The position numbers were made by a program, and so were the translations under genes. Under the pieces are notes generated by a model that saw nothing but the letters and a program-made list of their open reading frames with translations, searched no databases and was not told the DNA's origin. From contig CALULC010000005.1 of assembly GCA_944321385.1 (NCBI GenBank), positions 1-40,782 on the forward strand: DNA of 40,782 nucleotides. The letters are read 5' to 3'. Position 1 is the stretch's first letter, and every line of letters begins with the position of its first letter. Positions 1-40,782 of this stretch are shown here, one piece after another. The DNA comes from an uncultured Atopobiaceae bacterium (GTDB taxonomy: Bacteria > Actinomycetota > Coriobacteriia > Coriobacteriales > Atopobiaceae).

Positions 1-1659
1 AAAGACATCGCGCTCAAGATCATCCCGCTGGGAGGCTTGGACGGCATCGGCAAGAACATGACCGCCTTCGAGTACGGAGACGACATGATCCTTGTTGACG
101 CCGGCCTCATGTTCCCCGACGAGGGACAGCCCGGCATCGACCTCATCCTTCCCGACTACACCTACGTCCTTGAGAACGAGCAGAAGCTTCGCGGCATCAT
201 CATCACGCACGGTCACGAGGACCACACCGGCGCCCTGCCGTATCTGCTCCAGGACCTCACGCGCAAGGTGCCGGTCTACTCGAGCAAGCTCACCCTGGGT
301 ATCATCCAGGGCAAGTTCGACGAGCACAACATCAAGAACCCCAAGACGCGCGAGGTCAACGACGGCTCCACGATCACCCTCGGGGCCTTCACGGTTACCT
401 TCTTCTCGATGACGCACTCCATCCCGGCCGCCTTTGGCGTCTTCATCCAGACGCCGGCCGGCACGGTCATGCACACCGGCGACTTCAAGTTCGACCAGAC
501 CCCCATCGACGGCCGTCGGCCCAACTTCCATGCCATCAACAAGTTTGGCGCCGCTGGCGTCGACCTGCTTCTCTCTGACTCCACCAACGCCACGCGTCCC
601 GGTTTCACGCCTTCCGAGGCAGCCGTGGGCCGTGACCTGCGCCATGTCATCAAGAACGCGAAGGGGCGCGTGTTCGTGGCTGCCTTCTCGAGCCACATCC
701 ACCGCCTGCAGCAGATCTGTGACGCCTCCGTGGCCGTGGGCCGCAAGGTCGTGGTGACGGGACGCTCAATGCTCACCAACACCAAGGTGGCGCGCGAGCT
801 CGGCTACCTCAAGATCGACGAGGAGAACATCATCGACGCCTACGACGTCGACCGCATCCCCGACGAGAGGGTCGTCGTGCTGTGCACGGGCAGCCAGGGC
901 GAGCCGCTCTCCGCGCTGGCGCGCATGGCAACCGGCGAGCACAAGTCGCTCTCCATCCACGAGTCGGACACCGTGATCATCTCCGCTACGCCCATTCCCG
1001 GCAACGAGAAGAGCGTCCAGTCGATCATCAACGCGCTCTCCAAGATTGGCTGCGAGATCTTTGACAAGTCCAAGGGAACGGTGCACGTCTCCGGCCATGC
1101 GAGCCAGGAGGAGCTCAAGCTCATGCTTGCCATGGCCAAGCCTCGCTCCTTCATGCCCGTTCATGGCGAGGCCCAGCACCTGCGCGCACATGCCGAGCTC
1201 GCGGTCCAGATGGGCGTTCCCCGCTCCAACATCTTTGTGCTGGACAACGGCGACTCGCTCGAGATGGTCAAGCACAAGGTCCGTCGCGGGCGTGCCGTGG
1301 AGTCGGGCGTCGTCTACGTTGACGGCGGCACCGTCACCGAGGCAAACCCCGTCGTCCTGCGCGACCGGCAGAAGCTCGGTGCCGATGGTGTCATCACGGC
1401 GAGCGTCGTCATCTCAAAGCGTAACCGTGGCGTGAGCGCCGTGGAGGTCTTTGGGCGCGGCCTTTCCTCGTCTGCCGACCAGCTGCTCCTGGGCGAGGCC
1501 CAGGAGGCGGTCAGGACTCAGGTCACCAAGCTCGTTGGGGCAGACGTCGGCGTCAACATCGACTCCCTTCGCCGTGGCGTGAGAAACTCGCTCTCCAATC
1601 TTCTCTGGAACAGGACTCACACGCGACCGATGGTCATCCCGGTCGTCATGGAGGTCTAG
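1..1659 (+). CDS. rnj: Ribonuclease J (5' end outside window)
   Basis: RNase J is a metallo-beta-lactamase/beta-CASP exo- and endoribonuclease that matures and degrades mRNA and rRNA in the cytoplasm. The frame is open from base 1, and the conserved lead-in IIPLGGLDGIGKNMT lies before the first possible internal start (TTG at 37), so the true start is upstream of the window. The metal-binding motif HGHEDH is at visible residues 70-75. The usual beta-CASP elements follow, including a histidine in SSHIHR and the C-terminal SGHASQEE and PVHGE stretches. The 552 visible residues are close to full family length, so only a short N-terminal piece is missing. ftsK begins three bases after the stop. 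A second endoribonuclease, RNase Y, is encoded about 10 kb downstream. Confidence 0.95.
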   Translation, partial: KDIALKIIPLGGLDGIGKNMTAFEYGDDMILVDAGLMFPDEGQPGIDLILPDYTYVLENEQKLRGIIITHGHEDHTGALPYLLQDLTRKVPVYSSKLTLGIIQGKFDEHNIKNPKTREVNDGSTITLGAFTVTFFSMTHSIPAAFGVFIQTPAGTVMHTGDFKFDQTPIDGRRPNFHAINKFGAAGVDLLLSDSTNATRPGFTPSEAAVGRDLRHVIKNAKGRVFVAAFSSHIHRLQQICDASVAVGRKVVVTGRSMLTNTKVARELGYLKIDEENIIDAYDVDRIPDERVVVLCTGSQGEPLSALARMATGEHKSLSIHESDTVIISATPIPGNEKSVQSIINALSKIGCEIFDKSKGTVHVSGHASQEELKLMLAMAKPRSFMPVHGEAQHLRAHAELAVQMGVPRSNIFVLDNGDSLEMVKHKVRRGRAVESGVVYVDGGTVTEANPVVLRDRQKLGADGVITASVVISKRNRGVSAVEVFGRGLSSSADQLLLGEAQEAVRTQVTKLVGADVGVNIDSLRRGVRNSLSNLLWNRTHTRPMVIPVVMEV

Positions 1660-1662
1660 CAC

Positions 1663-4209
1663 ATGCCCGCAAAACGCACTTCAAACGCAGCAAACAAGTC
1701 AAAGTCAAAGTCCAAAGCCCGTGCACCCCAGCGCCCGTCTCGCTCCGGGTCCTCGGGTGGCACGGTGGTGGGCACTGTGAGGGGGGACATCATCGGCGTC
1801 CTCCTCGCCGTGTTCTCGCTGGCGCTTCTCGCGGCTATCCTCTTTCCGTCCACAGCCGTTGTGACGAGTGCCGTCCACGACTTTCTCGCGCTCTCTTTTG
1901 GGGTTGGGGCTCCGCTCGTGCCCTGCGCCATCTTCGTGTGCGCCGTCACCTTCTTTCTTGAGGACAAGCAGGGCATTTCTGGCAGGGTCGCGCTTGGTCT
2001 GTGCCTTGTCGTGCTGGCCATACTCGCGATGATCTCGCTGAACCTTCCCGCGGCCTCGAATGACGCAAACGTCATCTTTGAGCCCTCGCTTGCCCGCCAG
2101 AGCGGCGGGTATGTGGGCGGTGCCGTGGCCTACGGGCTTCATGAGCTCGTTGGCGTAGTGGTAGGCAACATCGTGCTTTTGGGCGTTGCCGTTTCTGGCG
2201 TCGTGGTCTGCGGCTTTTCCGTCTCTGGTGCTGTGGGCAGGGCTCGTGAGAGCCTGGCCGCCGCTGTCCGGGAATGTGAGGAGCGCACGCGCGAGCGCAG
2301 GGAGCGCTACATCATCGACGCCGCCGCAGACGAGGAGTTCCTCCAGGACGAGGCCAACCAGGCGTCGCTCTTTGACTCCGAGGAAGACGGGGCTGGCGCC
2401 ACCTTCATCGGAAGTCGCAAGACCAGCGTGCTCAAGCGGCCCTCCAGAAGGGGGGCGACCCCGGGCGCCGCCCTTCTCGGTGCCGACTCTGATGGTGGCT
2501 CCGCCGAGCTCGCCCCAGAGACGACCGTGCTTCCTAAGTCTACCGCCAAGCGCGCTGCCTCCCGCAAGAGCGAGGCTGACGAGAAGGGCGCGGGCCTCCC
2601 GGCGTTTCTCGCCGCCCGCGCGGACGCCTCGGACGGCAAGACGAAGAAGAAGCGCAAGGGCAAGTCGGGCTCCTCAGAGGACGGTGCGGGCGCTGCCGCA
2701 GCGCCGCCCAAGACCCTCCAGCGCCCGGGCGACTCTGACGAGAGCTACCAGCTTCCGCCGCTCTCCATCCTGCGTGACAACCCCGACGCAGGCGGCGCGT
2801 ATGCTGGCGAGACCGAGCTCTCCGCCACTGCCGCCAAGCTCCAGGGCACGCTCGAGGAGTTTGGCCTCACGTCGCGCGTCGAGGGCTGGATCGCCGGCCC
2901 GTCGGTCACCACGTTCAAGATCTCCATGGGCGAGGGCGAGCGCGTGAACAAAATCGTCAACCTCGAGGATGACATCGCCCTCTCGCTTGCCGCCAAGTCC
3001 GTGCGCATCTTCGCCCCGATTCCGGGCACGTCGCTCGTGGGCATCGAGATCCCCAACGAGAAGCCCCAGCCCGTCTTCCTCTCGGACGTTCTGCCGTACG
3101 CCACGGGCGGTCCGCTCGACTGCGCCTTCGGCCGCGACTCCGAGGGCAAGCCGATCGTCGTGGACCTCGCGGGCCTCCCGCACCTGCTCGTAGCCGGAAC
3201 CACGGGCTCGGGCAAGTCGGTACTGCTCAATGCCATCATCATGTCCATGCTCATGCGTGCGACGCCCGAGCAGGTGCGCCTCATCATGGTTGACCCCAAG
3301 CGCGTTGAGTTTACGGGCTACGCGGGGCTCCCGCACCTCTACGTTCCCGTGGTCACCGAGCCTCGCCAGGCCGCGAGCGCCCTTCAGTGGGGCGTCACCG
3401 AGATGGAGCGTCGCCTCAAGGTCTTTGAGCACTACAAGGTCCGAGACATCAAGACCTTTAACAACAACGTGGACGGCGACAAGTACGCTGAGATGGAGAA
3501 CCCTCCCAAGCACATGCCGTACTTCGTCATCGTGATCGACGAGCTAGCCGACCTCATGATGGTTGCCGGCAAGGACGTGGAGTCCTCCATCGTCCGCATC
3601 GCTCAGCTGGGCCGAGCCGCCGGCATTCACCTCATCGTGGCAACGCAGCGCCCCTCGGCGGACGTCGTCACCGGCCTCATCCGCGCCAACATAGACAACC
3701 GCGTGGCGCTATCCGTTGACAACTCGCTCAACTCGCGCATCATTCTCGACCAGAAGGGCGCAGAGCAGCTTCTTGGCAAGGGTGACATGCTCGTCAAGCT
3801 CCGCGGCAAGAAGCCCAGGCGCGCCCAGGGCTGCTGGGTTTCCGACGAGGAAATTGAGAGCACCGTCTCCTTCATTCGCGAACAGGTAGTGGCAGACTAT
3901 CACGAGGACATCCTCACAGCTGTCGTTCCGAGTGCCCCCGGCTCCGGTGAGCCCGGCGTGGGCAAGGAGGATGACCCCCTCGTCTGGGAGGCCGCGAGGA
4001 TCGTTGTTGAGTCGCAGCTCGGTTCAACCTCGAGTCTTCAGCGTGCGCTCTCGGTCGGCTATGCCCGCGCGGGTAGAATAATGGACATGCTTGAAGCCAA
4101 GGGGGTCGTTGGTCCCGCCAACGGCTCAAAGCCGCGAGAGGTCCTTCTCGACAAGGAGGCCCTCGAGGAGCTGAGGGTTCAGGAAGAGGCCTATAGGGAG
4201 GTGGAGTAG
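1663..4209 (+). CDS. ftsK: DNA translocase FtsK/SpoIIIE
   Basis: This is a membrane-anchored, ATP-driven DNA pump that clears the chromosome from the closing septum. Four hydrophobic segments lie near residues 42-62, 75-99, 109-127 and 162-187. A charged, low-complexity linker (about 200-370) is followed by the motor, with Walker A GTTGSGKS at 512-519 and Walker B ending in IDE at 625-627. The C-terminal winged-helix gamma domain (about residues 770-835) reads oriented DNA motifs and activates XerD in known FtsK proteins. At 848 aa it has the length of a typical actinobacterial or Gram-positive FtsK. It starts at ATG 1663, immediately after rnj. The following RodZ-like gene begins one base after its stop, so the two are probably co-transcribed and translationally coupled. 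Confidence 0.95.
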   Translation: MPAKRTSNAANKSKSKSKARAPQRPSRSGSSGGTVVGTVRGDIIGVLLAVFSLALLAAILFPSTAVVTSAVHDFLALSFGVGAPLVPCAIFVCAVTFFLEDKQGISGRVALGLCLVVLAILAMISLNLPAASNDANVIFEPSLARQSGGYVGGAVAYGLHELVGVVVGNIVLLGVAVSGVVVCGFSVSGAVGRARESLAAAVRECEERTRERRERYIIDAAADEEFLQDEANQASLFDSEEDGAGATFIGSRKTSVLKRPSRRGATPGAALLGADSDGGSAELAPETTVLPKSTAKRAASRKSEADEKGAGLPAFLAARADASDGKTKKKRKGKSGSSEDGAGAAAAPPKTLQRPGDSDESYQLPPLSILRDNPDAGGAYAGETELSATAAKLQGTLEEFGLTSRVEGWIAGPSVTTFKISMGEGERVNKIVNLEDDIALSLAAKSVRIFAPIPGTSLVGIEIPNEKPQPVFLSDVLPYATGGPLDCAFGRDSEGKPIVVDLAGLPHLLVAGTTGSGKSVLLNAIIMSMLMRATPEQVRLIMVDPKRVEFTGYAGLPHLYVPVVTEPRQAASALQWGVTEMERRLKVFEHYKVRDIKTFNNNVDGDKYAEMENPPKHMPYFVIVIDELADLMMVAGKDVESSIVRIAQLGRAAGIHLIVATQRPSADVVTGLIRANIDNRVALSVDNSLNSRIILDQKGAEQLLGKGDMLVKLRGKKPRRAQGCWVSDEEIESTVSFIREQVVADYHEDILTAVVPSAPGSGEPGVGKEDDPLVWEAARIVVESQLGSTSSLQRALSVGYARAGRIMDMLEAKGVVGPANGSKPREVLLDKEALEELRVQEEAYREVE

Positions 4210-4210
4210 G

Positions 4211-5797
4211 ATGCCGTTGCCCCGTTTCAGCGAGGCGCTTGTCGAGCGCCGTCGTGAGCTCGGACTCTCCATCGCCCAGGCCTCTCGCACCCTCAAGCTC
4301 AGGGAGGACGTTCTCGTTGCCTTTGAGGAGGGCGACTACGACCACATGCCCCAGAGCGGCTACGCCCAGGGCATGCTCTCTAGCTATGCGCGCTATCTTG
4401 GCCTCAATGCCCGCGAGATCGTTGACCTCTTTCAGGAGGAGGTCTATGAGTACCGTCACGGGACCTCCTCTCACGAGCTGAGGAGAAGAACGCGACAGAC
4501 GCAGTCGGGCAGGGGAATCGCCGGCTATGAGATGCCCAACGAGGCTGGCTCTCGCCCCAAGGCATACGTTGAGTACCGCCCCCTTCTGCCCTCCGGCGGA
4601 GGTCCCGCGGGCGACATGGGGGATTTTGCAACGACTGCAGCGGCTCGGCCGCGTACCTCCGTCCCCCTCGCCGGTTCGTCCAACCTCGCCCTGAGCTCCC
4701 AGAGCTACTCGCGCACTTCCGGGTCCTCGTATTCGGGGAGAGAGGAGTCGAATCACCGCTCCCACGACCCCAGGGGCTCTGCCAGACCGTACAACGCTCC
4801 CTCCTCGCGAGAGAGGTCGGGAGCAAGCACGGCTCGTCACAGGCCGCCCTCGTCGCGCAGGCGCGGTGACGACAAGGCGAGCAGGCTGATAAACGAGAGG
4901 CAGTATCGCTCCGGGGTCCACGACGGGCGGGGTTATCTCCGCGATGACGTGAGCACCCGCCGTGTGCGTCGTGGGGAGTACACGGACGACCTGCGCCTTG
5001 ACGATCGCCCGCGCCCCTCGGTTCCCGCGTCCACCGTCTCGGGAAGGCGATCCTCCCGCAACATCGCCACCGTCGAGCGCCCCAACGTAAGGCGGCGTTC
5101 TTCTCGCGGCGGCTCGGTGCCGCCGTCTCGTCGCCCTCCTCGGGGTGGATTCGTCTCCAGGTTCCTCTCCGACCCTCGGCGCGCGCTTCTCCTGATAGTC
5201 CTCCTTCTCTGTATCGTCCTTACCGCCATCCTCATCTTCTCGGTGAGCTCTTGCGTCAACGGACGAAACCAGGGGACGGAGCCCTCACAGGTCGTCCCTG
5301 TTGAGGACGTCTCTGACAACACGGGCGGCGGCGCGGAAGCCGATGAAGACGGCGTTCCCTCAGATGACGGTGACGCGACGGACGATCCGGATGCGAACGA
5401 TGGCTCCGACGCGTCCGACGAGCCATCGGACTCGGAGGGCGAGGACCCCGCAACCGGCGACGACGATGACGCCGAGAAGGAGCCCGAGGAGACGATAGTC
5501 GAGGTGAGCGTTGCGAGTGGGTCGGTCTCTTGGGTCGAGATCACCTGCGACGGGAGAAGCGAGGTTGCCGACAGCGTCTCAGGCCCGTGGAAGCAGAGCT
5601 ACAACGTTCACGACTCGATCACGATACAGGTTGCCAGCCCTGATGTCGTCACGGTCACTGAGAACGGCGAGGTCGTGGACTTCTCGCCGAGAGCCGGCGG
5701 CATCGGCTCGCTGACGATCGAGGGAACGCCCCTTCCCGAGGTTGATCCAGAGGCGCAGGACGGGCAGGCCGCAGACGGAGATGCCGCCCAGCGGTAG
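4211..5797 (+). CDS. RodZ-like HTH membrane protein (HTH_25 / DUF4115 type)
   Basis: The N-terminal 80 residues form a helix-turn-helix of the RodZ/HTH_25 type (ELGLSIAQASRTLKL, then the SGYAQGMLSSYARYLGL segment). A long Arg/Ser-rich, probably disordered region (about 85-320) follows, then one transmembrane segment (about 324-348). Next come a very acidic Asp/Glu/Ser stretch (about 355-425) and a C-terminal beta domain (about 430-510) resembling the DUF4115 domain after the RodZ membrane helix. RodZ proteins link the cytoskeleton to wall growth, and some Gram-positive members affect virulence gene expression or competence. The position directly after ftsK is a common arrangement. At 528 aa it is longer than E. 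coli RodZ because of the two low-complexity linkers. The family assignment is firm; the precise function is inferred. Confidence 0.8.
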   Translation: MPLPRFSEALVERRRELGLSIAQASRTLKLREDVLVAFEEGDYDHMPQSGYAQGMLSSYARYLGLNAREIVDLFQEEVYEYRHGTSSHELRRRTRQTQSGRGIAGYEMPNEAGSRPKAYVEYRPLLPSGGGPAGDMGDFATTAAARPRTSVPLAGSSNLALSSQSYSRTSGSSYSGREESNHRSHDPRGSARPYNAPSSRERSGASTARHRPPSSRRRGDDKASRLINERQYRSGVHDGRGYLRDDVSTRRVRRGEYTDDLRLDDRPRPSVPASTVSGRRSSRNIATVERPNVRRRSSRGGSVPPSRRPPRGGFVSRFLSDPRRALLLIVLLLCIVLTAILIFSVSSCVNGRNQGTEPSQVVPVEDVSDNTGGGAEADEDGVPSDDGDATDDPDANDGSDASDEPSDSEGEDPATGDDDDAEKEPEETIVEVSVASGSVSWVEITCDGRSEVADSVSGPWKQSYNVHDSITIQVASPDVVTVTENGEVVDFSPRAGGIGSLTIEGTPLPEVDPEAQDGQAADGDAAQR

Positions 5798-5832
5798 AAG
5801 GTTATTTACGGGGAGACCCGGAAGGAGTACCC

Positions 5833-6330
5833 ATGGCCAAGGAATCGAGCTTTGACGTCGTGTCCGTCGTGGACATGCAGGAGGTTGACAACGCCTGCCA
5901 GCAGGCCGCTCGTGAGCTCACGCAGCGATACGACCTCAAGGGCACGGGCTCTACGCTCGAGCTCTCCAAGAAGGACGGGGTCTTCAAGATCTCCGCTCCC
6001 TCCGAGTTCGTTGCCTCCCAGGTCCGTGACATCCTGGGCACCAAGCTCGTCAAGCGCGGCGTCGACCTCACCGCGGTGCGTTGGGCGGATCCCGTGGCCG
6101 CCTCGGGCATGAGCGTCCGTCAGACGGGCACCGTAATCCAGGGCATCGACCAAGACACCGCCAAGAAGATCGCCAAGGACATCCGTGACCTCAAGCTCAA
6201 GGCCAAGGCCACCGTCGAGGGCGACAAGCTCCGCGTGAGCTCCGCTTCGAAGGACGTCCTGCAGTCCGTCATCTCCGAGCTCAGTCAGCGTGACTACGGC
6301 CAGCCCCTGCAGTTTGTCAACTACCGCTAG
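5833..6330 (+). CDS. yajQ: YajQ family nucleotide-binding protein (UPF0234)
   Basis: This 165-residue protein matches the YajQ family along its whole length: an opening SSFDVVS-like segment, VDMQEVDNA, a central RYDLKG, and the closing QPLQFVNYR typical of the family. YajQ proteins have two RNP-like folds and bind nucleotides. A Xanthomonas member is a cyclic-di-GMP effector, but the role in actinobacteria is not established. An AAGGAG ribosome-binding site lies seven bases before ATG 5833, which fixes the start. It is followed after 13 bases by rimO. Confidence 0.92.
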   Translation: MAKESSFDVVSVVDMQEVDNACQQAARELTQRYDLKGTGSTLELSKKDGVFKISAPSEFVASQVRDILGTKLVKRGVDLTAVRWADPVAASGMSVRQTGTVIQGIDQDTAKKIAKDIRDLKLKAKATVEGDKLRVSSASKDVLQSVISELSQRDYGQPLQFVNYR

Positions 6331-6343
6331 CGAGGTCGATACC

Positions 6344-7666
6344 GTGCGCTTTCTCATCGTCACGCTCGGATGCGCCAAGAACGAGGTCGATTCCGACCGC
6401 ATGCGGGCACTTCTGCTCGCCGATGGTTTCTCCGAGACGCTCGACGCCGGCGATGCCGATGTCGCAATTGTAAACACCTGCTCTTTTCTTGCTTCCGCGA
6501 CCGAGGAGTCGGTCGAGGCCACGCTCGCCCTCGCCGAAGAGCGCTCGGAGGGCGTCCGCGACTGTCCGATCGTCATGTGCGGATGCGTCCCCTCGCGCTA
6601 CGGGGACGCCCTCTCCGACGAGCTTCCCGAGGTCGCCGCATTCGTCAAGGCCGAGGACGAGGACGGCATCGTCGGCGTCGTTCGAGACGTGCTCGGCATG
6701 GACGCAGACGAGAGAGCGGAGCTGCCCAAGACCCTGCGCACCGTCGAGGGGACAAGCGCCTTCGTGAAGATCTCCGAGGGATGCGACCGTTTCTGCACCT
6801 TCTGCGCGATTCCCTACATCCGGGGGCGTTATCACTCGAGGGCTGCCGAGGAGATCGTCTCTGAGGTCCGAGACCTCATGGAGGGGGGCGTTCGCGAGGT
6901 CGTCCTCATCGGTCAGGACACTGGCGTGTGGGGCTGCGACCTCGGCGAGGGCGAGACCCTCGCCTCGCTGCTGCGCCTTGTGGCAGAGGCGGTTCGTCCG
7001 TACGGCGGCTGGGTTCGTGTGCTCTACCTCCAGCCCGAGGGAATGACGGACGAGCTCATCGCCACCATCCGTGACGTTCCCGAGGTCCTTCCCTACATCG
7101 ACATCCCCATTCAGCACTGCTCTGCCCGGGTTCTCAGGGCCATGGGTCGCTCCGGCTCCCCGGAAGAGCTTCACGCCCTCTTTGATCGACTCCGCTCGGA
7201 GATTCCCGGCATGGTCCTGCGAACGACGGGGATGGCTGGATTTCCTGGCGAGACGGACGACGAGGCCGACGAGCTCTATGACTTCATCTCGGAGGAGGGG
7301 TTTGACTACTGCTCCGTCTTTGCCTACTCCCAGGAGGACGGCACCGCGGCGGCCCGTATGGACGGCCAGGTTGACGAGGACGTCAAGCTTGAGCGCACCC
7401 AGCGGCTCATCGACCTCACCGAGCAGCTCGGCTTTGCAGCCACCGCACAGCACGTGGGCGAGCGAGTCAGGGTCATCGTCGACGGGATCGAGGAGTCCGA
7501 GGACGGCCCCGAGCTCATCGGTCATGCCTGGTTCCAGGCGCCCGACTCCGACGGCGCGGTGCACATCCCGTATGGCGAGGCCACGGTCGGCGAGGTGGTA
7601 ACCGTGGACCTTGTGGACTCGTTCTGCTATGAGCTCATCGGGGAGCTCGTCGAGGAGGGTGAGTGA
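6344..7666 (+). CDS. rimO: Ribosomal protein S12 methylthiotransferase RimO
   Basis: RimO is a radical-SAM methylthiotransferase that adds a methylthio group to a conserved aspartate of ribosomal protein S12. The N-terminal UPF0004 domain opens with TLGCAKNEVDSDRM, and NTCSFL and CGC supply the other auxiliary-cluster cysteines. The radical-SAM triad is in CDRFCTFC. A TRAM domain closes the protein (about 375-438). The start chosen is GTG 6344, preceded by GAGGT at 6332-6336. A longer reading from 6290 would overlap yajQ and adds residues unlike the family. The product is 440 aa, the normal length. LGCAKNEVDS rather than FGCQMN separates it from the MiaB encoded further on. Confidence 0.93.
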   Translation: MRFLIVTLGCAKNEVDSDRMRALLLADGFSETLDAGDADVAIVNTCSFLASATEESVEATLALAEERSEGVRDCPIVMCGCVPSRYGDALSDELPEVAAFVKAEDEDGIVGVVRDVLGMDADERAELPKTLRTVEGTSAFVKISEGCDRFCTFCAIPYIRGRYHSRAAEEIVSEVRDLMEGGVREVVLIGQDTGVWGCDLGEGETLASLLRLVAEAVRPYGGWVRVLYLQPEGMTDELIATIRDVPEVLPYIDIPIQHCSARVLRAMGRSGSPEELHALFDRLRSEIPGMVLRTTGMAGFPGETDDEADELYDFISEEGFDYCSVFAYSQEDGTAAARMDGQVDEDVKLERTQRLIDLTEQLGFAATAQHVGERVRVIVDGIEESEDGPELIGHAWFQAPDSDGAVHIPYGEATVGEVVTVDLVDSFCYELIGELVEEGE

Positions 7667-7667
7667 C

Positions 7668-8267
7668 GTGGCCGACGAGAAGGGCATCTGGACTCCAGCC
7701 AACATCGTTACCTGCGTGCGGATCGCGTTCATTCCCGTTTTCATGGTCGTGGGCTCGCTTGCATGGGGCGAGGGGGGCGTGGTGAGCCCCGTCCTCATGG
7801 GTCTCGCCTTCGTCATCTACGTGACCCTCTCGCTCACCGACAAGGTTGACGGCTATCTCGCTCGTTCCCGCGGAGAGATCACCGACTTCGGCAAGTTTCT
7901 CGATCCCATTGCCGACAAGCTGCTCGTGTTCTCGGCGCTCCTGCTCTTCCTCGAGCATGGGAGGGTGAGTCTCTGGGCCGTCTTCATCATCCTCCTCCGC
8001 GAGTTCCTCGTGAGTGCCCTGCGCATGGTGGCGAGCGCAAACGGAGAGGTCATCGCCGCCGACGCCCTCGGGAAGGCCAAGACCGCCGTCACCATGGTCT
8101 CGCTTTGCATATACCTCTTCGCGTTCTTTGCGGAAGGGGCGAGCCTCGCCTTTGCGTCCTTCTTCCTTCTTGTCGCGCAGGCGCTGATGATCGCGGCCGT
8201 GGTGCTGACGGTCGTCTCGGGAGTGCAGTACTTCTGGAACGCCCGTCACGTGGTGTTTGGGAGGTAG
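7668..8267 (+). CDS. pgsA: CDP-diacylglycerol–glycerol-3-phosphate phosphatidyltransferase-type enzyme
   Basis: This is an integral-membrane CDP-alcohol phosphatidyltransferase, probably making phosphatidylglycerol phosphate for anionic phospholipids. The full catalytic signature D-x2-DG-x2-AR-x8-G-x3-D-x3-D is present, running from TDKVDG to DPIADK, and the opening TPANIVTCVRI is typical of PgsA. Several hydrophobic segments follow. The start is taken as GTG 7668, with AGGAGGG at 7653-7659; this overlaps nothing and sits two bases after the rimO stop. The product is 199 aa. A second protein with the same signature is encoded at 29367-30098 on the other strand, so which one is the main PgsA is uncertain. 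pncC/cinA follows after four bases, as in many Gram-positive rimO–pgsA–cinA–recA clusters. Confidence 0.9.
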   Translation: MADEKGIWTPANIVTCVRIAFIPVFMVVGSLAWGEGGVVSPVLMGLAFVIYVTLSLTDKVDGYLARSRGEITDFGKFLDPIADKLLVFSALLLFLEHGRVSLWAVFIILLREFLVSALRMVASANGEVIAADALGKAKTAVTMVSLCIYLFAFFAEGASLAFASFFLLVAQALMIAAVVLTVVSGVQYFWNARHVVFGR

Positions 8268-8271
8268 GTAG

Positions 8272-8793
8272 ATGGGGGAGTGCGCGATCTTCTCCGATGA
8301 CCCCGCGCTGTATGACGCCTGCTCCGACCTTCTTGACCAGGCTCGTGAGCTCGCCTTGACGCTCGGCACCGCCGAGTCTTGCACCGGGGGGCTCGTGAGC
8401 GCCTGCCTCACGGCCGTCCCCGGTTCCTCCGACGTGGTCCGCGGGGGAGTCGTGAGCTATGCCATAGAGGTCAAGCGCTCCGTCCTCGGGGTCTCCCGGG
8501 AGGTCCTCGATGATCCCTCGCTCGGAGCTGTCTCTGCCGAGTGCGCGGAGCAGATGGCCTCCGGCGCTCGCCGGGTGCTTGGCTGCGACGTCGCCGTCTC
8601 TGTGACCGGCATTGCCGGACCCGGGGGCGAGGAGCCCGGAAAACCCGTTGGGACCGTGTGGTTGGGCGTCTGCTCGCCTCGTGGCTCCCGCTCAGTCCTC
8701 TTCAACTTCGCCGGGGCCCGATCGGAGGTTCGACACCAGGCGGTCCGCGAGGCCGTCGGTCTCCTTCGCGCCGAGCTCATGGAGATGATGTGA
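8272..8793 (+). CDS. pncC: Nicotinamide-nucleotide amidohydrolase, CinA C-terminal type
   Basis: This protein consists only of the CinA/PncC C-terminal domain, which deamidates NMN to nicotinate mononucleotide and recycles NAD made free by DNA ligase. Family motifs are AESCTGG near residue 39, SxDVVRGGVVSYA, and VTGIAGPGG near 112. It has 173 aa and lacks the N-terminal MoCF-like domain present in two-domain CinA. The start is ATG 8272, with GGGAGGTAGGTAG before it, four bases after the pgsA stop. recA follows after 216 bases and has its own SOS promoter. The gene order pgsA–cinA–recA is widely conserved in Gram-positive bacteria. Confidence 0.9.
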   Translation: MGECAIFSDDPALYDACSDLLDQARELALTLGTAESCTGGLVSACLTAVPGSSDVVRGGVVSYAIEVKRSVLGVSREVLDDPSLGAVSAECAEQMASGARRVLGCDVAVSVTGIAGPGGEEPGKPVGTVWLGVCSPRGSRSVLFNFAGARSEVRHQAVREAVGLLRAELMEMM

Positions 8794-8950
8794 GGACTCA
8801 CTGACTGACCCAAGTCCTTGGCGCGTTCGGACGCGCCTCTGTACCTTCCGCTTGTTGCACCCGAGCGTCAGCTTGCAAGCCGGCAGACATTTTTTGCCGC
8901 TCTCGTGTTGGTTTTGAGCAAGGTCTCTTCAATACGCTTATCTTATCAAG

Positions 8951-8979
8951 TTGACACAGAACGGTTGTTCGCCTATCAT
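8951..8979 (+). promoter_or_regulatory. recA promoter
   Basis: TTGACA (8951-8956) and TATCAT (8974-8979) are separated by 17 bases and point toward recA. The LexA box lies wholly inside the spacer, so repressor binding would block RNA polymerase. The -35 matches the sigma-70-type consensus exactly. Confidence 0.8.
8959..8970. promoter_or_regulatory. SOS (LexA) box of recA
   Basis: GAACGGTTGTTC is a perfect match to the GAAC-N4-GTTC operator bound by Gram-positive and actinobacterial LexA. A lexA gene is present about 10 kb downstream in the same window. Confidence 0.88.
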
Positions 8980-9009
8980 CAGCTCGGAACGCGACACGAG
9001 GGAGTGAGC

Positions 9010-10107
9010 ATGGCCAAGAGCAAGGGATCCACCAAAGAGATCAAGCCCCGCACAACCGGAGAGGAGCGGGAGAAGGTTCTCGCAGCCACCACCGAAGAGA
9101 TCGAGAAGAAGTTTGGCAAGGGCGCCATCATGCGCTTTGGTGACGAGGGCCCGAGCCTTGAGGTCGAGGCCATTCCCACGGGCTCTATCGCCCTTGACAT
9201 CGCGCTCGGCATCGGTGGCGTTCCTCGTGGGCGTATCATAGAGATCTACGGCCCCGAGTCCTCTGGCAAGACCACTCTTTCCCTCGAGATCCTCGCTGAG
9301 GCCCAGGCAATGGGAGGTGTCGTTGCCTTCATCGACGCCGAGCACGCCCTCGATCCCGGGTACGCGGCTCGCATCGGCGTCGACATTGACGAGGTGCTGA
9401 TCTCTCAGCCAGACACCGGCGAGCAGGCCCTTGAGATCTGCGACATGCTCGTTCGCTCCGGGGCCATAGACGTCGTCGTCGTTGACTCCGTTGCCGCCCT
9501 CACGCCCCGCGCCGAGATCGAGGGAGAGATCGGAGACTCCACGGTTGGTCTCCAGGCCCGCCTCATGAGCCAGGCGCTCCGCAAGCTCGCCGGATCGCTC
9601 TCCAAGTCAAACACCACCTGTATCTTCATTAACCAGCTGCGCGAGAAGATCGGCGTCATGTTTGGCAATCCCGAGACCACTCCCGGCGGCCGCGCTCTCA
9701 AGTTCTTTGCGTCGGTGCGCATGGACATCCGCAAGATCGACACCATCAAGTCCAACAACGACGTGATCGGTAACCGCGTCCGCGTCAAGGTGGTCAAGAA
9801 CAAGGTCGCACCGCCCTTCAAGCAGGCCGAGTTTGACATCATGTACGGACTTGGAATCTCCAAGGAGGGCTCGATTCTCGACACTGCCGTTGCCCTCGAC
9901 ATCGTCAACAAGTCCGGTGCCTGGTTCACGTATGAGACGGAGCGTCTTGGTCAGGGTCGTGAGGCCGCGAAGGAGTTCCTTGCCTCCCATCCCGATCTTC
10001 TTGACGAGATTGACCATAAGGTTCGTGTTGCCTCGGGTCTCGAGCTCGGTGACGAGCGGGTGGGAGAGCCCGTGGAGGCGGACGGCCTGGAGGGCGCCGA
10101 GTCGTGA
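9010..10107 (+). CDS. recA: Recombinase RecA
   Basis: RecA forms filaments on single-stranded DNA, drives strand exchange and stimulates LexA self-cleavage. The product is 365 aa from ATG 9010, which has GAGGGAG just before it. An upstream in-frame TTG at 8818 would run through the promoter and SOS box and is rejected. Walker A GPESSGKT lies at 81-88. [26 protein letters not shown] and [20 protein letters not shown] are family hallmarks and are all intact. The stop overlaps the recX start by four bases (GTGA), giving translational coupling to its regulator. No intein is present. Confidence 0.98.
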
Positions 10108-10784
10108 CGGACAGCTGCTTCTCTTGGTCGGTAGAGCTTCCGGAGCGTGGTGCGCGCCGCGTGGGCGATCGAAGCGTCAGGGCATCGCTCAGGATATCTT
10201 CTGAGGTCGGCGGGGAGGAGGAGCTCCCCGTTGCCCTGGCCGTTGGCAAGAGGCTCAAGGGGCTCTCTGATGGACCCGGCGCGCCATCCTCCCGCGCCGA
10301 GCTTCTCTTCAGGCTCGACGAGCTCTCAAAGGCTTGCGCTCACGAGCGGATGGAGGGGCTCGTGAATCGAAGGGACTACTCATCCAAGGAGCTGTTCTCG
10401 CGGCTTGTTGAGGACGGGTATACCCGCTCTGTCTCCCAGGCCATAGTTGAGCGGGCGTGTGAGGTGGGAATCCTTGACGACGCGCGCTTCGGCGCCGCGT
10501 TTGCTCGCTCGAAGGTGCTCTCCGGCTGGGGGAGGATCAAGATCGAGCGCGAGCTTTCCCGACGCGGCGTTGACGCGTCCGACATTCCCGGTTGGCCTGA
10601 CGAGTTCCTCTCTCCTGACGAAGAGCGTGAGAGGGCACGCGCGCTCGCCTCGCGCCGTCGGCTTACGGGGAAGAACGACTATCAGAAGATTGTTCGCTTT
10701 CTTTGTTCTCGCGGATATTCGCTCGGGCTTTCCACCTCGGTGGCCCGTGAGGTCGCAGACGCTGGTCAACAGTGGCATCTATAG
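10104..10784 (+). CDS. recX: Regulatory protein RecX
   Basis: RecX binds RecA filaments and modulates their activity. The GTG start at 10104 overlaps the recA stop, the classical arrangement. About 100 divergent N-terminal residues are followed by the three-helix RecX repeats: [18 protein letters not shown], then a second unit around [30 protein letters not shown], and a third at the C-terminus ([16 protein letters not shown]). At 226 aa it is longer than E. coli RecX and similar to Gram-positive members. The identity rests on the repeats and the position. Confidence 0.9.
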
Positions 10785-10814
10785 ATCCCATGTGCCGTTT
10801 TTCCTGCGGCTCAT

Positions 10815-10844
10815 TTGACACGACGCTTACATCGGGACTAGGAT
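10815..10844 (+). promoter_or_regulatory. Candidate promoter upstream of rny
   Basis: TTGACA (10815-10820) and TAGGAT (10839-10844) are spaced by 18 bases, downstream of recX and reading toward rny. This would give a 5' leader of roughly 180 bases before the rny start. Confidence 0.5.
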
Positions 10845-10871
10845 AGGTCTGCTCGTGGAGCGCACTCTTTC

Positions 10872-10903
10872 GCTGGCTCGCCAGCTGATGCTTTTGTTTT
10901 TTT
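10872..10903 (+). terminator. Terminator-like hairpin in the rny leader
   Basis: GCTGG / CCAGC with loop CTCG (10872-10885) is followed six bases later by a T-rich run interrupted once (10892-10903). It lies after the candidate promoter and well before rny. It could end recA–recX read-through, release a short leader RNA, or act as an attenuator. The stem is short and the T run is displaced, so the call is tentative. Confidence 0.4.
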
Positions 10904-10968
10904 GTACGTCACGTTAGCTGTCACTTCCGCAAAACGCGGTACAGGCGTCATGACTGCACCTCCACGGC

Positions 10969-11006
10969 GGGTTCCGTCGCGCGTTCGCGCACGGTCTCCT
11001 GAACCC
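10969..11006 (+). other. Nested hairpin in the rny 5' leader
   Basis: GGGTTC (10969-10974) can pair with GAACCC (11001-11006). Inside, CGT pairs with ACG and GCGC with GCGC around a GTTC loop. The structure ends 17 bases before the rny ribosome-binding site GAGGAG. No match to a named riboswitch is recognised. Confidence 0.45.
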
Positions 11007-11034
11007 ACGCAGACTTGAACCTTGAGGAGCAGAC

Positions 11035-12597
11035 ATGACAGATCCCATAACCATCGTGGTGGGGGCGGTGTGCCTTGTGGTGGGCGCAGCCCTCGTGTAC
11101 TTCTTCCTAGCTGGCAAGAGCGGGTCCAAGCTCCGTGACGCCGAGGCGCAGCTCGCCTCCGCGCGCAGTGAGGCCGATCGCATCACGCAGGAGGCCGCGC
11201 GTCAGGCGGAGAACGCAAAGAAGGAGGCCGTCCTCGAGGCGAAGGAGCAGATTCTTCAGCTCAAGCAGAACTCTGAGGCGGAGGAGAAGAAGCGCAAGGG
11301 CGAGCTCCAGAACCTCGAGAACCGAATCATGCAGCGCGAGGAGTCCCTCGATCACCGCAACGACGCCCTCGACCGTCGTGAGCACCAGCTCTCGAGCCTT
11401 CAGGGCCAGCTCGACCGTCGTAAGAACGACCTCGACGAGATGATCGAGCGCCAAGGTGCCGAGCTCGAGCGCATCGCTGGGCTCTCCTCCGACGAGGCTC
11501 ATGACGAGCTTCTCGCCCGCGTCCGCGCCGAGTCCGTGCGCGAGGAGGCCCAGATTCTCCGCGAGTCCGAGCAGAGCGTTCGCGCCCAGGCGGACAAGAT
11601 GGCTCGAGAGATCGTCTCGACTGCCATCCAGCGCTGCGCGGCCGATCAGGCCGGCGAGATCACGGTCACGTCCGTGCACATCCCCTCCGATGACCTCAAG
11701 GGTCGCATCATCGGTCGCGAGGGCCGCAACATCCGGACCTTCGAGCAGGTCTCGGGCGTCTCCCTCGTCATCGACGATACCCCCGAGACCGTCGTCCTCT
11801 CGAGCTTTGACCCTGTCCGTCGTGAGACGGCTCGCGTCGCGCTCGAGAACCTCATCGCAGACGGCCGCATTCACCCGGCTCGCATCGAGGAGCTCTACAA
11901 GAAGGCCGAGGCGCTCGTCGCCGAGCGCGTTCGCGAGGCCGGAGAGCAGGCCGCCTTTGATGCCGGCATTCACGACCTCCACCCTGAGCTCGTGAAGACC
12001 CTCGGCGCGCTTCGCTACCGCACCTCCTTTGGCCAGAACGTTCTCTCGCACTCCGTCCAGGTCTCTGCGCTCTGCGGCATCATGGCCTCCGAGCTCGGCA
12101 TCGACGAGGCTCCCGCGAAGCGCGCCGGCCTTCTCCACGACCTTGGCAAGGCGATTGACCACGAGGTCGAGGGACCGCACGCCGTCATTGGTGCCGACCT
12201 TGCCCGCCGCTACGGCGAGCGACCCGAGATTGTGCACGCCATCGAGGCGCACCACGCTGACGTCGATCCCGATACCGTCCTTGACGTCCTCGTCCAGGCC
12301 GCCGACGCCATCTCGGCCGCTCGTCCCGGTGCCCGTCGCGAGTCTGCCGAGAACTACATCAAGCGCCTTGAGAAGCTCGAGGAGATCTCCAACGCCCATG
12401 ATGGCGTCGAGCGCACCTATGCGATGCAGGCCGGCCGCGAGCTGCACGTCATGGTCGAGCCCGAGAAGATCTCTGACGCCCAGGCTACGGTCCTTGCTCA
12501 CGACATCGCCAAGCAGATCGAGGACGAGATGGAGTATCCCGGCCAGGTTCGCGTTGTCGTCATTCGCGAGTCCCGTGCCGTCGACGTTGCCAAGTAG
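11035..12597 (+). CDS. rny: Ribonuclease Y
   Basis: RNase Y is a membrane-anchored endoribonuclease that starts mRNA decay. The order of parts is complete: one N-terminal transmembrane segment (about residues 5-26), a long charged coiled coil (about 30-200), a KH RNA-binding domain (about 205-275, with GRIIGREGRNIRTFE), and an HD domain (about 335-430, with the metal-binding HDLGK). At 520 aa it has the standard family length. ATG 11035 has GAGGAG at 11024-11029. The leader of 250 bases holds a candidate promoter and two hairpins. A GHKL ATPase gene begins three bases after the stop, where many Firmicutes carry ymdB. Confidence 0.96.
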   Translation: MTDPITIVVGAVCLVVGAALVYFFLAGKSGSKLRDAEAQLASARSEADRITQEAARQAENAKKEAVLEAKEQILQLKQNSEAEEKKRKGELQNLENRIMQREESLDHRNDALDRREHQLSSLQGQLDRRKNDLDEMIERQGAELERIAGLSSDEAHDELLARVRAESVREEAQILRESEQSVRAQADKMAREIVSTAIQRCAADQAGEITVTSVHIPSDDLKGRIIGREGRNIRTFEQVSGVSLVIDDTPETVVLSSFDPVRRETARVALENLIADGRIHPARIEELYKKAEALVAERVREAGEQAAFDAGIHDLHPELVKTLGALRYRTSFGQNVLSHSVQVSALCGIMASELGIDEAPAKRAGLLHDLGKAIDHEVEGPHAVIGADLARRYGERPEIVHAIEAHHADVDPDTVLDVLVQAADAISAARPGARRESAENYIKRLEKLEEISNAHDGVERTYAMQAGRELHVMVEPEKISDAQATVLAHDIAKQIEDEMEYPGQVRVVVIRESRAVDVAK

Positions 12598-12600
12598 CCT

Positions 12601-13689
12601 ATGAACCCCGGTTCTTCAGACCTTATGGGCTTTGTCTCTTCCATGGGGGGAGACAAAGCCCTTCGTGTTGAGGAGAGTCTTGGCGATGGCTTTGTTCGGC
12701 TTCGAGTCTCTGAGGCCGAGCGTCGTCAGGCGGCCCACGACGTTCGATGCATAGAAGATGCGCTCATCGAGCTTCTCAGAAACGCTCGCGACGCCGGCGC
12801 CCGGCACATCTACGTCGCCACCGCCCGAGAGGGTGACCGAAGGACGCTTGTCGTCCTCGATGACGGTTCGGGAGTGCCTGCAGAGATGCACGAGCGCGTC
12901 TTTGAGGCACGCGTCACCTCTAAGCTCGACTCGGTCCACATGGATCACTGGGGTGTCCATGGTCGCGGTATGGCGCTCTTTTCGATTCGTGAGAACGCCG
13001 TCTCCGCCAAGATCGTTTCTTCTGCCCCTGGCAAAGGGTCGGCAATCTGTGTGGTGAGCGACGCCTCGGCCCTTCCCGAGCGCGCCGACCAGTCTAGCTG
13101 GCCGCAGGTCGGTGCCGACGAGGACGGTGGCGTTTGCTGCGTGAGGGGCCCTCACAACCTGGTGAGGACCTGCTGCGAGTTTGCCCTCGAGGAGCGGGGC
13201 GTATGCGAGATCTATTTTGGGTCCCCTGCGGAGATCGTGGCCACGGCGCGCGCACGAGCGCCTCAGAGCGTGAAGGGGTCAGACCTCCTTCTGCTTTCAT
13301 TGCTTAATGAGCTTCCCGTGATCGAGCGTCTTCGCGCCTCCGCCGATGCGCGGGAGCTCAGGGAGCAGGCTGCCTCCCTCGGGCTCGAGATGTCGGAGCG
13401 CACGGCGCACAGAATCGTCTCGGGTGAGATTCAACCTCAAAAAAGCGTCCTCTCCAGGCTGATGCCGGGTCGTGGAGGAGATGAGGCCCCGTCCCGTGAG
13501 ATCGACCTGATGAGGGATCGCAGAGGTCTCAAGGTTGCTCCGTCAGACATGGAGGAGTTCACCCTCATTATGGAGAGGGACTTCTCCCTCTTGGCGGAGC
13601 GCTACTACCTCTCACTCTCGAGCAGGCCTCGAGTGAGGGTGTCTGGTCAGCGCGTGGTCGTCACCTTCGAGCTTGCCTCAACCGATTAG
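12601..13689 (+). CDS. GHKL (MutL/Hsp90-like) ATPase domain protein, function unknown
   Basis: The N-terminal half carries the ATP-binding motifs of the GHKL superfamily: N box ALIELLRNARDAGA (about 54-67), G1 motif DDGSG (87-91), a TSKL segment (106-109) and the G2 motif GVHGRGMALFSI (118-129). The N-box DAGA followed by a T-S-K segment resembles MutL more than histidine kinases. However, the C-terminal two thirds show no MutL dimerisation or endonuclease motif, and no histidine-kinase dimerisation domain is visible. It has 362 aa, no signal peptide and no membrane helix. It lies between rny (three-base gap) and spoVS, so RNA turnover, cell differentiation or stress roles are possible. That is inference from position only. 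The ribosome-binding site is weak, suggesting coupling to rny. Confidence 0.75.
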   Translation: MNPGSSDLMGFVSSMGGDKALRVEESLGDGFVRLRVSEAERRQAAHDVRCIEDALIELLRNARDAGARHIYVATAREGDRRTLVVLDDGSGVPAEMHERVFEARVTSKLDSVHMDHWGVHGRGMALFSIRENAVSAKIVSSAPGKGSAICVVSDASALPERADQSSWPQVGADEDGGVCCVRGPHNLVRTCCEFALEERGVCEIYFGSPAEIVATARARAPQSVKGSDLLLLSLLNELPVIERLRASADARELREQAASLGLEMSERTAHRIVSGEIQPQKSVLSRLMPGRGGDEAPSREIDLMRDRRGLKVAPSDMEEFTLIMERDFSLLAERYYLSLSSRPRVRVSGQRVVVTFELASTD

Positions 13690-13705
13690 CTCGCTTCTCA
13701 TCACC

Positions 13706-13734
13706 TTGGTTAACTACTACTATTGTTCTATCAA
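13706..13734 (+). promoter_or_regulatory. Candidate promoter of spoVS
   Basis: TTGGTT (13706-13711) and TATCAA (13729-13734) are 17 bases apart, in a locally AT-rich gap. They lie 48 bases before the spoVS start. This suggests spoVS–miaB–miaA–hflX can be transcribed separately from rny. Confidence 0.55.
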
Positions 13735-13781
13735 AGCAGAATTCGTGCCATCATCAGAGCGAAGTCACAACAGGGAGCCAC

Positions 13782-14090
13782 ATGGACTATCTGAAGGTAT
13801 CAAGCAAGTCTTCGCCGGCGTCCGTCGCCGGGGCCATCGCGGGCCTCGTCAAGGACGGTACGCCCGTCAATATCCAGTGCGTTGGTGCCGGCGCCGTCAA
13901 CCAGGCGATCAAGGCGGTGGCCATCGCTCGCGGCTTCCTCATTCCCACCGGCGTTGACATCTCGTGCGCCCCTACGTTCTCCGATGTTGAGATCGGCGGG
14001 GAGAGTCGCACGGCAATTCGCATCGCGGTCTACGTCCACCGCATCGTTGCCCCCTCGTCCGTCTCCGGCTCCGAGGCGGTCGATGCCTGA
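13782..14090 (+). CDS. spoVS: Stage V sporulation protein S homologue
   Basis: SpoVS is a small Alba-like, probably nucleic-acid-binding protein. In Bacillus it is needed for late sporulation stages, but it also occurs in many bacteria that form no spores. The family core is complete: LKVSSKSSPASVAGAIAG near the N-terminus, VGAGAVNQAIKA in the middle, and FSDVEIGGESRTAIRI. It has 102 aa, slightly longer than the 86-aa Bacillus protein because of a C-terminal tail rich in Ser and Ala. The start is ATG 13782 after CAGGGAG. The stop overlaps the miaB start by one base (TGATG). No other sporulation gene is seen in the window. Confidence 0.93.
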   Translation: MDYLKVSSKSSPASVAGAIAGLVKDGTPVNIQCVGAGAVNQAIKAVAIARGFLIPTGVDISCAPTFSDVEIGGESRTAIRIAVYVHRIVAPSSVSGSEAVDA

Positions 14091-15457
14091 TGGAGCAGCC
14101 CAGAGTGTTGGTGGGGAAGACCTACTTCGTCAAGACCTTTGGCTGCCAGATGAACCTCCACGATTCCGAGCGCGTCGCCGGCGTGCTCGACTCGTGCGGC
14201 TGCATCTGCGTTGACGACCCTGACCAGGCCGACATCGTCGTCTTCATGACGTGCTGCGTCCGAGAGAAGGCCGACCAGCACCTCTACGGCCAGGCATCCG
14301 CCATGGTGAGCGCGCCCACGCCGCCCTCGGGTCGCCGCGTCGTCGCCATCGGCGGCTGCATCGCCCAAAGGGACGGCGAGAAGATCCGCGAGCACGTGGC
14401 GTGCGCCGACGTTGTCTTTGGCACGAGCGCGATTGAGAGCCTCCCGGCGCTTCTCGCCGATGCCTTCTCCGGTGACGGCTCGCATGCCGAGGTGGACACC
14501 GTCGAGGAGGGGAGGTCCTTCTCGACCGACCTCCCGAGCCATCGCGCCCAGCGCTTCCATGCCTGGGTGCCCATCATGACCGGCTGCGACAACTTCTGCA
14601 CCTACTGCATCGTTCCGTACGTGCGCGGTCGCGAGAAGAGCCGCACGATGGAGAGCATCGTCTCCGAGGTGGAGGCTCTTGTCGCCGAGGGAGTGCGCGA
14701 GGTCACGTTCCTCGGTCAGAACGTCAACTCCTATGGTCGCAACATCTATGGCGAGCCCCGCTTTGCCGAGCTGCTGCGCAAGGTCGGCGAGACGGGCATC
14801 GAGCGCATACGCTTCACCTCGTCCAATCCCAAGGACCTCGACGATGACGTGATTCGCGCCATGGCCGAGGTGCCCGCCGTCATGCCGCATCTCCACCTTG
14901 CCGTGCAGAGTGGCTCCTCTCGCGTGCTCAAGGCCATGAACCGCAAGTACACGCGCGAGGAGTACCTCGATCTGGTTGGGCGCCTGCGCACGGCGATGCC
15001 CGACCTCGCCCTCTCGACGGACATCATCGTCGGCTTTCCGGGGGAGACGGAGGAGGACTTCGAGCAGACGCTCTCCCTTGTGCGCGAGGCCAACTTTTCC
15101 TCCGCGTTCACCTTCATCTACTCCAGGCGTCCGGGCACCCCGGCGGCAAAGATGCCCGATGATACGCCTCGCGAGGTCATCCAGGATCGCTTTGACCGTC
15201 TTGCCAACCTCGTCGCCGAGCAGGCGCACGAGGCAAACCAAGCTGACCTCGGCCAGCTCGTGAGCGTGCTCGTTGAGGGGAGCTCCAAGCGCGATGCCAA
15301 CATCATGGTTGGTCACAGCGAGAAGAACCGCACCGTTCACTTCTCGGCGCCAGAGGGTCGCGACCCGGAGAGCCTGATCGGCTCGATCTGCGACGTTCGG
15401 GTTGAGGAGGCTCGTACGTGGTACCTCCGCGGCTCCATCGAGGGCGAGCCAAGGTGA
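14090..15457 (+). CDS. miaB: tRNA-2-methylthio-N6-dimethylallyladenosine synthase MiaB
   Basis: MiaB is a radical-SAM enzyme that adds a methylthio group to i6A37 of tRNAs reading UNN codons. The UPF0004 domain opens with KTFGCQMNLHDSERV; cysteines in TCCVREKA and GGCIAQ complete the auxiliary cluster. The radical-SAM motif is CDNFCTYC, and SRRPGTPAAKM and a C-terminal TRAM domain follow. At 455 aa it is normal length. It is joined by a one-base overlap to spoVS. miaA, whose product makes the substrate of MiaB, follows with a GTGA overlap, so two consecutive steps of the same tRNA modification are encoded together. Confidence 0.95.
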   Translation: MEQPRVLVGKTYFVKTFGCQMNLHDSERVAGVLDSCGCICVDDPDQADIVVFMTCCVREKADQHLYGQASAMVSAPTPPSGRRVVAIGGCIAQRDGEKIREHVACADVVFGTSAIESLPALLADAFSGDGSHAEVDTVEEGRSFSTDLPSHRAQRFHAWVPIMTGCDNFCTYCIVPYVRGREKSRTMESIVSEVEALVAEGVREVTFLGQNVNSYGRNIYGEPRFAELLRKVGETGIERIRFTSSNPKDLDDDVIRAMAEVPAVMPHLHLAVQSGSSRVLKAMNRKYTREEYLDLVGRLRTAMPDLALSTDIIVGFPGETEEDFEQTLSLVREANFSSAFTFIYSRRPGTPAAKMPDDTPREVIQDRFDRLANLVAEQAHEANQADLGQLVSVLVEGSSKRDANIMVGHSEKNRTVHFSAPEGRDPESLIGSICDVRVEEARTWYLRGSIEGEPR

Positions 15458-16404
15458 GTTGCGGCTCCCGCGTCATCTGCATCGTCGGGCCAACCGCCTC
15501 GGGCAAGAGCGCGCTCGCCGATCTTGTGGCCAGCGAGCTTGGGAGCCCTGTCATCTCCGTCGATGCCATGCAAGTCTATCGGGGGATGGACGTAGGGACC
15601 GCAAAAACGCCCGTCTCCGAGCGCCGTGTGCCGCTTCTCATGGTTGACGTTGCCGACCCGTGTGAGGACTACTCGGTGAGGCTCTTCCGTGACGAGGCTC
15701 GCCGCTGCGTCGATGGGGTTCTCGCCTCTGGGCGCACCCCCGTTCTCTGCGGCGGGACGGGGCTCTACCTCAACGCCGTCATCGACGAGATGGAGTTTCC
15801 GTCTGGTGAGCGTGGCGACGAACGTCGAGAGCGCTACGAGAGGCTTGCCTCCGAGCTTGGCGCCGAGGGACTCCACGCCCTTCTCGCCGAGCGCGATCCA
15901 GAGAGCGCGGAAATCATCCACCCTCATAACGTCCGCAGGGTCGTGCGCGCCCTCGAGATGCTCGACGAGGGCTCATCCTATGCCCGGCATCATGAGGGTC
16001 TCCATAAGCGAGCTGCTCACTATGACGCAATGATCTGGGGTCTCACGATGGGGCGCGAGCGCCTGTACGCGCGCATCGACTCTCGGGTTGACAAGATGAT
16101 GGAAGACGGTCTTCTCGACGAGGTCAAGGGGCTGGCGGCACGGGGCCTCACGGTGGATTCCACTGCCGGTCAGGCCATCGGGTACAAGGAGCTGCTCGAG
16201 GCGCTCGAGGGGCGCAGCAGCCTTGAGGAGGCCGTCGAGCTCATCAAGCGGAGGTCGCGTCGCTATGCCAAGCGCCAGCTCTCCTGGTTCAGGCATGACG
16301 GAAGGGTTAGGTGGATCGACCTCGACGATGCGACCCTCGAGGACGCGCGCGACCAGATCTTGGACTCGCTTGGAAGGGAAGGTGGCGCGCATGGGACGCT
16401 TTAA
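15454..16404 (+). CDS. miaA: tRNA dimethylallyltransferase MiaA
   Basis: MiaA transfers a dimethylallyl group to N6 of A37 in tRNA, producing the substrate for MiaB. The P-loop is GPTASGKS, followed by the family signature DAMQVYRGMDVGTAK and GGTGLYLNA. The C-terminal half has QAIGYKEL and RRYAKRQLSWFR. The start is taken as GTG 15454, overlapping the miaB stop in GTGA, with GAGGGCGAG just upstream. This gives 316 aa, matching the family, and places the P-loop near the N-terminus. A GTG at 15418 would add 12 residues inside miaB. The 3' end overlaps hflX by 14 bases. Confidence 0.94.
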   Translation: MSCGSRVICIVGPTASGKSALADLVASELGSPVISVDAMQVYRGMDVGTAKTPVSERRVPLLMVDVADPCEDYSVRLFRDEARRCVDGVLASGRTPVLCGGTGLYLNAVIDEMEFPSGERGDERRERYERLASELGAEGLHALLAERDPESAEIIHPHNVRRVVRALEMLDEGSSYARHHEGLHKRAAHYDAMIWGLTMGRERLYARIDSRVDKMMEDGLLDEVKGLAARGLTVDSTAGQAIGYKELLEALEGRSSLEEAVELIKRRSRRYAKRQLSWFRHDGRVRWIDLDDATLEDARDQILDSLGREGGAHGTL

Positions 16405-17701
16405 GCCCCTTTCGACCGCCCCTGTTCCCGAGCGTGCGATTCTTGTGGGCGTTGACCTCGGAAGGTCTGAGTGGAGCTGCGAGGAGTCGCTCGCGGAGCT
16501 CGCCCGCCTTGCCGAGACCGACGGCGCCGAGGTTGTTCTCACGATGACGCAGCGCCTCGACGCCCCTGTTCCCAAGACGTTCATCGGCAAGGGAAAGGTC
16601 GAGGAGCTCGTCTCCATGGTCCGCTCGCTCAATGCCGACGTCGTGATCTTCGACGAGGAGCTCACGCCCTCCCAGCAGGCCAACCTCGAGAAGCTTGTGG
16701 GCGAACCCGTCAAGATCATAGACCGCACGGCACTCATTCTCGACATCTTTGGCGTGCACGCGAAGACTCACGAGGGCAGGCTGCAGGTTCAGCTCGCGCA
16801 GCTTCAGTACGTACTCCCACGTCTCCGCGGCATGTGGAGCCACCTCGTTGGCGAGCAGACGCGCGGAGGCATCGGAAGTCGCTTCGGACAGGGCGAGAGC
16901 CAGCTCGAGGTGGACCGACGCCTCGTGCGTGCGCGCATATCGACCCTTCGGCGCGAGCTCGAGCGCCTCGAGAAGCGCCGCGGCGTGCAGAGCAAGGCTC
17001 GCTGGGACTCGGGCGTCTACCGAGTTGCGCTCGTCGGCTACACCAACGCCGGCAAGTCCACCCTGCTCAATCAGCTCACCGGCTCCGACGTCTATGCCAA
17101 AGACGAGCTCTTCGCCACGCTCGACCCCACGACGCGCGCCCTCGACCTCGAGGAAGGGCGCAAGATCACGATCACCGATACCGTCGGCTTCATCCAGAAG
17201 CTCCCCACGATGCTCGTCGAGTCCTTCAAATCCACGCTGGCCGAGGTTCGTGCCGCAGATCTTGTGCTCCTCGTCGTCGACGCGTCCGACCCTCACCGCG
17301 AGCTTGAGATCGGGGCGGTTCGTGCCGTTCTCGAGGAGATCGGCGCGGGGGAGATTCGCTGCGTAGAGGTCTTGAACAAGGTCGACCTCGTAGACGAGGC
17401 CGAGCTACGCAGCATCCTGACCGCGCACCCAGACGCACAGCCGGTCTCTGCGCTCACTGGGCAGGGAGTTCGCGGTCTTCTCTACCGCATAGCAAAGGAG
17501 GCGTCAGAGGGGAGCGTCTCGCTCACCGTGCTCATACCGTACGAGAAGGGCCTGCTCATGAAGATGGTGCACGAGCGCTGTCAGGTGCTTCGAGAGCGCT
17601 ACGTGCAGGAGGGGCTTCTCGCCACCGTAAGGGCGGATGCCCGCATGGCCTCTACGCTCGAGCCGTATGTGACGGCGGACGAGCCGGGGGCGTCGGAGTA
17701 G
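16391..17701 (+). CDS. hflX: GTPase HflX
   Basis: HflX is a ribosome-associated GTPase that splits stalled or stress-arrested 70S ribosomes. The N-terminal HflX domain (about 15-205) has the family signatures DRTALILDIF and GEQTRGG. The G domain has G1 GYTNAGKS (216-223), G3 DTVGF and G4 NKVD. ATG 16391 is the best start: it follows GGGAAGGTGG and gives 436 aa. The upstream in-frame extension would lie in miaA. The miaB–miaA–hflX order is common in bacteria. The gene ends four bases before the stop of a convergent membrane-protein gene. Confidence 0.95.
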   Translation: MGRFKPLSTAPVPERAILVGVDLGRSEWSCEESLAELARLAETDGAEVVLTMTQRLDAPVPKTFIGKGKVEELVSMVRSLNADVVIFDEELTPSQQANLEKLVGEPVKIIDRTALILDIFGVHAKTHEGRLQVQLAQLQYVLPRLRGMWSHLVGEQTRGGIGSRFGQGESQLEVDRRLVRARISTLRRELERLEKRRGVQSKARWDSGVYRVALVGYTNAGKSTLLNQLTGSDVYAKDELFATLDPTTRALDLEEGRKITITDTVGFIQKLPTMLVESFKSTLAEVRAADLVLLVVDASDPHRELEIGAVRAVLEEIGAGEIRCVEVLNKVDLVDEAELRSILTAHPDAQPVSALTGQGVRGLLYRIAKEASEGSVSLTVLIPYEKGLLMKMVHERCQVLRERYVQEGLLATVRADARMASTLEPYVTADEPGASE

Positions 17702-17705
17702 GCTC

Positions 17706-18485
17706 TCAGGAGCCGAGCAGATAGCAGGCCCCAAGAATGACGGGCTGGTGGATGACGTACACGAGCAGGGCGTGTCTACCCACGAAGTTCAGGGGCGCGA
17801 AGCTTGCCGAATAGGCCCAGGCGGGATAGCCTCGCTCCTTCCACCGTGCCCCCATTGCGGCGCCACAGAGATAGATGAGCAGGTAGGGGAGAAGGGGATA
17901 GTAGTCTCCCGAGGAGAAGGAGGCCGAGGGAAGGCCGAGCCATGCAAGACCCTCGACCGAGGTCAGCCCCTGTGGTAGGTCAAGCTTGCAGGGCCCTATC
18001 CCAATCGTCCCATCGGAAAGGCCGAGAAGCGCGACGAACCCAACAAAGAGGACGAGGGCGGCTATACGGCCTCGCGGAAGCGCGCCGATTCTCTGGAGGG
18101 CCCAGGCAACGAGCGTGCACGCGGACATGCAGTAGATGATCCCAAACGAGATCGGCGTGTCGACCGATACGATGGTCGTGACAACCCAGATGGCCAGGGC
18201 GACGCCGCCGTACTCTAGCGCTCTCCTGAGGTTGTTTCTCGAGAGCGTGCACATGCACCCCGCGATGAACAGAAAGACCCAGGAGATGCTGCACCTCCAC
18301 ACGTCCTGAAGGGGAGGCTCAAACCACTCGAGGTTGTGGCCTGCTATGAACCTAAGGTCGTAGCAAAGGTGAAACAGGACCATGGAGACGACGGAGACCC
18401 CGCGCACGAGGTCAAAGATGCCCAGCCTTCCCTTTGCTGCGCCCGTCTTGGGAGGGGTATGCTCCGACGATGAGGACGAGAGCAT
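17706..18485 (-). CDS. DUF1624 / heparan-alpha-glucosaminide N-acetyltransferase-like membrane protein
   Basis: This is an integral membrane protein of 259 aa with about seven hydrophobic segments. The start of the first segment, FDLVRGVSVVSMVLFHLCYDLRF, is the recognisable signature of the HGSNAT_cat/DUF1624 family (R-G-x5-M-x-L-F-H). The C-terminal HALLVYVIHQPVI is typical of acyltransferase-like membrane families. These proteins are thought to transfer acyl groups across the membrane to sugars or other acceptors; the substrate here is unknown. Its ATG overlaps the lexA stop by one base (TGATG), so it is almost certainly co-transcribed with lexA and may rise during the SOS response. The stop lies four bases from that of hflX on the other strand. 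Confidence 0.78.
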   Translation of the reverse strand: MLSSSSSEHTPPKTGAAKGRLGIFDLVRGVSVVSMVLFHLCYDLRFIAGHNLEWFEPPLQDVWRCSISWVFLFIAGCMCTLSRNNLRRALEYGGVALAIWVVTTIVSVDTPISFGIIYCMSACTLVAWALQRIGALPRGRIAALVLFVGFVALLGLSDGTIGIGPCKLDLPQGLTSVEGLAWLGLPSASFSSGDYYPLLPYLLIYLCGAAMGARWKERGYPAWAYSASFAPLNFVGRHALLVYVIHQPVILGACYLLGS

Positions 18486-19129
18486 CAGGAGATGGACCTG
18501 ATGAGCGCGGTGACCCTTCCGAGAATGACGGGGTTCTCCACGTAGATGGGCTCCATGGTGTCGTTCTCGGGCTGGAGCCTGATGCGGTCCTTCTCTCGGT
18601 AGAAGGTCTTCACCGTCGCGGAGTCGTCGATGAGGGCGACCACGATCTCTCCGTCATGGGCGTCCTGCTGCTCCTTGACGACGATGTAGTCACCGTCGAA
18701 GATGCCGGCGTTGACCATGGAGTCCCCGCGCACACGGAGCACAAACGAGCTCGCGTCTCCAACGACCGAGGTCGGAAGTGCGAGCGTCTCCTCGACGTTC
18801 TGCTCGGCGAGGATGGGGGTTCCCGCCGCGACGCGTCCGACGAGCGGGAGCCGAATGGTGTTTGCAGAGACGTCCTCGGTAACGGGGGCGAGACTCGTTG
18901 CCTCGTCCTGCTTGCCCATGACCTCGATGGTGCGCGGCTTCTTTGAGTCACGCTTGATGAGGCCCTGCTCCTCGAGGACCTTGAGGTGCATGTGGACCGT
19001 CGACGGGGAGGCGAGGCCCACGGCAGAGCCGATCTCTCTGACCGAGGGCGGGTACCCATGCTCCTCCGAGTACGAGCGAATGAAGTCGTAGATGGCGAGC
19101 TGACGCTTTCCGAGCTTTCCTCTGGGCAT
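18485..19129 (-). CDS. lexA: SOS repressor LexA
   Basis: LexA represses DNA-damage genes and cleaves itself when activated RecA is present. The N-terminal winged helix (1-65) includes SVREIGSAVGLASPSTVHMH. The self-cleavage Ala-Gly is at 102-103 in VAAGTP. The catalytic serine is S137 in RGDSM and the lysine is K174 in ATVK. It has 214 aa, the normal length. The ATG at 19129 has GGGAGGT before it. The promoter carries an SOS box, so it is autoregulated, and two more boxes control the divergent LysM gene. A membrane acyltransferase-like gene follows with a one-base overlap. Confidence 0.97.
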   Translation of the reverse strand: MPRGKLGKRQLAIYDFIRSYSEEHGYPPSVREIGSAVGLASPSTVHMHLKVLEEQGLIKRDSKKPRTIEVMGKQDEATSLAPVTEDVSANTIRLPLVGRVAAGTPILAEQNVEETLALPTSVVGDASSFVLRVRGDSMVNAGIFDGDYIVVKEQQDAHDGEIVVALIDDSATVKTFYREKDRIRLQPENDTMEPIYVENPVILGRVTALIRSIS

Positions 19130-19154
19130 GGCTACCTCCCTTTTCCGTACCTAG

Positions 19155-19183
19155 AGTATAGGTCCTTGGGGCCTGTTACGCAA
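19155..19183 (-). promoter_or_regulatory. lexA promoter
   Basis: On the minus strand, TTGCGT (19183-19178) and TATACT (19160-19155) are spaced by exactly 17 bases, 26 bases before the lexA start. An SOS box overlaps the -35 by two bases. Confidence 0.65.
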
Positions 19184-19193
19184 ACACCTGTTC
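19182..19193. promoter_or_regulatory. SOS box A (lexA side)
   Basis: AAACACCTGTTC differs from GAAC-N4-GTTC at one base. It abuts the predicted lexA -35, consistent with autorepression. Confidence 0.68.
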
Positions 19194-19204
19194 CTAAATT
19201 CTTC

Positions 19205-19233
19205 TTGACACGAACAACTGTACTATCATACTA
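19205..19233 (+). promoter_or_regulatory. Promoter of the LysM gene
   Basis: TTGACA (19205-19210), a 17-base spacer and ATACTA (19228-19233). The -35 is consensus; the -10 is weak. SOS box B lies in the spacer and box C just downstream of the -10. Confidence 0.58.
19212..19223. promoter_or_regulatory. SOS box B (LysM side)
   Basis: GAACAACTGTAC has one mismatch to GAAC-N4-GTTC and lies between the predicted -35 and -10 of the LysM gene. Confidence 0.66.
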
Positions 19234-19235
19234 GA

Positions 19236-19247
19236 GTACAGGTGTTC
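19236..19247. promoter_or_regulatory. SOS box C (LysM side)
   Basis: GTACAGGTGTTC has one mismatch to GAAC-N4-GTTC. It overlaps the expected transcription start of the LysM gene and starts 24 bases after box B. Confidence 0.66.
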
Positions 19248-19321
19248 TCATTGCAAGGAAGAATTGTTGTCCGGTCGCCCCGGTATAACGGAGTCAAACT
19301 TACGATCGAGAAGGGGAAGCG

Positions 19322-19759
19322 ATGATGTCACCGTGCTGCTGCGCACTTGCTGGGATCGACGGCAACGCCGCTCTTACGTTGAGCTCCGGTCCAAGGCTTG
19401 TTCTCATTGAGGGCGGAAGGCTCGAGGCCGCAAACGAGCCTGTGTCAGCCAGGCTCTCCGCGAGGCAGGTCCTCATGTTCGTGGGCATGGCCACGGCGCT
19501 CACGGTTGCGCTGTGCGTTGCCGCGGTCCTCGGGGACGCCCGTGCCGCCGTCGTGCCCGCGCGGGCGCTCGATGGGCTCTCAGAGCGCACGATGGTCGTG
19601 CAGAGCGGAGATTCGCTCTGGTCCATCTCATCGCAGATAGAGGTCGGGGGAGTCCCTACCTCTGACGTTGTCTCATGGATCGTGGAGCGCAACGGACTCG
19701 AGCAGTCCTGCCTGATCCCTGGACAGAGGCTTGTCATCCCCATGGTTTCCGAGGGCTAG
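19322..19759 (+). CDS. Membrane-anchored LysM protein, likely SOS cell-division suppressor (YneA/DivS type)
   Basis: The 145-aa protein has about 48 cytoplasmic residues (with a CCC run at 5-7), one transmembrane segment (about 49-72) and a C-terminal LysM domain (about 90-141: VVQSGDSLWSIS to LIPGQRLVIP) that should bind peptidoglycan outside the cell. It starts at ATG 19322 (or ATG 19325) after GAGAAGGGG. The gene is divergent from lexA across a region with three SOS boxes. This is the arrangement of yneA in Bacillus, divS in Corynebacterium and Rv2719c in Mycobacterium, whose products delay division after DNA damage. The position before nrdR also matches mycobacteria. Domain and context are seen; the division-inhibitor role is inferred. 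Confidence 0.75.
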   Translation: MMSPCCCALAGIDGNAALTLSSGPRLVLIEGGRLEAANEPVSARLSARQVLMFVGMATALTVALCVAAVLGDARAAVVPARALDGLSERTMVVQSGDSLWSISSQIEVGGVPTSDVVSWIVERNGLEQSCLIPGQRLVIPMVSEG

Positions 19760-19778
19760 CAGCTGCTTTCCACTTGGT

Positions 19779-19806
19779 TACCAGAGCCGCTCTGGTAGGC
19801 ACTTTT
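19779..19806 (+). terminator. Candidate terminator after the LysM gene
   Basis: TACCAGAG / CTCTGGTA forms an 8-bp stem with a 3-base loop (19779-19797). A TTTT run follows at 19803-19806, six bases after the stem. It would separate SOS-controlled transcription from nrdR. Confidence 0.42.
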
Positions 19807-19851
19807 GTGCGTTTTGTGATACGGTTTCCTCTGCTGTCCAGAGGAGGTCAC

Positions 19852-20301
19852 ATGCGCTGTCCCAGGTGTGGGTGCGAGGAGTCTAAGGTTGTTGACTCTC
19901 GACCCTCGGAGAACAACGATGCCATCCGCCGTCGCCGCGAGTGCTCTGGCTGCGGATTCCGTTTCACTACCTACGAGAGGTGCGAGGAGATGCCCATCGT
20001 CGTTGTCAAGCGCGACGGGCACAAGGAGCCGTTTGACCGTCAGAAGCTCATGCGAGGGCTACTCACGGCAACGGTCAAGCGTGACATCCCGGTTTCCACG
20101 CTCAGTGCGCTCATAGACGACATAGAGACGAGCCTGCGCGACGGAGCGAAGATGGAGGTCTCCTCGGTGGACCTCGGCAGCATGGTGCTCAAGCGCCTCA
20201 TGGCGGTGGACAAGGTTGCCTACGTCCGCTTTGCCTCCGTATATCGCGACTTCAAGGACGTTGACGAGTTTAGCGAGGAGCTGAGGAGCCTCAATGACTG
20301 A
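19852..20301 (+). CDS. nrdR: Transcriptional repressor NrdR
   Basis: NrdR senses dATP/ATP and represses ribonucleotide reductase genes. The zinc ribbon uses C3, C6, C31 and C34 (CPRCGC and CSGC), and the ATP-cone domain follows (about 48-138, with [17 protein letters not shown]). ATG 19852 has a strong GAGGAGGT just upstream. The longer in-frame reading from 19675 would overlap the LysM gene and is rejected. The product is 149 aa, normal for the family. The stop overlaps the dut start by eight bases, linking control of dNTP synthesis with dUTP removal. Confidence 0.96.
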
Positions 20302-20740
20302 CGACAAGATCTCGCTGCCCATCAAGCGCCTCGACCCCACGGTCGAGCTCCCGAGCTATGCCTATGCCGGCGACGCCGGACTTGACCTCAGGTCCAACGA
20401 GGACGTCACCTTGGCCCCGCACGAGCGCAGGCTCGTCTCGACGGGCCTTGCCGTTGCTATTCCCGAGGGCTACGCCGGCTTCGTGCAGCCTCGTAGCGGG
20501 CTTGCGCTGCGAGAGGGCCTCTCCATGGCCAACACGCCCGGCCTCATCGACGCGCACTATCGCGGCGAGCTCAAGGTCTGCGCCGTCAACCTCGACGACG
20601 CCCGACCCATCCACATCGAGCGAGGCGAGCGCATCGCCCAGCTCGTCATCCAGAAGGTTCCCGTGGTCGAGCTCGTCGAGGTTGACGAGCTCGACGAGAC
20701 GGACCGCGGCTCCGGCGGCTTTGGCTCGAGCGGGGTCTAG
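20294..20740 (+). CDS. dut: Deoxyuridine 5'-triphosphate nucleotidohydrolase
   Basis: Trimeric dUTPase hydrolyses dUTP to dUMP, keeping uracil out of DNA and feeding dTMP synthesis. All five motifs are present: AGDAGLDL (I), [10 protein letters not shown] (II), [11 protein letters not shown] (III), RGERIAQLV (IV) and the glycine-rich C-terminal arm [10 protein letters not shown] (V). It has 148 aa. The ATG at 20294 lies inside the end of nrdR, preceded by GAGGAGCC. No clear terminator is seen in the 69 bases before the next gene. Confidence 0.97.
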
Positions 20741-20809
20741 AGATCCTTTCGCCTCCGGGCGTGAGTGATAGAGCGCAGTGTACGTAGCTAAAGAAAGGGA
20801 TGTTGTTTG

Positions 20810-22123
20810 ATGGAAAAGTTTTTCAAGGTCAAGGAGAGGGGTTCGAGTACCGGCAGGGAGCTTCGTGCCGGCCTCACCACGTTCCTTGCGATGGCGTACA
20901 TCATCGCAGTGAACCCTCCGCTGCTCGTTGAAGCCGGAATCTCGCCTGCCGCTGCCGTCACCTCCACCTGCGTCGGCGCCGGCATCATGACGATCTGCAT
21001 GGGCCTCTTCGCTAACCGCCCGCTCGCATGCGCCTCGGGCATGGGCATCAACGCGATCTTTGCCTTCACGCTCGCCTCGGTTGCCGGAGGCGACTGGCAC
21101 GCGGCGAGCGCCGTGGTGTTCATCGAGGGCATCGCCATCCTCCTGCTCGTTCTCTGCGGCCTTCGAGAGGCGATCATGGATGCCATCCCCGTGTCGCTGC
21201 GCCACGCCATCTCCGTCGGCCTCGGTCTGTTCATCGCGATGATCGGCCTCAAGGACGGCGGCATCATCGTGGCCAACGCAGACACGATGGTCGCCTTGGG
21301 AGACGTCTTCAGCCCAACGTTCATCGTCGGTCTCGTCTCGCTGGTGGCGACGATCGTCCTCTACGCCCTCAACGTCAAGGGTTCGCTGCTGCTCGGCATC
21401 ATCATCGCCGTCATCGTGGGCATCCCGCTCGGCGTGACGCAGATGCCCTCCGCAATCGTCTCCGGCCTCGACTTCTCCTCCTTCGGCGCCCCCTTCCTGA
21501 CCGACGAGCAGGGTGTCATGGGCATCGCGAAGGCCGTCACCAACCCCACGCTGCTCGTGCTCGCCTTCTCGCTCATGATGTCCGACTTCTTCGACACCAT
21601 GGGCACGGCCATGGCCGTCGCCAAGCAGGGCGAGTTCCTGAACGAGGACGGTAGCGTCGAGGACATCAAGCAGATTCTCATCGTCGACTCTGCCGCCGCC
21701 GCGGTTGGCGGTCTCACCGGCGCCTCCTCGCTCACCACGTTCGTCGAGTCCGCCTCCGGTGCCGCGGATGGCGGCCGTACCGGCCTCACCTCGATCACGA
21801 CCGGCATCATCTTCATCATCGCCGCGTTCTTCTCGCCGCTCATCTCCATCGTGAGCTCCGCGACCACGTGCGGCGCGCTCGTCTTTGTTGGCTTCCTCAT
21901 GATGACCGACGTCGTGGACATCGACTGGACCGACCTCCTCGAGGGTCTGCCGGCCTTCCTCATCATCGCCGGCGTCCCCTTCACGTACTCCATCTCCAAC
22001 GGTATCGGCTTTGGCTTCATTGCCTACGTGCTGGTTGCTGCCGTCACCGGCAAGCTCAAGAAGGTCAAGCCGCTCATGTGGGTCGCGTTCCTAGCCTTCA
22101 TCGTGTACTTCCTCGTCGTCTAG
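20810..22123 (+). CDS. NCS2 purine permease, AzgA/PbuG-like
   Basis: This is a multi-pass nucleobase transporter of the AzgA-like branch of NCS2, which imports adenine, guanine and hypoxanthine with protons. The opening GLTTFLAMAYIIAVNPPLL, the CASGMGINAIFAF stretch and DFFDTMGTAMAV are hallmarks of this branch; the last carries the substrate-site acidic residues. It has 437 aa with roughly a dozen hydrophobic segments. ATG 20810 follows AAAGGGA; an in-frame TTG directly before it is less likely. A strong intrinsic terminator follows 12 bases after the stop, so it is a separate unit from the next permease. With apt in this window it can support purine salvage. Confidence 0.9.
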   Translation: MEKFFKVKERGSSTGRELRAGLTTFLAMAYIIAVNPPLLVEAGISPAAAVTSTCVGAGIMTICMGLFANRPLACASGMGINAIFAFTLASVAGGDWHAASAVVFIEGIAILLLVLCGLREAIMDAIPVSLRHAISVGLGLFIAMIGLKDGGIIVANADTMVALGDVFSPTFIVGLVSLVATIVLYALNVKGSLLLGIIIAVIVGIPLGVTQMPSAIVSGLDFSSFGAPFLTDEQGVMGIAKAVTNPTLLVLAFSLMMSDFFDTMGTAMAVAKQGEFLNEDGSVEDIKQILIVDSAAAAVGGLTGASSLTTFVESASGAADGGRTGLTSITTGIIFIIAAFFSPLISIVSSATTCGALVFVGFLMMTDVVDIDWTDLLEGLPAFLIIAGVPFTYSISNGIGFGFIAYVLVAAVTGKLKKVKPLMWVAFLAFIVYFLVV

Positions 22124-22135
22124 CGAGAGCTTTTT

Positions 22136-22163
22136 GGCCCGGGCGTCTTGCCCGGGCCTTTTT
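22136..22163 (+). terminator. Intrinsic terminator
   Basis: GGCCCGGGC / GCCCGGGCC forms a perfect 9-bp stem with loop GTCTT, followed directly by TTTTT. It ends the purine permease transcript. Confidence 0.93.
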
Positions 22164-22198
22164 CTGTATCCCAAGTCCCCACGAAGGGAGCGTGAAGC

Positions 22199-23479
22199 AT
22201 GAGCTCGCATGAGCGTGAGGTCATCGGCGTCGATGACCGTGTCTCGGTTGGTCGTGCCATTCCCCTTGGCATCCAGCACATGATGAGCATGTTCGGTTCC
22301 ACGGTGCTCGTGCCGGTGCTGACCGGGCTCAACCCCAACGTTGCCATCATGTGCTCTGGCATCGGCACGATCTGCTACCTGCTCGTCACCAGAAACAAGA
22401 TCCCCAGCTACCTCGGTAGCTCCTTCGCCTTCATCAGCCCCATCCTGGCCGTGGGCGCCACGCAGGGCCTCGACGCCGCAATGTCTGGCGTCGTTGTCGC
22501 CGGTCTGGTGTTTCTTGCCGTCTCCGGCATCATTCGTCTCGTTGGCACGGGCTGGCTCGACCGCCTGCTGCCTCCCGTGCTCGTGGCCTCGGTCATGGTC
22601 GTCATCGGCGTGGGGCTTGCTGCCACGGCAACGGACATGGCCTTCATGACGACTGACGCCTCCGGGGCGGAGGTCTTCTACGGCACGGGGGCCATCGTCG
22701 CCGCCGTGACGCTGCTTGCCGCTGTGGTCTTCTCGAGCATGGGCGGACTCGTGGGAACGGTCCCCGTCCTTCTCGCCATCATCGTTGGCTACCTGGTCTC
22801 GCTTGCGCTCGGGCTCGTGGACTTTGCGCCCGTCGTCGAGGCGGCCTGGGTTGGTCTGCCGCACGTCTCGCTGCCTCGCTTCGACCTCGGCGCCATCGCG
22901 CTCGTGGCCCCCGTCGCGGTCGTCGTTGTCATCGAGCACATCGGGCACCTGCTCGCCGTTGGAGAGATCGTGGGCAAGGACTATCGCCCGATGCTTCCTC
23001 GCTCGCTTGCCGGCGACGGCATCTCCACAGTGATCTCCGGCTTCCTTGGAGGTCCTCCCACCACCACGTATGCGGAGAACATCGGCGTCATGAGCGTCAC
23101 CCGCGTCTACTCCACGCAGATCTTCTGGTACGCCGCGGCCTTTGCGCTCGTGGTCGGCGGCTTCTGTCCCAAGCTCGCCGCGCTGATCCAGTCCATCCCG
23201 AGCCCGGTCATGGGCGGTGTTAGCCTGTTGCTCTTTGGCCTCATCGCCTCCAACGGCCTGCGCATGCTCGTCTCCAACCGCGTTGACTTTGACGTCAACC
23301 GAAACCTCATGATCGCCTCGGTCGTCATCATCCTCGGCGTGGGCATGGAGACCTCCGGCATCGCCATCCCCATCGGGGACTACACCCTTCCCGGCATGGC
23401 CACCTCGGCCCTCGTGGGAATCCTGCTCAACCTCATCCTCCCGCGTCCCGCCGCGGAAGGGGAGGGAGACAAGTCGTAA
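22199..23479 (+). CDS. NCS2 uracil/xanthine permease, UraA-like
   Basis: This is a proton-coupled nucleobase importer of the UraA/UapA branch of NCS2. Signatures are QHMMSMFGSTVLVP (residues 26-39), the substrate-site EHIGHLLAVGEI and the family motif GGPPTTTYAENIGVMSVTRV. It has 426 aa with many hydrophobic segments. The start is ATG 22199 after GAAGGGAG. It belongs to a different branch from the preceding purine permease. Whether it prefers uracil or xanthine cannot be decided from sequence by eye; the overall match to uracil permeases is good. Confidence 0.88.
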   Translation: MSSHEREVIGVDDRVSVGRAIPLGIQHMMSMFGSTVLVPVLTGLNPNVAIMCSGIGTICYLLVTRNKIPSYLGSSFAFISPILAVGATQGLDAAMSGVVVAGLVFLAVSGIIRLVGTGWLDRLLPPVLVASVMVVIGVGLAATATDMAFMTTDASGAEVFYGTGAIVAAVTLLAAVVFSSMGGLVGTVPVLLAIIVGYLVSLALGLVDFAPVVEAAWVGLPHVSLPRFDLGAIALVAPVAVVVVIEHIGHLLAVGEIVGKDYRPMLPRSLAGDGISTVISGFLGGPPTTTYAENIGVMSVTRVYSTQIFWYAAAFALVVGGFCPKLAALIQSIPSPVMGGVSLLLFGLIASNGLRMLVSNRVDFDVNRNLMIASVVIILGVGMETSGIAIPIGDYTLPGMATSALVGILLNLILPRPAAEGEGDKS

Positions 23480-23500
23480 GGGAGTTCTCGTTTCTCAAGC

Positions 23501-23540
23501 TAGAGGGTCGCTTTCAAAATTGAGAGCGGCCCTCTATCAT
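23501..23540 (+). terminator. Terminator-like long hairpin after the uracil permease
   Basis: A 15-bp stem with two G-U pairs (23501-23515 with 23522-23536) has loop AAAATT. Only a short, broken T tract follows (TCATTTA). It lies 21 bases after the permease stop and probably ends its transcript. Confidence 0.62.
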
Positions 23541-23610
23541 TTAGGGATAGGGAAGTGCGGTATCTGGGTATCGTAGCTTCAGACGGATTCCGGGCAAAGA
23601 GGGGGACTCC

Positions 23611-24558
23611 ATGAGCGTAAAAGCGCTAGACCTTGCCATCATCGGCGGCGGCCCGGCGGGGCTCTCCGCGGCGATCTACGCGAGCCGTGCGCTACTCGAT
23701 GCGCTGACCTTCGAGCGCGAGGCGCTCGGCGGGCAGGTGATCCTCACGAGTGAGGTCGACAACTACCCAGGAGTCCCCGGCGCCGACGGCTACGGCCTTG
23801 TCGAGGCCATGCGCACCCAGGCCGAGGGCCTGGGCGCGCGGATCGTCATGGACCCTGTGAACGCCCTTTCCTACGATGCCGGTGACCGGAGGTTTGCCAT
23901 CGAGACACCCTCTGGATCCTATGAGGCATCTGCCGTCATCGCGGCGCTCGGGGCTCGCCCACGGCACGCTGGGTTTGCAGGTGAGGAGCGCTTTACGGGC
24001 AGGGGAGTCTCGTACTGCGCCACGTGTGACGGTATGTTCTATAGAAACAAACACGTGTTCGTAATCGGAGGAGGAAACTCGGCCGCCGAGGAGGCGCTCT
24101 TTCTTGCGAGAATCGCGAGCAGGGTAACGCTCGTCGTGCGCAAAGACCACCTGAGGGCCCAGGCGGCGCTCGTGAGAGAGCTCGAGAGTAACGATAGGGT
24201 CGAGATTCGTCTGCTCACGAGCCTCGTTGAGCTTGACGGTGACGAGATGCCACAGAGGCTCGTGTTCCGCAACAATGCCACCGGAGAGACCTATGAGGAG
24301 ACGTTTGAGCCCAGAAGCTTTGGGGTATTCGTTCTCACCGGCCGCGTGCCGGAGACGGGACCCCTGGAGGGTCTCGTTGACGTGGACGAGGCGGGGTATG
24401 TGATAACGGACGAGCGGATGGCAACGAGGACGCCAGGCTTGTTCGTGGCCGGGGACGCGCGCGCAAAGCCGCTGAGGCAGATCGTGACGGCCGCCTCTGA
24501 CGGCGCCGTGGCCGCCACGAGTGCCGCTGCGTTTCTCGGCAGGCCGATTGAGGGCTAG
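23611..24558 (+). CDS. trxB: Thioredoxin reductase (NADPH) family flavoprotein
   Basis: This FAD protein transfers electrons from NAD(P)H to thioredoxin. The FAD-binding GGGPAG is at 12-17, the redox-active CATC at 136-139, and the second dinucleotide motif GGGNSAAEEA at about 153-162. The C-terminal FVAGDARAKPLRQIVTAASDGAVAA is the usual FAD-closing segment. It has 315 aa, full length. The ATG at 23611 follows AGAGGGGGA. It stands alone, flanked by a terminator upstream and a convergent ClC gene downstream, with no thioredoxin gene next to it. The phosphate-binding region reads VRKDHLRA instead of the usual HRRDxxRA. This may alter cofactor preference, but NADPH use cannot be excluded. Confidence 0.88.
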   Translation: MSVKALDLAIIGGGPAGLSAAIYASRALLDALTFEREALGGQVILTSEVDNYPGVPGADGYGLVEAMRTQAEGLGARIVMDPVNALSYDAGDRRFAIETPSGSYEASAVIAALGARPRHAGFAGEERFTGRGVSYCATCDGMFYRNKHVFVIGGGNSAAEEALFLARIASRVTLVVRKDHLRAQAALVRELESNDRVEIRLLTSLVELDGDEMPQRLVFRNNATGETYEETFEPRSFGVFVLTGRVPETGPLEGLVDVDEAGYVITDERMATRTPGLFVAGDARAKPLRQIVTAASDGAVAATSAAAFLGRPIEG

Positions 24559-24594
24559 AGGTGCCCGAGGGCTACGGCTTTCCCTTAGGCCTCT
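24557..24594 (+). terminator. Weak hairpin after trxB
   Basis: AGAGG (24557-24561) can pair with CCTCT (24590-24594), with inner pairing of AGGG to CCCT and bulges between. There is no T tract. The rest of the 123-base gap before the convergent ClC gene is AT-rich with no recognised gene. Confidence 0.3.
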
Positions 24595-24681
24595 CGTCCC
24601 CCTATAAAACCGTGATAATATATCTTATGTAAAGTAGAGATAATGCCGCGCGAGGAGGCCGAAGACCCTCTCCCCTCGGCT

Positions 24682-26310
24682 CTATCTATGTGAGGCTCCC
24701 TGTCGCTCGACCCGGCTCTCGCACATCACGCCGAGCTTGAGCCTCGCGTCTCCCACGGCCTCTGTCCCAACTATGAACAGGAGCTCGTCGGCGGCACACA
24801 GGCGCGTCTCCCCTGTGGGAACGAGTTCCACCCCGGCCCTCTCCACGAGCAGGAGTCTCACGCCGTCAGGCCACGGCACGTCGCGCACGAGCATTCCCTC
24901 CAGGCGGCTTCCGGCGCCAACCCTCACGTGATCGAGGTCCTTCTCGCCAGAGAGCCCGCTTATCGACGAGTCGTCTGCGCTTACGCCCACAAGACCCACG
25001 AGCAGGTGCTCGTAGAAGGCGTCCGTCTTGGTGAGGCTCGACGTGACATAGGCCAGAATCGAGACGATCGATACCGAGAGCAGCGCGTCAAGGGACCCGG
25101 TGAGCTCAAAGACCATCACGACGGCCGTGACCGGAGCCCTGACCACGCCCGAAAACAGGCCGGCGACCCCGAGGGCCACGAAGTTTGGGAAGAACGCGTG
25201 TTCTGATATACCGAGCGCCGTACCGCAGAGCGAGAAGATCCCTCCCACGAGCCCGCCCATGACAACCAGGGGAAAGAGCGTTCCTCCCGGAGCACCCGAG
25301 CCAAAGCAGATGGCAGTGAAGAGGTATTTTCCCGCGAGCAGTGCGACGAGAAGGCCAAGAGCGGGCGTCTCTGGGGAGATCAAGATCTCGAGGATGGCGT
25401 CGCCTCCGCACATGAGCACGGGCCAGACGAAGGCCATGACACCGGCAAGCGCAAAGGGTATGGCCAGACGGGCCTGCGGGAGGTGTCTTTGCACAAGTCC
25501 GTAGAGGCTCTGAATCGCGAACATCCCACGGTTGTGAAGCGCCCCAAGGGCTCCGCAGGCAAGGCCAAGGGCAACCACGAGCAGATAGTCAACGTGCGGC
25601 AGATCCTGAAGAAACTCGAGGCTCACGACGGGGTCGATGCCAACGACCTGTGCGACGAGAAAGTCGGAGACGACGGCGGAGCACATGACCGAGATGATGA
25701 GCGGGGCACTGAACTGCTTGTGGATCTCTTCGAGGGTAAAGAGCACCCCGGTGAGCGGGGCGTGGAAGGCGGCCGACATGCCCGCCGCGGCGCCACAGGT
25801 GACGAGGAGACGCTCCTCTCCCCTCTTGCGTCCCAGCGCCCGAGAGACCGCCTTGCCCGACATGCCGCCCAGCTGGACCGACGGCCCCTCTCTGCCGAGC
25901 GAGAGCCCGGAGAAGGCCAAGAGTGTTCCCTCGGCAAACTTGGCGGGGATGATTCTTGCCCAGGGGGCGTCAAGACGATCGAGAACCTCGGCATCTACCT
26001 GCGGAATGCCAGAACCTGACGTATGGGGTTCCCATCTCAGCAGAGCGCAGATTACGAGCAGCGCGAGGGCGAGCACGCAGAACCAGCATCCCATGAGAAG
26101 GACGTCGCCGGCGGCGGCTCCCGTGATGCCTCTGAGCAGACGCTCCGCACCAGAGAGGGCAAGACGGTAGAGGGTCACGACTCCCCCGCCGACAAGACCC
26201 ACGAGGGCGCCCTCCCAGACGAGGCTCACCTGGAAGCGTCGCGAGAGCCGCCTCTCGACGGAATTGCCGTCACGTGGCTCGGGTTCGGGCCTGTGAGTCT
26301 CCCGGGGCAC
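24682..26310 (-). CDS. ClC-type chloride/proton antiporter with C-terminal TrkA-C (RCK_C) domain
   Basis: This is a ClC family membrane protein that exchanges chloride for protons. Selectivity motifs are in order: GSGIPQ, GREGPSVQLG (with the gating glutamate) and GSGAPGGTLFP. EEIHKQF keeps the internal glutamate that marks antiporters rather than channels. A soluble C-terminal part of about 80 residues (from about 455) resembles a TrkA-C/RCK_C ligand-binding domain. The start is taken as GTG 26310, 11 bases inside the apt stop side, giving 542 aa. The open frame continues upstream to 26463, but that part overlaps apt and is low-complexity Ser/Arg. It is the last gene of the operon that includes apt and the MerR regulator. 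Confidence 0.86.
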   Translation of the reverse strand: MPRETHRPEPEPRDGNSVERRLSRRFQVSLVWEGALVGLVGGGVVTLYRLALSGAERLLRGITGAAAGDVLLMGCWFCVLALALLVICALLRWEPHTSGSGIPQVDAEVLDRLDAPWARIIPAKFAEGTLLAFSGLSLGREGPSVQLGGMSGKAVSRALGRKRGEERLLVTCGAAAGMSAAFHAPLTGVLFTLEEIHKQFSAPLIISVMCSAVVSDFLVAQVVGIDPVVSLEFLQDLPHVDYLLVVALGLACGALGALHNRGMFAIQSLYGLVQRHLPQARLAIPFALAGVMAFVWPVLMCGGDAILEILISPETPALGLLVALLAGKYLFTAICFGSGAPGGTLFPLVVMGGLVGGIFSLCGTALGISEHAFFPNFVALGVAGLFSGVVRAPVTAVVMVFELTGSLDALLSVSIVSILAYVTSSLTKTDAFYEHLLVGLVGVSADDSSISGLSGEKDLDHVRVGAGSRLEGMLVRDVPWPDGVRLLLVERAGVELVPTGETRLCAADELLFIVGTEAVGDARLKLGVMCESRVERQGASHR

Positions 26311-26320
26311 ACGCCACCGC

Positions 26321-26854
26321 CTAGTTGACCTTGACGAGGGTGAAGACCTCCTGGTCGCAGTCCTTGGCGATGATCTGACGCGGGTTGAGGAAGCAGAGCT
26401 CGAGGATGAAGCCAAAGCCCGCCACCTCGGCGCCCGCCTGCTCGACGAGCTTGGCGCTGGCAACCGCGGTTCCTCCGGTGGCCACGAGGTCGTCGACGAT
26501 AAGGACGCGATCTCCCTCGCTCAGGGCGTCGCGGTGAATCTGAAGCTCGTCGGTGCCGTACTCGAGCGAGTAGCTCTGGGAGAAGACCTCGCGCGGGAGC
26601 TTGCCCGGCTTGCGCGCCGGAACGAAGCCGCAGCCCAGGCGATACGCCACGGGAGCGCCTACGAGAAACCCGCGCGCCTCGGCGCCGACGACCTTCGTGA
26701 TGCCCCTGCCCTCGAAGTGCTTTGCGATCTCTTCAACGACGGCGTGGAGCGCCTCGGGGTCGTCAAAGAGCGGCGTGATGTCCTTGAACACGACGCCGGG
26801 CTCGGGATAGTCGGGGATGTCGATGATACGGCTCTCAAAGTCGAACGCGCTCAT
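26321..26854 (-). CDS. apt: Adenine phosphoribosyltransferase
   Basis: Apt converts adenine and PRPP to AMP. Family features are the N-terminal IPDYPEPGVVFKDITPL, EARGFL in the substrate region, and the PRPP-binding VLIVDDLVATGGTA (about 117-130). It has 177 aa, normal length. The ATG at 26854 overlaps the MerR stop by four bases (ATGA), so translation is coupled. The linkage of apt to a GarA–FtsR-like pair is not a usual Apt neighbourhood (Apt often sits with relA in Gram-positives). Confidence 0.95.
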   Translation of the reverse strand: MSAFDFESRIIDIPDYPEPGVVFKDITPLFDDPEALHAVVEEIAKHFEGRGITKVVGAEARGFLVGAPVAYRLGCGFVPARKPGKLPREVFSQSYSLEYGTDELQIHRDALSEGDRVLIVDDLVATGGTAVASAKLVEQAGAEVAGFGFILELCFLNPRQIIAKDCDQEVFTLVKVN

Positions 26855-27633
26855 GAGCGAGAACTCCTCTCGGTACCTTGCTGCTCCTTGGACCCCTGCT
26901 TGGGGAACGGTTTGGCCACGCGTCGGGCGATGAGCTCGTCGCGAACGGTGTTCGTGAGGCCGAGCATGCGAGAGAACGCCTGGTCAAATCGTGCTCGAGC
27001 CGCCTCCGTGTCTTCTATCTCCACGCCGCCGCCCTTCCTCGCAAAGACGACGAGCGCCTGCTCGAACATCGAGGACTCGCGGTTGGCGGCAATGACGTAC
27101 TGCCTGAGGTTCTTTGGCCCGATGCCAAAGTGGCGAAGCTCGTCGCACACTCGGATGAGCGAGAGGTCCCTTCCGTCAACGAGGTCGCGCCCATGGGGCG
27201 ACCTCGTGAGCTTTATGACCCCGGCTTCGGAGAGCTGCCTCACAAAGCTCGCGCTCACTCCGGCGAGGTCGGGCATCTTGTCGATGGGATGGAGCTTGCT
27301 GCGAATCTCCTCGTCGTCCACGGGGAGCGTGATCGAGTCGGCGAGTTCTGCAGAGCCCTTGTCCGCGGGATCGGGGCCCTTGCCGGAATCCGCCTTCTCG
27401 AGCTCCTCTCGAATGACCGAGAGCGGGAGAAAGCGCGTCTTCTGCAGGTAGAGAATCGTCTCAAGCCGACGAATGTCCTTCTGCGAGTAGAGGCGATAGC
27501 CGCTCGGCGTGCGAGAGGGATTGAGCAGCCCCTCGTCTTGGAGGTAGCGAACCTTGGATATCGAGAGGTCCGGGTACTCCTGCTGCAGCTTCTTGACTAC
27601 CTTGCCGATTGTCAGATATCCGGCGTCGGTCAT
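26851..27633 (-). CDS. MerR family regulator, FtsR (Rv1828)-like
   Basis: The N-terminal MerR winged helix (about 5-75) includes YLTIGKVVKKLQQEYPDLSISKVRYLQDEGLL and SGYRLYSQKDIRRLE. A linker and a second segment (about 125-185) follow, then a C-terminal helical part. This layout, with the LQQEYPDLSISK insertion before the recognition helix, matches the actinobacterial Rv1828/FtsR group. Corynebacterial FtsR activates ftsZ transcription. It has 260 aa. It follows the FHA gene by five bases, as Rv1828 follows the GarA gene Rv1827 in mycobacteria. The match rests on remembered family features and gene order; the regulated genes are unknown here. Confidence 0.78.
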   Translation of the reverse strand: MTDAGYLTIGKVVKKLQQEYPDLSISKVRYLQDEGLLNPSRTPSGYRLYSQKDIRRLETILYLQKTRFLPLSVIREELEKADSGKGPDPADKGSAELADSITLPVDDEEIRSKLHPIDKMPDLAGVSASFVRQLSEAGVIKLTRSPHGRDLVDGRDLSLIRVCDELRHFGIGPKNLRQYVIAANRESSMFEQALVVFARKGGGVEIEDTEAARARFDQAFSRMLGLTNTVRDELIARRVAKPFPKQGSKEQQGTERSSRS

Positions 27634-27638
27634 GGCGG

Positions 27639-28073
27639 CTACGCCTCGGTGTCGATTCGCCTTGGGGTGGCGTTGGTGTGGAACACCATGCGGAATGTCC
27701 CAATCTGGATCGTCGAGCCGTCCTTGACCGTGGCTCGGGAGGCGATGGCACCGTCAACCCAAGTTCCGTTAAGAGACCCGAGGTCCTCGACGACGGCATA
27801 GCCAGAGGCAATGTTGGAGACGTCGAGGCGCGCGTGGTTCCGGGAAACCGTCATGTCATTGAGAAACACGCTGCTGCGTGGGTCTCGCCCGAGCGTAATC
27901 TGAGGCGAGTCAAGCTCAAAGACCTGGCCGATCTGAGGGCCCTTCACGATCGTAAGCGTTGGGTTGGCCGGCTTGCGCGCACCCATGAGGTCGGGGACCG
28001 TGGAGTCCGCGGCGGGCATTCTGAAAATCTCAGTGGCACCGGATCCAGATCCGATGTTGGTGTTTTCGGGCAT
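27639..28073 (-). CDS. FHA domain protein, GarA/OdhI-like
   Basis: The C-terminal FHA domain (about 45-135) has the phosphothreonine-binding core: ITLGRDPRSSVFLND, TVSRNHARL and EDLGSLNGTWVDG. The N-terminal tail carries ATEIFRM, which resembles in position the phosphorylatable ETTSVF-type threonine motif of GarA/OdhI. When phosphorylated, that motif binds the protein's own FHA domain. GarA and OdhI bind and inhibit 2-oxoglutarate-using enzymes and are switched by PknG/PknB. The start chosen is ATG 28073, with GGGGAGAG just upstream, giving 144 aa. An ATG at 28124 would overlap ridA. The FHA–MerR order is that of actinobacterial garA–ftsR. Function is inferred by family and context. Confidence 0.82.
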   Translation of the reverse strand: MPENTNIGSGSGATEIFRMPAADSTVPDLMGARKPANPTLTIVKGPQIGQVFELDSPQITLGRDPRSSVFLNDMTVSRNHARLDVSNIASGYAVVEDLGSLNGTWVDGAIASRATVKDGSTIQIGTFRMVFHTNATPRRIDTEA

Positions 28074-28114
28074 GTCTCTCCCCTCGTCGCTTATGCCATA
28101 CATGATACCGCGCA

Positions 28115-28495
28115 TTAGCGACAAGCGACACAGTCCATCTCGATAAGGGCGCCAAGTGGAAGCTCGTTCACGCCAACGACGGCGCGCGCAGGCGCCGGCG
28201 TGGTGAACCGGCGGGCGTACACCTCGTTCATGGCGTCCATGTCTTTGAGAGAGGCAAGGTAGACAGTCGTTTGCGCGACGTCGGCGAGCGAGCAGTCTAC
28301 CTCCTCCAGCAGCGCCTCTATGATGTCGATCACGCGCTCGGTCTGCTCAGTGATGCCCCCCTCAACAAGACGGGTGCTGTCCTCGTTGGAGATGGGGAGC
28401 TGCCCGGACGCAAATACGAGCCTGCCTGCGGTCGTTCCCTGGGAGTACGGGCCTATCGCCTCTGGAGCGCGTCGCGCGTTGATGGAATACTTCAT
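28115..28495 (-). CDS. ridA: RidA family enamine/imine deaminase
   Basis: RidA proteins hydrolyse reactive 2-aminoacrylate and related imines released by PLP enzymes such as serine and threonine dehydratases. Recognisable parts are APEAIGPYSQG near the N-terminus, LVFASGQLPI, and the C-terminal PARAVVGVNELPLGALIEMDCVA, whose arginine is the substrate-binding residue. It has 126 aa, the usual size. The ATG at 28495 follows GAGAGGAG. It lies between a GcvT-like gene and the FHA gene in the same operon. Confidence 0.92.
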   Translation of the reverse strand: MKYSINARRAPEAIGPYSQGTTAGRLVFASGQLPISNEDSTRLVEGGITEQTERVIDIIEALLEEVDCSLADVAQTTVYLASLKDMDAMNEVYARRFTTPAPARAVVGVNELPLGALIEMDCVACR

Positions 28496-28527
28496 CGATT
28501 CTCCTCTCGGCTCGAATCACGGGTCGC

Positions 28528-29370
28528 TCAGGCGAGGGCGCGGCCCCCAACGAACTCGGCTCCCCCTCGAACGATCCCCCATTTCTCGAGCTGTTCGCGT
28601 GGGACCCGTACGGGGCCGGAGCCGTCGAGCACGGAGGCCCAGGGCAGGATGCGGGAAAGAAGCGAGGACAGGGCGCGGTGGCCCGTCGGCGTCACCTCGG
28701 TGAACGAGAGCAGGCTCCTCCAGAGCACGCGAGCCGAGCCAGGGGGCACGAGCAAAAGGAACGCAGGCGTGCCCTGAGGCAGGTCGAGGCTCGTGACGAC
28801 GCACGTGATGGCGTCGAGCCTGAGCTGCCTCGTCGTGCCGGGCTTAGGGAGCTCGTCGCCGTTGTGGAGGTAGTCAAGGAGAACCTCCCCGGAAAGATCG
28901 CCAAGAAGCAGGAGCGGCACGAGCATCTCGCTCGCATCCTCAACCTCTACTTCAGGGAAAGCCTCGTTGCCGCGAGCGTCCCTTGCTTGGGCAAGAAACT
29001 CGATCCACGCGCCCACGGACTCGTGGACCCTGGTTGCATCGACCATGACCGTCTCGTGATCGCCGGTCCTGAGCACGAGCGGGGCGCCGAGGAGCGAGCC
29101 GTCTCCCGTGAGCGCGGCCTCGAAGCGGGCATCCCCGACGCCCAGCACGTCTCCAGCGAACGCAAGCTCGGAGAAGACGGGGGCGTTTGCGCCGCTGACC
29201 AAGAGATAGGCGCAGCCCGTGAGGTCGGCGAGAAGCGCCTCGCGGGTGTTGAGGGCGCCCTCGGCAGCATACTCGTCAACACGGAGCATCCCGGTTCGCT
29301 CGGATGGCGAGAAGGACGCCCCGAGAAGCAGGTGCTCTCCGTGAAGGATTCCCGCCCTGCGCTCGCTCAC
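28528..29370 (-). CDS. GcvT/YgfZ-like folate-binding domain protein (divergent, short)
   Basis: The 280-aa product has the general plan of the aminomethyltransferase T / YgfZ fold. An N-terminal domain contains LLADLTGCAYLLVSGANAPVFSELAF and FEAALTGDGSLLGAPLVLR (compare D-x-S-H-x-G-E-I-x-V-x-G and D-G-x-x-x-D-D in GcvT). The closing segment WGIVRGGAEFVGGRAL resembles the FIGKEAL end of GcvT. It is about 80 residues shorter than glycine-cleavage T protein and lacks the usual DVSHMGE, so catalytic T-protein activity is doubtful. A folate-dependent helper role in Fe-S protein repair (YgfZ) is possible. The GTG start at 29370 overlaps the preceding pgsA-like stop by four bases (GTGA). No gcvH or gcvP is nearby. 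Confidence 0.6.
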   Translation of the reverse strand: MSERRAGILHGEHLLLGASFSPSERTGMLRVDEYAAEGALNTREALLADLTGCAYLLVSGANAPVFSELAFAGDVLGVGDARFEAALTGDGSLLGAPLVLRTGDHETVMVDATRVHESVGAWIEFLAQARDARGNEAFPEVEVEDASEMLVPLLLLGDLSGEVLLDYLHNGDELPKPGTTRQLRLDAITCVVTSLDLPQGTPAFLLLVPPGSARVLWRSLLSFTEVTPTGHRALSSLLSRILPWASVLDGSGPVRVPREQLEKWGIVRGGAEFVGGRALA

Positions 29371-30098
29371 AGCTCGCTCCCCTCTACAGAGCGACTCCTC
29401 TCGATGATGCGAACGCCCTCGGCCGTGTAGACGATGGCGGTGATGAACGAGCAGATGATGCCCGCATAGACAAAGAAGATGCCCAGGGCGGCGGGCTGGG
29501 AGTTGAGCCCCGGGAGCCAGCTCGCGTCAAAGATTCCAAGCCCCTCGATGACGGGAAGACCGAGAAGCAGGTCGCAGAAGCCAAACATGAGCAGGGCCGT
29601 TGCGGTCTTGCCGATGTAGGCAACGTCGATGGGGCGCTTGCGGAAGTGCTGCAGGACGAGCCCTCCCAGCGCGAGGTACACGTCGCGCCCGATGACGAAG
29701 ACGGGAACCCAGAGCGGAAGATCACCAACTATCAGAAGGCCGAGCACGCCCGTGAACAGGAGAATCCGGTCCATGATCGGGTCCATGATCTTTCCGAGCC
29801 AGCTGACCGTCTGGGTCCTGCGGGCAATCTGGCCGTCAAGGAAGTCTGTGGTCGCGGCAATCACGTAGCAGACGAGCGCCGCCGTCCTGTGGATGCCGCC
29901 GGCAAAGAGAACGAGAAAGGCGATGGTGAGCGCAAGACGGCAGAACGTGATGGCGTTCGCGACGGTGAACACCTGGGACGAGGGGTTCTCCGAGGTTCCC
30001 ACGGGAGCCTCGGTCGAATCCTCCGCCTGCGCGATCGCGGCATCGGTGTCGGCGAGGATCTTGACGCGTTCCTTGGTTCTCTGGGTTCTCTCTGACAC
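29367..30098 (-). CDS. Second CDP-alcohol phosphatidyltransferase (PgsA paralogue)
   Basis: An integral membrane enzyme of 243 aa with the intact signature TDFLDG–AR–G–D–D (D-x2-DG-x2-AR-x8-G-x3-D-x3-D), ending in DPIMDR. It has an extra soluble N-terminal tail of about 40 residues rich in charged amino acids, then TVANAITFCRLALTIAF. It could make phosphatidylglycerol phosphate, cardiolipin or another phospholipid; substrate choice cannot be read from the motif. The start is GTG 30098. It heads the apparent operon running left to the ClC gene, overlapping the GcvT-like gene by four bases. A shorter homologue lies at 7668-8267 on the other strand. Confidence 0.85.
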   Translation of the reverse strand: MSERTQRTKERVKILADTDAAIAQAEDSTEAPVGTSENPSSQVFTVANAITFCRLALTIAFLVLFAGGIHRTAALVCYVIAATTDFLDGQIARRTQTVSWLGKIMDPIMDRILLFTGVLGLLIVGDLPLWVPVFVIGRDVYLALGGLVLQHFRKRPIDVAYIGKTATALLMFGFCDLLLGLPVIEGLGIFDASWLPGLNSQPAALGIFFVYAGIICSFITAIVYTAEGVRIIERSRSVEGSEL

Positions 30099-30178
30099 GA
30101 ACGAAGCCTCTCGAGTTGACTAGCCACTTACTCAGGTTACCCATCCTAGCGCAACTTGATACGGAGCGGGTAAGGAGT

Positions 30179-31576
30179 CTAGAGCGCGCACCTCTCCAAC
30201 AGGGCCGTCATGACGCGGATTCCTTGAGCGTAGACGCGCCTGGATATGCGCTCGTTGACGCCGTGCAGACCGCGTGCGAGCTCGTCCGCCTCGGGCCGGA
30301 ACGGGGTCATCCGGAGGAGCTTCTCGCACATGGCCTCATAGTGAACGGAGTCGGTGCCCCCGCACACGATCGAGGGGACGACCACGGCACCCGGATGGTA
30401 GGCCTCCATGACCTCGACGAGCTCGTCGTAGCCAAAGCCCCGGGGGTCGTCGAGGCGTCCCGCGGGGGTGTAGTGAAGCACCTCGACCTCGACATCGTCT
30501 CCGACCGCGCCCCTCGCCCACTCGAGGACGTGGGCGTCGGTGACGCCGGGCATGAGACGGAAGTTGATGATCGCGCTCGCGTCTGCGGGCATGACGTTGG
30601 GAGCGGGAGAGCTCCCGAAGACCTGGTCGACGGCCATCGTCGTCGTGACGAGGGGAAAGAGCTCTCTGGACCGAGACGCGGCCTCTGCGATGGCGTCCGT
30701 GTTGACGGTGACGTCGCGGGCGAGGCTCGCGAAGGGATCGAGGGTGATGCGGCTCGAGAGCAACTCGAAGGTTCTTGCGACGACGGGGGTGAGCGACGGC
30801 TTCCAGAGGGCCCCCCTCAGGCTTACGACCGCCGTGCACAGGCGCTCGAGCGAGGTCCCGCCAAAGGGATTGGAGGAGTGTCCACCCGCTCCCCTCACGG
30901 TCAGCCTGAGGTTGAGATAACCCTTCTGAGAGAGCCCGACGTCAGAGATCGTCGTTCCGGGGGCGCCGTATGCCGCGGCGTCCGAGAAGGTGCTCACGCC
31001 CTCGTCGAGCGAGAACGTTGCCCTGACCCCGCGTCGCTCGAGCTCGGCGGCCAGCGCCTTGGCACCGTGGCTCTGCACCTCCTCGTCCTCTCCAAACGCG
31101 AGCACGATCGTTCTTCTCGGTCTGCCGTGGAGAGCAAGAAGAAGCTCAACGGCCTCGAGCTCCCCCATGAGCATCTCCTTGATGTCGAGCGCTCCCCTTC
31201 CCCAGATCCACTCGTCGTCAACGTGGCCCCCAAAGGGGTCGTGCACCCACGAGTCCTCGGTTCCCGGAACGACCCCAACGACGTCCTGGTGCGCGAGGAG
31301 CAGCACGCAGGGAAGCTCAGAATCTGTGCCCGGGATCGTCACGAGGACGGAATGGCCGATCCTCTCAAAGCTCCCGTGCTCCGCGATTTTGGGATAGGAG
31401 CCGCGCATGAGCTCGTAGAGCTCGTCGAACGGCCCAAAGTCTGTCGTCTCCGGGGTCTCGTAGACCGTGCGCAGCGATAGCGCCGAGGAGAGGCGCGCGA
31501 CGGCGCCCTCGATGTCCAGCTCCGGATAGTCCCCCTCGCGGGCAAAGAGGTCGTAGTGGCTGCTTCTTCTCGTCAC
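30179..31576 (-). CDS. M20 family metallopeptidase
   Basis: This is a cytoplasmic zinc aminoacylase/carboxypeptidase-type hydrolase (M20/M28 fold) for peptides or N-acyl amino acids. Metal and catalytic motifs are LLLAHQDVVG, WGRGALDIKE, the catalytic FGEDEEV and the C-terminal GGTDSVHY. A dimerisation insertion lies between about 220 and 340. At 465 aa it is of the longer CPS1/PM20D1-like type. No signal peptide is visible. The start is GTG 31576, 15 bases after the serA stop, so it is probably the third gene of serC–serA–M20. It may supply serine or peptides, but the substrate is not known. Confidence 0.85.
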   Translation of the reverse strand: MTRRSSHYDLFAREGDYPELDIEGAVARLSSALSLRTVYETPETTDFGPFDELYELMRGSYPKIAEHGSFERIGHSVLVTIPGTDSELPCVLLLAHQDVVGVVPGTEDSWVHDPFGGHVDDEWIWGRGALDIKEMLMGELEAVELLLALHGRPRRTIVLAFGEDEEVQSHGAKALAAELERRGVRATFSLDEGVSTFSDAAAYGAPGTTISDVGLSQKGYLNLRLTVRGAGGHSSNPFGGTSLERLCTAVVSLRGALWKPSLTPVVARTFELLSSRITLDPFASLARDVTVNTDAIAEAASRSRELFPLVTTTMAVDQVFGSSPAPNVMPADASAIINFRLMPGVTDAHVLEWARGAVGDDVEVEVLHYTPAGRLDDPRGFGYDELVEVMEAYHPGAVVVPSIVCGGTDSVHYEAMCEKLLRMTPFRPEADELARGLHGVNERISRRVYAQGIRVMTALLERCAL

Positions 31577-31591
31577 GCTCGTCTCCGTTGG

Positions 31592-32767
31592 CTAGGAGTT
31601 GGGGGCGATGGCCCGGACCCTTCTCACAAACTCGATGGAGCTGAGCTGGCTCACAACGTCCTCGGAAACCGCTCCGCTGACCTCGATGAGGGTGTAGGCG
31701 TTGACGCCGCGGCTCACGTTGCTCATGTTCTCGATGTTGAGTCCGGCATCTGCCACGAGCTGGGAGAGACGGCCGATGACGCCCTGTGCGTTCTCGTGGA
31801 AGATCGCGATGCGCGAGCCTCCCGTGAGGGGGCCGAGGTCCACGCGACCGTAGTTCACGGAGTTGGTGATGTTTCCGTTCTCAAGGTAGTCGCGGAGCTG
31901 GTTTGCCGCCATGACTGCGCAGTTGTCCTCGGCCTCGCCCGTCGAGGCGCCGAGGTGCGGGAGGACAATGGCGTTCTTCATGTTCGCGCTCGCGGGGTTG
32001 GCGAAGTCCGTGACGTAGCGGGCGATCTTCCCGTCGTCGAGGGCCTCGGCAAGCGCCTGCTCGTCAACGAGGGCGTCGCGAGCAAAGTTGAGGAGCACCG
32101 AGCCCGTCTTCATCTTGGAGATGGCCTCGGCGGAGATCATACCCTTCGTGGAGTCCGTTGCGGGAACGTGCAGGGTCACGAAGTCGCAGGACGTGAGGAG
32201 CTGATCGAGGTCGGTCGCATGCTCGATCCTGCGGTCAAGGCCCCAGGCGGCGTTTATGGAGAGGTACGGGTCATAGCCCATGACCTCGGCGCCGAGGGCG
32301 ATGAGGACGTCGGCCACCTGGGCGCCGATCGCTCCGAGGCCGATGACGCCCACGCGCTTGCCGGCGAGCTCGCAGCCTGCGAAGCGCTTCTTGGCCTTCT
32401 CGGCACGCTTGGCGATCTGCGGGTCGTCGCTCGCCTCGTGGACCCACTCGGCGCCGCCGATGACGTCCCTGCATGCGAGCAGCATGCCGCAGATGACGAG
32501 TTCCTTGACGGCGTTGGCGTTGGCGCCGGGCGTGTTGAAGACGACGATGCCCTTCTGGGCGCAGCGCTCGACAGGGATGTTGTTCACACCGGCACCCGCG
32601 CGCGCCACCGCGAGCAGCGAGGCGGGGGCCTCGATCTCGTGGAGGTTTGCGCTGCGGACGAGCCATGCGTCCGCCTTGGCGGGGTCGTCAACGAAGGAGT
32701 ACCCTGCCTGCTCGAGCGCGTCCGTTCCGACCGTCGAGATGTTGTTCATGCAGTGAATGGAGTACAT
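31592..32767 (-). CDS. serA: Phosphoglycerate dehydrogenase (ACT-domain type)
   Basis: SerA oxidises 3-phosphoglycerate with NAD as the first step of serine synthesis. The substrate region has VRSANLHE and AGAGVNNIP, the NAD site GLGAIGAQVA (about 143-152), and NFARDALVDE supplies the catalytic arginine. The histidine is in LPHLGAST. A C-terminal ACT domain (about 318-390) suggests feedback control. The 391-aa length and YSIHCMNNIS start match the short Gram-positive SerA type. The segment usually holding the catalytic glutamate (DVFxxEP) reads VTDFANPAS; related short-type enzymes differ there too, so this is noted without calling the enzyme inactive. ATG 32767 follows GGAGGG. serC lies eight bases upstream. 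Confidence 0.93.
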   Translation of the reverse strand: MYSIHCMNNISTVGTDALEQAGYSFVDDPAKADAWLVRSANLHEIEAPASLLAVARAGAGVNNIPVERCAQKGIVVFNTPGANANAVKELVICGMLLACRDVIGGAEWVHEASDDPQIAKRAEKAKKRFAGCELAGKRVGVIGLGAIGAQVADVLIALGAEVMGYDPYLSINAAWGLDRRIEHATDLDQLLTSCDFVTLHVPATDSTKGMISAEAISKMKTGSVLLNFARDALVDEQALAEALDDGKIARYVTDFANPASANMKNAIVLPHLGASTGEAEDNCAVMAANQLRDYLENGNITNSVNYGRVDLGPLTGGSRIAIFHENAQGVIGRLSQLVADAGLNIENMSNVSRGVNAYTLIEVSGAVSEDVVSQLSSIEFVRRVRAIAPNS

Positions 32768-32775
32768 GGTCCCTC

Positions 32776-33858
32776 CTACGCGCGGTGCGCGAGCTCGAAG
32801 TCCTTCATGAAGCTGACGAGCGCCTCAACGCCCTCGCGAGGCATGGCGTTGTAGATGGAGGCGCGCATGCCGCCCACCGAGCGGTGACCCTTGAGGTTGA
32901 CGAGCCCGTGCTCGGCCGCCTCCTTGACGAAGGCGGCGTCGAGGTCCTTGTCGCCCGTCACGAACGGCACGTTCATGAGCGAGCGGCAGGACGGGTCCAC
33001 CGTCGAGGAGAAGAGGTCGGACTCTTCGAGGAAGTCGTAGAGCACGGCGGCCTTCTCGGCGTTGCGCTCCCCCATCGCCTCGAGCCCGCCGCTCTTCTCG
33101 ATCCACTGGAAGACCTTGCCGCAGACGTAGATGCCCCAGCAGTTGGGCGTGTTGTAGAGCGAGCCGGCATCGATCTGCGTCTTGAGACGCAGCATCGTGG
33201 GGACGCCGGGGAGGTCTTCTGGCACGAGGTCCTCGCGCACGATTACGATCTGGACGCCCGCGGGGCCCACGTTCTTCTGCACGCCAGCGTGGATGAGACC
33301 GTAGCGGGTGACGTCAACGGGCTCGGAGAGGAACATCGAGCTCTGATCGGCAACGAGCACGTGGCCCTTGGTGTTGGGGAGCTCGGGGAACTTGGTGCCG
33401 TAGATCGTGTTGTTCTCGCAAATGTAGAGGTAGCTCGCGTCCTCGCGGATGGGGAGGTCGGAGCAGTCGGGGATGTAGGAGAAGTTCTTGTCCGCCGAGG
33501 AGGCAACGGCAACGGCGTCGCCGAGGATCTGCGCCTCCTGGAAGGCCTTCTTGGCCCAGTTGCCGGTGATCACGTAGTCAGCCTTGCCGTTGGTGGCGAG
33601 GTTCATGAAGACCGTGGAGAAGAGCAGCGAGTCGCCACCCTGGACAAAGATCACCTTGTAGTTCTCTGGGATTCCCATAAGACGGCGGAGCGTGGACTCG
33701 GCGTCGTCGAGGATCTTCTGGAAGACGGAAGATCGGTGGCTCATCTCCATGACGCTCATGCCGCAGCCGGCGTAGTCGAGCATCTCGTCCGCGCACTGCT
33801 TGAGGACGTCCTCGGGCAGCACGGCGGGACCGGCGGAGAAGTTGTACACGCGTGCCAT
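32776..33858 (-). CDS. serC: Phosphoserine aminotransferase
   Basis: SerC is a PLP enzyme that converts 3-phosphohydroxypyruvate to phosphoserine. It opens with ARVYNFSAGPAVLPEDVL, has MSHRSS and the PLP lysine in HAGVQKNVGPAG, and ends with GGMRASIYNAMPREGVEAL. All are typical of the family. The start is ATG 33858, preceded by GGAGGA; the longer open frame to 34053 runs into the tRNA gene and is rejected. It has 360 aa. It is followed eight bases later by serA, so steps one and two of serine synthesis are together. No serB is visible in the window. Confidence 0.96.
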   Translation of the reverse strand: MARVYNFSAGPAVLPEDVLKQCADEMLDYAGCGMSVMEMSHRSSVFQKILDDAESTLRRLMGIPENYKVIFVQGGDSLLFSTVFMNLATNGKADYVITGNWAKKAFQEAQILGDAVAVASSADKNFSYIPDCSDLPIREDASYLYICENNTIYGTKFPELPNTKGHVLVADQSSMFLSEPVDVTRYGLIHAGVQKNVGPAGVQIVIVREDLVPEDLPGVPTMLRLKTQIDAGSLYNTPNCWGIYVCGKVFQWIEKSGGLEAMGERNAEKAAVLYDFLEESDLFSSTVDPSCRSLMNVPFVTGDKDLDAAFVKEAAEHGLVNLKGHRSVGGMRASIYNAMPREGVEALVSFMKDFELAHRA

Positions 33859-33952
33859 AAGATCCTCCAATGGTTGGCCTTGCCGTGAGGACATCTTAGG
33901 CGTGCTCGGACGCGTGGGCGCCGGCGGTCGCGCGTCGTTTGCGAGCCTGAAA

Positions 33953-33984
33953 CGAAAAGAGGCCAGGGACTGCTCCCTGGCCTC
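33953..33984 (-). terminator. Intrinsic terminator of tRNA-Pro
   Basis: On the minus strand, an 11-bp perfect stem (33984-33974 with 33969-33959) has loop GCAG and is followed by TTTTC. It lies nine bases after the tRNA 3' end. Confidence 0.9.
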
Positions 33985-33992
33985 GAAAGTGC

Positions 33993-34069
<77 letters not shown>

Positions 34070-34082
34070 TTTGCGAAGAAGA

Positions 34083-34111
34083 ACTATAGCACCCTTTTCT
34101 TGGGGATACAA
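34083..34111 (-). promoter_or_regulatory. tRNA-Pro promoter
   Basis: On the minus strand, TTGTAT (34111-34106), a 17-base spacer and TATAGT (34088-34083) lie 13 bases before the tRNA 5' end. Confidence 0.75.
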
Positions 34112-34185
34112 GCGGGAATTTGCACGTCTCTACGTTCGGGCACGCCCCTCTCGCCCGGTTCGAGCCAGGGTGCAATTCCTTAACC

Positions 34186-34659
34186 CTATCTCTCCAGCGT
34201 GAGCGTGACGGTGACGTCTCCGCTGCCGAGGGCGTTTTCCCAGCCCGAGAGGTCGTCAATGTGGGCCAAGGGCGTGTAGCTCCAGCTGTTGGAGCCATAG
34301 AAGAAGACGATCTGGTCGCCCTGGTAGAGGACGATGTCGCCCGGCACCGCGGTCAGCCGTCGATTCTCCTCGGGCAGACTCTGTTCAAGCGACCCAACCT
34401 TCTCAAAACCTGCATAATCAGAGAGCGAGAGGGTCAGCGGCCCCTTCTCCAGCAGATCTACAAGCGCGGCGGCCGCAGAGTTGCGTTCTAGCGAGGCTGC
34501 GAAGTCGTCGTTGTCCACGTTTACGATGATTCTCATCTCGGAAGCCTCCTCCATAACGGTCGGGGTTGCTACGGGCTTCTCTTCCGTATGGGACGGCGGA
34601 GCGCAGCCCACGAGCAGTAGAATGGCGAGAATGACTAGGGCGCCCCTACGCACAGACAC
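34186..34659 (-). CDS. Cyclophilin-like domain lipoprotein
   Basis: The predicted protein begins with a short lipoprotein signal (MSVRRGALVILAILLLVGC; lipobox LVGC with the cysteine at 19). A spacer and a domain of about 110 residues follow, resembling the cyclophilin-like fold family (PF18050-type). Recognisable parts are MRIIVNVDNDDFAASLERNSAA, LSLSDYAGFEK, PGDIVLYQGDQIVFFYG and the end IDDLSGW–GSGDVTVTL. Related domains occur as cytoplasmic proteins; here it should be anchored outside the membrane. GTG 34659 is the best start because it gives a clean signal peptide; GTG 34653 and GTG 34665 are alternatives. It overlaps the DUF3737 gene by 14 bases and closes the LysR-linked set. Prolyl isomerase activity is not implied. 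Confidence 0.75.
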   Translation of the reverse strand: MSVRRGALVILAILLLVGCAPPSHTEEKPVATPTVMEEASEMRIIVNVDNDDFAASLERNSAAAALVDLLEKGPLTLSLSDYAGFEKVGSLEQSLPEENRRLTAVPGDIVLYQGDQIVFFYGSNSWSYTPLAHIDDLSGWENALGSGDVTVTLTLER

Positions 34660-35530
34660 AGGCACGGGCCCGCCACCCGTCCTTATCTCCCGCCACCTCG
34701 ACGACGCCCGTGGCGCCTTCGATGTCGCGGATGACCTCGCCAACAGCGGGGACGCAGACGCGACTCCCGGCGAGCGGATTCTTGACACTATCCACCGGCG
34801 TCGTTATCTCCGCCTGTACATGTGACCTCTCGAAGGCGAGGTCACAGCCCTCCATGCGACAGTTCACGAGGCGCAGGCCCTCGCAGTAGCAAAGCGGTTG
34901 CGTGCCCATGATCGTGCAGTTTTCAAAGGTCACGTCCTCGCTGTACCAGCCGAGGTACTCGCCGCGCACGCGGGAGTTTCGCACGACGACGTTCTTGGCG
35001 TGCCAGAAGGCGTCCTTGGTGTCGAGGTCGCAATTATCGAAAACGGCGTCCTCAATGTACTGGAAGGAATACTTTCCCGTGAAACGGACGTTGCGGAAGC
35101 GCAGGCCGGTCGAGCGCATCATGAAGTACTCGCTCTCTGCCGCGCAGTCCTCCATCTGGATGCCGAGCGTGGACCAGCCGAACTCCGGTGAGACGATGAC
35201 GCAGCCGCGCATTCGCACGTCCGCGCACTCGCGCAGCGCCTTGATGCCGTGAAGACGGCTGTTCTCAATTGTCAAATCGCTGCTGTACCAGAGCGCCGCG
35301 CGACAGAGCTCGGTCATCTCGACGTTGCGCAGCGCGAGCCCGTGGTCGTGCCAGAATGGGTAGCGCAGGTTCATGAACGCGCTCTCCACGGCTATGTTCT
35401 CGCACTCCTTGAAGGCGCTCTCGCCGTCCGCGGGTCCGTCGAAGCGACAGTTGCGCACGATGAGGTCATGTTCGCCATAAAGGGCGCGCTCCTCGTCGAA
35501 GGTCTGGTTCTCTATGGTCTTCTCGTTCAT
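34646..35530 (-). CDS. DUF3737 right-handed beta-helix protein
   Basis: The 294-aa protein is built of repeating short strands with the pattern of a parallel beta-helix: runs such as IVRNCRFDG, FDNCDLDTKDAFWHAKNVVVRNSRV and VTFENCTIMG at about 20-residue spacing. This is characteristic of DUF3737, a family of unknown function common in gut anaerobes. No signal peptide or membrane helix is seen, so it is probably cytoplasmic. It contains many cysteines and histidines. ATG 35530 follows AGAAGGGC. The gene lies 11 bases after the alpha/beta hydrolase gene and overlaps the lipoprotein gene. Confidence 0.85.
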   Translation of the reverse strand: MNEKTIENQTFDEERALYGEHDLIVRNCRFDGPADGESAFKECENIAVESAFMNLRYPFWHDHGLALRNVEMTELCRAALWYSSDLTIENSRLHGIKALRECADVRMRGCVIVSPEFGWSTLGIQMEDCAAESEYFMMRSTGLRFRNVRFTGKYSFQYIEDAVFDNCDLDTKDAFWHAKNVVVRNSRVRGEYLGWYSEDVTFENCTIMGTQPLCYCEGLRLVNCRMEGCDLAFERSHVQAEITTPVDSVKNPLAGSRVCVPAVGEVIRDIEGATGVVEVAGDKDGWRARACVCA

Positions 35531-35541
35531 AAGCCCTTCTT

Positions 35542-36531
35542 TTACTGCAGATACCTCTCGAAGAAAGCCTGGATTCTGTCCCAGGGGATAGCGTTCTTGC
35601 CGCCGCCGTCGTAGAGATCGGTATGCACGGCGCCCGGAACGAGCACGAGCTCCTTGTTGTCACCCCTGAGCTGCGCGAAGGCGTCCTTTCCCATGTAGCA
35701 GGAGTGGGCCGCTTCGCCGTGAAGGACCATGACGGCACTCTCAATCTCGCTTGCATAGGCAAGAATCGGCTGGTTGAGGAAGCTCATGGTGCCGGTGACG
35801 TTCCAGCCGTCATTGGAATTGCCGGAGCGGGGGTGGTAGCCACGCGGCGTCTTGTAGTAGTCGTAGTAGTCGCGCACGAACCACGGGGCGTCATCGGGCA
35901 GCGGGTCCACGACGCCGCCGGCTCGCTCATAGGCTCCTGCCGCGTAGTCCTTCGTTCGCTGCGCAGCGAGGGCGCGGCGCTGCTCCATGCGCTCCCCAGA
36001 CGTGTCATTGCCGTCGAAGTATCCCCTGGCAGCAATGCGCGCCATGTCGTACATGGTGACGGCAGCGGTTGCCTTGATGCGCGGATCAAGCGCCGCAGCG
36101 TTGATGGCAAGGCCTCCCCAGCCGCAGATGCCGATGATGCCCACGCGGTCGGCATCGACGTCGTCACGGCAGCTCAGATAGTCCATAGCTGCCATGAAGT
36201 CCTCGGTGTTGATGTCCGGGGAGGCAACGCGGCGCGGCTCGCCGCCGGACTCGCCGGTGTAGGACGGATCGAAGGCGATCGTGAGGAAACCTCGTTCTGC
36301 CAGGGTCTGGGCGTAGAGGCCTGAGCACTGCTCCTTCACGGCTCCAAAGGGGCCACAAACGGCAATGGCGGGGAGGAGGGCGTCCGGCGCGACGTCAACA
36401 GGCCGATAGAGGTCCGCTGCGAGCGTTATGCCGTAGCGGTTGTGAAACGTTACCTTCTCGTGGTGAACAAGATCGGACTTTGGGAACGTCTTGTCCCATT
36501 CGGTGCTGAGCTGCAGCTTCTCCTCGGTCAC
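35542..36531 (-). CDS. Alpha/beta hydrolase (dienelactone hydrolase-like)
   Basis: The 329-aa protein has an alpha/beta-hydrolase core. The N-terminal strand region is VTFHNRYGITLAADLYRPV, followed by the oxyanion part CGPFGAVKEQ and the nucleophile elbow GICGWGG (134-140). A histidine in PGAVHTDLYD is the likely catalytic one. The elbow carries cysteine where most esterases have serine, as in dienelactone hydrolases. A lid-like insertion lies at about 165-250. It starts at GTG 36531, overlapping the preceding small gene by four bases (GTGA), after GGAGAG. It is divergent from a LysR regulator across a shared promoter region. Substrate unknown; an ester or lactone is likely. Confidence 0.8.
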   Translation of the reverse strand: MTEEKLQLSTEWDKTFPKSDLVHHEKVTFHNRYGITLAADLYRPVDVAPDALLPAIAVCGPFGAVKEQCSGLYAQTLAERGFLTIAFDPSYTGESGGEPRRVASPDINTEDFMAAMDYLSCRDDVDADRVGIIGICGWGGLAINAAALDPRIKATAAVTMYDMARIAARGYFDGNDTSGERMEQRRALAAQRTKDYAAGAYERAGGVVDPLPDDAPWFVRDYYDYYKTPRGYHPRSGNSNDGWNVTGTMSFLNQPILAYASEIESAVMVLHGEAAHSCYMGKDAFAQLRGDNKELVLVPGAVHTDLYDGGGKNAIPWDRIQAFFERYLQ

Positions 36532-36773
36532 GGTCTCTCCTCTCTGTGTGCCGGCATCTCCAGGGAAACACGTCCCAAAAGGTGGTCAATCACGTCGATG
36601 CCGCGCTGGCTGGCGCGCATCTCGCCTACGAGGCGGGATCGCTCCTCCAGGAGCACGCGCTTCGTTTCGCGCATGCGACCCTCCTCGCAGCAACAGCGAG
36701 CGCGCTCGGCGGTAGCGTCGTCACGGGCGCAGTCGCTCAGGCAGCGCTCGATGTCCGTGGCTAGGTCCCCCAT
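36528..36773 (-). CDS. Small Cys-rich coiled-coil protein, resembling a MerR C-terminus without its DNA-binding domain
   Basis: The 81-aa protein starts at ATG 36773 after a strong GAGGAG. The region RETKRVLLEERSRLVGEMRASQRGIDVIDHLL looks like the long dimerisation helix and C-terminal helix of MerR-family regulators. There is no helix-turn-helix upstream: the DNA before the start is a promoter region. Five cysteines, C11, C15 and C27-C29, precede the helix. It could be a remnant left by deletion of the MerR N-terminus, or a functional small sensor. The good ribosome-binding site and the GTGA overlap with the hydrolase gene argue that it is translated. Confidence 0.6.
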   Translation of the reverse strand: MGDLATDIERCLSDCARDDATAERARCCCEEGRMRETKRVLLEERSRLVGEMRASQRGIDVIDHLLGRVSLEMPAHREERP

Positions 36774-36798
36774 GGATGCCTCCTCTCTTGATGCTGAG

Positions 36799-36827
36799 TT
36801 TAGCGACGCGACGTCAACATGTATAAT
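36799..36827 (+). promoter_or_regulatory. Promoter of the LysR gene
   Basis: TTTAGC (36799-36804), a 17-base spacer and a consensus TATAAT (36822-36827). The -10 is perfect and the -35 poor, as expected for an activator- or repressor-controlled promoter. The divergent promoter of the small gene must overlap this AT-rich region but is not clear. Confidence 0.55.
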
Positions 36828-36838
36828 TCCTATATCGA

Positions 36839-36854
36839 ATGCAATTACATGCAT
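36839..36854. promoter_or_regulatory. Candidate operator for the LysR protein
   Basis: ATGCA-N6-TGCAT, an inverted repeat in the intergenic region between the divergent LysR and small Cys-rich genes. LysR proteins usually bind interrupted palindromes in such places. No binding evidence is visible beyond the symmetry. Confidence 0.4.
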
Positions 36855-36880
36855 AAACCGCATAAGAGAGCGAGAAGAAC

Positions 36881-37756
36881 ATGGAGCTGAGGCACCTCCG
36901 ATACTTCCTCATGGTCGCCCGCGAGGGCACGATCTCCGGCGCGGCAGCGGCGCTGCACGTCTCGCAGCCATCCCTTTCGCGCCAGATGCAGGAGCTCGAG
37001 CGCGACCTGGGCGTATGCCTCTTCGATCGCGGCAGCCGGCACATCACGCTCACGGAGCCGGGCATGCGGCTGCGACGGCGCGCGGAGGAGATCGTTGATC
37101 TCGTCGGACGCACCGAGGACGAGTTTCGTCTCACGGCGGATACGCTTGCCGGGGAGGTTCGCGTCGGTGGTGGAGAGACGCCGGCGATGGGGCTTCTCGC
37201 CGACGTCATGTCCGGATTCGTTGATGCCTATCCTCTCGTTCGCTTCTCGCTCTTCAGCGGCAACGCAGAGAACGTGAGCGAGCGACTTGACAGCGGAAGG
37301 CTCGACTTTGGCGTGTTCATAGGCCACGCCGACCTCTCGCGCTACGAGTTTCTCCAGCTGCCCGCGCACGATCGCTGGGGCGCCTTCATGCGTGAGGACG
37401 ACTCGCTCGCTGAGCTCGACCGCGTGTCTCCAGCGGACCTGGCGAACCGCTCGCTCATCCTGTCCGAGCAGGCCAGCCGCGAGATGGGTGCGTGGTTCCA
37501 TCGCGACCTTGAAGATCTTGACGTTGTCGCCACCTATAACCTGCTCTACAACGCGGCGCTTCTCGCCCGGCGCGGGATCGGCGTGGTGGTAAGCCTTGAG
37601 GGCATCGTGGACACGAGCGAGGGATCGGGGCTGGCGTTCAGACCCCTCGAGCCCGCCATTTCGGCGGACGTGTTCATCGCTTGGAAGCGCTATCAGTCCT
37701 TCTCACCCGCGGCCGAGGCTTTTCTCAGAGCAATTCGCAACCGCTGGGGAGCGTGA
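36881..37756 (+). CDS. LysR family transcriptional regulator
   Basis: The N-terminal winged helix (about 1-60: MELRHLRYFLMVAREGTISGAAAALHVSQPSLSRQ) is a textbook LysR domain. A long linker helix and a two-lobed substrate-binding domain (about 92-290) follow, with RLDFGVFIG in the effector pocket region. It has 291 aa. ATG 36881 follows GAGCGAGAAG. It is divergent from the four-gene set ending in the cyclophilin-like lipoprotein and probably regulates it. The gene ends one base before the stop of a convergent isochorismatase-family gene. Confidence 0.93.
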   Translation: MELRHLRYFLMVAREGTISGAAAALHVSQPSLSRQMQELERDLGVCLFDRGSRHITLTEPGMRLRRRAEEIVDLVGRTEDEFRLTADTLAGEVRVGGGETPAMGLLADVMSGFVDAYPLVRFSLFSGNAENVSERLDSGRLDFGVFIGHADLSRYEFLQLPAHDRWGAFMREDDSLAELDRVSPADLANRSLILSEQASREMGAWFHRDLEDLDVVATYNLLYNAALLARRGIGVVVSLEGIVDTSEGSGLAFRPLEPAISADVFIAWKRYQSFSPAAEAFLRAIRNRWGA

Positions 37757-37757
37757 G

Positions 37758-38315
37758 CTACGCCAGCGCCGCCTCAAGCTCCGCGACGGTCGCGAGCTCG
37801 GAGCCGTAGCACTTCTCGCAGTGCTCGAGCGCGCCCTCCTGGGTGCCACAGAGGAAGGTCATCGTGGCGTCGGTCACCACGACGGAGGCGTAGTTGTTGA
37901 AGTAGGCGTCGGCCAGGGTGTGGAGCACGCAGATGTTAGTGTCCGCACCCACGGCAATGACGGTCTTGACGCCCAGCTCGCGCAGGGTGAGGTCGAGGTC
38001 GGTCTGGAAGAAGCCCGAGTAGCGGCGCTTGGGGACGATGAGGTCGCCCTCCCCCACCTCGATCTCCGGGAATATGCGCGTCTCGCCGGCCATGCCGTGC
38101 TCGCCCCAGAGCTCGAGCTCGCGGTCGAGGCCACGGACGTGCGCGTCGTTGCAAAAGATCACGGGAATTCCCGCCGCGTGGCAGGCGGCCACGGAGCGTG
38201 CGACGGCGGCGCGGTAGGCGGCGGTCGCTGCGTCGGGGTCGTAGAGCGAGTCGTCTCCCACGGCCTCGATGGCGTCAATGACGAGCAGTGCAGCGGATGA
38301 AAGATCGGTCTTCAT
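37758..38315 (-). CDS. Isochorismatase-family cysteine hydrolase
   Basis: The 185-aa protein has the cysteine-hydrolase triad of the isochorismatase/nicotinamidase superfamily: D14 in LLVIDAIEAV, the lysine in IVPKRRYSGF and the cysteine in VGADTNICVLHT. The start chosen is ATG 38315, preceded by GGAGGGAG; a longer open frame to 38390 adds no family residues. Close relatives include nicotinamidases, ureidoacrylate and N-carbamoyl hydrolases; the D-x-H zinc site typical of nicotinamidase appears as CNDAHVRGLD. Nicotinamidase activity is possible but not certain. It is convergent with the LysR gene, one base apart. Confidence 0.85.
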   Translation of the reverse strand: MKTDLSSAALLVIDAIEAVGDDSLYDPDAATAAYRAAVARSVAACHAAGIPVIFCNDAHVRGLDRELELWGEHGMAGETRIFPEIEVGEGDLIVPKRRYSGFFQTDLDLTLRELGVKTVIAVGADTNICVLHTLADAYFNNYASVVVTDATMTFLCGTQEGALEHCEKCYGSELATVAELEAALA

Positions 38316-38398
38316 GAGGCTCCCTCCGGATTGCGTTGGCGATGACTCTACCACGACGAGACGCCGCGAAGAGACGATTTGAGCCTCCAAGCGTCCCA

Positions 38399-38447
38399 GA
38401 GGCAGTATTTTGGCCCTCCGGTGTCAGTTATTGCCTCGTTTGTGTGG
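38399..38447. repeat. Left terminal inverted repeat
   Basis: A 49-base arm beginning GAGGCAGTATTTTGG. It matches the complement of the right arm at 44 of 49 positions. Confidence 0.85.
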
Positions 38448-38546
38448 ACAGGTGTAAAAGTGGCATAAGACATCAAAGCAATAGGAATTGTTATCTGGGA
38501 CGATGCGGGAGAGTTTTGACGTGGAGGCGGATTGGGGAGAGAATTG

Positions 38547-38595
38547 CCACACAAACGAGCCTCAAACTGACACCGAAGGGCCAAAATACTGCCTC
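38547..38595. repeat. Right terminal inverted repeat
   Basis: A 49-base arm ending in CCAAAATACTGCCTC. It is complementary to the left arm with five mismatches. Confidence 0.85.
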
Positions 38596-38626
38596 AAGCG
38601 CTTCGTGCGAGGAGGGAGCATCGCGC

Positions 38627-38941
38627 ATGAACGACGGATTCTTCGAGCGAGCATGGGGTGTCGTGCGACAGATCCCCGAGGGACGCGTGGCCAGCTACGG
38701 GCAGGTGGCGCGTCTCATGGGCGCGCCTCGCTGCGCGCGTCAGGTGGGCTACGCCATGCACGGCAGCCTCGGCGTCGCCGGCGGGGTTCCGTGCCATCGC
38801 GTGGTCTTCGCTGACGGTTCTCTGGCGCCGGGCTTTGCCTTTGGTGGTCCTGGCGAGCAGCGCCGCATGCTCGAGGCGGAGGGAGTGCGCTTTTTGTCCA
38901 GCGGTCGAGTGGATATGAAGAATTGCTCCTGGGAGGCGTAA
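38627..38941 (+). CDS. MGMT/alkyltransferase-like DNA-binding domain protein
   Basis: The 104-aa protein equals the C-terminal DNA-binding/active-site domain of O6-methylguanine-DNA methyltransferases. It has IPEGRVASYGQVARLMGAPRCARQVGYAMHG (the winged helix with the arginine finger) and PCHRVV, which carries the acceptor cysteine. The N-terminal domain of full Ogt/Ada is absent. Many proteins of this size are alkyltransferase-like (ATL) proteins that bind lesions but have Trp instead of Cys; here the cysteine is kept. A minimal methyltransferase is therefore possible. ATG 38627 follows GGAGGGAG; upstream in-frame codons run through the MITE-like element and are rejected. Confidence 0.85.
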   Translation: MNDGFFERAWGVVRQIPEGRVASYGQVARLMGAPRCARQVGYAMHGSLGVAGGVPCHRVVFADGSLAPGFAFGGPGEQRRMLEAEGVRFLSSGRVDMKNCSWEA

Positions 38942-38987
38942 GCGGGAGGAAACGGGTACAAGAGCGCCAGTCAATCAAGGAGGCCCC

Positions 38988-39461
38988 ATGTCATACGCCA
39001 TCATCTGTAGCTCGAAGACCGGCAACACGGAAAAGCTCGCTCAGCGTGCGCGCGAGGCGCTGGGAGAGAAGGACGAGTGTCCGGTCGTTGACGCCGATTT
39101 GGTGCTCGTTGGATCTTGGACCGACAAGGGCGGCATGGACCCGGCTCTTGCAGACGCGCTCCCCCAGCTTGCCGGCAAGAAGGTCTTCCTCTTCGGCACC
39201 TGCGGATTTGGGGGCAGCCAGGCGTACTACGACCGCGTGCTCGACCGCTTTGCCGCCGCGCTGCCCGATGGCGCTCGTGTGGTCGGGCGCTTCATGTGTC
39301 AGGGCCAGATGCCTCCCGCCGTGCGCGAGCGCTACGTGAAGATGTCCAACCAGGACCCGGCGCGCTTCGAGCCGATGATCGAGAACTTCGATCGCGCTCT
39401 CGGCCACCCCGACGCGGCAGACCTCGACGCCTTCGAAGCGGCGCTTCGCGCGTCGATGTAG
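38988..39461 (+). CDS. Flavodoxin family protein
   Basis: The 157-aa protein opens with YAIICSSKTGNTEKLA, the phosphate-binding loop of flavodoxins (S-x-T-G-N-T), then DADLVLVGSWTDKGGMD and FLFGTCGFGG, which frame the FMN isoalloxazine. It is a small electron carrier of the flavodoxin-like group widespread in anaerobes; partner unknown. A perfect AAGGAGG precedes ATG 38988. It follows the MGMT-like gene by 46 bases and may be co-transcribed. Confidence 0.85.
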   Translation: MSYAIICSSKTGNTEKLAQRAREALGEKDECPVVDADLVLVGSWTDKGGMDPALADALPQLAGKKVFLFGTCGFGGSQAYYDRVLDRFAAALPDGARVVGRFMCQGQMPPAVRERYVKMSNQDPARFEPMIENFDRALGHPDAADLDAFEAALRASM

Positions 39462-39470
39462 TTTTGCGGA

Positions 39471-39533
39471 CACAAAAGTTATGCGAGCTTTTGGGTTTTC
39501 CCAGTTGGTCGAAAAACTCGTCTGACTTTTGTG
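39471..39533. terminator. Inverted repeat between convergent genes, possible bidirectional terminator
   Basis: Arms CACAAAAGTTATGCGAG (39471-39487) and its near-complement at 39517-39533 pair at 14 of 17 positions around a 29-base loop. It begins nine bases after the flavodoxin stop and ends 13 bases before the convergent ABC-F stop. T-rich tracts occur in the arms rather than after them. Confidence 0.42.
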
Positions 39534-39546
39534 GGCATGAGAGTTC

Positions 39547-40782
39547 TCAGTCTAAGCCCAGGCGCTCTGACAGCTCGAGCCACTCATCCTCGAGGGCCTC
39601 GCGCTCGGCGAGGCACGTGTCCAACGCCTCCTGCGCGGCCATGAGGGCGGCATAGTCGCTCGCGTCCACGGCGGCCATCTCGGCGCGCAGCCGCTCCGGC
39701 TCACCCTCAGTCTTCTCGAGCTTGCGGCTCACCGCGTCAAAGCGCTTCTTGAGCTCGCGCCGCTCCTGGTTGGAAAGGCCCGAGTTGGCCGGGCGAGAAG
39801 GACCGTCGGCCTGGGAGTCGCTCGAGGCGGCCGCCGTCGAGGACGTCTCGACCTTCTCGCCAAGGAGCCTCAGGTATTCGTCGACGCCGCCGGGGACGTG
39901 GCGCACATGGCCGTCGATGAGGGCAAACTGGTCGTCAGTCACGCGCTCCATGAGGTAGCGGTCGTGGGAGACCACAAGCAGCGTGCCCGGCCAGCTGTCG
40001 AGCAGGTCTTCCATCACGGCGAGCATGTCCGTATCGAGGTCGTTGCCAGGCTCGTCGAGCACGAGCACGTTGGGCTCCTCGAGGATCACGCACAGAAGCG
40101 CAAGGCGGCGGCGCTGCCCTCCGGAGAGGTCCTTGATGAAGTTGGTAAGTTCTCGCTGCTCAAAGCCCAAGCGCTCGATGAGCTGCGTGGGGCTCTGCAT
40201 CTTGCCGCCCACGAGGTAGCTGCGTTTGTAGCGGCCGAGGACCTCGAGCACGCGCCAGTCGTTCTTCTCGCCAAGCGCATCGAGGTGCTGGCTCATGAAG
40301 CCAAAGCGCACCGAGGCGCCGATCTTCACCGTTCCGGACGTGGGCGTAAGCGCGCCCGTCATGAGGGCGAGCAGCGTGGACTTGCCCGCGCCGTTGGCGC
40401 CGAGGATGCCGTAGCGGTCGCCGGGGCCGATGAGCCAGTCCACGTCCTCGATCACGCGCGGGCCGTGCGCGTAGGCAAAGCTCACGTGGGACATCTCGAT
40501 GACCTGCTTGCCCAGGCGGCTCACGGCGAGGCGCTTGAGCTCGAGCGGGTTTCTGAGCGGCGGGTCGTTTGCGATGAGCGCACGGGCCGCCTCGACGCGG
40601 AACTTGGGCTTGCTCGTGCGCGCCTTGGCCCCGTGCGCGAGCCAGTTGAGCTCCTTGCGCAGGGTGTTCTGCCGGCGCTCCTCCATGACGGCGGCCTGGC
40701 GCTCGCGCTCGACGCGCTGCTGGATGTAGGCGGAGTAGCCGCCCTCGAAGGGCTCGATGCGGCGGTCGTGGACCTCCCACAT
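39547..40782 (-). CDS. ABC-F ATPase, C-terminal part (Uup-like; 5' end outside window)
   Basis: The visible 411 residues include the interdomain linker (MWEVHDRRIEPFEGGYSAYIQQR onward), then the second ABC domain with Walker A GANGAGKS (128-135), signature LSGGQ, Walker B VLVLDEP and the D-loop NDLD. A C-terminal coiled coil (about 335-411) resembles the Uup C-terminal domain. The first ABC domain lies beyond the right edge of the window, so the methionine at the edge is probably internal. ABC-F proteins act on ribosomes or branched DNA/RNA intermediates; the Uup assignment is by the C-terminal coiled coil and remains tentative. No membrane part is present. Confidence 0.88.
   Translation of the reverse strand: MWEVHDRRIEPFEGGYSAYIQQRVERERQAAVMEERRQNTLRKELNWLAHGAKARTSKPKFRVEAARALIANDPPLRNPLELKRLAVSRLGKQVIEMSHVSFAYAHGPRVIEDVDWLIGPGDRYGILGANGAGKSTLLALMTGALTPTSGTVKIGASVRFGFMSQHLDALGEKNDWRVLEVLGRYKRSYLVGGKMQSPTQLIERLGFEQRELTNFIKDLSGGQRRRLALLCVILEEPNVLVLDEPGNDLDTDMLAVMEDLLDSWPGTLLVVSHDRYLMERVTDDQFALIDGHVRHVPGGVDEYLRLLGEKVETSSTAAASSDSQADGPSRPANSGLSNQERRELKKRFDAVSRKLEKTEGEPERLRAEMAAVDASDYAALMAAQEALDTCLAEREALEDEWLELSERLGLD

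Follow-up and report, generated by a model that had tools for sequence, protein, structure and literature searches.

A dispersed, rigidly spaced inverted-repeat element family in gut Olsenella-like bacteria, with copies flanking a gene for a nuclease-like protein

The window, meaning here the whole stretch of 40,782 bp that was analysed (contig C5 of genome G000, which is 76.5% complete), contains an isochorismatase-domain gene (PF00857; 37758..38315, minus strand) and, divergent from it, a gene encoding an MGMT-like protein (6-O-methylguanine DNA methyltransferase, DNA-binding domain, PF01035; 38627..38941, plus strand). The first gene is syntenic across most of the genus and the second is syntenic with or without the element that separates them here. 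This intergenic element is an inverted repeat of 197 bp, whose arms of 49 nt each (38399..38447, plus strand, and 38547..38595, minus strand) are complementary at 44 of the 49 positions (90%) and leave 99 nt between them. The mismatches comprise a cluster of four at arm positions 32-34 and 36, and a fifth at position 20. A preliminary description of this DNA had reported the 197-bp element with 49-bp inverted ends, the clustered mismatches and the location in non-coding DNA between two genes; the arm alignment bore out the first of these, and the other two were also confirmed. A scan of the 40,782 bp for such structures (arm score of at least 16, span of at most 300) gave this repeat and no other, and when folded as single-stranded DNA it has an energy 9.5 s.d. 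below that of shuffled sequences.

Arm alignment and family comparison divide the left arm, on the plus strand, into a tip, GAGGCAG (38399-38405), a variable part (38406-38421), a box, TGTCAGTTA (38422-38430; family form TGTCACTTT), and an inner box, CCTCGTTTGTGTG (38434-38446), and the right arm is an inverted copy of it. The core (99 nt, 38448..38546), to which no strand is assigned, drifts between orthologs at about the rate of the flanks and cannot be aligned between most paralogous copies. It holds a central CCAG-type motif (38491..38500, assigned to the minus strand), read as TTATCTGGGA on the plus strand and TCCCAGATAA on the minus strand, whose distance to both ends is fixed throughout the family.

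The genome sample included one genome per species, some of them incomplete, and 31 genomes of the genus. Used alone, the window arms matched several further places in G000 as well as five congeners, and a degenerate arm pattern found matches in 7 of the 31 genus genomes, G000 included, versus none for the reversed control pattern. The closest named matches of the pattern were uncultured Olsenella / Atopobiaceae genomes. The repeat is therefore not unique, a point that the preliminary description had left to a comparison with the same and related genomes: copies are present elsewhere in G000 and in congeners, at least 13 in the incomplete G000 and at least 22 in one relative, and copy number differs widely among species. 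Fifty-four elements were read with their surroundings, 12 of them from G000, the thirteenth of this genome having come from the exact-end scan described below. All follow one plan, namely a GAGGCAG-type tip, 16 variable nt, TGTCACTTT, a spacer, CCTCGT(T/C)TG(T/A)G(T/G)G, the core and the reverse complement. They lie next to unrelated genes in gaps of all three kinds, convergent, divergent and co-directional, convergent gaps being about as frequent as divergent ones, and most copies sit at loci common to several genomes. The window repeat thus belongs to a family of rigidly spaced DNA elements that is dispersed in gut Olsenella-like bacteria.

Concerning this spacing, the total length in the 54 elements is 186-187 or 196-199 bp, with no other values. 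Where the central motif, usually CCCAG(A/T)T, is clearly recognised, one end lies 101-102 nt away and the other either 96 nt (long class) or 85 nt (short class). A scan of the 31 genomes that took no such geometry for granted, for exact GTGTCAC...GTGACAC ends with any span of 133-162 permitted, gave the same two-peaked pattern, with peaks one helical turn apart: among the 75 places listed, 15 had spans of 142-143 and 59 had spans of 152-155, so that 74 of 75 fell within the two peaks. The remaining match, of 140 bp in G026, is chance-like. The nominal P value of this clustering, 1e-50, is overstated, as orthologs are not independent, but the two peaks are evident. Among 27 pairs of orthologs of equal length, tips and boxes were 94-97% identical and the central 20 nt 89%, with 80% for the flanks and 78% for the remaining core. 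The CAG-type motif keeps its distance to both ends while the remaining core drifts until it is unalignable.

At the window locus itself, most relatives keep the isochorismatase and MGMT-like gene pair without the element, and carrier and empty alleles both exist. G024, G004, G025 and G006 carry elements of 197-198 bp there, with cores that cannot be aligned with that of the window and with the CAG-type motif at about the same position in the centre. The comparison of empty sites, proposed in the preliminary description, did find empty alleles, but these differ from the carriers by more than the element and no clean target-site duplication was recognised; hence, insertion is not demonstrated by it. 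In G019, the same gap contains a different inverted repeat (GCGATTGGGCG...CACCCAATCGC), which is like the family found beside a paralog of the partner gene (see below) in that genome (locus L155). It should also be mentioned that near-identical elements occur in four otherwise divergent species (G025:C1:490871, G020:C34:160471, G002:C1:284583 and G014:C20:2744), and further near-identical pairs were seen between G008 and G006 and between G012 and G020; either horizontal transfer or unusual conservation of the locus could account for this.

The two arms of an element resemble each other in a position-specific way. When one representative per locus was taken and its left and right arms were compared with shuffled pairings, agreement within elements was above the shuffled level over positions 13-23 and over 36-48, the inner box, with the strongest signal at 22, 42 and 45, and was no better than chance at positions 8-12. 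Cores are found replaced or inverted. About 16 loci with orthologous flanks were compared between species, and in 4 of them the core has the opposite orientation with respect to the flanks (L082 of G000 versus G001/G027, L084 of G000 versus G001, L105 of G001 versus G027, and L106 of G001 versus G027/G021). At other loci (for example, L086/L112 and L091/L106), the flanks align at about 90% and the cores are wholly unalignable. Furthermore, the cores of loci L105 and L108 in G001 are 98.9% identical, which indicates that sequence has moved between loci. The copy at L108 cannot be taken as a fresh insertion, since G000 keeps an arm remnant, and nothing more of the element, at that locus. Since loci shared among genomes hold most of the copies, the case for recent movement depends chiefly on this one duplicated pair.

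Some copies of the element are located beside a gene, hereafter the partner gene. In G000 this gene lies between two element copies (G000:C71:5828-6898) and its product has 356 aa. It has a long and a short element on its two sides in G000, G025, G004 and G024, and one element was observed next to it in G001, G027, G014 and G020. A close partner subfamily, defined by at least 57% identity to the G025 protein, was found in nine genomes, with one copy per genome except in G027, where a second, partial copy (G027:C208:6211-6846, 83% identical to the G025 protein) has an element upstream at 5843-5995. Among the 31 genomes, elements are present in 9 of 9 with the close subfamily versus 5 of 22 without it (Fisher P 1e-4, leaving aside the 140-bp match of G026). 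These five are G006, with seven elements, and G002, G003, G012 and G021, with one each. The elements of G006 have a divergent inner box; they are perhaps served by another paralog.

Searches of the partner protein against Pfam, NCBIfam and PADLOC gave no confident family, a sequence search of the PDB gave nothing meaningful and Foldseek alone found no significant match. The AlphaFold model, built on a 58-sequence alignment, has a pTM of 0.88, and other fold comparisons matched residues 1-184, the N-terminal domain, to the AbiEi antitoxin (6y8q; Z 8.1) and the C-terminal domain to PD-(D/E)XK nucleases, DrdV, TnsA and Card1/Can2 among them. These last matches are individually weak (Z about 4-6.6), and values below 8 can reflect a common arrangement, so the nuclease assignment also rests on the conservation of E192 and D239, both invariant, and of H264, nearly so, and on weak profile matches to DUF559 and MTES_1575. 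The partner is thus modelled as an AbiEi-antitoxin-like domain joined to a predicted PD-(D/E)XK (Vsr/DUF559-like) nuclease domain. The preliminary description had also raised the search for a transposase with the same ends; in these partly incomplete genomes, the only unit found with such ends encodes this nuclease-like protein. The adjacency of element copies to an uncharacterised nuclease-like gene suggests a previously undescribed repeat/nuclease partnership. No description of the association was found in the open-access papers searched.

The closest known arrangement is that of REPINs, doublets of REP sequences, and RAYTs, the REP-associated tyrosine transposases (PMC3116915, PMC2817692, PMC3733652). 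As in that system, the doublets are inverted, intergenic and dispersed, their arms can form hairpins and prefer a given spacing, copies flank a single-copy partner gene, each partner lineage has its own repeat, and single-arm remnants occur. However, REPIN arms carry a GTAG (or CGTC) tag, whereas the arms described here are of about 49 nt, lack the tag and begin with the family tip GAGGCAG, and the fixed total length, the conserved central CAG motif and the unalignable cores also set this family apart. The defining feature of the REPIN/RAYT system is an HUH/Y1 transposase as partner, and membership fails on it because the partner here is an AbiEi-like and PD-(D/E)XK protein. Y1_Tnp had no match among 58 members of the partner family. 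A Y1/RAYT transposase encoded elsewhere was also considered as the partner and rejected: Y1 genes are present in 28 of the 31 genus genomes, were not found near elements, and their distribution does not follow that of the element. TIRtrons/TIRYT, in which the long terminal inverted repeats around a gene can also make up a dispersed family (PMC3733652), resemble the flanked partner gene, but their transposase is of the HUH type. Concerning the protein, the weak profile matches and the conserved E, D and H, which fit a Vsr-like site, recall Vsr/EDxHD-type homing endonucleases and DUF559 / MTES_1575 nucleases; unlike these, it is fused to an AbiEi-like domain and tied to dispersed inverted repeats. 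Its predicted fold in residues 1-184 is like the AbiEi antitoxin (6y8q) and Rv2827c (1zel), and differs from both in carrying a nuclease-like C-terminal domain.

Regarding these data, the reading we prefer, with a probability of roughly 0.6, is that the window repeat is a REPIN-like, non-autonomous inverted-repeat element of a two-part system whose partner is the predicted AbiEi-like/PD-(D/E)XK nuclease and not an HUH transposase. The partner protein could bind the conserved boxes in both arms and bring the arms together, and such synapsis is proposed as the cause of the 10-bp, one-helical-turn step in length. It might then nick or cut at the central CAG motif, and repair of the break, with the other arm or a further copy as template, would homogenise the arms, sometimes invert the core, sometimes swap it, and occasionally copy the element to a new site. 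A mechanism of this kind would explain the matched arms, the inverted and swapped cores, the fixed spacing and the long persistence at shared loci. REP-type repeats have so far been tied to HUH transposases, and here a second, unrelated protein is linked to dispersed inverted doublets. From the rigid spacing, in turn, follows a specific prediction on how the two arms would synapse, which can be tested.

The strongest rival is a retained, non-mobile binding site, in which arms and centre would be fixed operators for the AbiEi-nuclease protein, selected at each locus for the benefit of the host (for example, in genome organisation or in the control of replication or defence), with little or no mobility. 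It accounts for the preserved geometry of the elements that G024, G004, G025 and G006 have at the window locus despite an unalignable core, for boxes conserved above the flanks and for the shared loci that hold most copies; still, we regard it as rather unlikely, because most congeners have no element at the window locus, two loci of G001 hold a near-identical pair and copy number varies widely between species. The preliminary description had called the element MITE-like, and its idea of a repeated, non-autonomous element is upheld in outline by the many dispersed copies, by the carrier and empty alleles at the window locus and by the gene flanked by the same ends. The family is not an ordinary MITE in other respects: the cores are mostly unrelated and unalignable, the total length takes no values other than 186-187 or 196-199 bp, and the gene enclosed by the ends encodes no recognisable transposase. 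In addition, no target-site duplication was recognised, in a comparison of carrier and empty flanks that differ too much for certainty, and a fixed central motif is unexpected for a MITE. Descent from an insertion sequence now lost or unsampled is consequently improbable, even if the long terminal inverted repeats, the intergenic position and the dispersed copies would suit it.

Slightly less probable still is an invertible switch, in which a site-specific recombinase flips the core and turns flanking genes on or off. The four loci with inverted cores, from a total of about 16, and the matching of the inner arm box, where a crossover would be expected, speak for such a switch. Nevertheless, profile searches found no serine recombinase in G000, G001 and G027 and only two tyrosine recombinases in G025, the core evolves like the flanks, and convergent gaps hold the element about as often as divergent ones. 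Serine and tyrosine recombinases were judged unlikely as invertases, given that their profile distribution does not track the element. Least credible is the other suggestion of the preliminary description, a structured RNA hairpin that insulates or regulates the neighbouring genes, the MGMT-like gene in particular. The strong fold and the covariation of the arms agree with an RNA. However, the element is placed without regard to gene context, in convergent, divergent and co-directional gaps by unrelated genes, and most relatives keep the gene pair without it, so control of the MGMT-like gene was not upheld. In addition, the core inverts, the arms have boxes of invariant sequence, their agreement at positions 8-12 is at chance level, and an Rfam search of 11 loci gave only weak matches far below the gathering score.

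The partner gene belongs to a broader family, present in 65 of 149 sampled genomes of the class and in 28 of 78 genera, which with few exceptions belong to the same order; the names Coriobacteriales and Eggerthellaceae for this distribution are our inference from the named Olsenella / Atopobiaceae matches. Around 59 paralogs in the genus, 22 inverted repeats lie within 500 bp versus 0.7 expected, and the surrounding 582 kb has 7. About two thirds of the sampled paralogs have no inverted repeat above the threshold, which overlooks short or decayed repeats. In other genera, 10 of 13 further paralog loci have an inverted repeat under a laxer threshold, and the sequence of the arms differs between paralog types. 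Beside the paralogs at L195, L197, L201 and L208, short REP-like palindromes (e.g. GGACCCAAATCCGGATTTGGGTCC), repeated or in arrays, take the place of a single long inverted repeat.

These observations raise a wider, tentative proposal, to which we give less credit than to the two-part system itself: an order-wide Coriobacteriales class of mobile or self-homogenising elements, each with its own AbiEi-PD-(D/E)XK nuclease that would synapse the arms, cut the central CAG and spread or invert cores by break repair and not by transposition. A second, unrelated protein tied to such doublets, with many diversified gene-element pairs in one order, would mean that partnerships between repeat and protein have arisen more than once, and would offer a natural set of protein/site pairs for study.

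A second family was traced from one of the paralogs. It comprises 15 solo elements in G018, G016, G009 and G015, each of 130-131 bp; nearly every one has a CAG-type motif close to its midpoint, and the partner proteins from two of these genomes are 76% identical. Within each half of these elements (L205 5121-5253, L287 and others), the arm motif recurs in inverted orientation, so that as many as four copies of it surround the central CAG. Finally, two 131-bp elements of this family in G018 (L289 and L290, on contigs C11 and C10) differ at about one base, as a result of either duplication or assembly overlap.
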